Of a stretch of DNA of 51,800 nucleotides, positions 1 through 51,800 are shown piece after piece. The position numbers were made by a program, and so were the translations under genes. This DNA comes from an uncultured Pirellulaceae bacterium (GTDB taxonomy: Bacteria; Planctomycetota; Planctomycetia; Pirellulales; Pirellulaceae), in assembly GCA_937928215.1 (NCBI GenBank), contig CALFWL010000005.1, positions 1 through 51,800 of the forward strand, read 5' to 3'. The notes beneath the pieces are model-generated. The model was not told the DNA's origin. It was given only the letters and a program-made list of their open reading frames with translations, and did no database searches. The first letter of the stretch is position 1; every line of letters starts with the position of its first letter.

Positions 1-12
1 GTTTAAACTCAT
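1..12 (-). CDS. Start of a gene that runs off the left edge
   Basis: On the minus strand an ATG at position 12 is preceded by a textbook ribosome binding site, GGAGGT at 17-22, with a 4-base spacer (GCGCC-like sequence between). Only four codons lie inside the window, so the product cannot be named. It would be the next minus-strand gene after the squalene/phytoene synthase homologue that ends at 204; hopanoid or squalene genes often cluster, but nothing visible here identifies it. Confidence 0.3.
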
Positions 13-203
13 GGCGACCTCCGTGTGGCTGTTGGAGCTATTAGCGACGCACATTCTGTGCGAAATCCCAACGTCACCGAAGGTCATTTTTTCGCTACCT
101 AAATCCCGACACTGAAACAACTTAAAAGCTGCACGACCTCGGTTTGCGGGAAGAGTCAGGAGAGCGGCTCGACCCAAGCGGTGTTCAACGAGGAAGCTTA
201 ACG

Positions 204-1202
204 CTAATGATGACCGCCTTGACTTGCCGCCGGCAGAATTGACGCGTTTCCCTCAATGCCCATCAGGTGACGTGCTCGTAATCTCAACAGCGTGGACGTG
301 CTCAATGGCGATCCGTTCTGGAGAATCAGTTCCGGTTCCATCCGAAGCTGATTGAGCATTTTCCAGTGCATCGTCAGCAATGACTTGAAACTTCTGGCAG
401 CATCAAAGTCCAGATCGTGAATCAATTCTCCGCCAGCAGCGAACATTTTCTCGATCCGAGCCGCATACAATCGGACGAGCCAAGCGATAGGCTTACCCGG
501 TTGTCGCAACTGCATGCGATGCACATCAACTTCACAGCTGCCAAGATCTTCTTCCGCCAGAAACAATCGGCCTCGGTTGGCATCTTCAACGCAATTCGCG
601 AGTAAGCGAGTCAACATCATCGCCTTGCCCGCTTCGACGGCGCGAGAATGAAAATCCGAACCCGGTTTCACGCCGGTGACCGTTACGGCCGCGACCAAGG
701 CAGAGCCGCCAATGCGACTGGCAAACCGTTCCAAATGATCAAACGTCTCGTGCCTTCGATTCCGCATCCAATCGTCAGCAGCCAACAAAGGATCGAAAAC
801 GAACTGTTGCGGGATCTGAAATCGTTCGACCGTGTCCGCCAACGCAACCAGTTCCGGAGATGCCGTTTTACCCTGCAACGCATCACTCAGTTCGTCGTAG
901 ACTTCCTGCCACACATCCAGCGTCGATCCGTCCACGCTGCTCAGGTCGAGCAGATCGAGCACTCGCATCAAATGGTGCAGAACGCAAACGCAGCCGGTTT
1001 TCTCGTCGCCCGGCAGGTTGCCCATGATCCACAGACTGTCCCGGCAGAACTTTTTCACCGCCGTCCGGCAACTGCGTCGCCCTGCTTCCAGATTTCCACC
1101 GGTTGACGAAGCTCCATTTTCTTTAGAATCGGTTGTCACAGATATTTCGCTTCCCAATAATTTTTTCAATCCGTCGAAGAACGAGCGTATCAGTTTCCGC
1201 AT
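204..1202 (-). CDS. Squalene/phytoene synthase family protein, degenerate active site
   Basis: About 332 residues. Family members condense two prenyl diphosphates head to head to make squalene or phytoene. The family signature is recognisable: an RxxHETFDHLERFASRIGG stretch matches the usual R-x-TFxDLxxYxxRVAG helix, followed by GKAMMLTRLL and VEDANRGRLFLAEEDL, matching the second Asp-rich region. Both Asp-rich motifs are altered: the first reads RVLDLLDL instead of RxxDDxxD, and in the second the usual RDxxED is ANCVED, so one Asp has become Asn. I chose the ATG at 1202; a TTG at 1226 would add eight residues. It is divergent from ispH, which makes the isoprenoid precursors, so a role in squalene/hopanoid or carotenoid metabolism fits. 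Whether it is still an enzyme is uncertain. Confidence 0.75.
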   Translation of the reverse strand: MRKLIRSFFDGLKKLLGSEISVTTDSKENGASSTGGNLEAGRRSCRTAVKKFCRDSLWIMGNLPGDEKTGCVCVLHHLMRVLDLLDLSSVDGSTLDVWQEVYDELSDALQGKTASPELVALADTVERFQIPQQFVFDPLLAADDWMRNRRHETFDHLERFASRIGGSALVAAVTVTGVKPGSDFHSRAVEAGKAMMLTRLLANCVEDANRGRLFLAEEDLGSCEVDVHRMQLRQPGKPIAWLVRLYAARIEKMFAAGGELIHDLDFDAARSFKSLLTMHWKMLNQLRMEPELILQNGSPLSTSTLLRLRARHLMGIEGNASILPAASQGGHH

Positions 1203-1428
1203 CCTGAGTAAATTGAATGAAAGCAAACGATATAGCTGGACTCATTGAGCCAGCCATTCGATTCCGTTCAGGGCCGTTTCTTGTTGTCAGAAACAAAAAC
1301 AGAGGACACGGGACTAGGGCAGTCCGTTACCTCGCCGATGACGGCTCGGTTGGTTAAACTGGGCAACCTGAAACCGGACGAGCATCCAAATTTCGCTTTT
1401 CGAATCGCAAACTTCTCATTTCAAAACC

Positions 1429-2367
1429 ATGAAAATTTTATTAGCCAGCCCGCGCGGATTTTGTGCTGGTGTGAACATGGCGATCGAGAGCCTTGACCTG
1501 ACGCTGCAAACTTTCGGGGCTCCAGTCTACGTGTATCACGAGATCGTCCACAACCAATACGTCGTAGAATCCTTCAAGGCCAAAGGCGCTGTCTTCGTGG
1601 ATGAACTATCTGAAGTTCCCGAAGGTTCGGTACTGCTGTTTTCGGCCCATGGCGTTTCACCCGAGATCCGTCAATTGGCTCAGCAACGAAACCTGAACGC
1701 AATTGATGCGACTTGTCCTCTGGTAACCAAAGTCCACCTAGAAGCTGTCAAGTACGCTCGCGAAGGCTATACGATTTTTTTGATCGGACATGACGGTCAC
1801 GACGAAGTCATCGGCACCATGGGCGAAGCGCCTGAGGCGATGGTGCTGGTCGAATCGGAGGAGGATGTCGACCGCCTTGATGTCCCCGACGACGCACCGA
1901 AGATTGCGTACCTGACGCAAACGACGCTCTCGGTGGACGACGCCAATCGCATTATCGCTCGACTGCGCAAGCGATACAAACACTTGGTCAATCCGCCCAA
2001 GGAAGACATCTGCTACGCGACTCAGAACCGCCAAGAAGCCGTCCGCAAGATCGCAGCCGATGCCGACCTGTGCCTTGTGCTCGGCAGTCAGAACAGTTCC
2101 AACAGCCAGCGTCTTCGGGAACTGGCCGAAGAGTTCGGCACACACGCTCATCTGATTGACGGAGCCGGTGACATTCAAACGGAGTGGTTACACGACGTGA
2201 ACACCGTGCTGGTTACTGCGGGGGCAAGCGCACCGGAAGTTGTCGTCAATGAATGCATTGACTGGTTGGTGAAAGAATACGACGCAACGGTCGAGCCCGT
2301 CATGATCCGTGAAGAGAACGTCAGTTTTCCTCTTCCGAGAAAACTACGACAATTAGAAAAGGCTTAG
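1429..2367 (+). CDS. ispH: 4-hydroxy-3-methylbut-2-enyl diphosphate reductase
   Basis: IspH (LytB) is the last enzyme of the MEP pathway: it reduces HMBPP to IPP and DMAPP using a [4Fe-4S] cluster. The 312-residue length is normal. The N-terminus reads LASPRGFCAGVNMAIE with cluster Cys12; the second Cys lies in DATCPLVTKVH (about residue 95) and the third in DICYATQNRQ (about residue 195). The substrate-binding His residues in YHEIVHN and FSAHG, and the conserved LGSQNSSNSQRL segment, are all present. The ATG start agrees with the usual family N-terminus. It is divergent from the squalene/phytoene synthase homologue, which would use its products downstream. Identification is firm. Confidence 0.97.
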   Translation: MKILLASPRGFCAGVNMAIESLDLTLQTFGAPVYVYHEIVHNQYVVESFKAKGAVFVDELSEVPEGSVLLFSAHGVSPEIRQLAQQRNLNAIDATCPLVTKVHLEAVKYAREGYTIFLIGHDGHDEVIGTMGEAPEAMVLVESEEDVDRLDVPDDAPKIAYLTQTTLSVDDANRIIARLRKRYKHLVNPPKEDICYATQNRQEAVRKIAADADLCLVLGSQNSSNSQRLRELAEEFGTHAHLIDGAGDIQTEWLHDVNTVLVTAGASAPEVVVNECIDWLVKEYDATVEPVMIREENVSFPLPRKLRQLEKA

Positions 2368-2538
2368 GACTGAGCGGTCAACAAAGTCACCTTTCGCTCC
2401 GTGGAAGCAACGTTTCACGCAACTTTTGCCGGACGAAAGGTAACACTCATTTGTCGTACTCGCCTTAATGGTCATTCGGATTTTCAATTTGTTGCCCAGA
2501 GAAGTTGTTTCGTCTACCATGGTGGTCAGGAGCCCAAT

Positions 2539-2805
2539 ATGGAACGAATTGAAATATCCTCAGCACACATCAGTTTGTCCGAACTGGTGAAACATGTTTC
2601 GCGCGATCAAGTCTCTATCGAACTGGCCGAAGGCTCTGTTCCGTTGGCAAAAATCGTGCCGATCGCCTCGAAGCGATCAATGGCTGATCTCGACCAAGCA
2701 TTGCGCGAAAACTCAAAGCTGGGCGACGACGCGGACGGGTTTGCACAAGATGTTCTTTCGGTTCGGCGGTCCATTGGTGAGCTAGATGATCCATGGGAAT
2801 CTTGA
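2539..2805 (+). CDS. Phd/YefM-like antitoxin of a type II toxin-antitoxin pair
   Basis: An 88-residue protein. Residues 10-35 (ISLSELVKHV then SVPLAKIVPI) follow the pattern of Phd/YefM-type antitoxins that accompany VapC toxins: a DNA-binding N-terminus with an L-x-x-LV core and a strand ending in K-IVP, then a charged C-terminal tail that would wrap the toxin. The start is fixed by AGGAG at 2527-2531, seven bases before ATG 2539; a longer in-frame extension upstream has no such support. The stop overlaps the start of the downstream PIN reading frame (ATG 2793) by 13 bases, the usual coupling of such operons. Antitoxins of this kind normally autorepress their promoter. The partner is broken, so this antitoxin appears to be an orphan. 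Confidence 0.7.
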   Translation: MERIEISSAHISLSELVKHVSRDQVSIELAEGSVPLAKIVPIASKRSMADLDQALRENSKLGDDADGFAQDVLSVRRSIGELDDPWES

Positions 2806-3208
2806 TCGACACGGGAGTCTTCATTCGCTGGGAGCGTGACGGCCGTGAAGTTGATCTCGCGAAATAGATCGGGCTCGGCAATCCAGCGATCAGCGTGGTG
2901 ACGCAATCTGAATTGATGGTCGGCGTTCACCGAGCGAACACGCCAGAGCGGCAAGTCAAAAGATAAGATTGCATTTTGTGCAAACGGTCATTGCAAACGT
3001 TTCGGTGATCGCCGTGGACTGTCGAGTCGCCGAAGTTCATGCTCGAATCGTTGCAACGCTCAGCCAATCTGGCACGACGATTGGCCCGCACGATAACTTT
3101 ATCGCCGCCACTGCCATCGCTTTTGACTACGACTTACTCACGACCAACGCGAATGAGTTTCGACGGGTTCCAGACCTGCGTGTGATCGATTACTTGCATT
3201 CAAGTTAG
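2793..3208 (+). pseudogene. Decayed PIN-domain (VapC-like) toxin
   Basis: The reading frame starts MGILIDTGVFIRWER, the standard PIN N-terminus with the first metal-binding Asp (residue 6). It is interrupted twice. A TAG at 2865-2867 falls inside the first helix, and translation beyond it continues with recognisable PIN sequence (AISVVTQSELMVGVHRA, carrying the second acidic residue) until a TAA at 2964. The rest is in another frame, 2969-3208: FVQTVIANV, then GPHDNFIAATA and LTTNANEFRRV, which carry the remaining acidic residues. One additional A in the AAAA run at 2958-2961 would join the two halves exactly (QVKKIRLHFVQTV). PIN toxins are RNases; this one should be inactive. TAG could derive from CAG. 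An assembly error could explain the A-run but not the TAG as easily. Confidence 0.8.
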
Positions 3209-3241
3209 AACGATCGTTCGGTCTGATTGCTGCTTCAAGTT

Positions 3242-5815
3242 CTACCGGTCCGCGTAGACTCGCGTCGTTTCTTCTTTGGTCACCTCGGTTTGGCGGCCAT
3301 CGGTGTGCAAGCTGACAGAAACTCGGTGGTCGCCTGCTGCCGTTCCCTTGCTTCGGACGACCACGCTGATCTCGTCGCCGGGAGGGAGCGTGCTGATCGG
3401 AGCAAACAGCACTTGCTGCCCTCGAACCTCATTACGCAGATTTCCTTCGACCCCCGTGGGTTGCATTCCGTTGGGAAAATCAACCTGTAGCTTGACGTTC
3501 GCTGCGGTCTTGGTGCCCTGATTGACGATTCGGATGCGGTAACTGGTGTCGCTGCCGATTTCGATCGGGTCGACCACATCATCGATGTCAAAGAACACAT
3601 CCACCAAGTGTTCGACCGACAATGGTTGAGTCGCGTTTGACTTCTGATTCAAGTCGGCGAAGGCCTCAAACTTGATGTCCTGCTTGCCAACTTCCACCGG
3701 CATGGTTTCCAACGACACACCCGCTTTGATACTTGGTTGAAGCTCCGACAGACTCCAGTAGACCGCATGCGAGTTGCGATCGTAACGTCCCTGATTGTTG
3801 GCCGAGACGTAGCGCAATCCGCTGGGCAATCGAGCGATCAGTTCAACGTTCGTCGCTTTCGCGGTCCCGTTGTTTTCCACATTGAAGTCGTGCGTAACAT
3901 TTCGTTGCAGGAATCGACGGGTCGCTCCCTCGGTGGTCGTCACTAATTTTGGGGCGACGACCTCCATGTCGATTTCGTGTTTGGCTCGCAAGCCTCCGGT
4001 AGCCGAGGCGAACATCACGTTTCGCAACCGACCAATCTGGGCTGCTTTCAGGCCCAGCCGAACGCGTTTGGACTGGCCGGGCATTAAGGTACCGATCTCA
4101 TACTCAAGCTCGCGAAAACCATCCGCATACTCCAACTGCTCGGGCACGTCTTCTTGAACGATGACGTTTGTCGCTGGACCGTCGCCTTTGTTTTCGACCA
4201 CTACATCGAACACCACTGGATCGCCGATCAATGCCTGCGGTTTTGTCGAATGCCGAATTTCAAGAACTGGCTTGGTGACTCGTGTTCGCATCGTCGCCTG
4301 GGTCGCAAAGGTCACATGAGCAACGCTGCCGATTTCACCGGGACGTGTTGGCTTGAGCTGTACCGTAATTCGTTTCTCTTGCCCAGGACGCAGTTCACCG
4401 ATTTTCCAGTCAAGCCGCTGCCCGGATCGACTGGCTTCCGGAACGGAGTTCAAAAATTCGGTCCCAGCAGGAACCTCGTCGAAAACGCGAACGTCCTTCG
4501 CCATCACGCGGCCAACATTCCGCACAACGATGGCAAACTCAGCTTCTCGATTGACTTGGATTTCACGCGGAGAAAGTTTCTCAACGGTCAGGGCGGGTGC
4601 TTGCAGTCCTTCCAGTTCCCGGTCGCCCGGAGCGTCACTGGTGCGTACCGTCCCCGAAATGGGTGCGGAGTCAGTTGCGGCGACGATCGTGCGCGCAACG
4701 GGTCGATTCGAACTTGAATTGGCAGTCCGCTCGAATGAGCGAGGTTTACTGGCAGGCGCCACGGGTCGCGAAGATGCGGAAACGACCGGCTTGGACGGAC
4801 TATTCCTTTGCTTTTGATTGACGGGGCTGCCAAACGAAGAAGTACCACCTTTTGAGCTCGCGCCAAATGACGTTCGGCTTGAGGAACCGTTGGGAGAATC
4901 AGATCGGCTGATCGACGTGTTCCGCGAGCTGTTGTTTTGTCGTGAGACAGGTTTGAGGTTCCTGGATGTATCAAAAGCGACGGCTGGTTTTCTCTCTGAG
5001 GCCGACGGCTTACCAAAACTCCGTGAACTGGCTGGTTTGACTGCCGGAGAAGCCGCTAGGCGACCACGATCAAACGATGGACGAAGTGGCGGTTTGGGAG
5101 TGGGAGTCGGTTTGGCACTCGGACCGCTCGCGGCGAGGACGTTCAGTCCACCCAGACCACGATCGATCGCATCGCCTGATTTGTTCGCTGTATCACGAGC
5201 GGTTGCGGTTGCCTTGTCGGCCAGATCATTGGTCGTTTTGACAACCTTGGTCTTGAACGCATCAAATCCACTCCGGATCGAGGGTGGTCTATTGTTTGCA
5301 GTCGAACTGTTTTGACTTGATGGTGTGAAGTTCGCTTGAACTGGCTTGATCGGAGGAGGCGTCGGTCGAGCTCCAAAAGACGAAGGCGACGAAGCGTTCG
5401 ACTTTGCAGGGGACTGAGCAGTCGAAAACGGCTTGCGAGCGAACGATGTGTTTACTGCGGGAACTTTTGGACTGCTTGCCACCGGCTTGGTTGCGAAACG
5501 ATTGCTGCTGGCCGGGATCGTTGTCGCCTGGAACTTCCCTTGAACGATGGGCTTGGTAGGGGGCTTGGCGACCAACGAAGCCGGTTGAGCTGCTTCAGCA
5601 GTCGCGTCGGCAACGTCAGTTGCCGCTTGCGCTTCATCAACCGACGCGACTTGATCATCCGTTTTGTCACCTCGATTCATTGACGAAGCGACCGCAAAGG
5701 TACCCAAGACGACGAAGATGCCGACAGCCAACACTCGCCCCAGCAGAGCCCGCGTGAACGTTGGGCTGCGCTCGTCGCTATCTTTGTCTTTGTCTTTGTT
5801 TTTCGAATCCGCCAT
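3242..5815 (-). CDS. Large DUF11-repeat protein with N-terminal membrane anchor
   Basis: 857 residues. Residues 1-22 are charged and Lys/Asp-rich, followed by one hydrophobic segment (about 24-46, LLGRVLAVGIFVVLGTFAV), so the protein is probably anchored in a membrane with the rest outside the cytoplasm. Residues about 60-400 are Ser/Pro/Lys/Arg-rich low complexity. From about 410 to the end there are roughly four beta-sandwich repeats of the DUF11 type; each has a segment such as VRNVGRVMAKDVRVFDEVPAG or VENKGDGPATNVIVQEDVP. DUF11 repeats occur in bacterial surface proteins. The start at 5815 is supported by AGGA nine bases upstream. It converges on the broken toxin gene. It shares its family with the 547-residue protein at 19816-21459. 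The exact function is unknown. Confidence 0.8.
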   Translation of the reverse strand: MADSKNKDKDKDSDERSPTFTRALLGRVLAVGIFVVLGTFAVASSMNRGDKTDDQVASVDEAQAATDVADATAEAAQPASLVAKPPTKPIVQGKFQATTIPASSNRFATKPVASSPKVPAVNTSFARKPFSTAQSPAKSNASSPSSFGARPTPPPIKPVQANFTPSSQNSSTANNRPPSIRSGFDAFKTKVVKTTNDLADKATATARDTANKSGDAIDRGLGGLNVLAASGPSAKPTPTPKPPLRPSFDRGRLAASPAVKPASSRSFGKPSASERKPAVAFDTSRNLKPVSRQNNSSRNTSISRSDSPNGSSSRTSFGASSKGGTSSFGSPVNQKQRNSPSKPVVSASSRPVAPASKPRSFERTANSSSNRPVARTIVAATDSAPISGTVRTSDAPGDRELEGLQAPALTVEKLSPREIQVNREAEFAIVVRNVGRVMAKDVRVFDEVPAGTEFLNSVPEASRSGQRLDWKIGELRPGQEKRITVQLKPTRPGEIGSVAHVTFATQATMRTRVTKPVLEIRHSTKPQALIGDPVVFDVVVENKGDGPATNVIVQEDVPEQLEYADGFRELEYEIGTLMPGQSKRVRLGLKAAQIGRLRNVMFASATGGLRAKHEIDMEVVAPKLVTTTEGATRRFLQRNVTHDFNVENNGTAKATNVELIARLPSGLRYVSANNQGRYDRNSHAVYWSLSELQPSIKAGVSLETMPVEVGKQDIKFEAFADLNQKSNATQPLSVEHLVDVFFDIDDVVDPIEIGSDTSYRIRIVNQGTKTAANVKLQVDFPNGMQPTGVEGNLRNEVRGQQVLFAPISTLPPGDEISVVVRSKGTAAGDHRVSVSLHTDGRQTEVTKEETTRVYADR

Positions 5816-6177
5816 GATTCATTCCTGATTCGGCATCCTTGCCGCGTGTAACAAAAAGATTGGGAGTACACAATCTCTCACGCAAAAATCTGCGCAGATT
5901 AGTTTGACAGGGCCGCAGGACGGCTCGACAGCGTGTTGGATAGCAGAAACCGATGATTTTCGGCAATAGCATTCTCGAAATGAGCGCATCGAAAATCGCT
6001 TAACACTGGCGAAACAATAACCCGCGAAGTTACAAGACGATTAGACGGTGAAATACGTGGGTTTCGAGTACGTAAATCCGTCGTTTACTTCTTGGCGAGT
6101 GTTTGACTCGGGCTGCCTCATTCGACGCATTTGGCAGACGAAAAACTGCTAGCGAGACTAGCACGTTGGCGGAAGTC
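5816..6177. other. Intergenic region between the DUF1501 and DUF11 genes
   Basis: This 362-base gap separates two minus-strand genes. It holds the DUF1501-side terminator (6141-6163, listed separately) and must contain the promoter of the DUF11 gene. I see no convincing -35/-10 pair, no coding signal and no RNA gene. Short reading frames here have no family resemblance. Confidence 0.6.
6141..6163 (-). terminator. Intrinsic terminator after the DUF1501 gene
   Basis: Read on the minus strand, TGCTAG - TCTCG - CTAGCA forms a perfect 6-bp stem with a 5-base loop, followed after one G by five T residues. It begins 15 bases past the stop codon of the DUF1501 gene, which is where a rho-independent terminator for the PSD1/DUF1501 operon would be expected. 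Confidence 0.65.
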
Positions 6178-7644
6178 TCACGCGATCACGTCGTGGACCA
6201 CGCGGCACGGTTCAACACCGGTAAGGCTGAGGTCCAAGCCTTGGAACTTCTCGGAGAATCGCTGGTAGTCGATGCCAAACAGGTGTAGCATCGTGGCGTG
6301 CAAGTCGTGGACGCTAACCACGTTTTCGACCGATCGATAGCCCAGTTCGTCGGTGGCTCCGTAGCTGAATCCAGGTTTCACTCCACCGCCCGCCATCCAG
6401 ATACTGAACGCGTTGATGTGGTGATCACGGCCTGACCCCTGAGCCATCGGAGTCCGCCCAAACTCGCCCCCCCACACAACCAGTGTGTCTTCCAACAAAC
6501 CTCGCTGCTTCAGATCCTTGACCAGCGCCGCACTCGGCTGGTCGCAAGCATTGGCGGCGATGGTAAAATTCTTCTCCAAGTTGCTGTGATGATCCCAGCC
6601 TCGATGGTAGAGCTGAACGAAACGAACTCCACGCTCAAGCAAGCGTCTGGCCAGTAAACAGTTGGACGCAAACGAGCCGTCACCCGGTCGCTTCACACCG
6701 TAATCGTCAAGCGTCTGCTGAGTCTCAGATGACATGTCGGCAAGTTCGGGCACGGCTGACTGCATCTTGAATGCCATCTCGTACTGAGCAATCCGTGTCG
6801 CAATTTCGGGGTCGAAATGACGCTCGGACAGCATCCCGTTAAGCCGCTGGACTTCGTCGACGACCTGGCGTTGAGTCGATTGACAGACTCCGCTCGGACT
6901 CCCAATGTAGTGAACGGGAGCCCCTTTGCTTTGGAACGCCACGCCCTGAAACTTGCTGGGCAAAACACCAGCGCTCCATTGGCGAGCAGACACGGGCTGA
7001 GCACCTGGGCCTGACGAGGTCATCACTACGTAACCTGGCAAATTAGCGGTTTCGGCACCCAGGCCGTACAGCAACCAAGAACCCATGCTGGGGCGACCTT
7101 TGATGATCGAGCCCGTGTTCATGAATGCGTGAGCCGTGTCATGATTGATTTGTTCGGTTTGCATCGACCGGATGACACACATGTCGTCGGCAATCGAGCC
7201 AATATGCGGAAATAGTTCAGAAATCTCCAGTCCTGACTTTCCCCATTTCTTAAACTTGACAAACGACTTTCGCGCCAAAAGCTTGGAGCCTTGCAACTGA
7301 GCCAACTGTTCACCCTTGGTGAACGAATCAGGAAACGGCTGACCGTTGATGCGGTCTAACTCCGGCTTCGGATCGAGGGACTCAAGGTGCGAAGGCCCAC
7401 CCGCCATGCACAGGTGAACAATTCGCTTCGCTTTAGGAGCATGATGCGGGAAAGAATCAAGTGCTGGCCACGGGTGATCGGTGGCTGCATCGGCTGCCCT
7501 CGTTCCAGACGGATCCAACATCGACGCCAACGCGAACGAGCCAATACCCGCAAACGATTTGGACAGAAACGTGCGGCGCGACCACTCATTGACGCGGGAT
7601 CGAATCGCGGCAGCGGGCGGAATATTCTGGTTTGAAAAGTTCAT
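6178..7644 (-). CDS. DUF1501 family exported protein
   Basis: About 488 residues from ATG 7644. This start places a twin-arginine signal directly at the N-terminus (SRRTFLSKSFAGIG, R23-R24, then a hydrophobic stretch), while the upstream in-frame ATG (7779) would overlap the preceding gene and bury the signal. DUF1501 proteins belong to the alkaline phosphatase/sulfatase-like fold and are greatly expanded in planctomycetes. Landmarks are MAGGPSHLESLDPKPEL near residue 85, VVWGGEFGRTP near 390 and GRDHH just after, the usual DUF1501 signatures. It lies 77 bases downstream of the PSD1 gene on the same strand; PSD1-DUF1501 pairs are a standard planctomycete arrangement of unknown biochemical role, presumably in periplasmic polysaccharide breakdown. 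Substrate unknown. Confidence 0.92.
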   Translation of the reverse strand: MNFSNQNIPPAAAIRSRVNEWSRRTFLSKSFAGIGSFALASMLDPSGTRAADAATDHPWPALDSFPHHAPKAKRIVHLCMAGGPSHLESLDPKPELDRINGQPFPDSFTKGEQLAQLQGSKLLARKSFVKFKKWGKSGLEISELFPHIGSIADDMCVIRSMQTEQINHDTAHAFMNTGSIIKGRPSMGSWLLYGLGAETANLPGYVVMTSSGPGAQPVSARQWSAGVLPSKFQGVAFQSKGAPVHYIGSPSGVCQSTQRQVVDEVQRLNGMLSERHFDPEIATRIAQYEMAFKMQSAVPELADMSSETQQTLDDYGVKRPGDGSFASNCLLARRLLERGVRFVQLYHRGWDHHSNLEKNFTIAANACDQPSAALVKDLKQRGLLEDTLVVWGGEFGRTPMAQGSGRDHHINAFSIWMAGGGVKPGFSYGATDELGYRSVENVVSVHDLHATMLHLFGIDYQRFSEKFQGLDLSLTGVEPCRVVHDVIA

Positions 7645-7721
7645 CGTTTCACGATCGAGTGAAAACCAATCGGATGGAGAGTTTCGCCGGAAGGCAGGAC
7701 TACATGCAGTTTGAATAAACG

Positions 7722-10700
7722 CTACAGTCGCGTAATCGTCTCGTGTAAATTTATGATCACGCGACACACCTGTGACCACGCCGACAACAAGGGCAAATCT
7801 TGGTCCGTGGAGGGGACGAAGTTGCCATTCTTGAATAACAGTTTGTTCACCTCTTCTTTGTTATCTTTGTAATAAGCCAGCTGCTTACCGAAAAACTTTC
7901 GCAGACTGGCTTGTTCAAGATCCGACGCATCACGAGCAACCGCCCATTGAAAAGCAGCGTTAAGCCTTGAGTTGAAATCCTTGTTCGGCAGCTCGGTAAG
8001 CAACCGGTTAGCGAACGCATTCGATGCCTCCACAAACTGCGGATCATTCAGCAACGTCAACGCCTGTTGCGGACTGTTCGACTCAGTTCGATCAGCCGTA
8101 CATTCGTCGCGTGACGGAGCATCGAAGTTGACTAACATTGGATGCAGGAAAGTCCTTTGCCAATGTTGGTAGACGCCGCGTCGGTACTGAAACGCATTGA
8201 CACTTGCTTCGTATGATCGATCTGGAAATTGAATGTTCGAATAGTGACCATCAGGTTGGTACGGAAAAACGCTGGGGCCACCGATGTAATCTTTGAACAG
8301 CAAACCAGCAATTGCCAATGCGTTGTCACGAACCGCTTCCGCTTCTAGGCGACGGGCTGACTGCTGCGACAACAAACGGTTGTACGGATCGATCTCGGAC
8401 AGGTCACTGCGCACGGCCGCCTTTTGCCGATACGTGTTGCTCATGACGATCAGCCGAACCATTCGCTTGATGTCCCAAGTGTCTCGAAACTCGCTTGCCA
8501 TCCAATCGAGCAACTGCGGGTGGCTGGGCCATTCACCTTGGTTACCCAGATCGTCCAGTTGATTCGACAAACCTGCGCCGAAGAAATGCTTCCACAATCG
8601 ATTGACGTAGTGTCGAGCGGTAAGCGGATTTTCGTCTGAGGTGATCCAGTTCGCCAGATCCAGACGAGTCAACCGGCGCTCGCCTGCTTCGGGCAGACTG
8701 GGAAGAAAACCGGGCGTCGCCGGTTCGATCGGCGGCATGCTGGTGTCCTGCCAGTTGCCCCGTGGGAGGACTCGTGACTGATGGGCTCGCTTGCCGGGCT
8801 CGGCCTGTTGAGCAATAAGCGTCATCGCCATCCCTGATCGCGTCTCTGCGATCTGGTTGCGATAAATCTGCACGTCATTCGGAAGTTTGTCGGCAGGAGT
8901 CGACGCCAAGTACCAAGCCGCCAGCAGCGCGTTTCGCTGATCGTCGGTCAGCGAACTGCCATCCGCATGAGCCAAAACCGCTGACCGTAATGTCTGATTG
9001 GCGGCAGGCAAGCCTGCAACGTAACGCGTCCATGGCGAAACAGAAATTCGTACTCGGCCAACATCCTTGCTGCTGATTTTGAAAATCAGGCGCCCTTGGT
9101 CTGGTGCTTCTGTAAGGTTTCGAAGGTGGAAGGTTGCCGTGTGAGCCAGCTTGGTCTCATCCTTTGGCAACTGCCATGCAATCGGACCGGAGCGCCAAAC
9201 TGCCTCAAGGAACCGGCTTGGTTGCCCGCTGCGATAACGAGCAGGCTTGAATCGGTCGGCCAACGCGAACTCAGTGGCCACTTTGCGAGCACTCTGATGA
9301 GGTGTTGCGGTCGCGGGGACGTTCACTGCAACCGACGGCTTTGGGTTTTCCGGCTCCGCCTGCCAGACTGGCTCGTGATCCGCATTTAACAGAATAACTT
9401 TGTAGTTTTTCAGTCGATTGCCGTAACCGTTATCCGTTCGATTCCAAATCACAATTTTCGTCAGGCGGTGTTCACCGCCCAGATCCGCCTGCCACCAGTG
9501 CGATCCACCGAGTTTTGTGTGAGTAACCGAATTGGATCGGTGATAGTCACCGTCCGTGTTCCCATCGATCGCGCGAGCTGCATCACCATCAAAACCGGTT
9601 GTCGACTGAGTTGCCTTGCCCTCGGTCGCAATATTCTTTTCTTTGCCGGCGCGTTTTGAAAACACTTGGACCTCGGCAAGCGACAGTGGTTGACCGTTGT
9701 CCAATTCAATGCGGACAAATCGAGGACGAACATCAATCGGATCGAGATTCCGTTTGATCGGAGCCTGGACCTGAATCTCAACGCTCGCTTGGAAGCGTCC
9801 GTCTTTGGAACGACCGACACGATCGTCGTTGACTTTATGAGGTAAGACCTCAACGCGAACAGCCTTGAATGGTGCCCGATCCGGAATCGTGCCACTGATG
9901 GTCACGATGTCTCCCTCTTTCGGTTTGCCCGTCAGCAATACGCTTTCATCGCCCAATATTTTTGCCGTTGTCTCTTTCGACGAACCAACCTCCTGCACAC
10001 TGATTGGCGTCCAGCCGTCACCGTGATTACCCAACGTCTTTGCAACATCGTCAAACCATTCACGAAACGATTCCGATTGCATGACTTCGGGTTGAACTTT
10101 CTTCGCAATCAAACTGTCGGAAGCGGATTCCAGCCAGGACAATTGATCCATCAACGACTCGCTGCGAAACCGTAACTCGGGCGGAAACGGATAGTCGTTT
10201 GTAAAACCCTGCAAGTCTTTGTTTGGCGTATACCCATAGGTACTGTAAACGCCCCACTGCCGGATGTCGTCAAAGAACGCACCGAGGGCGTAAAAGTCCT
10301 TGATCGTGAAAGGGTCGTACTTGTGGTTATGACACTCGCAGCACCCGGTCGTTGAACCGAGCCACGCCGTCCCCAACATTCGTACTCGGTCCGCCGTGTA
10401 CTTCACCAGATACTCGCCCGGCTGAGCCCCACCTTCACGCGTCATCATGTTCAAGCGGATCAACCCCGTTGCAATCAATTGCTCTTCGGTGGGATTTTTC
10501 AACAGGTCGCCCGCCAGTTGCTCTCGAGTGAACACGTCGAACGGCTTGTTGTTGTTGAGCGAATTGATCACATAATCACGGTACGGAAAAATTCGCTGGT
10601 TCTGATCACCGTGAAAGCCAACGGTGTCACCGAAGCGGACAATATCCAACCACTGTGACGCCATCCGTTCGCCAAAGTGAGGCGACGCCAATAGCCGGTC

Positions 10701-11402
10701 AACTTGATTTTGATATGCCTGATCTGATTCATCCGAAAGAAAGCTCGCGAGTTCTTCGGGTGTCGGTGGCAAGCCAATCAAATCCAAACTGAGCCTTCGC
10801 AAAAGAGTTGCCTTGTCCGCTGATGCCGACGGCTCGAGCCCTTCGAATTCCAGCCGAGCTGCAACGAACGAGTCGATTTCGTTGGCAACAAACTGCTGAT
10901 CAAAAGCAGTCACGGGCACTTCCGGGCGACGAATCGGTGCGTACGACCAATGCTCCTGATATCGAGCTCCCTGTTCAATCCATTTTTCGAACAATGCCTT
11001 TTCGTAGTCCGACAGCTGGTGCCGAAAACTGGTCGGCGGCATCGGATCGTCTTCGTCAACCATCCGCTGATAGACCAGTGAACCCGCAGCATTTCCGGGC
11101 TTAATCGCTTCACCTTCACCAACCGCAGCTTCGAAAGAATCAAGGCGAAGATCACTATGATTTTCTTCTTCATCGGGTCCGTGGCACGCGAAGCAAGTGT
11201 TCGACATGATCGGTCGAATATGAGCATTGAAGCTGATCTCGGTTGGAAGTCGCTTCTGGTGACCACGGCGATCACTTACCGTTTCAACCTCAGGTGTCGT
11301 TCCGGTCGCAACAGAGGGCTCGTTCGCCGACCACGCCAACGAAAACATGCCGCTTGTCATCAGCAGTAAACAGCCGGCAACAAAAATGACGAACGATCGC
11401 AT
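7722..11402 (-). CDS. PSD1/PSCyt (DUF1549-DUF1553) protein with cytochrome c and discoidin domains
   Basis: About 1226 residues from ATG 11402, chosen because it begins a clean signal peptide (MRSFVIFVAGCLLLM, cleavage after AWSA); an ATG at 11450 would add 16 residues. Domains in order: a cytochrome c-like PSCyt1 domain with haem motif CFACH at C70-H74; DUF1549 (about 150-380), including LRRLSLDLIGLPPTPEEL and a second CxxCH in GCCECHNHKYDPF; a middle region with a discoidin (F5/8 type C) domain, about 570-710, recognisable by NIATEGKATQS, AIDGNTDGDY and WWQADLGG; then DUF1553 (about 910-1190) with NPLTARHYVNRLWKHFFG. The discoidin domain suggests carbohydrate binding. The protein is likely periplasmic and haem-bearing, and is presumably co-transcribed with the DUF1501 gene. 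Reaction unknown. Confidence 0.93.
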   Translation of the reverse strand: MRSFVIFVAGCLLLMTSGMFSLAWSANEPSVATGTTPEVETVSDRRGHQKRLPTEISFNAHIRPIMSNTCFACHGPDEEENHSDLRLDSFEAAVGEGEAIKPGNAAGSLVYQRMVDEDDPMPPTSFRHQLSDYEKALFEKWIEQGARYQEHWSYAPIRRPEVPVTAFDQQFVANEIDSFVAARLEFEGLEPSASADKATLLRRLSLDLIGLPPTPEELASFLSDESDQAYQNQVDRLLASPHFGERMASQWLDIVRFGDTVGFHGDQNQRIFPYRDYVINSLNNNKPFDVFTREQLAGDLLKNPTEEQLIATGLIRLNMMTREGGAQPGEYLVKYTADRVRMLGTAWLGSTTGCCECHNHKYDPFTIKDFYALGAFFDDIRQWGVYSTYGYTPNKDLQGFTNDYPFPPELRFRSESLMDQLSWLESASDSLIAKKVQPEVMQSESFREWFDDVAKTLGNHGDGWTPISVQEVGSSKETTAKILGDESVLLTGKPKEGDIVTISGTIPDRAPFKAVRVEVLPHKVNDDRVGRSKDGRFQASVEIQVQAPIKRNLDPIDVRPRFVRIELDNGQPLSLAEVQVFSKRAGKEKNIATEGKATQSTTGFDGDAARAIDGNTDGDYHRSNSVTHTKLGGSHWWQADLGGEHRLTKIVIWNRTDNGYGNRLKNYKVILLNADHEPVWQAEPENPKPSVAVNVPATATPHQSARKVATEFALADRFKPARYRSGQPSRFLEAVWRSGPIAWQLPKDETKLAHTATFHLRNLTEAPDQGRLIFKISSKDVGRVRISVSPWTRYVAGLPAANQTLRSAVLAHADGSSLTDDQRNALLAAWYLASTPADKLPNDVQIYRNQIAETRSGMAMTLIAQQAEPGKRAHQSRVLPRGNWQDTSMPPIEPATPGFLPSLPEAGERRLTRLDLANWITSDENPLTARHYVNRLWKHFFGAGLSNQLDDLGNQGEWPSHPQLLDWMASEFRDTWDIKRMVRLIVMSNTYRQKAAVRSDLSEIDPYNRLLSQQSARRLEAEAVRDNALAIAGLLFKDYIGGPSVFPYQPDGHYSNIQFPDRSYEASVNAFQYRRGVYQHWQRTFLHPMLVNFDAPSRDECTADRTESNSPQQALTLLNDPQFVEASNAFANRLLTELPNKDFNSRLNAAFQWAVARDASDLEQASLRKFFGKQLAYYKDNKEEVNKLLFKNGNFVPSTDQDLPLLSAWSQVCRVIINLHETITRL

Positions 11403-11656
11403 GGATTGCGAACCGACGAGATTATTGACTTCTTTGATTTGGTGAAGCATCAGAAACTTGTGGATTTCAAAAACAACGGTAGAAGCTTATTGAAGAACTG
11501 ATAAATCAATCGCGGCGCACATTGTCTCGAATCATTCTCGTGCGACGTGAAATCGAGTCGACGCACGCACGTCTGGCTTCTTTCGGTGCGTTTCTCTTAA
11601 ACCCGTAGTCGACACCATAGTCCCGGTGTTAAAAATTTATCCCAGTCAGTTTTTTG

Positions 11657-12130
11657 CTACTCGTTGGTAGATTCCGCTTTCGCCGCTTCGACCACAACCA
11701 ATTCATGATTTTCGACATCGTATTGGTATTCCCGTCCACCGGGCAAAACCGGCAACTTAATATTGTTGGCCTTGATGATTTTCTCCATAAACTCGGCGTG
11801 ATCTTTTGGATATCGCCCGTTGGCCGCGTTAAACAAATTCAACGCATGTTCGATCGACAGCTTGGCCACTCGCTGAGCCGCCGGTCCGTAACCAGCAAGC
11901 GCACCAATGCCGGGAGTCGCCAGATGCTTTTTGTTGACCTTGCCGTCGTCAACGTTCGCGCCCCCATCCGGATCGAACTCGCCAATCTCCTGAGTCTTCT
12001 TCCCGAAAATTCCTGTGTTGTCTTTTTCGGCTTGCGATTCTGTCGGCGCATCGCAGCCCGCCATCAACGCAAACAATCCAGCACAGGCAATCAGCAATCT
12101 TGCTCCGCAACAATTGGCTCGTGATGGCAT
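11657..12130 (-). CDS. Small predicted lipoprotein with a pseudopilin-like segment
   Basis: 157 residues. The start at ATG 12130 is set by AAGGA seven bases upstream on the minus strand and by the lipoprotein signal that follows (LLIACAGLFALMAGC, lipobox LMAGC). The longer open frame upstream (to 12352) has no signal and odd composition. After the lipobox comes an acidic linker, then a C-terminal region with IEHALNLFNAANGRYP, which recalls the alpha-spine/beta start of type II pseudopilins (AlxlYxxxngxYP), ending with REYQYDVENHELVVVE. Similar small lipoproteins are seen in planctomycetes without a known role. Function is not established. Confidence 0.75.
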   Translation of the reverse strand: MPSRANCCGARLLIACAGLFALMAGCDAPTESQAEKDNTGIFGKKTQEIGEFDPDGGANVDDGKVNKKHLATPGIGALAGYGPAAQRVAKLSIEHALNLFNAANGRYPKDHAEFMEKIIKANNIKLPVLPGGREYQYDVENHELVVVEAAKAESTNE

Positions 12131-12656
12131 CAGCAGATCCTTGAAAAAATGTATCGAATGGAACGAACATCGCAGCGTTAAATTTCGCCCGGCTTCATTA
12201 GATGCACAGCGAGATGCGGCCCCGCAATCGGACCGCCAGCCCAATTGTAGGCTACCGAGTGGCCCCTTGGTGCACCATCGAGCGCCTACGGATCGCAAAT
12301 ACCACAAAACCCTGTTTTTTGGGGCGCCAACCGCAATGAAAATCAACATCACGGACTTCTTTATGCGGAGCGAGCCGATTCAAAGCAAGCAGCCAGCATC
12401 TTGCCTGTTTTGCCGCAACCTGTCCAGTGTGACGGCTTCCTCATCAACATCAACCAATTTCCAGCTGGCCGCATCTTGATGGTTCCTACGCGGGCAAACC
12501 GCGACTTACGTCCCGGCTCACGAAACGAGCCCGATTCGCATTGACTCAAGATTTGATTCTGAACAGATTAGTGAACTGCATGGAACGCAACGTTGAATCG
12601 CCAACACTTCGCCCGCGATAATCGCCCGCGAAATTACTCGATATGAAGGTGCAAGG
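12131..12656. other. Intergenic region with no recognised content
   Basis: A 526-base divergent gap between the lipoprotein gene (minus) and the 735-residue gene (plus), so it should hold both promoters. Reading frames on either strand here show no family resemblance or signal peptide, and I could not identify promoter boxes, RNA genes or repeats. Confidence 0.5.
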
Positions 12657-14864
12657 ATGCTCACGCTGAATCGAAATCGTCAAACGAATTCCTCTGTCGC
12701 CACTTTATACCGTGGAGCCTTGACGATCTGCGCGTCAACGTTGGCGATCGCCTGTTGTGTTGCTTCAACCGACTCGTTGGCGGTCGCTCAGCTCCCCAAT
12801 CACAATCATCGCGATCACACTGGCGGAATGGATCATAGCACTGCCGCGAATCCGTTATCGTCGCAAGAGTCATCCATTTTGATGCAAGATGAAGACTCGA
12901 ACCACATCTCGGACATCCAACCGCTGCGACCAAGTTTCACCGCGCGTCCGCAAGAGCGAACAAAACCGTTGCGACCAAGCGGCCTCGGATTCGAAATCCC
13001 AAGCAGTCCGACTCGTGGAGATTTCACGAATCCCGACGCCTCCGGTGCAACCCGCAATCCTGCGTCAGATGGTTCGAATGCCATTGGCACGTTTGCTCAT
13101 GAAACACGCGAGCCCGCTGACCGATTTGCAGAACCCAATCCGCCTTCGGTTCCGATCCGGTCTTTTAACTCATCATCTGTTCCGGTCCGCGTCGCTCAAT
13201 CGCCTGAGCCCAACGAAGAAGTGGCTCCAATCATTCGCAACGGTCTTCGACCGATGAGCGCCACAGCAGAATCCAGGGATCGACCGACGCGTCGCTCCAC
13301 TTTCGATCGTCGTGACCAACCCAAAGTCGATTCGATGACCGCGTCCCCACGCTTCGGTGACACGTTTTCGGCGCCTCCTGCTGCCATGCCCGGCACATCA
13401 CCCGCTCGATTCAATCCTAAGATTTTTTCGCGACGGGACACGAAGCCGCCGCAGGAACTGACCGATCAATCGATCCGCCAGCCCGTCCGTGAGCTGGCTC
13501 ATGAAAGCGTTCCAGCTATCGACAATCAAGTTGCCGCAACCAGTTACGCTCAGCCTGTTGCAGACGAAGCTGGCCGATCCGACAAGCTAGCAGCAAGGAT
13601 CGTGAATCGTTACTCCATGGACAACGCCGCCGAGCCGCTGCCGGGCGAACCGATCTCGCTGACCGAGCTACTCCAGCAACCGCTACCGGCCCAGAACCGG
13701 CCTGCGATGGTCAGTCAATATTGGGAAACTTGGTTCGACTGGGCCAGCTTGCAAAATGCAATCGCTTACCAAGAGTGGTTGGCGACCGTCCCCAACGCAT
13801 CGGCTCAGGGGGAACAAGGCTTGCTGGACACGGCTCGTTCCGCAGCAGCCAACCAAGTCCTTGCCGCTGAAATTCAATTGGGAAAATCTCAGGCAAAACT
13901 GACTCGATTCATGCCGACTCGAAGATCTGCTTTGTCGCCGCTGCCGAGCGATCTGCCGCTGGTCGAACGTTACGAAACTCATTACGAAATCTACAAAGCC
14001 CGAAACCTGGTGCCGACCAAGTTACTTGGCATCGATCAGATGCTGCCTCAAACGCTGAAGCTGATCAACAATCGGGCTCAGACCGTTCAAAAGGCGCAGG
14101 CTGCGATCAAGCAAAACTTAGACGGCTACTCAAGGCGACAAACTCCACTCGCCTCTGTCCTAGAGGCGGCACGCGTCTGGCGATCTTCGGAACAAGAACT
14201 GCTCGCTTCGGTGACCAACTACAATCAAGCCATCGCCGACTACGCTTTCAATATCACTCGAAACCCCACGACGCCTGAACGGGCGGTCGCAATGTTGATC
14301 GGTAAACCAAAAGTGAAAACCGAAGCACTTCCCACCGCTTCCCGCACCGCCGCGGCATCCTTCGGAGGCAACACTGCCCGAAACACATCGAATACAACCG
14401 GCCAACCATTTTCGCAACCGTTGTCGAATCGCGCCGCAGCGGCTTCTACGAGTTTCTCTCGCCCGGCACCGACGGATCGGCCGGCGTGGAACGGCGGCTC
14501 ATCGACCAGCCGGTCTCGGCCCTCGGCACCCGCGTCAAGTGGACGGACGGCGGACGCACGACCTTCGCTTAACACCAATTCCGGAAGCTCGTTCGGAGCA
14601 GATCGATCACCGAGTTCCGGCATTAGCTCACCCGCTGCATTCCGCTCGTTTTCACCCGGCTCGAACTCCAACTCCTCCTCAGCGAGTCCGGCGGCAACCA
14701 GCAGAACGCCAGCCGGCGGAATTTCCAGCAGCCGCTCAGCCAGCAACGGCTTTGGCGGAACAACGTCCAAGGAATCGTCTCAACCGAGCCCCAAAAGCAA
14801 ACCGTTTCCACTGCCCAAGCGACCCAAACCATCGAATAACAACTTTGGCGCGTTTGGCAGTTAG
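12657..14864 (+). CDS. Large secreted protein with a helical, TolC-like middle region
   Basis: 735 residues. The ATG at 12657 follows GAAGGTG with a spacer of about six bases. A signal peptide spans about 20-45 (ALTICASTLAIACCVASTDSLAVAQ). Residues about 50-330 and about 560-735 are low-complexity, rich in Ser, Pro, Arg and Asn. The middle (about 340-550) is helical, with segments such as LASVTNYNQAIADYAFNITR and ANQVLAAEIQLGKSQAKL that resemble the coiled-coil helices of outer-membrane efflux (TolC-type) proteins. No full TolC fold can be claimed. The next gene, a small protease, starts 16 bases downstream and may be co-transcribed. Likely exported or outer-membrane associated; function unknown. 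Confidence 0.7.
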   Translation: MLTLNRNRQTNSSVATLYRGALTICASTLAIACCVASTDSLAVAQLPNHNHRDHTGGMDHSTAANPLSSQESSILMQDEDSNHISDIQPLRPSFTARPQERTKPLRPSGLGFEIPSSPTRGDFTNPDASGATRNPASDGSNAIGTFAHETREPADRFAEPNPPSVPIRSFNSSSVPVRVAQSPEPNEEVAPIIRNGLRPMSATAESRDRPTRRSTFDRRDQPKVDSMTASPRFGDTFSAPPAAMPGTSPARFNPKIFSRRDTKPPQELTDQSIRQPVRELAHESVPAIDNQVAATSYAQPVADEAGRSDKLAARIVNRYSMDNAAEPLPGEPISLTELLQQPLPAQNRPAMVSQYWETWFDWASLQNAIAYQEWLATVPNASAQGEQGLLDTARSAAANQVLAAEIQLGKSQAKLTRFMPTRRSALSPLPSDLPLVERYETHYEIYKARNLVPTKLLGIDQMLPQTLKLINNRAQTVQKAQAAIKQNLDGYSRRQTPLASVLEAARVWRSSEQELLASVTNYNQAIADYAFNITRNPTTPERAVAMLIGKPKVKTEALPTASRTAAASFGGNTARNTSNTTGQPFSQPLSNRAAAASTSFSRPAPTDRPAWNGGSSTSRSRPSAPASSGRTADARPSLNTNSGSSFGADRSPSSGISSPAAFRSFSPGSNSNSSSASPAATSRTPAGGISSSRSASNGFGGTTSKESSQPSPKSKPFPLPKRPKPSNNNFGAFGS

Positions 14865-14880
14865 ACGTTAGACTATTGGG

Positions 14881-15642
14881 ATGAATGCAAACTTCCTGAT
14901 CTTCGTTATCTCGTTGCAACTGCTTGCTAGTTCGGCTCCTGGAATGACCATCGTGTTCTGGGCGGACGGCGCTGCCGAACCACCCACCAAGCAAACTGCC
15001 TCGCTGAAACATGCCGGTAAGCTTTTGTACGGCCCATTGGAATTTTGCGGCGGAACGTGTGTTTGGATCGGTGGCAAATGGGTAATGACCGCCCGCCATG
15101 GCGTCAGAGACTGGACCAGCGAATCACTTCGCGTCAGCTTTCCAGGTCATGATCTAGGTAGTCTCGCGGTAACGCGAATCCATGTTCCTCCAGACCCTAG
15201 GACAGACCTCGCGCTGTTGGAGTTAGCAAAGCCATTGGATTTCGCGCAACCTGTCGTGCTTGAGAATCGCACCATGAAGCAAGCGGCGAAACTTCGGTTC
15301 GGTGGCTACGGGAATTTTGGGCCACCCGGTCGCATCCTTGGCGCCGGGGTGTTCCACTGGGGCACGAACACGGTCGATTCTGCCGACAAGAAACTGGCAC
15401 GCTTTTCCATGAGCAAACCCAGCAAAGACCTACCTCGCGAAGCATTGCCCGCCGCTTTCGACAGTGGTAGTCCGATATTCCATGCGGACGGAGGCGAAAT
15501 CCTGCTGGCGGGAATTGCCATTCGAGTCACCAACCGCGTCGCTCCCGGCATCGGCGACCGCGCCGTCATGACTTGTGTTGCTGGCCAAGAGCAATGGATC
15601 AAACGCATCGCTCCCGAAGTGAGCTGGCGAAAGTCAGAGTAA
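14881..15642 (+). CDS. Secreted trypsin-like serine protease
   Basis: 253 residues with an N-terminal signal peptide (LIFVISLQLLASSAPG). It has the chymotrypsin-fold triad: His73 in VMTARHGV, Asp109 in PRTDLALLEL and Ser195 in AAFDSGSPIF. The nucleophile motif is DSGSP where the classical family has GDSGGP. A Cys pair in FCGGTC (56/60) precedes the His. There is no PDZ domain, which separates it from the HtrA-like proteins at 42-47 kb. It follows the 735-residue gene by 16 bases on the same strand and converges on the helicase gene with a 15-base gap. Target unknown; degradation or processing of exported protein is the likely role. Confidence 0.8.
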   Translation: MNANFLIFVISLQLLASSAPGMTIVFWADGAAEPPTKQTASLKHAGKLLYGPLEFCGGTCVWIGGKWVMTARHGVRDWTSESLRVSFPGHDLGSLAVTRIHVPPDPRTDLALLELAKPLDFAQPVVLENRTMKQAAKLRFGGYGNFGPPGRILGAGVFHWGTNTVDSADKKLARFSMSKPSKDLPREALPAAFDSGSPIFHADGGEILLAGIAIRVTNRVAPGIGDRAVMTCVAGQEQWIKRIAPEVSWRKSE

Positions 15643-15657
15643 AAAAGGGGCGGATGA

Positions 15658-18600
15658 TCAAACTCGACGGACTTTCGCCAATTGCTTGTCTAGGCGATTC
15701 GGCGAGACCTTGATCACAGTGCCCAACTTCTGAGCGAACAGAGACACGCGGAACTCTTCGATCATCCAACGAAGCGTTTCCAATTCCGGGTCGACAATCG
15801 CTTGAGCATCCTGCGCGGACTTGAGCGTTTCATACTGCTGCCAGTAGTGATCCAACTGAGCCATCGCGTCGTCCTCTTTTTCTCGTGATGTCGAAGAACG
15901 CTTGTCAATGCGATACGAGATCGCTTCTAGGTAGCGAGGGTATTGCTCCAGCCATTGCCATGGTGTCGCAGCAAGAAACTGATTGGGCGTCAGGTGCGCC
16001 AACTGCTGATTGATGTCGACGCGCGTTCGCTCGAAACGATTGGGACAATCTTCAATCGCCAGCTTCGCCTCAAACGCCGCGTTGGAAATGTTTGGCAGCC
16101 ACTTGGCGATCGCTTGAGCCGCAATGGAAACACTTTCGATGGCCTGCGACTGCTTGGCGTCCAACTGTTCGCGATCACGCGGAATTTTCTGTCGATCAAC
16201 GAACGCCACTCGACTGATCAAGTCGGCAAGCTGCGGCTTGAGCGTCTGCGAACCAACAATGCGCGAAAGCGACAATGCGTGTTTATCAAAATCAGGAAGC
16301 CAGTTGATCTGTGACTTGATCGCTTTTCGATTCTTGAGCGCAAACAAACGAACGAGTCCTTGCCGAGTGGTCGAGTCGCTGGCGTTTTGAGAATCCGTCA
16401 GACGCAAGCCAACGGCGTCGCCCTGATCAACAATCGCTGGCCAAGCACTCAAGGTCGTGCCGCCGCGTTGAATCGGAACCTCGCGCGGCAACTCGTCCCA
16501 CGTCCAATCAGTCAAACCGTCCTGATGCCACGTTGAATCCGTAATTTCGACGACGCTACTGGCATGTTCGGCTCCCAACTGACTGCGAATGTCTGCGACC
16601 GAACGCCCTTCGGCCACCAGTTCGCCAGACTCATCCACCACCTGTAGGTTCACTTTCAGATGATCGCCAATCTTTTCGGTTCGAAAATCACTGGCTGTGA
16701 CCGGCAGGCCACCGATCCTTGAAAGGTGCCCCGCAACCGCGTCAATGAAAATCCCGCGGCCAACCTCGATTTCGCTGACGATCTTCGCAGCAGTTTCCGG
16801 CGCAGGGACCAGATTCCGCCGCAAAGATTTTGGCAAGCTGCGAATCAACGCCACGATCTGTTCCTCAAACAGGCCCGGCACCAACCAGCCCGTCTGCGCG
16901 TCGTCCAACTGCCCGACGCCCTCAATCGGAATCCGCACCGTTGCTCCATCTTCGCGCGAACCGGGCTCGAATCGGTACTTCATCGGAATCTGCATGGTGC
17001 CGACGGTGACCTGATCGGGGAAAAGCCCCTTCGCATCGCCATCGTTCAGACTGGGCAACAAATCCGATCGAGTCATCTTCCAACGCGACTGGATCTCCGC
17101 ATCGGCTTCGATGTGCTTCTTCAGACTGGCTGCGTCGGTTGCGTCATCGGGCAAATTGGCTTGATAAAAATCAAAGACGGTCGCGATATCAACAATTAGG
17201 TCGCGATTGCGAGTCTTATCAGCTTCGTTCTTGATCTCTTCCAGCAGCCACCGGTTGTGCTTCCAGAAATCGAGGTTGCTTTCAAACTGTTGCTCCGCCA
17301 AGCCCGATTCGATAAACAGACTGCGACTGACTTCTGTGTCGATGCGCGAATAACCTACCAACCGTCCGTTCACGATGGGCAAACCAAACAACGAAACGTG
17401 TTCGGATGCCATGACCGACTGACGTTTCTTACTCCAATGAGGATCGGTATATCTTCGTTTGAGCAAATGGCTGCCGATCGGCTCCAGCCAATCCGGCGAA
17501 ATCTTTGCGACGGTCCGAGCGTACCTGCGGGACGTTTCGACAATTTCGGCGGAAACAATCCATTTTGGCTTCTCTTCAAACACTCCTGAACCCGGCCACA
17601 GATGAAACTTGAGCCCCCCCGCACCCGTGTACTCATGCCGATCCCCCAACATGGCCACGCCGGAAAGCAGGCCAGTCAATAAACTTCGGTGAATCGCATT
17701 GTAATCATTTTTGCGACTGCGAGTCTTCAATCGTTGGTCCGCTGCCATGCCTTTCAACTGTCGGTGGATGTCCTGCCACTGCCGCATCAACGGATACGAA
17801 AGAAAATTCTGCTCGCACGCCTTCTTCAACTTTCCACGCGACAGGTCCTCTTTTTGTTGATGGAAAAAGTCCCAAATGTTCAGCAGCGTCAAAAAGTCCG
17901 ACTTCGCATTGAGAAACTTCTCATGGGCCGCGTCAGCCGCCTGCCTGCGTTCGACCGGCCTCACACGAGGATCTTGAATCTCCAAGGCCGACGCGATGAT
18001 CAAAATTTCGGTCAGGCAGTTTTCATCGTCAGCCGCGAACAGCATGCGACCGATGCGAGGGTCAACCGGAAGCCGAGCCAGTTTTTGCCCCAACGAAGTC
18101 AAGCGTCTCCGGTCATCGACTGCTCCAACTTCGAACAGCGTTTTGAAGCCGTCCCGAATCGTGTCGGGGCGAGGCGGGTCAGGAAATGGAAACTCGTCGA
18201 CCTTGCCAAGCTTCATCGACAGCGTCTGAAGAATCACCGACGCTAGATTCGTGCGCCGGATTTCCGGGACGGTGAACTCAGGGCGGCTTCGGTAGTCTTC
18301 TTCGCTGTACAGACGAACGCAGATCCCCGGACCAATTCGTCCGCAACGGCCGGCTCGCTGGTTGGCCGAAGCCTGACTGACCGCCTGAATCGGCAAACGT
18401 TGCACTTTGCTCTTAGGCGAATAATGACTGATGCGTGCGGTTCCCGTGTCAATCACGAATCGAATTCGAGGCACCGTGATCGACGATTCCGCCACGTTGG
18501 TCGCCAACACGATACGCCGTTTCTTTCCCGGTCGGAAAATCGTGTTCTGCTGATCGGTCGAAAGCCGAGCGTACAACGGCAGGATCTCGGTCGCTCCGCC

Positions 18601-19578
18601 TCGCAGCGACGCCGAGCGCAGTTTCTTGCTGGCGGCGCGGATGTCGGCTTCGGTCGGCAGGAAGATCAGCATGTCGCCGTTGTCAATTGCAGAGACCTCG
18701 GCAACCACATCAACCAGATGATCGATGGTATCTCGTTCGCGATTCTCGAAACCCGAAGCCGTCGAATCCGTTCCTTCACCGTCGGCGGGACGATACTGAA
18801 TGTCGACGGGATACGTTCGACCTTCGACTTCGATGATTGGAACCAGCTTGTTCTGATCACGCGTGAAGTGTTCAGCAAAGCGCGCGGTATCAATCGTCGC
18901 GGATGTGATCACCAATCGCAGGTCCGGACGCTTGGGCAGGATCGTCGTCAGGTAGCCCAGCAGAAAATCAATGTTCAGCGATCGCTCATGAGCCTCATCA
19001 ACGATGATCAATTCGTACTGATCCAGAAAGCGATCCGATTGGGTCTCGGCCAGCAGAATTCCGTCGGTCATCAGTTTGACGTACGGTTGGTCTCCCGTTT
19101 TGTCGGCGAATCGGATTTTGTAGCCGATGTCCTTGCCAATCGGTGATCCCAACTGCGACGCAATTCGATTCGCGACGCCGGTCGCGGCGATTCGACGCGG
19201 CTGAGTATGTCCGATCGTGCCGGCGACCCCAAACCCCGCCTCCATGGCCAGCAGCGGCAACTGAGTCGATTTACCACTGCCGGTTTCTCCGCTGATCACG
19301 ACCACTTGATGGTCACGGATCGTCTGGCAAATTTCGGCTCGCCGTTCGAAGATGGGCAAATCCTGGTCCAGCTTGATTTCCGGCAATCCGTTTTGCCTTG
19401 CTTCGCGCAGCTTTGCGGAAGCGGTCGCGCGAGCGAAAACAGACTCTATCAGCGAATCAACCGTTTGGCTCTTTTTCAGGCTGGTCCGAATTCGATCAAC
19501 ATCTCGCTTCAGTCGAAACCGATCGCGCAACATGCACCCGCGAACAATTTCTTCCAGTTCTGCAAGTGTGACGGGCAA
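15658..19578 (-). CDS. hrpA: ATP-dependent DEAH-box RNA helicase HrpA
   Basis: 1306 residues, close to the 1300 of E. coli HrpA, a cytoplasmic DEAH/RHA RNA helicase that acts on mRNA and stalled ribosomes. Motifs in order: Walker A GETGSGKSTQLP (about 95), HTQPRR, DEAH in IIVDEAHERSLNIDFLLGYL (about 193), SAT in ITSATID, then TNVAESSITVP and QRAGRCGR in the second RecA domain. The helicase-associated, OB-fold and DUF3418 C-terminal regions follow. The start is probably TTG at 19578: the family N-terminus (here ELEEIVRGCMLRDRFRLKR) is already conserved before the first internal ATG (19533), and an in-frame TGA lies just upstream. No clear Shine-Dalgarno is seen. Identification is firm, the exact start less so. 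Confidence 0.95.
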   Translation of the reverse strand: MPVTLAELEEIVRGCMLRDRFRLKRDVDRIRTSLKKSQTVDSLIESVFARATASAKLREARQNGLPEIKLDQDLPIFERRAEICQTIRDHQVVVISGETGSGKSTQLPLLAMEAGFGVAGTIGHTQPRRIAATGVANRIASQLGSPIGKDIGYKIRFADKTGDQPYVKLMTDGILLAETQSDRFLDQYELIIVDEAHERSLNIDFLLGYLTTILPKRPDLRLVITSATIDTARFAEHFTRDQNKLVPIIEVEGRTYPVDIQYRPADGEGTDSTASGFENRERDTIDHLVDVVAEVSAIDNGDMLIFLPTEADIRAASKKLRSASLRGGATEILPLYARLSTDQQNTIFRPGKKRRIVLATNVAESSITVPRIRFVIDTGTARISHYSPKSKVQRLPIQAVSQASANQRAGRCGRIGPGICVRLYSEEDYRSRPEFTVPEIRRTNLASVILQTLSMKLGKVDEFPFPDPPRPDTIRDGFKTLFEVGAVDDRRRLTSLGQKLARLPVDPRIGRMLFAADDENCLTEILIIASALEIQDPRVRPVERRQAADAAHEKFLNAKSDFLTLLNIWDFFHQQKEDLSRGKLKKACEQNFLSYPLMRQWQDIHRQLKGMAADQRLKTRSRKNDYNAIHRSLLTGLLSGVAMLGDRHEYTGAGGLKFHLWPGSGVFEEKPKWIVSAEIVETSRRYARTVAKISPDWLEPIGSHLLKRRYTDPHWSKKRQSVMASEHVSLFGLPIVNGRLVGYSRIDTEVSRSLFIESGLAEQQFESNLDFWKHNRWLLEEIKNEADKTRNRDLIVDIATVFDFYQANLPDDATDAASLKKHIEADAEIQSRWKMTRSDLLPSLNDGDAKGLFPDQVTVGTMQIPMKYRFEPGSREDGATVRIPIEGVGQLDDAQTGWLVPGLFEEQIVALIRSLPKSLRRNLVPAPETAAKIVSEIEVGRGIFIDAVAGHLSRIGGLPVTASDFRTEKIGDHLKVNLQVVDESGELVAEGRSVADIRSQLGAEHASSVVEITDSTWHQDGLTDWTWDELPREVPIQRGGTTLSAWPAIVDQGDAVGLRLTDSQNASDSTTRQGLVRLFALKNRKAIKSQINWLPDFDKHALSLSRIVGSQTLKPQLADLISRVAFVDRQKIPRDREQLDAKQSQAIESVSIAAQAIAKWLPNISNAAFEAKLAIEDCPNRFERTRVDINQQLAHLTPNQFLAATPWQWLEQYPRYLEAISYRIDKRSSTSREKEDDAMAQLDHYWQQYETLKSAQDAQAIVDPELETLRWMIEEFRVSLFAQKLGTVIKVSPNRLDKQLAKVRRV

Positions 19579-19815
19579 CGGAGGGTCTCAATAAGAAACA
19601 GCGAGGCAAGACCGTTAGTGTAATCGAGATCACTACTGCTTTGGCACAGCTAAAATGTTCCAGTTTGCCGACGACATGAGTTATGGCCGTCCAATCGATC
19701 GCGTTTCTTCCCAGCCCGAACGTTTAGTGGTCACAAAGCCCGGCCAGCTGAATCGTTCGCCATGTCGCCATGAAGGATTGTTGACTCAACATCTGGCAGA
19801 TTCGTCAGCCGCCGC

Positions 19816-21459
19816 CTACTTCAGACTGTTTCCGTCTTTTTCGAACGGCAGCAATGGAGCTGCCAGCTCGTACTGATCCATGACGGTCGACTGAAAGATT
19901 GCTTGACCGCGAAACTGATTGGCCGCGCCCAGCGTGACTTTCTGTAACTGACCGTCCGCCGAAACCACTTTAGCTAAGTAGCGAATCGTCTCCTTTGAAC
20001 CGGCGGCAACTTGTGAAAGCTTCCACGTGATCGTCCGAGCTTCGCCATCAAACCATGCGTCTCGATCAAGCACCGTGACCTCCAAGCCAGTCGGGATGGC
20101 CAATTGGACAAGCACTTCATTCACGTCTTCGCCCGATGCGTTCTCAACGAGAACTTGATACTCGGCTTCCTCACCGGTTACCGCGTGCTGAGGTCCGTCA
20201 ATTTTGGTTTTCAATTGAGACTGAAACCAGCCACTCCTCGGCTCGGTCGAATCCGCCAAAATCGAAGGAGTAAGATCATCGCTGGCCACGTCAGAAGGCG
20301 CTTCCGCGATTTGCTTCTCCAATGGCTGAGAGTTCGCCTGGGGCAGAGACGGATCCAACGCCGCTTCAGGCTGAGTGTCCGCGGCTGGGGTGACGCTCTC
20401 CGGCGCTTCGGCAATTTGTCCTTCCAGCTCGTTCGCTTTCGGGTTAGCAACCATGACCTTGGCTGGAATTCCTGTGGAACCATAATTCAATTTCGCCTGT
20501 TCTTCCCATCGCCTGCGTGCTGCATGACCCGACAGCACGTTCATCTCTGGCTTGGTGGCAACGGTGCGAGCCGGAACAGTTTTCGTTTCCTCTATCGTGG
20601 CTTCCTTCGACGTCGAAGGTGCGGGCTCTGGTTTCGAATCGGGGTTCCAAACGTCAACTTTATGAGGAGCCGAGCGGGCGGCCAGATGTCGAACGTGCTC
20701 CATCGAGAACCGAGATTCGAAAACCACCTCATCCTTCATACCCGGATTGGTTGTCAATTCAATCGTTTTCGATTCACCAGCTGCGATCGATGCGAACTTG
20801 TACCGTGCCGTTTTGCCAACGACGACCGTTTCGTAAGGAGCCACTTCGATGATGTGAGCTTTGTCGGGAACTGCCAACTCGACCACGACGTTTCTGGCAA
20901 TGTGGCCACTGGTGTTCTCAATTTGAAAGTAGTGACGATTGGGCGCCGAGGCTCTGGTTTCCGGAGGATGGATCAAGATCGCTGCCTTGTCCGTTTCATG
21001 CGACGTGCGTGCCTGTCGGGTTGGCAGTTGGGCGCTAGTCTGTTCGATCTGGAGATTATTTGCTCCATCGAAAGTCGATTCATAGTCTGCCGTCTTCGAA
21101 TCCACCGGACCTTCAGATGCACCTTCTGCGACATCCTGCATGGATGCCGCCACAAGCGAATCCAACTGAGCGAACATGTTTCTTCCAGCAACTGCCGAAA
21201 TCGAGTTCGGTTGGGCGTTCGGTCTGCCAGTTTTGCCGGAAACGTGTTTCGCCGAATCAACTTTCGCTCCGGAATCTCGAACTGGAATTGGCTCAAGAAT
21301 CGATCGGGCAAGCGTCAGCGAGGCGGCTTTTGTGGCCGGGTTCGCCCTAGGCGAATCCGTAGTGTCGACCGGGCTCGATTGCAACGCGGACGCCTGACTG
21401 ACGGGAGCCACTGTCAGCAATGAAATTAAACATGCACGAGTGATCGATCTGCGAATCAT
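19816..21459 (-). CDS. Secreted DUF11-domain protein
   Basis: 547 residues. A signal peptide runs over residues 1-26 (CLISLLTVAPVSQASA). The region to about 165 is low complexity. A first beta-rich domain (about 170-265: YFQIENTSGHIARNVVVEL, IAAGESKTIEL) and a second (about 435-525: YQVLVENASGEDVNEVLVQL, KLSQVAAGSKETIRYLAK) both match the DUF11/CARD-like pattern. Between them is a Pro/Ala/Glu-rich spacer with repeated IAEAPE/IAEAPS phrases. It is a smaller relative of the protein at 3242-5815. Probably periplasmic or cell-surface; role unknown. It is divergent from csrA across a 536-base gap. Confidence 0.78.
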   Translation of the reverse strand: MIRRSITRACLISLLTVAPVSQASALQSSPVDTTDSPRANPATKAASLTLARSILEPIPVRDSGAKVDSAKHVSGKTGRPNAQPNSISAVAGRNMFAQLDSLVAASMQDVAEGASEGPVDSKTADYESTFDGANNLQIEQTSAQLPTRQARTSHETDKAAILIHPPETRASAPNRHYFQIENTSGHIARNVVVELAVPDKAHIIEVAPYETVVVGKTARYKFASIAAGESKTIELTTNPGMKDEVVFESRFSMEHVRHLAARSAPHKVDVWNPDSKPEPAPSTSKEATIEETKTVPARTVATKPEMNVLSGHAARRRWEEQAKLNYGSTGIPAKVMVANPKANELEGQIAEAPESVTPAADTQPEAALDPSLPQANSQPLEKQIAEAPSDVASDDLTPSILADSTEPRSGWFQSQLKTKIDGPQHAVTGEEAEYQVLVENASGEDVNEVLVQLAIPTGLEVTVLDRDAWFDGEARTITWKLSQVAAGSKETIRYLAKVVSADGQLQKVTLGAANQFRGQAIFQSTVMDQYELAAPLLPFEKDGNSLK

Positions 21460-21995
21460 GACTTTCCCTGACTTCTAACTGGATGACGAAAGCAGCGGCA
21501 CGCTCATTGATGCTCAACCGCGTCACCTGATTCAGGTATCGGGCACGGCTGAACCGGAAGATTCTGAAAAATCCGTACAAATTAAACACCAAACAGACGA
21601 TCGGTCTTCGCGACCAGAATAACCGTCAAACTTTGACAGCCGGTGCTAGCGGTTCGCTCGTTATCGAACTGTTCGCATTGGAATGACTGCTGCCGACATG
21701 TCGCATTTTGATGTATCGCGTTTTGATGTCTCAGATCGTTGCCCACCGCAGATGGCTACGAGAACTTAAAACGCCTGAGAAAACGTTCGTCAGGCCAATT
21801 TCGCGAAATTTTTTTCAGCCGTGACCAGCTGTGTCCGGGGGCTCGCGAAGATAACACCAGACCCGGAGACAAGGTCAGCAAGGCGTCGATCAAAACGATC
21901 CTGCCACGCGAACCCCGGCCGGCAACCCGGCGATCCGGAACTTTTTACTCACACGTCACGCAGGAAGCCACTGCAAAACTCTCAAGGAGATAACC
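21460..21995. other. Divergent intergenic region and csrA leader
   Basis: A 536-base gap between the DUF11 gene (minus) and csrA (plus). It should contain promoters for both. The csrA-proximal half is GC-rich with several short self-complementary CCGG blocks (around 21917-21940), so a structured leader is possible, but I could not match it to a known riboswitch. No coding sequence is convincing. Confidence 0.5.
21961..21990 (+). promoter_or_regulatory. csrA ribosome binding site with GGA motifs (possible CsrA autoregulation)
   Basis: AAGGAGA at 21984-21990 is a strong ribosome binding site five bases before the csrA ATG. It contains a GGA, and a second GGA lies 23 bases upstream (21963-21965, in CAGGAAG); a third is at 21937-21939 in TCCGGAAC. 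CsrA binds GGA motifs, commonly over its own ribosome binding site. Autoregulation is an inference; whether the GGAs sit in hairpin loops was not tested. Confidence 0.4.
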
Positions 21996-22292
21996 ATGCT
22001 TGTTCTATCACGTAAAAAGAACGAAACCATCGTCATCGACGGTTGCATCAAGGTTGAGGTATTGAAAATCAAGGGGAACACCATCCGTCTAGGCATTTCC
22101 GCCCCCGTCGATGTGAAAGTACTTCGCGGAGAACTGTCGCCGTTTGAGGTGGAGGTCGAATGCGACAAGGACGGAGCCGCCCAATTGATCGCCGAAGAGA
22201 AACCGGACTACTTGGAGCAAGCGACGACGTTCCCAGCGTCGGCTGGCGACACGGCCAATCTACCTAACCCTTTTGCTGTCATTGCGGGTTGA
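21996..22292 (+). CDS. csrA: Carbon storage regulator, translational regulator CsrA
   Basis: 98 residues. The N-terminal 60 match CsrA/RsmA: MLVLSRKKNETIVID at the start, VLKIKGNTIRLGISAP in the middle and DVKVLRGELSPFE with the RNA-binding Arg of the last strand. CsrA is a small dimeric RNA-binding protein that blocks or protects mRNAs at GGA motifs. Typical proteins have 61-75 residues; this one has about 35 extra C-terminal residues, acidic at first (VECDKDGAAQLIAEEKPDY) and then Ala/Pro-rich. The start is secured by AAGGAG five bases upstream. A long hairpin follows the stop codon. Confidence 0.95.
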   Translation: MLVLSRKKNETIVIDGCIKVEVLKIKGNTIRLGISAPVDVKVLRGELSPFEVEVECDKDGAAQLIAEEKPDYLEQATTFPASAGDTANLPNPFAVIAG

Positions 22293-22330
22293 TCGTGAGC
22301 CGAGGTTGATCGTGTTTCGAATTTCGTTCA

Positions 22331-22397
22331 GGGTGGTACTGCTTTGCGGTGTATTCATTGACGCCGCATCCTGATCCTCGCAAAGACAGTACCACCC
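22331..22397. repeat. Long imperfect palindrome downstream of csrA
   Basis: GGGTGGTACTG (22331-22341) pairs perfectly with CAGTACCACCC (22387-22397), and the adjoining CTTTGCG (22342-22348) pairs with CGCAAAG (22379-22385), leaving one bulged A at 22386. That is an 18-bp stem around a 30-base loop, which may itself form a small GCGG/CCGC stem. There is no T-run, so it is not a standard terminator. It lies 39 bases after the csrA stop. It could stabilise the csrA mRNA end or be a small non-autonomous repeat. Confidence 0.6.
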
Positions 22398-22481
22398 GAC
22401 GGAATTCACGGGGACTTGATTCGAGCCGATGTCAGTAGACATTGGCGATTGTCCAAGCCGAACGATGACGACTCGATCAAC

Positions 22482-22901
22482 ATGAAACCGAACCAGTTTA
22501 AAGTTCTGCGGACGCTGCTCGGCATCATCGGCATCGGGCTGATGGTCGCTGCGTTCGCGGTCTTCCTTCCCATCAGCTGGATGGCAGCCGCACACCAATG
22601 GTTGGGCTTGGGAGAATTCCCTGACGGCCCGATCACCATTTATCTCGCTCGATCGACATCGCTGCTGTATGCCGTTCACGGATTTTTGATGCTGTACACG
22701 GCGATCCATCTTCACCAGTATCTGCCGCTGGCGAAAGTCTTCGGTTACGTGCACGTCGTGATTGGTCTCACCATGCTCGGCATCGACCTTACCACACCAA
22801 TGCCACTCTATTGGACCGCCGTCGAGGGCATTCCGATTTCGCTCACAGGAGCCGCATTGGTCTGGCTGGCGACAAAGACGAATCTCGAAGACATGGCTTA
22901 A
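22482..22901 (+). CDS. Small integral membrane protein, function unknown
   Basis: 139 residues from ATG 22482 (an ATT-type upstream extension to 22416 would add 22 polar residues and is less likely). Four hydrophobic helices are visible: LLGIIGIGLMVAAFAVFLPI, LLYAVHGFLMLYTAI, VFGYVHVVIGLTMLGIDL and GIPISLTGAALVWLA. A conserved-looking loop HQWLGLGEFPDGPITIYLAR follows the first helix. Proteins of this pattern are common in planctomycetes and lack a known role. The stop overlaps the stop of the convergent PEP-CTERM gene by four bases. Confidence 0.75.
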   Translation: MKPNQFKVLRTLLGIIGIGLMVAAFAVFLPISWMAAAHQWLGLGEFPDGPITIYLARSTSLLYAVHGFLMLYTAIHLHQYLPLAKVFGYVHVVIGLTMLGIDLTTPMPLYWTAVEGIPISLTGAALVWLATKTNLEDMA

Positions 22902-23542
22902 GCTTTGCGACGACGCAGGGCGCCTCCGGCCAACGAAGCAAAACCAAACAGCAGCACGGTCGATGGTTCAGGGATTGCGATAACGGGAAGAACTGGCTCG
23001 CCAGAGCCGAACACTTGCGCTCGGAAACCTAGGAACGCGCCGTCGGTCAGCTCGCCCGGAAGTGAGCCATCCGGATTTTCTGGGCCGCCGCTGATGCCAA
23101 AGGCAGAAAAACTCCATTCCACAATTCCGTTGTCCAATGTCCCGACAAAGAAGTTCCAAAATCGATCGTCATCATTGAAGATGGGGGTATCAGTATCTTC
23201 ACCAAAAGAAAGAGTGTTGATCCCCAGCCCCAAACTGCCACCAAAGTCGATCGTGTCGATCGCAAATGGGCTTGCGCTGGCGATTTCGAGCAAACCATCG
23301 GCCGCCGTCGTATTCGCGGCATCCCATTGATATCCAAAAGCATAGGAATCTCTCGGGCCGGTTGCAGAAACCGGGCCGCCTCCGAAATCCACGATAAAAT
23401 ATGACGTGTTACTGCCGTTTCCAAACGTGCCTTGAAGATCAAGGACGCCATTGTTCAGAATTACCTGGGCGTGCGACGGTTGAGCCGATACGCTGCCCAG
23501 AAACAGAATTGCACTAAACACCAAAGCCGTTGTTTTTTTCAT
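22898..23542 (-). CDS. PEP-CTERM exported protein, second gene of the riboswitch-headed pair
   Basis: 214 residues from ATG 23542, which begins the signal peptide MKKTTALVFSAILFLGSVSA; a TTG four codons upstream is less likely. The C-terminus is a classic PEP-CTERM sorting signal: IPEPSTVLLFGFASLAGG followed by ALRRRKA. Such proteins are exported, cleaved and attached by an exosortase. The body is Gly/Asp-rich beta sequence (VDFGGGPVSATGPRDS, NDDDRFWNFFVG) without Cys and without an enzyme motif. It begins 51 bases after the DUF1559 gene on the same strand and so is probably in the same transcript, under the cobalamin riboswitch. Ligand and role unknown. Confidence 0.87.
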   Translation of the reverse strand: MKKTTALVFSAILFLGSVSAQPSHAQVILNNGVLDLQGTFGNGSNTSYFIVDFGGGPVSATGPRDSYAFGYQWDAANTTAADGLLEIASASPFAIDTIDFGGSLGLGINTLSFGEDTDTPIFNDDDRFWNFFVGTLDNGIVEWSFSAFGISGGPENPDGSLPGELTDGAFLGFRAQVFGSGEPVLPVIAIPEPSTVLLFGFASLAGGALRRRKA

Positions 23543-23593
23543 TGGAAGTCTCAATCGTAGTTACTGAATAGTTGATTATGTTGGTGGAAAACA

Positions 23594-24451
23594 TCATTGA
23601 TCAATGATTTCGCCACCGTCTCGAGTCAATGTTGCGATCAGGATGTCTTGATCAATCGCTTCATCGAAGTAGGAAACATGACCATCGCAGAAAACGAGAT
23701 TCACGCCGCCCGGATGGTCACTGAACAGTTCATTATTTTGCGTTTCATTGATGCCGATATTAAAGCGCTGATCGAACAGGTTTTGTCCGTTGATCCATTC
23801 CGACTGAAATTGGCCATCACGTCCGGTACACTCGCCGACCAACGCGGTATTTGACAATCCGTCACGAATCTCTGCGGCTTTCACGGGAGTTTCATAAACC
23901 ATCACTCCGACGTGTTCGGGCAATGGTTCTGGCAGGTCAAATCCGACTCCAAACAACCCGCCGTAGTCAGTGAAGGCCAAGTTATCTCCCGGATCCCACT
24001 GACCATTGGCATTCCGGTCTCCGGTTGTCATGCCGGTTCTTTTGGTCGTCGTGGTTGACGGACAAAGGTAAACGGCCAGCACCGATCCACCTGCGTCCCG
24101 GTTCTCAATCGCATTAAATCGATGCTTAAAACTGATTTGATCGTGGATGCTTTGCTGTTCAATAAATGGCAACAAGGTGGCCGACCATGCCAATTGAACC
24201 CGCGGTGCCGGCAGACGGAAATCGCACTCGATGCAACCAGCAGGAAAGAACTGATGCGTCGCCTCGTGATTGGCCAACCCCAGCCCGATTTGACGCAGAT
24301 GATTTTGGCACGCCGCTCGCCTGGCGGCTTCTCGTACTTGCTGAATCGCGGGTAACAGCATACCGATCAGGATGCCGATGATCGCGATCACGACCAGCAA
24401 TTCCACCAAAGTGAATGCGCAGCGACAGGGTTTTCTGGCAAGCAGGTTCAT
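23594..24451 (-). CDS. DUF1559 protein with prepilin-type N-terminus, under a cobalamin riboswitch
   Basis: 285 residues from ATG 24451. After a short basic leader comes the prepilin cleavage/methylation motif [20 protein letters not shown], preceded by Ala-Cys residues, then the typical DUF1559 segment [20 protein letters not shown]. The C-terminus has the family signature [21 protein letters not shown]1559 proteins are the most expanded pseudopilin-like family of planctomycetes and are thought to be surface or fibre-forming; their function is unknown. The 5' leader is a complete cobalamin riboswitch (24574-24883), which makes B12-dependent expression likely. The PEP-CTERM gene follows 51 bases downstream. 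Confidence 0.92.
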
Positions 24452-24573
24452 TTCATTTTCACAAAATCGGAGCAGCCGGCTCACAGTCAAAACGTGCGCA
24501 ACGGTAGCCCAGTTGGTTGGTGTAATTCATCACCTCGCCCGTGTTCGTCCCTCGCAGAACAGCGGTCGACATC

Positions 24574-24883
24574 CAAAGCTGGCAGGTATTCTGACTGTTG
24601 ACTCAGGCTGAAGGCGAGATGAAAAAGAACGCACCGCAGACTGGAAACTCGAAAGTCCAACCTGACGATCCGGCTTATTTCATTCTGCCTCTCGCACTAT
24701 CACTGCGGCCTTCTCACCCTTCGCTGTTCGCTCGGGGCAATGGCATTCAGATTCGCAGCGACTTGGACCCTTTGTCGAAACGCGTTCAACGCAAGGTCCG
24801 TCAATTACAGCGGCGGGGCCGTCCGGGATTCTCACCCGATTCCCTCTAACCGATCGCGAACAGGCGATCGATCACCAGCTTTG
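24574..24883 (-). promoter_or_regulatory. Cobalamin (B12) riboswitch
   Basis: Read on the minus strand. The closing stem P1 is a perfect 9-bp match: CAAAGCTGG (24883-24875) with CCAGCTTTG (24582-24574). The conserved 5' core is at 24844-24825 (GGGAATCGGGTGAGAATCCC), followed by CCGCCGCTGTAA at 24816-24805, which matches the family's CCCGC-ACTGTAA element. The 3' B12 box, AGTCAGAATACCTGCC, lies at 24597-24582. At about 310 bases it is longer than the usual 200, with an enlarged peripheral domain. The expression platform lies in 24573-24452; GAGC-CGGCT-GCTC close to the start codon of the DUF1559 gene may sequester the translation start, and no strong terminator was found. B12 would be expected to lower expression. 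Confidence 0.92.
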
Positions 24884-25020
24884 TGGAATTCCGGATCATA
24901 GTCGACATTGAAATCCCGTCAAGCGACGAAGCCCGCTTTGCAGATAGCATTGGTTGAGGAAGAATGATTCCGCCTCCCTAATCCGTCATTGTGGTCTTCC
25001 ATCAACTCACTCGCCTGCCT

Positions 25021-25722
25021 ATGAATTTTCTGGTTACGAACGACGATGGTTGGGATGCTGTTGGAATCGAGCGACTGGCTGAGATCGCAGCCAAATTCGG
25101 CACTGTCACCGTCATCGCACCGGCGAAGCCGCAATCAGGAATCAGCCATCAGCTAACGCTTGACCGAGCGATGGATTTTGTCGCACGAAAGACGGGGTGG
25201 CATTCGCTCGATGGAACGCCTGCCGATTGCGTACGGTATGGGCTGCATCATCTGAACCAAACCTTCGACCTGGTTCTTTCCGGCATCAACCACGGAGCGA
25301 ACCTTGGCGTCGACGTGTTCACCTCCGGCACCGTTGCCGCAGCCCGAGAAGCAAACTTCCACGGCGTCAGTGCGGTCGCGTTCTCGCAGTATCGATCCAA
25401 CATGGCAGCGAGTGAATTCAATTGGGACCGGTCGGCTGACTGGAGCGCTTCCACGTTCGAACAATTGTTGAAGTCGGGCAGCGGTTTGGGAAGGATGTCA
25501 GATCCGACCTTGATCAACGTGAATCTACCCGATCCAGCATCTGAAATTTCTGCCGTTCCGGAAATGGTTGAGTGCCAGACGGATCTCAGCCCGTTGCCGA
25601 TCGAGTACCGAAAAACGGAAAGCCAAGTTCACTTTTCCGGTCGCTACCAGGATCGGCCGCGGGCTGTCGGCCAAGACATCGACATCTGCTTCGGCGGCCG
25701 AATTTCAATTAGCCACCTGTGA
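25021..25722 (+). CDS. surE: 5'/3'-nucleotidase SurE
   Basis: 233 residues. SurE is a metal-dependent nucleoside monophosphate phosphatase linked to stationary-phase survival. Motifs: NFLVTNDDGWDAVGI at the N-terminus with the metal-binding Asp pair, IAPAKPQSGISH with the conserved Ser, GTPADCVRYGL, then LVLSGINHGANLG with the metal-binding Asn, and TSGTVAAAREA. The ATG at 25021 starts right at the family N-terminus; the upstream ATG-less extension to 24991 is unlikely. It is divergent from the riboswitch transcript, so the 24884-25020 interval holds both promoters. Length is slightly below the usual 250. Confidence 0.95.
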   Translation: MNFLVTNDDGWDAVGIERLAEIAAKFGTVTVIAPAKPQSGISHQLTLDRAMDFVARKTGWHSLDGTPADCVRYGLHHLNQTFDLVLSGINHGANLGVDVFTSGTVAAAREANFHGVSAVAFSQYRSNMAASEFNWDRSADWSASTFEQLLKSGSGLGRMSDPTLINVNLPDPASEISAVPEMVECQTDLSPLPIEYRKTESQVHFSGRYQDRPRAVGQDIDICFGGRISISHL

Positions 25723-25754
25723 CTAGCGGTCATCGACGTGATGACATGATCAAT

Positions 25755-26894
25755 TCAAATCCGGCGACGGCGAGTCGCAGCCAGCAGCATCGTCAAACTC
25801 AGCAGTGAAGCCATCGTCGGCTCAGGAATCGCGCTCGCATTGGCCCAGCCGATGTCTTGCAGAAAAGCCACGTCCAATGCGGTTAGCTCCTTGCGTTGGC
25901 CAAAGGCGATGTTCGGGTCCATGACCACTTCCTGACTCGCACCGTCCGACAGACGCGTGCTGATCGTTCCGGTTTGAATGTGTCCCGCAGCTGGATCGAT
26001 CAGACCGTCGCCGCTGCCAGCTAACGCAATCACGTTCGCCCCCATCCAGTCCCGAGACGTCATGTCGTTGACGAAGGGAGAAACCAAATCGTCCCAACTT
26101 TCGGCCGTTCCGATTCCAATCGCGTGAAGAATCTCGTGTAAAGCAACCGAGTAAAAATCGATCTTCGTGTTTGGAACTGTCGCCGAATTCGCATCAAAAT
26201 GCCAGAAGCTTGAAAGCTCGCTCGCCGTATCTAGTTCGCCATCGTTGTCGGTATCGCTGTCAAACCAAAGATTTCCAAGCGTGCTAGTAAATTCGACGCT
26301 GTAGTCGACACCGCCAAGAGTTCCAACCGTCGTTGCAATGACAGGACCATTGCCTCCTCGCCCGAACAATGCGTTCGCGTTGGCTTCCATTTGTGCAACT
26401 GCATCCACGAATGACCCAAATCCAGACCCTCCCGATGACCCACCGACCGAGCCAGGGCCACCTTGACCAAGGACATTGTTGATCGGTGCACTGGCATCCA
26501 TCGTATCAGAAAGGTTCCTAGCCCCAACGAACACGCGCACTTCGTTCGCCGCGAGCGTCATCGGATTGAACGTTTCCGTGACGCCGGTCGAAGGGTTCGA
26601 ATACCTCAGACTTCCGTTGAAAGTTGCTGTATTCGTGCCCCCAAAAGAACCGGGTGCCGTTCCTTGCGCCTGATAAGTCGGAATAGGATCAAGCGTTGCA
26701 TTGAGGACTTCGTTGATATCCGCCGCTGCTTTCAGTACCGCAGCCCTCGCCTGCATACTTTCGGTTGTCGCCATCCCGAAGAAATTGTCGGCGGCTGCGT
26801 CATCGCTGAAGTCGAGCACGATTTCGGCTCGCGTTGCTGGCGAAAAAATCAAGACACCAGCCAACACAATCATTCCGGTAGAAAATTTCAGCAT
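25755..26894 (-). CDS. PEP-CTERM zinc metalloprotease
   Basis: 379 residues from ATG 26894, chosen because it starts the signal peptide (MLKFSTGMIVLAGVLIFSP); an upstream start at 26930 would add 12 residues. The zinc site is complete: VALHEILHAIGIGTAESW, which fits HExxHxxGxG, followed later by a GHIQTG segment. The C-terminus is a PEP-CTERM signal: IPEPTMASLLSLTMLLAATR then RRRI. The mature protein is therefore predicted to be an exported, surface-sorted metzincin-like peptidase. A Gly-rich stretch (GQGGPGSVGGSSGGSGFG) and a Ca-binding-like DSDTDNDGELDTASE segment lie before the zinc site. It converges on surE. Substrate unknown. Confidence 0.88.
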   Translation of the reverse strand: MLKFSTGMIVLAGVLIFSPATRAEIVLDFSDDAAADNFFGMATTESMQARAAVLKAAADINEVLNATLDPIPTYQAQGTAPGSFGGTNTATFNGSLRYSNPSTGVTETFNPMTLAANEVRVFVGARNLSDTMDASAPINNVLGQGGPGSVGGSSGGSGFGSFVDAVAQMEANANALFGRGGNGPVIATTVGTLGGVDYSVEFTSTLGNLWFDSDTDNDGELDTASELSSFWHFDANSATVPNTKIDFYSVALHEILHAIGIGTAESWDDLVSPFVNDMTSRDWMGANVIALAGSGDGLIDPAAGHIQTGTISTRLSDGASQEVVMDPNIAFGQRKELTALDVAFLQDIGWANASAIPEPTMASLLSLTMLLAATRRRRI

Positions 26895-27299
26895 CTGGAT
26901 TCCGTGGAAAAGCCAAGTGAGATGTCCCAATCAGAAACCATCCCCTCGATTACTTCTTCGCGAACGGATGGGAGGTAGCTCTGAGTGCTGGTCGGTCACA
27001 AGCAGAGACTCGGCGAACACGCCGCGACAATCCGGACAACCCGAACAATCCAAATAACTGACCATGACCAGTATCGTGACGGATGCCGATACGCGAATCA
27101 AGACTTGGAAATGCCACGGAGCAGAAAAAAGTGATCTTGAGTGATGTCGTGCTCGTTTTCGATCAAAAATATCAAGCTATCAGGCTTGGATATGCGCTAA
27201 ATGATCTCGAGATGCTTCCGTCACTATTCCGCTTCAGTTCACGACATCGCAAAAACACGGCAATCGGCTGCGAAGCTGGCGAAAACAACCAACCCAAGA
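26895..27299. other. Intergenic region with no recognised content
   Basis: A 405-base gap between two minus-strand genes: the end of the RND pump gene and the start of the PEP-CTERM peptidase. It should hold the peptidase promoter. No terminator hairpin with a T-run, RNA gene or convincing reading frame was found. Confidence 0.5.
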
Positions 27300-30200
27300 T
27301 CAAAAGACCTCTTCACGGACCACTTCCGCTCGATCAGGACCGAAGTAATAGAACATCCCGGGTCGAATCAGAAATTCACAAAGAGTCGACGTGAACAAAC
27401 CTCCAACCAGAACCGTCGCGACTGGATAGAGAAGCTCGCGACCGGGCAAATGAGAGGACCAGATCAACGGCAACAAACCGATCGCTGTCGTCAGCGTCGT
27501 CATCAAGACAGGCGTCAATCGCTCAAGACTGCCAGCCAGAATCGACTGCTCGGTAATCATTTCGCCTTCGGACGGCTCGTGCAGATAATTCGAAATCAAC
27601 AGCAACCCGTTCCTTGCTGCGATGCCTCCCAGCGAAATGAAACCCACCATCGCAGATACCGTCAGTGATTGATCGGTCAACCATAACGCGAACACTCCTC
27701 CAACAAACGCCAGCGGCAATGAGTACACGATCTGCAAAGCGATGCTTATCGATCCATACACTGAGTACAGCACAAACAGGATCGCCAACACCGAGACGGC
27801 ACTCAAAATCAAGATTCGTTGGGTCGCCGCTTGCTGAGCTTCAAACAAACCACTCAACTGAACGTGATAGCCGGGAGGCAATTCAATCGTCTGATCGATC
27901 ACTTCCCGAATCGCAGTCACGGCACTTTCTAAGTCCAAGTCATCCGTATTGACTCGAACGACAATCCTTCGTCTCGCGTCATCGCGCTGGATCGTATTGC
28001 GACCTCCACTGATACGAACGTCTGCCAGAGTCGACAACGGCACCGAACCGCCATCGGGCAAGTCGATCGCCAATCGCTTCAGCTCAGAAACGTTTTCTCG
28101 ATTCGAATCCGCAAAACGCATCAAGACATCGAACGAACGTTCCTGCTCGACCATGGTCGACACGACGCGGCCTTGCATGGCCGTTTCCACCACTCGCAAG
28201 ACATCGCTGGCGGTCAATTTGTAGGCTGCCAGTTGGTTGTAATCGGGAATGATTTGCAACTGAGGCACTACTTGCTGTTGTTCGACAAATGGTGGCTTAA
28301 TTCCTGGGATCGCTGCGATGGCGTCCCGCAACTCATTGCCTTTCCGGACCAAGATATCCAAATCGTCGCCATACAATTTGACCGCAATCTGGGCTGTCAC
28401 TCCGGACAGCATATGGCTAATCAAGTGAGCGATTGGCTGCTCAGTTTCGTTTTGAACGCCTGGAATATCCGTTGCCAATCCCGCGATCTGCTCCAAGATT
28501 TCCTCACGACCTTTCTCAGTCTCGGCAATGGGAGTGATCGTGTACTCGGTCGTGTTGACGCCCATGATGTGTTCATCATTCTCTGCACGACCGGTTTTGG
28601 CAGTGAAGTAACGGATGAAACGTTCATCAGCATCTGTGCCGCTGTCTACGTTGGCTTCTTGTTTGTCCTCGTCATCTCGCACCAAGGCGGACAGCTTCAT
28701 CGCAGCCAACTGAGAAATCTCACTGGATGTCGCTAACGAAGTGCCGGGTTCGGCGTACAGATTCAACTGAGTCGCGCCTTCGTCGAAAGTCGGTAGAAAC
28801 TCCTTGCCCATTCGAACCACGAACAGGCAACTCAGCCCAATCGCCACAAGGCTGGAAAGCAAAAGGACGGAGAACCCGAACCGATTCATACTGAACCTGA
28901 TCATGGGCGAGACCACCGCTTTGATCGCTCGAACAAAAAACGTGTCGGACCGGGCTTCCTTCGAGAGTTGCCGCTTACCCGTGTTCGACAGCAGCAGCCA
29001 TGAAAGTACGGGCGTCAACGTCAAAGACACCACCGTCGATGCCAGGATCGACACGATGTACGCAACGCCCAGCGGAACAAACAAACGTCCCGTGATCCCA
29101 CCCAAGGCAAAGACCGGAGCAAACGCCAGTATCACCAGCACGGTGCTGAAAATAATCGAGTTGCGCACCTCAAGGCTGGCGCGATAGATCACTGTCAACG
29201 CGGGTCGGGGCGAGTCACTGGCCGCGTTTTGCTGAAGGCGACGGTAAATGTTCTCGACATCCACAATCGCATCGTCCACCAGTTCGCCCAATGCAACTGC
29301 GATCCCGCCCAGCGTCATGACGTTGATGGACAATTCAAAGTAGCGAAAAATGAGAGCCGTGATCACGATCGACACCGGTATCGTAATCAACGTGATGACC
29401 GTGGTGCGGACGTTTAACAGGAACAGAATTAGAACAATGATCACCAAGACCGTTCCATCGCGCAAGGCATCCACAACGTTCCCGATCGATGCATCAATGA
29501 AATCTCGCTGCTGGTAGGTCACCTCCAAACGGACGCCCTCGGGCATTGCCGTCTTCAATTCTTCGATTGCTGATTGAATCGAATCGGAAAGTAATCGGGT
29601 GTCGGTTCTAGGTTGTTTCTGAATGGTCAACACAACCGCCGGAAATCCGTTGACGGCGGCGTCGCCACGTTTCGGCTGCCCGACCGGTTCGATCGTCGCA
29701 ACATTCTCCAGCAAGACGGCTCGATCTGCTTTGCGCCCAACGACGATCGAATTCAGCTGTCCGACATCTCGAACACGTCCGATGCCTCTAACCAGAAACT
29801 CTTGCGAGTTGCGGTCGATGAAACCGCCGTTAACGTTGAAGTTGCTCTGGCGTAGGGCGTTTTCAACATCCTGAAGCGTCACATCAAAGCGATGTAAGTC
29901 ATGAATATCGATCAAGACATGGTACTGCTTCCTCTGACCGCCCATCACGATCACCTCGGACACCCCACGCACATTTTGCAATCGAGGCCGAATCACCCAA
30001 TCAGCCAGCGTCCGCATTTCCATCGGTGTGGTCTTGCCCGAGTCGTCAGCTGGCACTTCGGTCCACAAACCCACCAACATGATCTGGCCCAGCAGCGAAG
30101 ACAGTGGCGCGAGGCGAGGTTGATAGCCATCGGGCAAATTTTGCCGCGCGAGATCCAATCGCTCGCTGACGATCTGTCGACATCGATAGACATCGCTGCC

Positions 30201-30497
30201 CCAATCGAACTCAACGTAGACGACCGACAGGCCAATATCTGACTGACTGCGAACGGCGACTTGGCCTGGCGTGCCGTTGACGGCAATTTCGATCGGAATC
30301 GTGACCAGCCGCTCAACTTCCTCCGGAGCCATGCCGCGACACTCGGTAACAATCGTCACGCGAGGGCGCGTCAGATCGGGCAGCACATCGATCGGCAGTT
30401 GCCCGATGGACATCCCACCAAGCACCAGCAGCGCGACGGTCGCGGCGAGCACAAAACCGCGTTGCCGCAGCGCGAATTGGATAATGGCGTTTAGCAT
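27300..30497 (-). CDS. Heavy-metal RND efflux pump, CusA/CzcA family
   Basis: About 1065 residues, normal for the HME-RND family; an inner-membrane proton-driven pump that exports metal ions with an adaptor and an outer-membrane channel. The start at ATG 30497 begins the family N-terminus (MLNAIIQFALRQRGFVL) and avoids overlap with the adaptor gene. Signatures: CRGMAPEEVERLVTIPIE after the first helix, VALGELVDDAIVDVENIYRR in the fourth transmembrane region with the acidic residues for proton transfer, and a second six-helix bundle near the C-terminus (GFISLGGIAARNGLLLISNY). Downstream of the adaptor (28-base gap) and outer-membrane factor genes on one strand. The metal cannot be deduced; Cu/Ag or Co/Zn/Cd are the options. 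Confidence 0.95.
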   Translation of the reverse strand: MLNAIIQFALRQRGFVLAATVALLVLGGMSIGQLPIDVLPDLTRPRVTIVTECRGMAPEEVERLVTIPIEIAVNGTPGQVAVRSQSDIGLSVVYVEFDWGSDVYRCRQIVSERLDLARQNLPDGYQPRLAPLSSLLGQIMLVGLWTEVPADDSGKTTPMEMRTLADWVIRPRLQNVRGVSEVIVMGGQRKQYHVLIDIHDLHRFDVTLQDVENALRQSNFNVNGGFIDRNSQEFLVRGIGRVRDVGQLNSIVVGRKADRAVLLENVATIEPVGQPKRGDAAVNGFPAVVLTIQKQPRTDTRLLSDSIQSAIEELKTAMPEGVRLEVTYQQRDFIDASIGNVVDALRDGTVLVIIVLILFLLNVRTTVITLITIPVSIVITALIFRYFELSINVMTLGGIAVALGELVDDAIVDVENIYRRLQQNAASDSPRPALTVIYRASLEVRNSIIFSTVLVILAFAPVFALGGITGRLFVPLGVAYIVSILASTVVSLTLTPVLSWLLLSNTGKRQLSKEARSDTFFVRAIKAVVSPMIRFSMNRFGFSVLLLSSLVAIGLSCLFVVRMGKEFLPTFDEGATQLNLYAEPGTSLATSSEISQLAAMKLSALVRDDEDKQEANVDSGTDADERFIRYFTAKTGRAENDEHIMGVNTTEYTITPIAETEKGREEILEQIAGLATDIPGVQNETEQPIAHLISHMLSGVTAQIAVKLYGDDLDILVRKGNELRDAIAAIPGIKPPFVEQQQVVPQLQIIPDYNQLAAYKLTASDVLRVVETAMQGRVVSTMVEQERSFDVLMRFADSNRENVSELKRLAIDLPDGGSVPLSTLADVRISGGRNTIQRDDARRRIVVRVNTDDLDLESAVTAIREVIDQTIELPPGYHVQLSGLFEAQQAATQRILILSAVSVLAILFVLYSVYGSISIALQIVYSLPLAFVGGVFALWLTDQSLTVSAMVGFISLGGIAARNGLLLISNYLHEPSEGEMITEQSILAGSLERLTPVLMTTLTTAIGLLPLIWSSHLPGRELLYPVATVLVGGLFTSTLCEFLIRPGMFYYFGPDRAEVVREEVF

Positions 30498-30525
30498 GTT
30501 CGATGATGAAGCCCACGGATCGCGA

Positions 30526-31950
30526 TTAGTGACTGTGCCCGTGGTGCGAGTGACCGCCTCCTCCACCGGATGCTGCTTGCTTCAATGCCAGATTCAACTG
30601 ATGAGCCTTATCGAGCGCATACTTTTCATAAAGGTCCAGCTTCAATTGATCTTCCAGCACGGCGTGACGCGAATCCTGATGCAAAACTTTGACGGGGATC
30701 TTTTCGAATTCGACAATCACCGTTCCGTCATCGCTTTCATGAGTATGGTCCATTTTCTTGAACACAAACGTCTCCGGACCATCGGTGACCACGGCAGAAA
30801 CGGGTGCAATGATCTGCTGTTTCCAACTTTCGACGGGGACCTCCAGATGAGCTCGCTGGCCAGGCTTGAACCGCCAATTAACATGCCATCGTCCGTCCGA
30901 GTCACGATGTCGACTGGAAACTTCGTTGTCGATCGCCACGTACACCGGAAACGTTTGAGACTCCTGATCCACATGGCTATCGATCGAAAACAATGGCAAA
31001 CCTTCCCGTCGCGAGAGACCGGACGCCTCACCAAAGCCTGCCGCGAACGGCAATCCCGATTTGCCCGCTGCCGCAATTGCTTGCATATCGGATTCGAATG
31101 CCATCCCTTTGACCAGCAGCTTGCCGTGCCACGTCAGCTCGCACAGCCGTTGACCTCGTTCGAACGTTTTCCCTTGCTCAGCGTCGATCGACTCGACCGT
31201 GTACCAATTCTCATCGCCCGCCCCTGTCGAATCGATCGAATTTTCTTTCGCACCGGTCAGATCGTCAGCCTTTGGCGCGAAAATATTGACGGTGCGATTG
31301 AATCTCTGTTCGTCGATGACCGTCTTCATACCTTCCGAATCAACGCCACGAATGCGAATTTCTTCGGTCAGCGATTCCTTGCGGCGTTCGAGCTGTTCGA
31401 TTTCCAACTTCAGATCGATGACCTGCCTGCCCGCGATGGCTCCTTTTTCTGCCAGCGGACGCAGCCGTTCAAGTCGCTGCTGCTGCGACTTGATTTCAGA
31501 CGCGACAGACATCAGATTCAGCTGGGCTTCTGACATCGACGTATCGGTGATGCTCAGTTCAAAAAGTTTCTGCCCCGGGCGCAATGCTTCACCCCGAGTC
31601 ACATAAACCTGAGTTACTCGACCTGCCAACGGAGTCACAACCGACTGTCGACCCTGCGGAACGTACTCAACAATTTCAGCCGGGACGCGGATGTGTTGAA
31701 CGTAGTCGCGCTGTTCAAACTTTCCCGTGGTCACATTCATGTTCGCGACCGTGGTTTCGTTAAGTTCGACGATCGATGAACTCCCATGCCCCACATGAGC
31801 GTCGTCAGCCACTTGTTCGTCGCCAGCGATGGTTGGCTCCACAACCGGCAAGATCAGCGGGCGGGCCAGAAAACCAATCACTCCACCAACCGCCATCAAC
31901 GCCGCACTCAACAGCAACGCGGGAATAAGTTGTCGTCGTGGTTGATTCAT
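30526..31950 (-). CDS. RND efflux periplasmic adaptor (CusB/CzcB-like)
   Basis: 474 residues. An N-terminal membrane anchor or signal (LIPALLLSAALMAVGGVIGFL) is followed by the barrel-sandwich strand VVTPLAGRVTQVYVTRGEAL, a coiled-coil hairpin (about 150-210, MSVASEIKSQQQRLERLRPL), and the second half of the lipoyl and beta-barrel domains. The C-terminus ends GGGGGHSHHGHSH, a His-rich tail that could bind metal; a DDAHVGHG stretch near residue 50 is similar. It links the pump to the outer-membrane factor in the periplasm. It lies between the other two genes of the tripartite system on the same strand. The fold assignment is firm, the transported metal is not. Confidence 0.93.
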   Translation of the reverse strand: MNQPRRQLIPALLLSAALMAVGGVIGFLARPLILPVVEPTIAGDEQVADDAHVGHGSSSIVELNETTVANMNVTTGKFEQRDYVQHIRVPAEIVEYVPQGRQSVVTPLAGRVTQVYVTRGEALRPGQKLFELSITDTSMSEAQLNLMSVASEIKSQQQRLERLRPLAEKGAIAGRQVIDLKLEIEQLERRKESLTEEIRIRGVDSEGMKTVIDEQRFNRTVNIFAPKADDLTGAKENSIDSTGAGDENWYTVESIDAEQGKTFERGQRLCELTWHGKLLVKGMAFESDMQAIAAAGKSGLPFAAGFGEASGLSRREGLPLFSIDSHVDQESQTFPVYVAIDNEVSSRHRDSDGRWHVNWRFKPGQRAHLEVPVESWKQQIIAPVSAVVTDGPETFVFKKMDHTHESDDGTVIVEFEKIPVKVLHQDSRHAVLEDQLKLDLYEKYALDKAHQLNLALKQAASGGGGGHSHHGHSH

Positions 31951-32031
31951 GGATTGGCAAGTAAATCAGATGAGTCGATGATTTCGTTTCTGCGGTTCGA
32001 ACAGTGCTCAAACCGTTGTTTATACTCGATA

Positions 32032-33513
32032 TCAGTTGGTCAGAGGATCAGCAAGAGCCAAGCCGACAATTTGCTGACGCGCATCCCACAAGTTTTCCAA
32101 GGCGGTCAGGTATTCCAACGTCAGATCCAACAACGATTGCTGGGCCGCCAGTACTTGCAGGAAGTTCACCTCGCCCTGTTGATATCCAACAGAAACGATT
32201 TCCAAAGATTCACTCGCTTTTGGGATCAAGTTTCGGTCGTACATCTCGACCTGTGCGTTGGCGACATCGTAGTTTTCAAACTGGTCGGTCAGCCGCCGAG
32301 CGATCAGCAGCTCGACTTTGGACAGCTGAGATTCAGCCCGAGCGATCCGGGTCCGAGCGGCAGCGATGTTGCCCTGATTGCGATCACAGACCATCAGGGG
32401 AACCTGCAACTGCAACCCGGTGAAAAAATCGTCGGTTGCTGTATCCTGTCCGACGGTGAACTGCGCCTGATAATCGGGGACAACTTGGGCCAGCTGACGC
32501 CGCAACTGAGCTTTGGCCAGATCGATCGCCGCCATCGCCTCCTGTCGCTGAGGACTGGCGGCCAAGACGTTCGGTAGCGTTTCTTCAAAGGACAACGTTT
32601 GAGTGATCTCGTTGAGCGAACCGTGCACGGAACGAGGCGGCAAATCAGGAAACGAAACGGCCGTCGCCAGTCGTCGCCACGCTGCGGTTGCAGCAATCTT
32701 TGCCTGTTGGAGCTTCAGCTCAACACGACCTGACTGAACTTCCGTTTGCAGCAAATCCGTCTTAGGAGTTTCGGAGGCGTTGAACAACGTCCGAGCCGTG
32801 TCTAACGCGTCGGATTGCAACTGTTGGAGTTGCGAAGTCAATTCGACTCGACGTTGAGCCACCAGCAAACGATAAAACTCTGTTCGCACATCCGTTTCGA
32901 TTCGCTGCAGCTGTTGCCGTTGCGCCTGAGTCAACACGTCCGCTTCACGAGATTTCACTCGCCGTGCCAGTTCCAGCTTTCCGCCACGAATAATCTTTCG
33001 TTGCAGGTAGACGCCGATCAGGCCGGCGGAATCTTCATTGCCAACCTCATCTGCGAAAACGCCCAGCTGCGGATTGGGCGGAAGGCTGGCTTGCAACGCT
33101 TCTTGGTTGGCGACGACCACGTCGGCCGAAGCCACATCCAAAGCCGGATGATTCTCGATGGCCAACTGCAGAAACCAGAGTAGGGAATTGGTCGGCTCGA
33201 TCGTGGATTGCACGATCGTTTCGTGCGGTGCGGGGGAGGCTGGCGGCTCAACCTGATCCTGTACAGGTTCGGTTACTTGATCAGGCATCGGCTCAGATTC
33301 TTGCTCAGTCTTTATCTCAACGAAAGCACGGCGATTGGACACCGCGCCGCTGTTGAGCTGAGCCAGACATGACGGCTCACCCAACCAAACCGAAACGCTG
33401 ATTAACGCCGCCACCCAGCAACATTCGCGCAGCAGCCGGCGAAGGTGTTGGGCCAAGACGTGGCGGTTGACCGAATGCGTATCGATCGCGTGGGCTCGCT
33501 GGAAACCTAGCAT
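32032..33513 (-). CDS. TolC-family outer-membrane efflux protein (CusC-like)
   Basis: About 493 residues. I chose ATG 33513 because the hydrophobic export signal (CCWVAALISVSVWLGEPSCLA) follows it within 50 residues; ATG 33576 is an alternative. The body shows the two repeats of outer-membrane efflux proteins: NHPALDVASADVVVANQEAL at the first and FTGLQLQVPLMVCDRNQGNI at the second, each followed by long helices (QLQQLQSDALDTARTLFNA; VGYQQGEVNFLQVLAAQQSL). It forms the trimeric channel of the RND system. It heads the three-gene operon, 82 bases before the adaptor gene, and is divergent from the Tad-like genes. Confidence 0.92.
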   Translation of the reverse strand: MLGFQRAHAIDTHSVNRHVLAQHLRRLLRECCWVAALISVSVWLGEPSCLAQLNSGAVSNRRAFVEIKTEQESEPMPDQVTEPVQDQVEPPASPAPHETIVQSTIEPTNSLLWFLQLAIENHPALDVASADVVVANQEALQASLPPNPQLGVFADEVGNEDSAGLIGVYLQRKIIRGGKLELARRVKSREADVLTQAQRQQLQRIETDVRTEFYRLLVAQRRVELTSQLQQLQSDALDTARTLFNASETPKTDLLQTEVQSGRVELKLQQAKIAATAAWRRLATAVSFPDLPPRSVHGSLNEITQTLSFEETLPNVLAASPQRQEAMAAIDLAKAQLRRQLAQVVPDYQAQFTVGQDTATDDFFTGLQLQVPLMVCDRNQGNIAAARTRIARAESQLSKVELLIARRLTDQFENYDVANAQVEMYDRNLIPKASESLEIVSVGYQQGEVNFLQVLAAQQSLLDLTLEYLTALENLWDARQQIVGLALADPLTN

Positions 33514-33836
33514 ACCAGTTTTATCGGTTGCGCTGATTGAAACAGGTACTCGGTCATCAGGCGAATGCACTGACAACCCAGACTCCCTGACCGGAATCAG
33601 AAAGCGGCGCGAAGCGATTGTTCAATGCTTGAAAGTGATCAAACGATGATAAAGATTGCGGGCTGTAACGATTTTTCACGTCAATCAGGCTGACGCCGCC
33701 ATTTTGCCCTCGATCCGGACATTTGCGCCCGCCCGCCGGCCGGATTCGACATAGGCTTCCAACGTTCCCTAACCTAAGTCGTACGTGCTGAGCCACAAGT
33801 TCAGCAACCTCGTTCCTCACGTTCCGAAGCGCAACC
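33514..33836. other. Divergent promoter region, efflux operon / Tad-like genes
   Basis: A 323-base gap between two divergent transcription units, so it must hold both promoters. A GC-rich block (CCGCCCGCCGGCCGG near 33728) is the only notable composition feature. I could not assign -35/-10 boxes or a metal-responsive operator. Confidence 0.5.
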
Positions 33837-34370
33837 ATGTTTCAACGTTTCAATCAAACTGTAAAGTCCTTGACTCGCAAACGCCTGCGGTCTCGTGCAC
33901 GCGACTCGAATCGTTCGGGTGCAGCGGCGGTCGAGTGTGCATTGTGCCTGCTTGTTCTGACCCCCATCATTTTCGGCACGCTAGAAACGTGCGCTGGAAT
34001 TTTGGTTCAGCAATCGCTGACGGTTTCTGCATTCGAAGGTGTACGAGCGGGCACGGGACGCGGCACCACCAGTGAAGACATTTTGGTGCGAACTCGACAA
34101 GTCCTTGAATTCCGCGGTGTCAAATTGGGCGAAGCGTCGCTGACCGAGTTCGCCAGCGAGGGTGACAAGCACGGAATCTTTTTGATCACTCCCGGTGATG
34201 CGGATGTCGAAGACCTGAACGCATTGGATCCAATCACGCTTCGTATCGTGGCTCCGGCTGCCGGTAACGCGACCCCCATCTTTGAGCACCTAATCAATCG
34301 CGATATTGAAGCCAGCGTGACGATGGTACGCGAATTCGACAGACCCGTTGGAAACATTATCGTCAACTAA
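33837..34370 (+). CDS. TadE-like protein
   Basis: 177 residues. After a basic, Arg-rich N-terminus (to about residue 25) comes SGAAAVECALCLLVLTPIIFG, the TadE-type prepilin-like motif with the conserved Glu, and a single membrane helix; the remaining 120 residues are exported. TadE-like proteins are minor pseudopilins of tight-adherence (Flp) systems. This is the first of three consecutive genes of the same class (23-base gap to the next). No TadA ATPase, prepilin peptidase or secretin gene is in the window. Confidence 0.85.
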   Translation: MFQRFNQTVKSLTRKRLRSRARDSNRSGAAAVECALCLLVLTPIIFGTLETCAGILVQQSLTVSAFEGVRAGTGRGTTSEDILVRTRQVLEFRGVKLGEASLTEFASEGDKHGIFLITPGDADVEDLNALDPITLRIVAPAAGNATPIFEHLINRDIEASVTMVREFDRPVGNIIVN

Positions 34371-34393
34371 ACCGACGATCAGGATCTTATACC

Positions 34394-34912
34394 ATGTTGA
34401 AACTATTTCGATTGAAACGATCTTCACGCTGTCGAGAGCGACGCGGAGCAACGGCCGTTGAGTTCACGTTCGTGATTCCGATCTTCGCGTTGTTCTGCGT
34501 CGTCTGTTTCGACTTCTCACGGCTGAGTCTCGCACGCCACGTTGTGCAGAACGCCGTCTACCGGGCAGGTCGCCAGGCGATGATGGAAGGTGTAACCAAA
34601 CAAGACACCATTGATTCTGTAACCAACTATCTGAACCTGTACGGCTACCCACCTGCCGAAGGCTCCGTGATTGCCGGACAGATTTATCTGGACGACAACG
34701 GCCACGTGCTACCCGTCAACACGGCCAACGAATTCGACAACGAATCCGTCGAATTTTATGTGGAAGCAACCGTTCCTTTTGCCAACGCGACATTGGTTTT
34801 CCCTACGTTCTTTCCGAAGTGGGTCGAAGACAAAAATATTACCGCTCGAATTCAAGTGCGATCCGAACGCTACAGTGGATTCTTCAATCCGGCTGAAGCT
34901 TACGCGAATTGA
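34394..34912 (+). CDS. TadE-like protein
   Basis: 172 residues. The N-terminus has the TadE pattern GATAVEFTFVIPIFALFCVV with the conserved Glu after a basic leader (LKRSSRCRERR), then one transmembrane helix and RHVVQNAVYRAGRQAMMEG, a helix typical of the family. AGGA about ten bases before the ATG serves as ribosome binding site. Likely a pseudopilin-like partner of the flanking proteins. It lies 179 bases before the TadG-like gene. Confidence 0.87.
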   Translation: MLKLFRLKRSSRCRERRGATAVEFTFVIPIFALFCVVCFDFSRLSLARHVVQNAVYRAGRQAMMEGVTKQDTIDSVTNYLNLYGYPPAEGSVIAGQIYLDDNGHVLPVNTANEFDNESVEFYVEATVPFANATLVFPTFFPKWVEDKNITARIQVRSERYSGFFNPAEAYAN

Positions 34913-35091
34913 TACATCATCAAGATTGATACTTTCTAACGACCACGTTTTTCTTCCTGATTTTGCACCGTAGAACCTAACTCAAAACCAGTTCGAGCCG
35001 AAGCCAAGCAAGTCGACTCGATGAGTCGATCGACCAAGGTAATGAGATAAGTTCTTAGACTGACTCACCACTGACGTAATTGGAGAACCAA

Positions 35092-36933
35092 ATGCCAAAT
35101 TTCACACAACAACGCCGCGCGGCAATCGTGCCGATGTTTGCGGTCATCTTCCCGGTGTTGATGATCTTCTGCGGGATGGCGATCAACTTGGCTTATGTTC
35201 AGCTATCGCACACTCAAATGAAGATCGCCGTCGATGCGGCAGTTCATGCGGGCGGGCGGCGATTGGGCACTCCTCAACTCAACGAAGATGGATCAGTCCA
35301 AACGCTTGACGAGGCAAAAGAGGGCGTCAAGGATTTTGCGGCTCAGATCGCCGCAATGAATTTCGTGGCAGGTAGGCCAGCAGTCATTCCAGATTCTGTC
35401 ATGGAGTTCGGCCGTTCCACGCGAGAAGTGCGAGACGACGGCAGCTACACTCCTTACACTTACTATGATATTAACAGCAACCAGATTCCGAGTAGCTTTC
35501 GAATCGTCAGCAACCAGTTGACGTTGCCTCACGTTTTTGGTCCGTTCACATCGTCTGATGGATTCACTCCAGACAGACATTTCAACGTCTCTGCAGCTTC
35601 GGTATCGACTCAGGTTGATCGCGACGTGGTACTGGTGCTTGATCGATCGGGTTCAATGCTCAACTTCGAAGACACTAACTACTTCGAGGCGACGATGAAC
35701 AAGATGAAGGATGAAACATACACTCCCCAAGTTTCAGAAGAATATGTGCAACGCCGTTACAGAAGGCGACGTTATGACGGCGAGGGCAATCTATTGTCGA
35801 GGGTAAACAAAAAGGGAGAAACGGTTTATTGGTGGTACGGTTGGTTCGATATCGATTCACCCCCAAGCGATCCGGCGTGGCAGATGAGAAACAGAACTCG
35901 AACAAAAACGAGGTTGGTTGATGGAACACCGCAGAATAAGATTGGCACAGAGGAATACAACGATGCCGCCAACAGTACCGCCTACCGCCGGTGGTATTCC
36001 ACCAACGTTATTTACTGGCTTGAGGTAGCGGAATCCCTAAATGATGATCCAGAAAAAGACACTTGGAACCACTCGCTAGGTAATGATCCGGACACGTGGA
36101 CCGACGGGCTGTCGATCGCACAACAGCGCGCGAAACTGCGGGGGCACATGGCCCTGTATGCTCACGACTATCGGTACCGGTACAAGCTAGACAATAAAGA
36201 CATCAATTGGTATAGCCAGATTGACGATCGCCAAGCTCCTTCGTACAGCCGATGGTATCACCTTGATCGAGGCGTAAGCGTGTTCCTGAATGTTCTTGGC
36301 GGAGGCGTTGATCCAGACGGATTGAACTCGCGAGACGGAACGGTTCAAAAGGAACAAGTCGCCATCCTTCCGTTCAACGCGGCACCCGATACGCAAAGGA
36401 GAACTTACGGTGGCGTGAGCTTCGATGACAACAACCGTGAGTTCGACTACGGCCTGCAAAACGATGGTTTTCCGGCTGCGTACGTGAACACCGGCAACGA
36501 ACCCGGCTACAATGTTCCCCATGATGGATCATCTGTCTCCATCCGAGAGATCCTTCCCACAATATGCCCTTACGGCGGTACTGCGATCGGAGATTCAATG
36601 CGTGAAGCTGCTCACATCATCAGAAATGTGTCAGAAGGCGATTTGGACGCAAGAGCACGAGCCTTTGCCGCCAAAACGATCGTTGTGCTGACCGATGGTG
36701 CCAACACCGTCGGAGACGATCCGGTTGATGTCGCCCGAGATGAGTTCGCGAACTCGGACCTGATCGTGCACACCATCACCTTCACACCCGGAGTGTCTGA
36801 AAAAGGAAAGACTGCGATGGCCAGCGTTGCCAAGCACGGAAAAGGCAAGCACTACCACACGGACAACGGTGCGGCGTTAGCGAAGATTTTCGAAGAAATC
36901 GCCAACAACCTACCAACGATTCTGACTCAGTAG
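35092..36933 (+). CDS. TadG-like protein with von Willebrand A domain
   Basis: 613 residues from ATG 35092; GGAG seven bases upstream fixes this start over the TTG at 35080. The N-terminus (RRAAIVPMFAVIFPVLMIFC) is the TadG/Flp-type membrane helix followed by VDAAVHAGGRRLG. The vWA domain starts near residue 182 with DVVLVLDRSGSM (MIDAS DxSxS) and is split by a long insertion (about 210-400) rich in Arg, Tyr and Trp; it resumes with ILPTICPYGGTAIGDSM and TIVVLTDGANTVGDDP. It is probably a surface adhesin or assembly protein. A strong terminator follows the stop codon. The large insertion inside the vWA fold is unusual. Confidence 0.88.
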   Translation: MPNFTQQRRAAIVPMFAVIFPVLMIFCGMAINLAYVQLSHTQMKIAVDAAVHAGGRRLGTPQLNEDGSVQTLDEAKEGVKDFAAQIAAMNFVAGRPAVIPDSVMEFGRSTREVRDDGSYTPYTYYDINSNQIPSSFRIVSNQLTLPHVFGPFTSSDGFTPDRHFNVSAASVSTQVDRDVVLVLDRSGSMLNFEDTNYFEATMNKMKDETYTPQVSEEYVQRRYRRRRYDGEGNLLSRVNKKGETVYWWYGWFDIDSPPSDPAWQMRNRTRTKTRLVDGTPQNKIGTEEYNDAANSTAYRRWYSTNVIYWLEVAESLNDDPEKDTWNHSLGNDPDTWTDGLSIAQQRAKLRGHMALYAHDYRYRYKLDNKDINWYSQIDDRQAPSYSRWYHLDRGVSVFLNVLGGGVDPDGLNSRDGTVQKEQVAILPFNAAPDTQRRTYGGVSFDDNNREFDYGLQNDGFPAAYVNTGNEPGYNVPHDGSSVSIREILPTICPYGGTAIGDSMREAAHIIRNVSEGDLDARARAFAAKTIVVLTDGANTVGDDPVDVARDEFANSDLIVHTITFTPGVSEKGKTAMASVAKHGKGKHYHTDNGAALAKIFEEIANNLPTILTQ

Positions 36934-36961
36934 ACGAAATCAATAATTCGAATTCGAACGC

Positions 36962-36994
36962 GCCTCTTCGGTTTACCAATCGAGGAGGCTTTTT
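36962..36994 (+). terminator. Intrinsic terminator after the TadG-like gene
   Basis: GCCTCTTCG (36962-36970) pairs with CGAGGAGGC (36981-36989) through nine base pairs, one of them G-T, around a 10-base loop, followed directly by five T residues (36990-36994). It lies 28 bases after the stop codon, as expected for the end of the Tad-like transcription unit. Confidence 0.85.
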
Positions 36995-37129
36995 CGTGTT
37001 CCCGATTCGTGCGTGGGCTGGACCGTTTGGCATGCGTTTCACACCGTACGTGTACTCAATTCTAAACTTGGACTCAGTTAGAATGTTTCGAAGGTGACCA
37101 TTGCGCAAATCTGACCAGAGAACACGGAC

Positions 37130-39544
37130 ATGAGCGACAACAACCTTGACCCCTCCGACCTGCAACCCCTGTCGGCCAACGAACTTCGTTGGAAATGCGA
37201 TGTCGAGAATCTGCCGTTTGAGACGACGGAGGATCTGAAATCGAATGCCAGAGTCGTTGGTCAACCAACCGCTCGCGAGGCCTTGGAATTCGGGCTGCTT
37301 TGCCTAGCTCCCGGTCAGAACGTCTACGTTCGAGGTCAACGCGGCACAGGTCGCCGCAAGCTGGTGCTAGAGCTGCTGAGCCAGCTGCGACCTGAATGTG
37401 ATAAGCTGTGCGATTTTTGCTACGTGCAAAACTTTGATCACCCGGATCGGCCTCGATTGATTAAGCTGCCAGCCGGTGCCGGCAACGATTTTCGCGTGGC
37501 GATGAACGGGTTCGCAACGTTCGTGGAAGACGAACTCGGCAAGGCACTCGATGGTGAACCGTACTACACAAGACGGGAAACCATCCAGCAGGCGACTCGC
37601 GACAGCATTGCCAAGCTGACCGAACCGTTCGAGCACGAACTTCAGGCCGATAGCATGAAAATGGTCAACATCGGTGAAGGCCCGTCGGCTCAAAAGCTGA
37701 TTGTCCCCGTGGTCGACGGGGAACCCATTGCTCCCGAGGACCTGCGACACCAAGTAGCAGAAAATAAGATCGATGCCAGCGTGTTGGACGACTTCGAGGC
37801 CCGACTGCCCTTGCACGAAAAACGAATTGCCGAAATTCACAGACAGGCCAATGACGAAATCAACCAAGCCGCGATGAAGATCCGTGAACTCAACGAATCC
37901 GCGATCCGCGAGCTGACCAGCCCGTTGATCGAACCCATACTCAAGAACTACTCGTCCGAAAACGTGAAAGTTTTCTTGGAGGAAATCACTGATCACCTTG
38001 TCGAGATGCTTTCACACGGCCCGCCTGACGATCAGAATGCAATCGACCTGAAGGAGCTTTACGGTGTCAACGTCATACACTCGCACGAGAAAAATTCGCG
38101 CCGTCGACCTGTGATCGAAGAACGCTGTCCAAGCCTGATCAACCTGCTGGGAACGGTCGAACCAAAATGGGGTCCCAATGGAATGTCGATCTCCGATTAT
38201 CGCGGAATTCGATCTGGATCGTTGTTACGCGCCGATCAAGGCTACTTGATCATGGACATTGGCGATCTACTGTCGGAACCCGGAGCGTGGCGGGCATTGA
38301 CGAGGACGCTGCGAACAGGGAATCTGGAAATCGTGCCGCCTGAGGTCGGGTTTCTCAGCCGTCAGGTGATTACGCAACCGGAAGCCATTCAGGTTTCCGT
38401 TCGAGTGATTTTGATCGGAGACGTTGAAACATTTTACCAACTGGACCAAGCCGATCCTGACTTCGCCGAGCTGTTCAAGGTGCTGGCCGATTTCGACAGC
38501 GAACTGGTTCGAGACGATCACGGCATCATGCAGTACGCTCATGCAATCGCTCAGTTAACCGACGACGAATCGTTGCCCGCTTTCGATTGCTCGGCAATTG
38601 GAGCTTTGGCAGAACATGGTGCTCGGATTGCGTCTCGAAATGAAAAACTGACAGCTCGCTTTGGGCGCATCGCCGACATCGCAAGAGAGGCAGCCTTTCT
38701 GGCGCAGCATGACCCCGTCAGCAGTAGTCACATCCAGGACGCGGTGCGCAGAACCAAAGCGCGAGCCAGCCTGCCTTCTGTCAAGTTCCAAGAGATGGTT
38801 GAAAACCAAACCATTCTGGTGCAGACCAGTGGCGATGTTGTCGGACAGATCAATGGCTTGGCCGTCATGCGATCCGGCCCTCTGACCTACGGATTCCCCG
38901 CGCGGATCACGGCATCGATTGGGGCGGGAAACGCTGGACTGATTGACATCGAAGGGCAAGCTCAAATGTCAGGAGCCATTCACACCAAGGGTTTTCACAT
39001 CCTTGGAGGGTTGCTTCGGAATCTGCTACAAACAAAACATCCTCTGTGCTTTAGCGCTTCATTGGCTTTCGAACAAAGCTATGGCGGCATCGATGGCGAT
39101 TCAGCATCAGGAGCAGAAATCGTTTGCTTGTTGAGTGCTTTAACCGGCGTGCCGATCCGACAGGAAATGGCCATGACCGGAGCGATCGATCAACGTGGAA
39201 ACCTAGAGGCCATCGGCGGCGTGAACGAGAAAATCGAAGGGTTCTTTGACGCCTGTCAGCATTTCGGACTGACGGGCGAACAAGGCGTCGTCGCTCCTGC
39301 CGCCAACGCCGGAGACCTGATGCTGCGTCAGGATGTCGTCGAGGCCAGCCGCGCGGGAAAGTTCCACGTCTACTCGGTGGACAGCATTTTTGATGCAATG
39401 GAACTGATGACCGGCGCTACCGCCGGACGGGTTGACTCAAACGGCAACTATCCCGTCGACAGCCTGCTTTCAATCGCTCAATCTCGGGCCAGCGAATTCT
39501 GGAAGATGACGCACAGTAACCCGAATGCCGGCTGGAAAGTTTAA
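37130..39544 (+). CDS. Lon-family ATP-dependent protease (LonB/YcbZ-like)
   Basis: 804 residues, matching the AAA_32 + Lon C-terminal architecture rather than classical Lon. The N-terminal ATPase has VYVRGQRGTGRRKLV where a P-loop is expected, with Arg in place of the usual Lys, then CDFCYVQNFDHPDRPRLIKL, a family hallmark. A helical insertion spans about 150-300. The C-terminal protease has Ser in GGIDGDSASGAEIVCLLSAL (about residue 660) and Lys in IGGVNEKIEGFF (about 703), the Ser-Lys dyad. It degrades cytoplasmic protein; targets unknown. It stands alone, after a terminator. Confidence 0.93.
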   Translation: MSDNNLDPSDLQPLSANELRWKCDVENLPFETTEDLKSNARVVGQPTAREALEFGLLCLAPGQNVYVRGQRGTGRRKLVLELLSQLRPECDKLCDFCYVQNFDHPDRPRLIKLPAGAGNDFRVAMNGFATFVEDELGKALDGEPYYTRRETIQQATRDSIAKLTEPFEHELQADSMKMVNIGEGPSAQKLIVPVVDGEPIAPEDLRHQVAENKIDASVLDDFEARLPLHEKRIAEIHRQANDEINQAAMKIRELNESAIRELTSPLIEPILKNYSSENVKVFLEEITDHLVEMLSHGPPDDQNAIDLKELYGVNVIHSHEKNSRRRPVIEERCPSLINLLGTVEPKWGPNGMSISDYRGIRSGSLLRADQGYLIMDIGDLLSEPGAWRALTRTLRTGNLEIVPPEVGFLSRQVITQPEAIQVSVRVILIGDVETFYQLDQADPDFAELFKVLADFDSELVRDDHGIMQYAHAIAQLTDDESLPAFDCSAIGALAEHGARIASRNEKLTARFGRIADIAREAAFLAQHDPVSSSHIQDAVRRTKARASLPSVKFQEMVENQTILVQTSGDVVGQINGLAVMRSGPLTYGFPARITASIGAGNAGLIDIEGQAQMSGAIHTKGFHILGGLLRNLLQTKHPLCFSASLAFEQSYGGIDGDSASGAEIVCLLSALTGVPIRQEMAMTGAIDQRGNLEAIGGVNEKIEGFFDACQHFGLTGEQGVVAPAANAGDLMLRQDVVEASRAGKFHVYSVDSIFDAMELMTGATAGRVDSNGNYPVDSLLSIAQSRASEFWKMTHSNPNAGWKV

Positions 39545-39666
39545 GAAACCGATTGGTTGACGGCACTGCTGCAACAGAAAGCAACTGGAGAATCCGTGAC
39601 TAACCGATCGCGCTGGCTGCGCACTGACCTTGGCCACAGGTATGCTTCTTCCAAACCGCGACTCGT

Positions 39667-39727
39667 CAACCACAAAGAAACGAAAGACGCAAAGCCATCG
39701 CATTAAACCTTCGCGCCTTCGTGGTTG
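39667..39727. repeat. Imperfect inverted repeat of the AACCACGAAGG type
   Basis: CAACCACAAAGAAACGAAAG at the left and its near-complement ending CCTTCGTGGTTG at 39716-39727 face each other over about 60 bases. The purine-rich unit with regularly spaced CGAA/AAAG steps resembles a family of dispersed repeats (AACCACGAAGG...) seen in many planctomycete and verrucomicrobial genomes. Membership in a genome-wide family cannot be shown from one copy. Confidence 0.45.
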
Positions 39728-40034
39728 AACGCCCGGCCACAGATTACGCCAATCCTTCACGAACTGAATCACCCAGATTCATGGTAGCTGCCCGTTTTGC
39801 GTAGCGCCCTGTTTTGCGGCACTTTTGTTCGAGGCGCAGTTGAGAATCGGGGTTGCCTTCGACTGATTCATTGCCGATCCGACGCGAACGAGAGGCGTTG
39901 AACCCGATAATCTATGGCTGGGCATGCTCTCAGTCTGCGGTTCGAGTCCGTGGTTTGCCGATTGCCCAAAATCGAGCAATGGGTCGCGGGAATCAGATGA
40001 TTGGGAGCGATTGTCTGAGGTGGGGCTTCGTTTG

Positions 40035-40064
40035 TTTGGACGCGAGCCCGCGAAGTGCTACAAT
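40035..40064 (+). promoter_or_regulatory. Candidate promoter of the TPR-NPCBM-HtrA operon
   Basis: TTTGGA (40035-40040), an 18-base spacer, then TACAAT (40059-40064). The -10 is close to TATAAT and the site lies 34 bases before the ATG of the TPR gene. The -35 match is weak and sigma factor preferences of this organism are unknown. Confidence 0.35.
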
Positions 40065-40097
40065 ATTGGGAACGAAGGATTATCCAAGAGAGATTTG

Positions 40098-41165
40098 ATG
40101 GTGCCAAGACTAATGCGAATTCGATGGCCTGCCGCAATGCTGCTCAGTTTTGTCGGCTTGATGCTGTTTGTTACCAACGCGGTTGCCGCGGACCGGGCGG
40201 TTATGCGGGCTTTCGCGGATCATGTGCAGCAACTGGAAAAGGTAGATGCACCAGCAAAACGTGCAGCCGAGCAAAAGTTGAACGACCAGACGCTCGACCC
40301 GATCGACCGGCTTACCGAAACGCTTGGCAGCCTCTACCCCGCGTATGCGGCCGCGCTTTCGGCTGCCGATCTGGGGGGCTCGCAGGTGGCCGTGAATCAA
40401 TTGTCACCGATGATCGATCACAGCGATCTGTTTCTGGTAGCGGATGCGAGTTTTTATCTGGGCCGGACACTGATGAATGACGAACAGTTCGAAACCGCGC
40501 TGCCGTTGCTTGAACGCTTGGCAGATGAATTGTCAGAAGTTTCACTGCGTCGAGATGTTGTCAGCTATTACATTGGAATTGCTCAGGCAGGTCTGCTGAA
40601 GAACGCAGAAGCCGCGAAGTCACTGACCGAGTTCCTAGAGAATTATCCTGACGCTCCCGAGCGACTGCGCGTTAGTGCGTGGCGAAAGGTGCAGGAACTG
40701 GAAGCGATCGAGGCAGGGAAGCTGGATGATGTTTACCAGCGGATGGATTTTTCCCGTCGTCGGTTAGAGCATATCAAAACAGACGAGGCGACGCAGGAGC
40801 AACAGGACAAGATCGTGAAGCTGCTTAATCGACTGATCAAGCAGGAAGAAAAGAAGGAAGCCAGTAGCAGTAGCAAAAACAATACGAAGAAGCCGCAAGA
40901 AAACCAGAAGAATCAGCAGGCACAGAGCAAGTCAAAGTCGGGCAAGCCAAGCAATGGCCGAAACTCTGCGGAGGGAACGCGAGCCAACGGCAAAGTGGTC
41001 GACAAGTCGTACAATGATGCTCCGGCGAGTCCTTGGAGTCGCCTGCGGGATCGGAGTCGCGATCCGGCGAACAATGCGGTGAAAGACAAACTGCCCGCTC
41101 GGTATCGCGACATCGTCGAGAAATACTACGAAGCGGCCAACGGCAACTCAGGCAATTCAGAATAG
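40098..41165 (+). CDS. Exported TPR-like protein
   Basis: 355 residues from ATG 40098 (a longer open frame to 39924 has no signal). A signal peptide follows (AAMLLSFVGLMLFVTNAVAA). Residues about 100-230 form helical repeats of the TPR type (ADASFYLGRTLMNDEQFETA; SYYIGIAQAGLLKNAEAAKS), then a coiled coil and a Lys/Gln/Ser-rich linker (about 265-305). The C-terminus, LPARYRDIVEKYYEA, resembles the end of planctomycete BatB/E-like TPR proteins. First gene of a plus-strand unit with the NPCBM and HtrA-like proteins; the next start is 14 bases beyond this stop. Probably periplasmic; role unknown. Confidence 0.82.
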   Translation: MVPRLMRIRWPAAMLLSFVGLMLFVTNAVAADRAVMRAFADHVQQLEKVDAPAKRAAEQKLNDQTLDPIDRLTETLGSLYPAYAAALSAADLGGSQVAVNQLSPMIDHSDLFLVADASFYLGRTLMNDEQFETALPLLERLADELSEVSLRRDVVSYYIGIAQAGLLKNAEAAKSLTEFLENYPDAPERLRVSAWRKVQELEAIEAGKLDDVYQRMDFSRRRLEHIKTDEATQEQQDKIVKLLNRLIKQEEKKEASSSSKNNTKKPQENQKNQQAQSKSKSGKPSNGRNSAEGTRANGKVVDKSYNDAPASPWSRLRDRSRDPANNAVKDKLPARYRDIVEKYYEAANGNSGNSE

Positions 41166-41179
41166 GCAGCGGCGATCGT

Positions 41180-42409
41180 ATGAATTTTTCTCGCTGCGCG
41201 GCGGCCTTGACGGGCCTGGTCGTCCTGTTGATGTTGAACGCGTTGGAGTCCGATGTTTCGGGCGATGAAAACGGTTTTCGGTTGACTCGCGTTGACGGTA
41301 CGGTTTTGGAGTCGGCAAGCATTTTGGTTGACTCGCAGGGCCGAGTCACCGGGACGTTTGAAGGTAGCTCGCTTCCGATCGACGAACTGGTTTCGATCGA
41401 GTCGGTCGGCGCGGAATCGATTGATTCATCTGGCAATTCCGGCGCACCAAGGTTGTACTTTGTGACCGAAGGTTCAATCGCGTTGACGGCTCCATCGCTT
41501 GCTGAGGGGCGTTTGACGTTTCAATCTACCAATCATGTTTCCACGGTGCCGCTGGAATCCGCCCGCGCGATTGTTTGGGAGCCATCTGACGTGGTGACTC
41601 AATTGATCGAGAATCCGTCACTCGATAACGACGCAGTGGTCGTTCGGCAAGGCGATCAATTGCGGGGAGTTGAAGGCGTCGTGGAAGGTTTGACCGACCA
41701 GCACGTAACTCTCCGGTTCAAAGGTGAATCGCGAAAGATTGGACTGGGTAAGGTGGCTGCAATTGTGATGGCCGACTTGCAGTTGAAGTTGCCCGAAGAT
41801 CGGCCGATGGTAAACGTGATGTTGCGTAGTGGGGGATCAGTTCAGGGGTCGCTGAATCGTTGGAACGAGAATCTGATGTTTGTTGGCGTTGGTGGTGATA
41901 TCGAACTTGAGGTTCCTGCTGGCTCAATGGCGAAGATGACCATTGAAAGCGAGCGATTGGTGTACCTTTCGGATCTCGAGCCTGTTTCCGCCCAGCAGCG
42001 AGCGATGTTCACGAATGAACGACCGTGGCGTCGTGACCGTAGTGTGGAAGGCAACCCGTTAACGCTGTTTAATCCTGCGCAGCGGCAGAAGGTTCGATTC
42101 GACAAAGGTGTGGGGACTCATTCGTGGTCCAGTCTGGTGTTCGCGAATGATCGCTCGCTGGACCGTTTCATGGCAGTCGTGGGCATCGATGCGGAGACCA
42201 ACGGGCGCGGCAAATGCTTGATGGTCGTTCGAGGGGATGGCATCGAACTGTGGTCCGGGCAGGTGACGGGGATGTCGGAGCCTCAGTCGATTGACGTTGA
42301 CATTCGGGGCATTCAAACGGTCGAGCTGGAAGTTGTGCCGGGGGAAGAGTTTGACTTGGCCGATCATGCTAATTGGTGCAACGCTCGTTTTGTCAAATCG
42401 AGTCCGTGA
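41180..42409 (+). CDS. Exported protein with C-terminal NPCBM domain
   Basis: 409 residues from ATG 41180, which starts the signal peptide (CAAALTGLVVLLMLNALESDV); the longer frame from 41033 overlaps the TPR gene and is spurious. The N-terminal two thirds are beta-rich, with a repeat-like alternation (VDGTVLESASILVDSQGRV; QGDQLRGVEGVVEGLTDQHV). The last 100 residues match the NPCBM domain: KGVGTHSWSSLVF, MAVVGIDAETNGRGK, IELWSGQVTG and DLADHANWCNARF. NPCBM domains bind glycans in glycosidases. It lies between the TPR and HtrA-like genes, so it may act with them at the envelope. Confidence 0.83.
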   Translation: MNFSRCAAALTGLVVLLMLNALESDVSGDENGFRLTRVDGTVLESASILVDSQGRVTGTFEGSSLPIDELVSIESVGAESIDSSGNSGAPRLYFVTEGSIALTAPSLAEGRLTFQSTNHVSTVPLESARAIVWEPSDVVTQLIENPSLDNDAVVVRQGDQLRGVEGVVEGLTDQHVTLRFKGESRKIGLGKVAAIVMADLQLKLPEDRPMVNVMLRSGGSVQGSLNRWNENLMFVGVGGDIELEVPAGSMAKMTIESERLVYLSDLEPVSAQQRAMFTNERPWRRDRSVEGNPLTLFNPAQRQKVRFDKGVGTHSWSSLVFANDRSLDRFMAVVGIDAETNGRGKCLMVVRGDGIELWSGQVTGMSEPQSIDVDIRGIQTVELEVVPGEEFDLADHANWCNARFVKSSP

Positions 42410-42484
42410 CTCGTGTTGACTGACCGGGCAATGAGTCACGTTGAATTTTTCTTCCACGGTGTATTTATTTCAGGACCAGACGGC

Positions 42485-44458
42485 GTGGTGAACAGAATTT
42501 CATTCAAGGATTTTGCGAAATGTCTGCTGTTCGCATCGTTGGCCTGCACTTTTTGTTCTAGCATTCTGGCTCAGTCCAGTTCGGAAATCACAGCGGAACA
42601 AATGCGGCTTGCACAGTCGATCGAGCGCCACCGAATTGCGACGATCGAACGAGTCATTGGCAGCGTCGTTGCCGTTTATGGTCTCGATCGGCAAGGTGGC
42701 GGATCGGGTGTGATTGTTGACCCGTCGGGTATCGCAATCACGAACCATCACGTGATCGCGGGAGCCGGAATTCGTGGGCTGGGCGGTTTGAACGATGGGC
42801 AACTTTATGATTGGACGTTGATCGGAACCGATCCTGGGGGCGATGTTGCTGTCATCCAGTTATCCGGTCGCGAGACGTTTCCCAGTTCACCGTTGGCCGA
42901 TTCTGATCGGGTGCGAATCGGTGACTGGGCATTGGCGATGGGGAATCCGTTTCTGCTGGCCGAAGATCAAACTCCGACGGTGACGCTTGGAATTGTCAGT
43001 GGTGTTCAACGCTTCCAGCCTGGTGCAGGAGCCAACCAATTGGTATACGGAAACTGCATTCAGGTTGATAGTTCCATCAATCCGGGTAACTCCGGTGGGC
43101 CGTTGTTCAATCTTGCCGGCGAGGTGATTGGAATCAATGGACGAGGTAGTTTTCAAGATCGAGGCCGCGTCAACGTGGGTCTTGGATACGCGATCTCTTC
43201 GAATCAGGTGAAGAATTTTTTACCTGAACTGTTGGCAACCAAGTTGACCGAGCACGCGACACTCGATGCTGGTTTCAGTGAACGTCAGGGAAAGGTGGTC
43301 TGTTCGAGGCTGGATCGCGAATCACCCATCGCCCAAGCCGGTCTTCGATTGAAAGACGAATTGCTGGAGTTCGAAGGCGTGCCAATCACGTCGGCGAATC
43401 AGTTCAAGAATTTGATTTGCACATTGCCAGAAGATTGGCCAACCTCGCTGAAGATCCGCAAGCCGGAAGGGGATGAGCTGGTGCTGCGTGTGCGGAGTTA
43501 CGGCCTGCCCTATTCCAAACAGCCTCGGACAGAATTGCTACCGCCCCCTGCTCCACCGGGTGATGACGATCCGGATGATGATTTTGACCCTGATGAGGAA
43601 CCGGACGATCCACAGCAAAAAAAACGAGCGGAGAATTTGAAACGAGAAATGGTCGCGTTGCTATCGGCTGCGCCGGGCTCGGTTCGGGACGTGGAGACCA
43701 ATCGAAAGTATGCAACGTTGATCGTTGATCGCTGGTTGCAGGACGATCGAGTGGTGCCCGAACCCGTTGATGAAAATGCGGGCGAAATGTGCTTGAAGGT
43801 GGTCGGAATCACGAAACGAAACGATGGCAAGCCGACGGGCCGCCAAACGATGTGGCTCGCGCCGGACGGTCGCGGACGAGCTGAACGTGTTCAGGGCGAA
43901 TCGAAGCTTGTTTACCGTTTTGACTCGGAAAAATGCATCTTTCAGCGGGCAGGGAATGGCAAGTCTGATGAATTGTCCCTGTCCGAGGCACGAGATACGC
44001 TGTATCCGTTGCAAGCGATGGTGTTGGTGGAATTGGTGCGAGATCTTCCTCGTCGTGAGGCAATTAAGGCACAGAACGTAAAAAATGATCGAACCGCTTT
44101 TGCTTCGTTCGGAAACCTCCTTATCGAAGGAGCGGGAAAGTCGAACGAGCAACTGGCGTGGCGAATCAAGGCACTCGATTTCGATCTGGATGAAACTTAC
44201 TTGTGGTTTTCTGTCGCGACGGAGCGATCCGGTTTGCGTCCGCGGCTGACGAAAGTGGCAAACGATAAAGACGGTGACGCGGGAGCCATTCGATTTGAAG
44301 ATTGGCGTCCGCTGGGCGATGGTCAGTTTCCTTATCGATTCGTCCACGTTCAGTCTTTGTCAGAAAAAGAATCCTTGCGAGTGGAAGTGGAATCGACCGA
44401 ATGGGTGCCGGTTGATTCAGTCGATTTTGAACTGGCCGAGGATGACGACCATGATTAG
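42485..44458 (+). CDS. HtrA/DegP-like serine protease with PDZ and an extra C-terminal domain
   Basis: 657 residues from GTG 42485: AGGA nine bases upstream and an immediate signal peptide (FAKCLLFASLACTFCSSILA) favour it over ATG 42431. The protease domain has a full triad: His89 in AITNHHVIAG, Asp120 in PGGDVAVIQL and Ser203 in SINPGNSGGPLF. A PDZ domain follows (about 255-345: SPIAQAGLRLKDELLEFEGV). Then comes an acidic linker (about 365-385: PGDDDPDDDFDPDEEPDDP) and a C-terminal region of about 270 residues that I do not recognise. HtrA proteases degrade misfolded envelope proteins. The two genes downstream are HtrA-like without a triad. Confidence 0.9.
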   Translation: MVNRISFKDFAKCLLFASLACTFCSSILAQSSSEITAEQMRLAQSIERHRIATIERVIGSVVAVYGLDRQGGGSGVIVDPSGIAITNHHVIAGAGIRGLGGLNDGQLYDWTLIGTDPGGDVAVIQLSGRETFPSSPLADSDRVRIGDWALAMGNPFLLAEDQTPTVTLGIVSGVQRFQPGAGANQLVYGNCIQVDSSINPGNSGGPLFNLAGEVIGINGRGSFQDRGRVNVGLGYAISSNQVKNFLPELLATKLTEHATLDAGFSERQGKVVCSRLDRESPIAQAGLRLKDELLEFEGVPITSANQFKNLICTLPEDWPTSLKIRKPEGDELVLRVRSYGLPYSKQPRTELLPPPAPPGDDDPDDDFDPDEEPDDPQQKKRAENLKREMVALLSAAPGSVRDVETNRKYATLIVDRWLQDDRVVPEPVDENAGEMCLKVVGITKRNDGKPTGRQTMWLAPDGRGRAERVQGESKLVYRFDSEKCIFQRAGNGKSDELSLSEARDTLYPLQAMVLVELVRDLPRREAIKAQNVKNDRTAFASFGNLLIEGAGKSNEQLAWRIKALDFDLDETYLWFSVATERSGLRPRLTKVANDKDGDAGAIRFEDWRPLGDGQFPYRFVHVQSLSEKESLRVEVESTEWVPVDSVDFELAEDDDHD

Positions 44459-45578
44459 AGCACATGTCAAATCCTGTTTTCGGGGTGGGCGAGGCTCCGC
44501 CCGAGCCAAAAAATGCAGGGCAAAGGCTCGGACGGAGCCTCGCCCTCCCGGTTCTGAAATGCCTCCTGGATTGATTTCGGCTTATATCATTGTCGCGGTG
44601 TTACTGACGCTCACGATCGGATCAAAATGCCCGGCCGATCAATTGAGTTTTCTTCGCCCGACGATTGAGTCCTGTCAACCGAAACTGGTCAAGGTTTTCG
44701 GTGCCGGTGCCGGACGGATCGAAAGTTACGCGACCGGGATTCTCGTTTCTGCCGATGGCCATGTGCTGACGACTCAGGGCGCGATCCTGGACGGACGCCG
44801 AGTTCGCGTGTTGACCACCGATGGATCCAGCTACGACGCCAGTGTGCTTAAGCGAGATCGCAAACTCCAACTCGCCTTGCTCAAGATCGATGCGAGAACG
44901 CCGGAGCACTTCACGCTCGGGGAGCAGTCGGTTGGACAGAAGGGAGATTGGGTGTTGGCTTTAAGCAATGCGTTTCGGGTTGCTGACAAAGATGAGCCAT
45001 TGTCAGTGATGATGGGGATTATTTCGTTAAGAACTTCGATGACTGCCAAGCTGAATTCACGAGACATTGCTTATCAGGGGGATCTGGTGTTGATCGACGT
45101 GATTACCAGTAACCCGGGCGCTGGCGGCGGAGCCGTTGTTACCAGCGATGGAAAGCTTGTCGGAATGATCGGTAAGATTATCAATAGCTCCAAAACCAAC
45201 ACGCGATTGAATTACGCGGTTCCCAACGCGACGCTGTATCGATTTTTCAATGGATTGCAGGAGCCCGACGCGGCGCAGAAAAATGGGGTGCAGCCGGGCA
45301 ATATCGCCGCGGTCGATTTGGGAATTCGAATCTTTCGGTTGGGCGGCAAACGCGATCCCGCCTATGTCGACCGAGTCATTTCAGGCTCACCTGCAGCCGC
45401 GGCCGGGATCAAACCCGACGATTTGATCGTGTCGATTGCCGGGGTCAAAATTGGCAACGTGCGTCAGTTTGAACAGGTCATCAAGCAGCCAACCGATGGG
45501 TCGGACCAGATCCTGGTCGTAAAACGTGGTCGCAAGCTGCTGAGATTGACGGTCAGCACTGGGGAGAAGGGGCAATGA
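44451..45578 (+). CDS. HtrA-like pseudoprotease with PDZ domain (no catalytic triad)
   Basis: 375 residues from ATG 44451, which overlaps the upstream stop by eight bases and has GAGGA eight bases before it. A GC-rich palindromic repeat (44481-44550) is translated in frame as residues 11-34, before the hydrophobic segment AYIIVAVLLTLTIG. A start at ATG 44559 would skip the repeat but has no ribosome binding site. The protease fold is recognisable, but the triad is gone: His is Gly in VLTTQGAIL, Asp is Gln in KLQLALLKID and Ser is Gly in SNPGAGGGAVV. The PDZ domain (about 285-370: SPAAAAGIKPDDLIVSIAGV) is intact. It may be a binding or regulatory partner of the active HtrA. Its stop overlaps the next ATG (ATGA). 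Confidence 0.85.
   Translation: MIRAHVKSCFRGGRGSARAKKCRAKARTEPRPPGSEMPPGLISAYIIVAVLLTLTIGSKCPADQLSFLRPTIESCQPKLVKVFGAGAGRIESYATGILVSADGHVLTTQGAILDGRRVRVLTTDGSSYDASVLKRDRKLQLALLKIDARTPEHFTLGEQSVGQKGDWVLALSNAFRVADKDEPLSVMMGIISLRTSMTAKLNSRDIAYQGDLVLIDVITSNPGAGGGAVVTSDGKLVGMIGKIINSSKTNTRLNYAVPNATLYRFFNGLQEPDAAQKNGVQPGNIAAVDLGIRIFRLGGKRDPAYVDRVISGSPAAAAGIKPDDLIVSIAGVKIGNVRQFEQVIKQPTDGSDQILVVKRGRKLLRLTVSTGEKGQ
44481..44550. repeat. GC-rich palindromic repeat inside coding sequence
   Basis: Two 21-base arms, 44487-44507 and 44525-44545, are reverse complements with a single mismatch, around a 17-base A-rich spacer. The cores are GGGCGAGGCTCCG and CGGAGCCTCGCCC. Pairing extends weakly outward with CGGG/CCCGG. 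It resembles REP/MITE-like elements (GGGCGAGGCTCCGTCCGAGCC type) found dispersed in planctomycete genomes. It lies directly after the start codon region of the second HtrA-like gene and keeps its frame. Copy number cannot be judged here. Confidence 0.85.
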
Positions 45579-46681
45579 GAAGAGTCAATTTTTTCCCAAG
45601 ACGACGAAGCGATTGTTTATTGGCAATGGCTTGCGTTGCGAGTGCTCTGCTGTTTTCAGAATCTCTGATCGCCCAACAGAACGATTCACCGTTTCAGAGC
45701 CTGAAAGTGTTGCCAGAGGTTTTTCGATCGGCAGAGCGGACCGTTCGTCCAACATTAGTGACGATCGAATCTTTTGGAGGCATCAGCGCGGTCGCGGGAA
45801 AGATCGGCGGCATTCGTTCCCGAGGTGAAGGCAACACCACCGGCGTGATGATTTCGCCCGATGGTTACGTCGTGACCAGCACTTTCAACTTTATTACTCG
45901 ACCGCCGGTGATCACAGTGATCCCTTCCGACGGAAAACGGCGAATCGCAAAGTTGTTGGGGCAGGACAAGATTCGGAAATTGTGTCTGCTGAAGATTGAA
46001 GACGTTCAAAACATGCCGGTCCCCGAGTGGGTTGATGCCGAAAAAATAGTCGTCGGTCAGTGGTCATTATCGTTGGGGGTCGGCTACGGCGACCTGAGCC
46101 CGGCGATGTCGATCGGGATCATCAGTGCCAAAAATCGTGTTGGCGGGCGAGCGATTCAAACGGATGCAAATGTCAGTCCGGCGAATTACGGAGGTCCTCT
46201 GATCGATTTGAAGGGGCGCGTGATGGGAATCTGCGTCCCGCTGAGTCCTGGCTCACAAGCGGTCGGAGCTGGCGTCGAATGGTATGACTCGGGCATCGGG
46301 TTCGCGATTCCGTTGTCAGGTGCGGGTGAGTTGATCGAGCGTTTGAAAAATGGGGAAACGATCGAACCCGCGTTTCTGGGCGTTCGATCAATGTTGGATC
46401 CTGATGGTACAGGCGTAAGGATTGAGGAAGCACTGCCCAACGGAGCAGCGAAGAAGGCCGGTGTTTTAGTTGGTGATGTGATTGTTGAGTTTGATGGCCG
46501 GTCTGTCTCGAATCCGATTGAGCTGGGCACAATGATCAACCGCCATGAATCAGGTGACACGGTAACGTTGACCATTGATCGTGAAGACGCAGACGAGCCT
46601 CTGCAGATCGTAGTGCAGCTGGGATCCGTCCCGCCGCCCAAAGGAAAATCGAGTCCGCTCGAACCGCCGCCCATTCGTTAG
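45575..46681 (+). CDS. HtrA-like pseudoprotease with PDZ domain (no catalytic triad)
   Basis: 368 residues. The ATG at 45575 overlaps the upstream TGA (ATGA), with GGAG/AAGGGG upstream, so the two are translationally coupled. A signal peptide follows (CLLAMACVASALLFSESLIA). The trypsin-like fold is traceable, with all three catalytic positions replaced: Phe for His in VVTSTFNFI, Lys for Asp in IRKLCLLKIE and Tyr for Ser in VSPANYGGPLID. The PDZ domain (about 265-345) has the usual AAKKAGVLVGDVIVEFDGRSV. A Pro-rich tail ends the protein. As with its neighbour, a scaffold or substrate-binding role beside the active HtrA is the best guess. It converges on the next gene with a 16-base gap. Confidence 0.86.
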   Translation: MRRVNFFPRRRSDCLLAMACVASALLFSESLIAQQNDSPFQSLKVLPEVFRSAERTVRPTLVTIESFGGISAVAGKIGGIRSRGEGNTTGVMISPDGYVVTSTFNFITRPPVITVIPSDGKRRIAKLLGQDKIRKLCLLKIEDVQNMPVPEWVDAEKIVVGQWSLSLGVGYGDLSPAMSIGIISAKNRVGGRAIQTDANVSPANYGGPLIDLKGRVMGICVPLSPGSQAVGAGVEWYDSGIGFAIPLSGAGELIERLKNGETIEPAFLGVRSMLDPDGTGVRIEEALPNGAAKKAGVLVGDVIVEFDGRSVSNPIELGTMINRHESGDTVTLTIDREDADEPLQIVVQLGSVPPPKGKSSPLEPPPIR

Positions 46682-46697
46682 GCCGATGTCAACAGTT

Positions 46698-48035
46698 TCA
46701 CGGCAACGGAATGTTTTTCATTCTGACCGTCGATTGGATTTGCAAGATCGCAGCCGGTGTTTGGTAGACCAGCGTTCGCTCACCCGGATCGTCCGCGAAA
46801 TAATACGTGACCGCGACTCGGTTGTTATCCTGGCGAACGGATTCGTACGTCAACGGAGTCGAGATTTTCTTCTGCGCGTCTTCCAGATGGATCGGATTGT
46901 CAAACACCCATGCCTGGTGCGACTCCAACGCGTTCAGTTCTTCATCAAACTCCAGCGAAAGCGTGATGCCGAACAGATCTTCGTTTTTGTCGATACCCTC
47001 CATCGTCACGGTCGCCCCGGCGCGAGTGATCTTCTTTCCAGGCGGTAGCTTGCCGACTCGACGGAAACGAAACGTCTCCGTTCGACCAGGCAGCGTCGCG
47101 TCAATCGTTGCGGTCAGCGACTCGATCTGATCGACATCGCGAGGAACCGGCTTGAACGGGATGGTCAATTGAACTTCAGGAATCTGCGGCTGAATCATTG
47201 TCGCCAAAACTGACTGCGGGTTCAGGACAGTAACCGGATGTTCGTTTGAGGTGTTTGCCTTGACGCTGCTGGCGGGCAATTTTAGCGAGATCGGTCGCAG
47301 CCTAGGCTCCCAGCGAATCAGCAGCGTCAGACTGACATGGTCAAGGTTGGAATGAGTCAAATTCTTGGCCGCATCCACACGAGTCACCTGAACGTGGAAC
47401 ATGTCGGTCGTTGCTTCAACGGCAGGATTCTGTTTAACAAAAGCAGTCGTGGCGGGATCGGCGGGTATCAATCGCAATTTGGTTGCGTCAGCGGCGTAGG
47501 GATCGATCGTCAACCCGGCTTCTTGTCGAATTCGCGTGATCGCACTCCAGAAAGGGATCGGTTTGCCTTGCCACGCGATGGTTGGCTTTCCAGCATCGGC
47601 AGAAGCATCCGCCCCAATCGCGACATCGTTAGCCGTCTGGCTTTTGATCTGTTTCAAGGATTCTTCAACGGAAAGATTTCCTTTGAGTGTCACGATGGAC
47701 GCTTGCGATGCGGCTCGACCGGCCAGCGTCTCCAGTTTGGCACGGACTCGCGCGAGTCGTTCGGTTTTGTCCAGCGGCATGTCATCCGATGGGTCATCAA
47801 GATGATCGAGCGCTCTCGGGCCGAGTTTAATCAGCGCCTGTTCGGCGGCGTCACGCTGGCTGATTCGTTCGTCATCGAATTGATCTTGCAATTCGGAAAC
47901 GCGTTCAATCAAATCCATTTCGTCAAGCTGATCGGCTTGAGCTACTGGCGGCTCGGCTCGAGCGATCGGCAAGACCGCAAACGGCAAGATGACCGCCAAC
48001 GATGCGAGCAATAAAATTTTCAGCAACCAACGCAC
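46698..48035 (-). CDS. Exported protein of unknown function
   Basis: 445 residues. I chose GTG 48035 because AGAGG lies six bases upstream and a signal peptide follows directly (WLLKILLLASLAVILPFAV); TTG 48050 would add five residues. Residues about 35-115 are helical and acidic (MDLIERVSELQDQFDDERIS; AAEQALIKLG), like a short HEAT-type segment. A stretch ITLKGNLSVEESLKQIKSQ-like (about 115-135) recalls the N-terminal STN/secretin domains. The C-terminal half is beta-rich (EVQLTIPFKPVPRDVDQIES; GATVTMEGIDKNEDLFGITL). Proteins of this layout are seen in planctomycetes without assigned function. Convergent with the HtrA operon. Confidence 0.7.
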   Translation of the reverse strand: MRWLLKILLLASLAVILPFAVLPIARAEPPVAQADQLDEMDLIERVSELQDQFDDERISQRDAAEQALIKLGPRALDHLDDPSDDMPLDKTERLARVRAKLETLAGRAASQASIVTLKGNLSVEESLKQIKSQTANDVAIGADASADAGKPTIAWQGKPIPFWSAITRIRQEAGLTIDPYAADATKLRLIPADPATTAFVKQNPAVEATTDMFHVQVTRVDAAKNLTHSNLDHVSLTLLIRWEPRLRPISLKLPASSVKANTSNEHPVTVLNPQSVLATMIQPQIPEVQLTIPFKPVPRDVDQIESLTATIDATLPGRTETFRFRRVGKLPPGKKITRAGATVTMEGIDKNEDLFGITLSLEFDEELNALESHQAWVFDNPIHLEDAQKKISTPLTYESVRQDNNRVAVTYYFADDPGERTLVYQTPAAILQIQSTVRMKNIPLP

Positions 48036-48161
48036 AAGCAACCTCTGCAATTTGATGGAGTGCGTTATTTTATCGCTGCGCGGTGATCGAAAGCAACGTT
48101 TAACGTTGCCGCGACCATGAAATGGCGACGATCTTTTTTACGGATTCGGTCAGATCTGGAC

Positions 48162-48794
48162 TTAAATCAAGCCGCGTCGTACTGCCCAGACCGCAGCCTG
48201 GGTCCGATCGTTGACGCTAAGTTTTCGCAAGATGTTTTGAACATGTTCCTTGACCGTTTCAACGCTGATGCCCAGCGCTTTTCCAACTTCACGGTTGCTC
48301 AGGCCCATCGATACGTGACGCAGCACCTGTAGCTCGCGGCCGGTAAGTGGATGGTGCTCGTCTTCCACGTCGCCAGTCTGCCTCATTCTGGCTCGGGTCG
48401 TTTTCAGCGGACTTGATTCTGGAGTATCGTTTCCAGCTGCCGCGCCTTTGACCGCGTCGATAAGCGTTGAATCGTCAGACGATTTGTTTACAAACTCATA
48501 ACAACCCAATGCGCTGGCACGGGCGATGTGTGATCGATGAGAATGAGCAGAGAAGACGACGACCTGATTCGCGGTAAAACCGTCAGGCAGCGTTTCCAGC
48601 ACCTTCAGAACATCAACGTTCGCCAATCGAGATTCCATGATCAGCACTTCAGGTTGATAGGTTTCGATGGCCGGTAAAACTTCATTGGCAGTACTGATAC
48701 TGGCAACAATTTCGAAATCGAGCGGCTCTAAAACTGCTCTGATTCCATGAGTAACAATCGGATGATCGTCAGCTAGTAGGACTCGAAATGGCAT
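48162..48794 (-). CDS. LuxR/NarL-type response regulator with Glu at the phosphoacceptor site
   Basis: 210 residues. A receiver domain (1-120) is followed by a LuxR-type helix-turn-helix (145-207: LTGRELQVLRHVSMGLSNRE, then KALGISVETVKEHVQNILRK). The receiver has the acidic pair Asp9-Asp10 in LLADDHP, Ser82 in VVFSAHS and Lys104 in VNKSS, but where the phosphorylated Asp is expected the sequence reads VLIMESRL, so Glu54 replaces Asp. Glu can mimic aspartyl phosphate, so the protein may be constitutively active or respond without a kinase. No histidine kinase is adjacent. The ATG at 48794 matches the usual family start. Confidence 0.93.
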   Translation of the reverse strand: MPFRVLLADDHPIVTHGIRAVLEPLDFEIVASISTANEVLPAIETYQPEVLIMESRLANVDVLKVLETLPDGFTANQVVVFSAHSHRSHIARASALGCYEFVNKSSDDSTLIDAVKGAAAGNDTPESSPLKTTRARMRQTGDVEDEHHPLTGRELQVLRHVSMGLSNREVGKALGISVETVKEHVQNILRKLSVNDRTQAAVWAVRRGLI

Positions 48795-49441
48795 TCGATG
48801 ACAACGTAGTTGAATGAAAGAAACCGCCAGTTAGAAAATCTGGCATTAAAGTTGTTGGGGCTTGCGGCATGAGTCTGTTGCTGGCCGGCAACGTAACGTG
48901 GGATACCGAACGTTCGACTCAAGCTAGGTTGTGGTCAACTTAATGGTGGCGTCTTTCAGCTGTGGTAGCTAAGGGGCTTGCGGGAGAACAAGAAATGATT
49001 CTCTGTCGATCTTACGAGCGAAATAAAACGGAATCCGGTGGCTTCTTGTCGGGCAAGTCCCAAGCATTACTTTAGCATCGGATCGTTATTAGAAGGATAG
49101 CGCTGCCGCTGATTCCATGTCGAAAATTGGATCTATTTAATGCGCTGTCGCGAAATGGAAACTCGCTAAGGGTGAACTGGGGTTCGATCCGTTTCCACAA
49201 TCCCGCGTAAGGGGTGGATCGCGCCTGATAGAAACAGTAATGCCGTTTTTGACGCCACTTGTCAGCAGACGATTGATCGGCAAAAGAGCAAGTGTTTTGG
49301 CCAGATTCGTGGTTTTTGACAGTACAACACGCTGGATTTTCACACGATCTGCGTGTTTTTTTGCATCATTGGATCGGGAGTGACCTAAATATCCACAGCG
49401 TCTTCTTGTGAATCACCCCGTAATCCAAACGTGCTTTGGCT
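48795..49441. other. Divergent intergenic region between two regulators
   Basis: A 647-base gap, the longest in the window, between the LuxR-type regulator (minus) and the NtrC-type regulator (plus). It must contain both promoters. I found a free-standing terminator-like hairpin at 49342-49362 (listed separately) but no coding signal or tRNA. No TGGCAC-N5-TTGC sigma-54 box was seen. Confidence 0.5.
49342..49362 (+). terminator. Free-standing terminator-like hairpin
   Basis: ACACG - ATCTG - CGTGT forms a 5-bp stem with a 5-base loop, followed by six T residues (49357-49362). No plus-strand gene lies upstream within 2.6 kb, so it would end either a small RNA or read-through transcription. The short stem makes it a weak candidate. 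Confidence 0.3.
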
Positions 49442-50893
49442 ATGAAATCGAACGAACCCAAAAAGCCTGCCAGCATCTTACTGGTCGATGACGACCAACA
49501 TTTGCTCCAAACCATGGGGGCATGGTTAGGCGATCAAGGATACTCTGTCCAACTGAGTCAGGATGTTTCGTCGGCCACAACTTTGCTGGACGCCGATACG
49601 TTTGATCTCGCGTTAGTGGATTTGCGTCTTGGCAGTGAAGATGGCATGGACGTGTTGCGACACTGCCGCAAGCACTACCCCCACGTTGTGGTGGTGTTGA
49701 TGACCGGCTACGCGACAGTTGATACCAGCGTCGAAGCGATCCGCGAAGGCGCTTTCGATCTGCTGACCAAGCCGTTGATTGACGACGAGATTCTGGTCGC
49801 GATTGATCGTGCCTTGTCGCAGCAGCAAGTGATTGAGGAAAACGAACAGCTGAAGTGCCAACTGGACAAGCGATTTGGTCGTAACAGTATTGTCGGAAAT
49901 GATTTCCGGATGCAGAAAACGTTCGACATGGTCGACAACATCGCCGATACCAAAGCCACCGTGCTGATCACTGGCGAAAGTGGAACCGGTAAGTCATTGA
50001 TCGCACGAGCCATCCATCAGCGCTCCAATCGCCGCAAAGCTCCTTTTGTGGAAGTCGCTTGTGGGGCACTGCCCGATAATCTGTTGGAAAGCGAATTGTT
50101 TGGTCACGTGGCGGGCGCGTTCACCGGAGCCAATACGAACAAGATTGGAAAGTTCAAACAGGCTGACGGCGGCACGATTTTCCTCGACGAGATCGGGACC
50201 GCTTCCCCCGGCCTGCAGGTCAAACTGCTCCGAGTTCTGCAAGAGTTGGAATTTGAGCAGCTGGGTGGCACGGAAACGTTCAAGGTGAACACTCGGATTG
50301 TGCTGGCCACTAACGAAGACTTGGCCGAGGCCGTCAACAGCGGCAGATTCCGCCAAGATCTGTATTATCGTATCAACGTGATCAATATCGAGCTTCCTTC
50401 GCTTCGGCAGCGTGTGTCAGACATTCCGATGTTGGCTCAACATTTCATGGAACGTGTCTGTGAAGAAGAAAGCAAGCAGATTCAAGGGTTTGAGCCCGCC
50501 GCGATCCAAGCTTTGCAGGAGTACGAATGGCCCGGCAACGTTCGTGAATTGCAGAACGTCGTCGAACGAGCCGTCTTGCTGGGAAAAGGGCCCGTGCTTG
50601 GTCTTCAGGATCTGCCGGCTCACGTGGCCAGTTGCAGTTCCAGCACGTTGACGATTCGCTCGACCGGCACCCCTCAGACATTGAAAGACGCCCTTGAAGG
50701 TCCCGAGCGTCAGATCATTCTGCAAAGTTTGCGAGACAACAACTGGAATCGCAATGTGACGGCGGAGCAGTTGGGGATCAATCGCACCACGCTTTATAAG
50801 AAGATGAAAAAGCTGGGTTTGGAAGACCCTCGCGGCACCGGCACCGAACTGATCCCGGCAGGTTCTCGGCTGGGAAGCCCGGTTTCAAACTGA
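49442..50893 (+). CDS. Sigma-54-dependent response regulator, NtrC family
   Basis: 483 residues from ATG 49442 (a TTG two codons upstream is possible). Three domains: a receiver (about 10-125) with Asp16-18, phosphoacceptor Asp60 in LALVDLRL, Thr in LMTGYA and Lys in LLTKPL; an AAA+ sigma-54 interaction domain (about 150-385) with Walker A GESGTGKS, the GAFTGA loop in HVAGAFTGANTNK, Walker B GGTIFLDEIG and EYEWPGNVRELQN; and a Fis-type helix-turn-helix at the C-terminus (NVTAEQLGINRTTLYKKMKK). It activates transcription from sigma-54 promoters when phosphorylated. No partner kinase is adjacent, so targets are unknown. All key residues are intact. Confidence 0.96.
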   Translation: MKSNEPKKPASILLVDDDQHLLQTMGAWLGDQGYSVQLSQDVSSATTLLDADTFDLALVDLRLGSEDGMDVLRHCRKHYPHVVVVLMTGYATVDTSVEAIREGAFDLLTKPLIDDEILVAIDRALSQQQVIEENEQLKCQLDKRFGRNSIVGNDFRMQKTFDMVDNIADTKATVLITGESGTGKSLIARAIHQRSNRRKAPFVEVACGALPDNLLESELFGHVAGAFTGANTNKIGKFKQADGGTIFLDEIGTASPGLQVKLLRVLQELEFEQLGGTETFKVNTRIVLATNEDLAEAVNSGRFRQDLYYRINVINIELPSLRQRVSDIPMLAQHFMERVCEEESKQIQGFEPAAIQALQEYEWPGNVRELQNVVERAVLLGKGPVLGLQDLPAHVASCSSSTLTIRSTGTPQTLKDALEGPERQIILQSLRDNNWNRNVTAEQLGINRTTLYKKMKKLGLEDPRGTGTELIPAGSRLGSPVSN

Positions 50894-50944
50894 TGCATCA
50901 AACAATTTGTCTTCCCTTGGCTGATGATTGTGCTTTCGTAAGCT

Positions 50945-50959
50945 AAAAGCCCCGCTTTT
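50945..50959 (+). terminator. Likely terminator after the NtrC-type gene
   Basis: AAAAGC - CCC - GCTTTT forms a 6-bp stem with a 3-base loop, ending in four T residues, 51 bases after the stop codon of the NtrC-type regulator. A/T pairs make it symmetrical, so it could serve both strands. The T-run is short. Confidence 0.4.
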
Positions 50960-50969
50960 CGACACTTCT

Positions 50970-51800
50970 CGGTGAAGAGCACCATTTTAGATTGGTGTAG
51001 CGTAAAAATCGCCTGTTCCTCACTGTGTTGGTTTTGTGACGACTCAACGAGCAAGGAAACAGGCATGGATGCTAAAAAACACCCGTACGGATCGTACAAG
51101 TTCGATGCACGCCACAAAAGATGGCTTGTCCGAAATGTGGCAAACTGGGGCGTCGCAAGCGGACGAAAACTCGGAAAGTTCGCTCGCTGTGCTATCAGCA
51201 AGTCTTGTGGTTGGAAATTCACTACGGCCAATACGTTGCCAAATGCAATTGCTGCAAGACGTTTCACAGCCACCCGGCTGAGGTTGATCTGAAGGCCAAG
51301 TACGACCACCAAGTTCGCCAAGCAGTCATCGACCGAATCGTTCAGGACAAGCTGAATCTGTCGGCAGTCCGGGCGAGCATGCAGCGTGACTTCCTGCTTT
51401 CACTGTCTTCAGGATACGTTTATGCGGCACTCGATTACGCGATCCGGCAATTCGACGGCAACGAATTTCGCAAACAAGTCCTCGACCAGTTCAGCGGCGT
51501 GATGTGCATTGACGAAATCCATTTGGGCAAACGCGTCCTGCTGTTGGCCAGCGATCCGATTGCCGACAACCCACTGGCCTGCGCGCTGGTTTCCAAAAAC
51601 GACGCGGATCATATGCTGCGATTCATGAAAAACCTGAAAAACCGGGGCTTTGAGCCCGAAACGGTAGTCTCGGACCGTTCGGCACTCTATCCCAAAACGA
51701 TCCAATCGGTGTGGCCTCAAGCGAGACATCAGCTCTGCGTTTTTCATGTCATGGCCGAAATGAACAAGCTGGTTCTCGACGCCGCCAGACAGGTCCGTCG
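50970..51800 (+). mobile_element. ISL3-like insertion sequence, left part; right end outside the window
   Basis: The transposase identifies the element. The left boundary is estimated: GGTGAAGAGCACCATTTTAG near 50970-50990 recalls ISL3-type terminal repeats, which usually begin GGxTCTTC, and it lies just after the regulator's terminator. Without the right inverted repeat or the target duplication (8 bp in this family), the exact end cannot be fixed. Confidence 0.65.
51121..51800 (+). CDS. ISL3-family transposase, N-terminal part (runs off the right edge)
   Basis: At least 226 codons are open to the end of the window. The N-terminus has two zinc-finger pairs, CPKCG and CNCC (about residues 3-6 and 42-45), followed by a helix-turn-helix-like region and the DDE core: first catalytic Asp in VMCIDEIHLGKRVLLL and second in TVVSDRSALYPK, then ARHQLCVFHVM, a family hallmark. 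The third acidic residue is outside the window. The first ATG in this frame is 51121, but coding similarity seems to begin earlier (RIVQVRCTPQK). An upstream ATG at 51065 reads MDAKK and would join this frame by a -1 shift in the A6 run at 51073-51078, so the true start may be 51065. Confidence 0.85.
   Translation, partial: MACPKCGKLGRRKRTKTRKVRSLCYQQVLWLEIHYGQYVAKCNCCKTFHSHPAEVDLKAKYDHQVRQAVIDRIVQDKLNLSAVRASMQRDFLLSLSSGYVYAALDYAIRQFDGNEFRKQVLDQFSGVMCIDEIHLGKRVLLLASDPIADNPLACALVSKNDADHMLRFMKNLKNRGFEPETVVSDRSALYPKTIQSVWPQARHQLCVFHVMAEMNKLVLDAARQVR

Follow-up and report, generated by a model that had tools for sequence, protein, structure and literature searches.

A DUF1559/PEP-CTERM gene pair behind a cobalamin riboswitch in Planctomycetota: a predicted surface system for corrinoid scavenging

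The gene pair and its leader

The window analyzed here (51,800 nucleotides) is the whole of contig 5 in the genome of an uncultured Pirellulaceae bacterium (G000; 4.15 Mb, 247 contigs, 92% complete). It carries, on one strand, a cobalamin riboswitch followed by two genes that encode a prepilin-like DUF1559 protein and a PEP-CTERM protein denoted P2 (Table 1). A cmscan search with RF00174 (gathering score 31.5 bits) identifies the aptamer at full length, with the core and P1, above the curated threshold (59.1 vs 31.5 bits), and no other RF00174 match occurs in the 4.15-Mb genome. The original prediction, made from the letters alone, had named a cobalamin riboswitch with a 9-bp P1 stem, core, element, and B12 box in this minus-strand leader. 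The covariance search bears this out, and all the landmarks are located by exact match: the P1 arms CAAAGCTGG (24883-24875) and CCAGCTTTG (24582-24574), GGGTGAGAATCCC (24837-24825), CGCTGTAA (24812-24805), and the B12 box (24596-24578).

Table 1. Features of the riboswitch-led cassette and its flank in the window
Feature	Position	Strand	Basis or remark
Promoter-like TTGACG-N16-TATGAT, sigma-70-like	24895..24922	-	consensus scan only
Cobalamin riboswitch aptamer	24564..24894	-	RF00174, 59.1 bits, E 3.4e-12, model 1-189
Hairpin TGTTC-TGCGAGGGAC-GAACA, directly past the aptamer	24542..24561	-	position checked
DUF1559 (PF07596) prepilin-like protein, 285 aa	23594..24451	-	PF07596 166.3 bits, N_methyl 32.2 bits
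P2, PEP-CTERM protein, 214 aa, second gene	22898..23542	-	PEP-CTERM matches, predicted fold
Membrane ORF, 161 aa, flank, outside the cassette	22416..22901	+	same-place marker in sister genomes

The aptamer is long (331 nt), partly because of an insertion of ~80 nt in its variable part (about 24610-24695) that is missing from the sister genome G067. The promoter-like match abuts the aptamer, stopping one base ahead of it, at a consensus frequency near chance (2 matches in the region vs 1.7 in shuffles). The hairpin on the other side of the aptamer is a possible expression platform: CTGCGNGGGACGA is present in five of the six same-genus genomes inspected (the window genome, G067, G100, G119, and G144) and absent from the G134 stretch, and, by eye, the stem letters on either side of it are complementary in four of these five but not clearly so in G067. 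Both the riboswitch and the hairpin 3' of the aptamer are retained among the same-genus genomes compared. No terminator-like site was found on the minus strand of 22700-25100. On the plus strand, the leader at 24502-24531 reads CGGTAGCCCAGTTGGTTGGTGTAATTCATC, which by eye resembles part of the 5' half of a tRNA; ARAGORN detects no tRNA in the window, and the core of this stretch is not found in the G067 stretch.

The product of the first gene consists of a PF07596 domain after a prepilin-type N terminus and contains the H-X9-DG motif; comparison by eye with the G067 homolog favors the ATG at 24451 over the TTG at 24490 as its putative start. The DUF1559 family is large, with 22 matches in the window's genome. 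P2 begins with a hydrophobic helix, a probable signal peptide, followed by a predicted transcobalamin-beta-like (SLBB/beta-grasp) domain (approximately residues 40-178) and a PEP-CTERM tail (residues 189-212). The tail comprises a PEP motif, a hydrophobic segment, and basic residues, and matches PF07589 (26.4 bits, threshold 20.7) and TIGR02595 (23.5, threshold 16); it is the only part recognized, the core of P2 having no match in Pfam, NCBIfam, or PDB sequences. These profile matches agree with the naming of the pair in the original prediction, whose interval contains the DUF1559 gene but leaves the PEP-CTERM gene (22898-23542) outside.

The genome encodes a B12-dependent MetH, whereas searches for CbiC, FecCD/BtuC, and the TonB Plug domain give no match in it, with the controls positive. 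The zero Plug matches agree, at the scale of the whole genome, with the earlier remark that the window contains no btuB-like gene. At 92% completeness, where absent B12 genes could sit in the missing 8% of the genome, the presence of MetH together with unmatched CbiC, FecCD, and Plug suggests that B12 is probably needed from outside and the known importers are probably lacking. Judging by this gene content, the bacterium is probably unable to make the corrin ring and requires B12 for MetH.

Genes behind cobalamin riboswitches

RF00174 is present in 123 of the 149 genomes of the family. The genes behind it were read in 61 loci, i.e., the window and 60 of the 150 listed places, hand-chosen from the genus first and then spread over score and genus; simple ORF calling in these loci misses some genes, e.g., the DUF1559 gene of L055, and one locus (L036) has no gene ahead of the contig end. 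A DUF1559 gene occupies one of the first three places at 29 of the 61 riboswitches, and DUF1559 makes up 29 of the 103 first two genes compared to 5 of the 281 remaining genes in these loci (Fisher 9e-14). Other first genes, named by motifs and home-made profiles, are presumably TonB receptor-like (13), class II ribonucleotide reductase (5), MetE (2), and CobQ (1). DUF1559 also heads riboswitch-led runs whose further genes, named by motifs, are presumably CobQ-like and, in several of the runs, CobO-like (L045, L047, L048, L050, L053, and L072). Many of the PEP-CTERM partners behind the riboswitches of the family contain the DUF4465 domain (PF14717). A third type of riboswitch-linked protein, with FAVFENGF / FIVFGNAFY-like motifs, is seen at L068, L070, L077, L071, L075, and L257, either single or, by eye, joined to a DUF4465 or a transcobalamin-beta-like domain; in L077, the FIVF-type protein that was scanned, Pfam recognizes nothing but the PEP-CTERM tail.

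The relatives of P2 were collected by whole-genome protein searches that are blind to riboswitches. A search started with the single P2 sequence over 397 genomes of the class yields 44 rows at E <= 0.01. Besides P2 itself, three of these cover the body of the protein at E < 1e-4 (G015, G235, and G306, from another genus and two other families), and in all three the gene is the second one after RF00174 and DUF1559. Most of the remaining rows are confined to the C-terminal region that includes the sorting tail; four cover the body weakly (G075, G011 twice, and G257), and the one of these that was checked (L145 in G011) has no RF00174. A profile (A1) built from P2, its G067 homolog, and the three relatives identifies 31 loci, distributed over 30 of the 396 genomes searched in the order, with RF00174 upstream on the same strand at 30 of the 31 (6 from the family riboswitch list, 2 more, 20 of the 20 fetched, and another 2). 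The remaining locus (G573) lies at a contig end, with just 607 bp upstream. The P2-type gene lies 0.95-1.8 kb from the riboswitch, with DUF1559 in between at 29 of the 30 loci; the exception is L206, which starts with a propeller-like domain instead. By eye, the propeller-like PEP-CTERM protein of L206 runs in one frame into the P2-type domain.

In the window's own family, the P2 type is found in 9 of the 149 genomes, with 9 of 9 loci behind listed riboswitches. A phylum search with a 27-member P2 profile over 392 genomes detects 21 loci besides that of the window, and at 16 of them RF00174 precedes the gene on the same strand; at the other five (L249, L251, L253, L254, and L255), RF00174 is not found at the gathering score. 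In this rest of the phylum, DUF1559 lies between the riboswitch and the P2-type gene in just 2 of the 16 riboswitch-linked loci and is missing from 14, so that the principle does not depend on DUF1559.

DUF4465 is encoded in 58 of the 149 family genomes, in 63 loci after clustering. At 45 of these loci, a listed riboswitch precedes the gene on the same strand within 7 kb, and RF00174 was identified at 15 of the remaining 18, which were fetched and checked by hand for strand and order, for a total of 60 of 63. Two of the other three (L105 and L111) are cut by contig ends; L107 (G111:C12:237893-245600), one of the 63, has no RF00174 within 7 kb despite ample upstream sequence.

Given the size of the DUF1559 family (22 members in this genome), chance neighbors are possible, and the pair could have ended up by accident behind the riboswitch of a lost gene. 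The original prediction had itself proposed, as a refutation, that the riboswitch usually controls some other gene that has been lost from this genome, together with a survey of planctomycete genomes for such pairs. The survey speaks for the prediction, and the comparative linkage contradicts the lost gene: hitch-hiking is hardly credible given the 30 of 31 P2-family loci in the order, the 60 of 63 DUF4465 loci, the enrichment of DUF1559 among the first two genes, and the separate clade formed by riboswitch-linked DUF1559 proteins with surface partners (see below).

Exchange of cassette types and the DUF1559 tree

Within the genus, the slot behind the riboswitch is occupied by the P2 type in G000 and G067, by DUF4465 in G100 and G119, and by a propeller-like protein in G134. 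The latter is an SGL-like PEP-CTERM protein behind a riboswitch and DUF1559 (L035:6071-7105; 26.5 bits, threshold 26.3) that recalls BtuG. In G100 and G119, the DUF1559 and DUF4465 genes adjoin the same downstream 161-aa gene that flanks the cassette in the window: a tblastn search with this ORF identifies counterparts in G067 (L032, 79%), G119 (L034, 51%), and G100 (L033, 49%), and no match in the G134 and G144 stretches. The upstream neighbors, SurE and an M10-like protease, have no match in the stretch of any sister genome, G067 included. Thus, with respect to the downstream flank, G000, G067, G100, and G119 look like carriers of different cassette types at the same chromosomal site.

By profile, P2 itself is not a relative of DUF4465; PF14717 has no match in P2 (up to E 1) or in the window genome, and this candidate kinship was ruled out. 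A home-made DUF4465 profile also matched the G067 homolog of P2 and the FIVF proteins, most likely because of the common PEP-CTERM tail, and these cross-labels were left out of the counts. None of the 9 P2-type genomes of the family contains DUF4465 (hypergeometric probability 0.010, kinship ignored).

A FastTree phylogeny was constructed for 100 DUF1559 sequences: from 109 matches, 3 shorter than 180 aa were dropped, then 9 of the 106 left (1 duplicate of the window gene, 2 duplicates from overlapping loci, 5 fragments, and 1 truncated CobQ-linked sequence), and three P2-linked sequences were added later. The tree contains a riboswitch-linked clade of 69 members (support 0.998) that takes in all 32 P2-type, 33 of 34 DUF4465-type, and 4 of 8 other riboswitch-linked DUF1559 proteins; all 21 background sequences (17 from the window's own genome and 4 from neighboring loci) and all 5 CobQ-linked ones fall outside. 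Within this clade, the 32 DUF1559 proteins with P2-type partners group together (support 0.969). In the tree without the three added sequences, the clade has 66 members (0.852) and the P2-type group 29 (0.99). Eight of the nine P2-type loci of the family are represented (all but that of G054), and all eight belong to the P2-type clade even though the family is mostly of the DUF4465 type, so that species kinship alone is insufficient to explain the split. A blastp search with the window DUF1559 protein gives 88% identity with G067 and 55% with the next best, G137, compared to 44-46% with G119 and G100 from the same genus and 39% with the best-scoring paralog from its own genome. An exchange of the PEP-CTERM gene alone within the genus was rejected, given that in the tree the DUF1559 type changes along with its partner; the two genes therefore appear to be exchanged together.

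Proteins of the PEP-CTERM and pilin-like kinds generally serve as parts of the surface and of cell structures. The pair could accordingly represent structural surface proteins that track B12 status without binding corrinoids, i.e., the B12-responsive envelope remodeling that the original prediction offered beside uptake, all the more so as corrinoid binding by P2 is itself predicted. No positive support for such remodeling was gained, and it appears improbable: the alternation of three PEP-CTERM domain types in one slot within one genus is unexpected for structural proteins, the fold predicted for P2 is that of a B12-binding domain (see below), and one of the alternating types is a shown B12-binding family. 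Specifically, B12 binding has been reported for eight divergent DUF4465 members, one of which, ‘Pan’, comes from a planctomycete, Mucisphaera calidilacus (PMC13398666).

Predicted fold of P2

A transcobalamin-like fold of P2 was guessed from the sequence pattern ahead of modeling. The AlphaFold2 model of P2, built with 26 relatives (pLDDT 85.4, pTM 0.77), includes strands 45-52 and 66-73, a helix (80-90), strands 93-99 and 106-113, and then 128-137, 140-145, and 170-176; it is consistent with a beta-grasp core into which a beta-hairpin is inserted past the helix, the insert pair being inferred. A Foldseek search with this model places the beta domain of human transcobalamin at the top, with a weak E-value (8.6e-3) and the probability of 1.00. 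VIA-align, which re-aligns Foldseek's own candidates only, aligns P2 with the beta domains of transcobalamin and intrinsic factor over 100-110 residues (Z 10.9-12.7) and with the bacterial structure 3u7z (Z 11.0), after which the next row falls to 5.5; fold families missing from such lists were not counted as evidence. The divergent relative L200 (22% identity to P2), modeled from the same set of 27 sequences (pLDDT 87.6, pTM 0.83), has a weak best E-value in Foldseek (4.9e-2), and its VIA-align rows are transcobalamin, intrinsic factor, haptocorrin, and 3u7z (Z 9.6-11.3; next row 6.4), with haptocorrin among the top rows for L200 but not for P2. The structural alignments of the two models cover 94-110 residues with rmsd 1.8-3.0. 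Thus, P2 and L200 are predicted to fold like the B12-binding beta domain found in transcobalamin and intrinsic factor. The beta domain of human transcobalamin, on its own, has been crystallized with cyanocobalamin (PMC5599065).

At the sequence level, kinship between P2 and transcobalamin is unsupported. DUF4430, the Pfam label for the transcobalamin-like domain (PMC4350170), has no match up to E 1 in a scan of 27 P2-family members, and transcobalamin does not appear up to E 10 in searches of PDB sequences with P2 profiles, the matches being dockerin tails or chance. The kinship of P2 is therefore one of predicted structure.

A common fold is no proof of B12 binding given that a variety of ligands has been proposed for SLBB domains (PMC1796856). 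The ligand of P2 might be cobalt, heme, or another compound rather than intact B12, with the gene serving cobalt or precursor supply within the B12 regulon; bacterial relatives have been found near cobalt transport genes (PMC1796856), and the title of 3u7z names it as a putative metal-binding protein. Still, a known B12-binding family stands in for P2 in sister species, and with CbiC unmatched in the genome, the cell would gain little from cobalt for corrin synthesis, so that such a ligand seems quite improbable.

Predicted function of the cassette

We consider it likely that the locus encodes a corrinoid scavenger that is anchored at the surface and controlled by the riboswitch, along with a pseudopilin that is inherited together with it, both binding and regulation being predicted. 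Of the functions originally proposed, a corrinoid surface or uptake system is the one supported by the riboswitch linkage in the order and the phylum, the predicted fold, and the presence of DUF4465 in the same slot. By analogy with the usual behavior of RF00174, low intracellular B12 would leave the transcript on; P2 would then be exported and, judging from the motif, anchored at the cell surface by its PEP-CTERM tail, where it may bind corrinoids via its single transcobalamin-beta-type SLBB domain. The partner-specific DUF1559 pseudopilin would sit in the inner membrane and periplasm and, as co-inheritance and clade structure suggest, most likely aids the assembly of P2 or passes cargo inward.

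In a bolder and rather unlikely version, the pair would be a self-sufficient, TonB-independent machine for corrinoid acquisition that is swapped as a unit with the DUF4465 version at the same site. An exosortase-anchored receptor of the transcobalamin-beta type and its cognate DUF1559 would then replace BtuB and BtuFCD, with DUF1559 acting as a pseudopilus-like conveyor or a periplasmic carrier; should this be the case, some DUF1559 proteins would be partner-specific helpers of surface receptors.

The scavenger proposed here has precedents. A transcobalamin-like SLBB clade, which takes in the beta domain of animal transcobalamin, intrinsic factor, and haptocorrin and is widely represented in planctomycetes, was predicted to function in B12 scavenging by Burroughs et al. 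(2007, PMC1796856), a paper in which the word riboswitch does not occur. P2 resembles this clade in the predicted fold of the whole domain, with the strand order beta-beta-alpha-two strands-three strands, and in being probably secreted and surface-anchored; it differs in the lack of a DUF4430 or other sequence match and of the alpha/alpha toroid, and in the possession of a PEP-CTERM anchor, a cobalamin riboswitch, and a DUF1559 partner. In Bacteroides, BtuG, BtuH, BtuJ (DUF4465), and BtuK1 are surface B12-binding lipoproteins, and the uptake loci of these binders are largely riboswitch-controlled (PMC12751083, PMC8941943, and PMC13398666). DUF4465 fills the slot of P2 in sister genomes, but P2 is not DUF4465 by profile, a PEP-CTERM tail takes the place of the lipoprotein anchor, and the cassette includes neither BtuB nor BtuFCD. 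The window DUF1559 protein has the PF07596, N_methyl, and H-X9-DG features of the prepilin-like DUF1559 (SBP_bac_10) family at large but is placed in a distinct riboswitch-linked clade, the subdivision of which matches the partner type. Given the 2007 work and the Bacteroides binders, the transcobalamin-like fold and the scavenging idea are already known. By title and abstract, none of the matches listed from the open-licence PMC literature ties DUF1559 or PEP-CTERM to cobalamin riboswitches; as far as the literature was searched, the association with riboswitches, the predicted anchoring by a PEP-CTERM tail, the interchange with DUF4465, and the partner specificity of DUF1559 are new.

These observations provide a testable function for a phylum-wide PEP-CTERM family whose core has no Pfam match and for one clade of the uncharacterized DUF1559 proteins. 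The frequency of DUF1559 among the first three genes behind the riboswitches implies that current annotation may hide much of the B12 regulon, and the question arises of how B12 enters cells in which neither BtuB nor BtuC is detected. Riboswitch-driven B12 scavenging would widen from the lipoproteins of Bacteroides to PEP-CTERM proteins, and the same fold as that of the B12 carriers of animals would serve scavenging in bacteria. With the binding domain predicted from structural models, the cassette suggests a little-known bacterial route for catching scarce vitamin B12.
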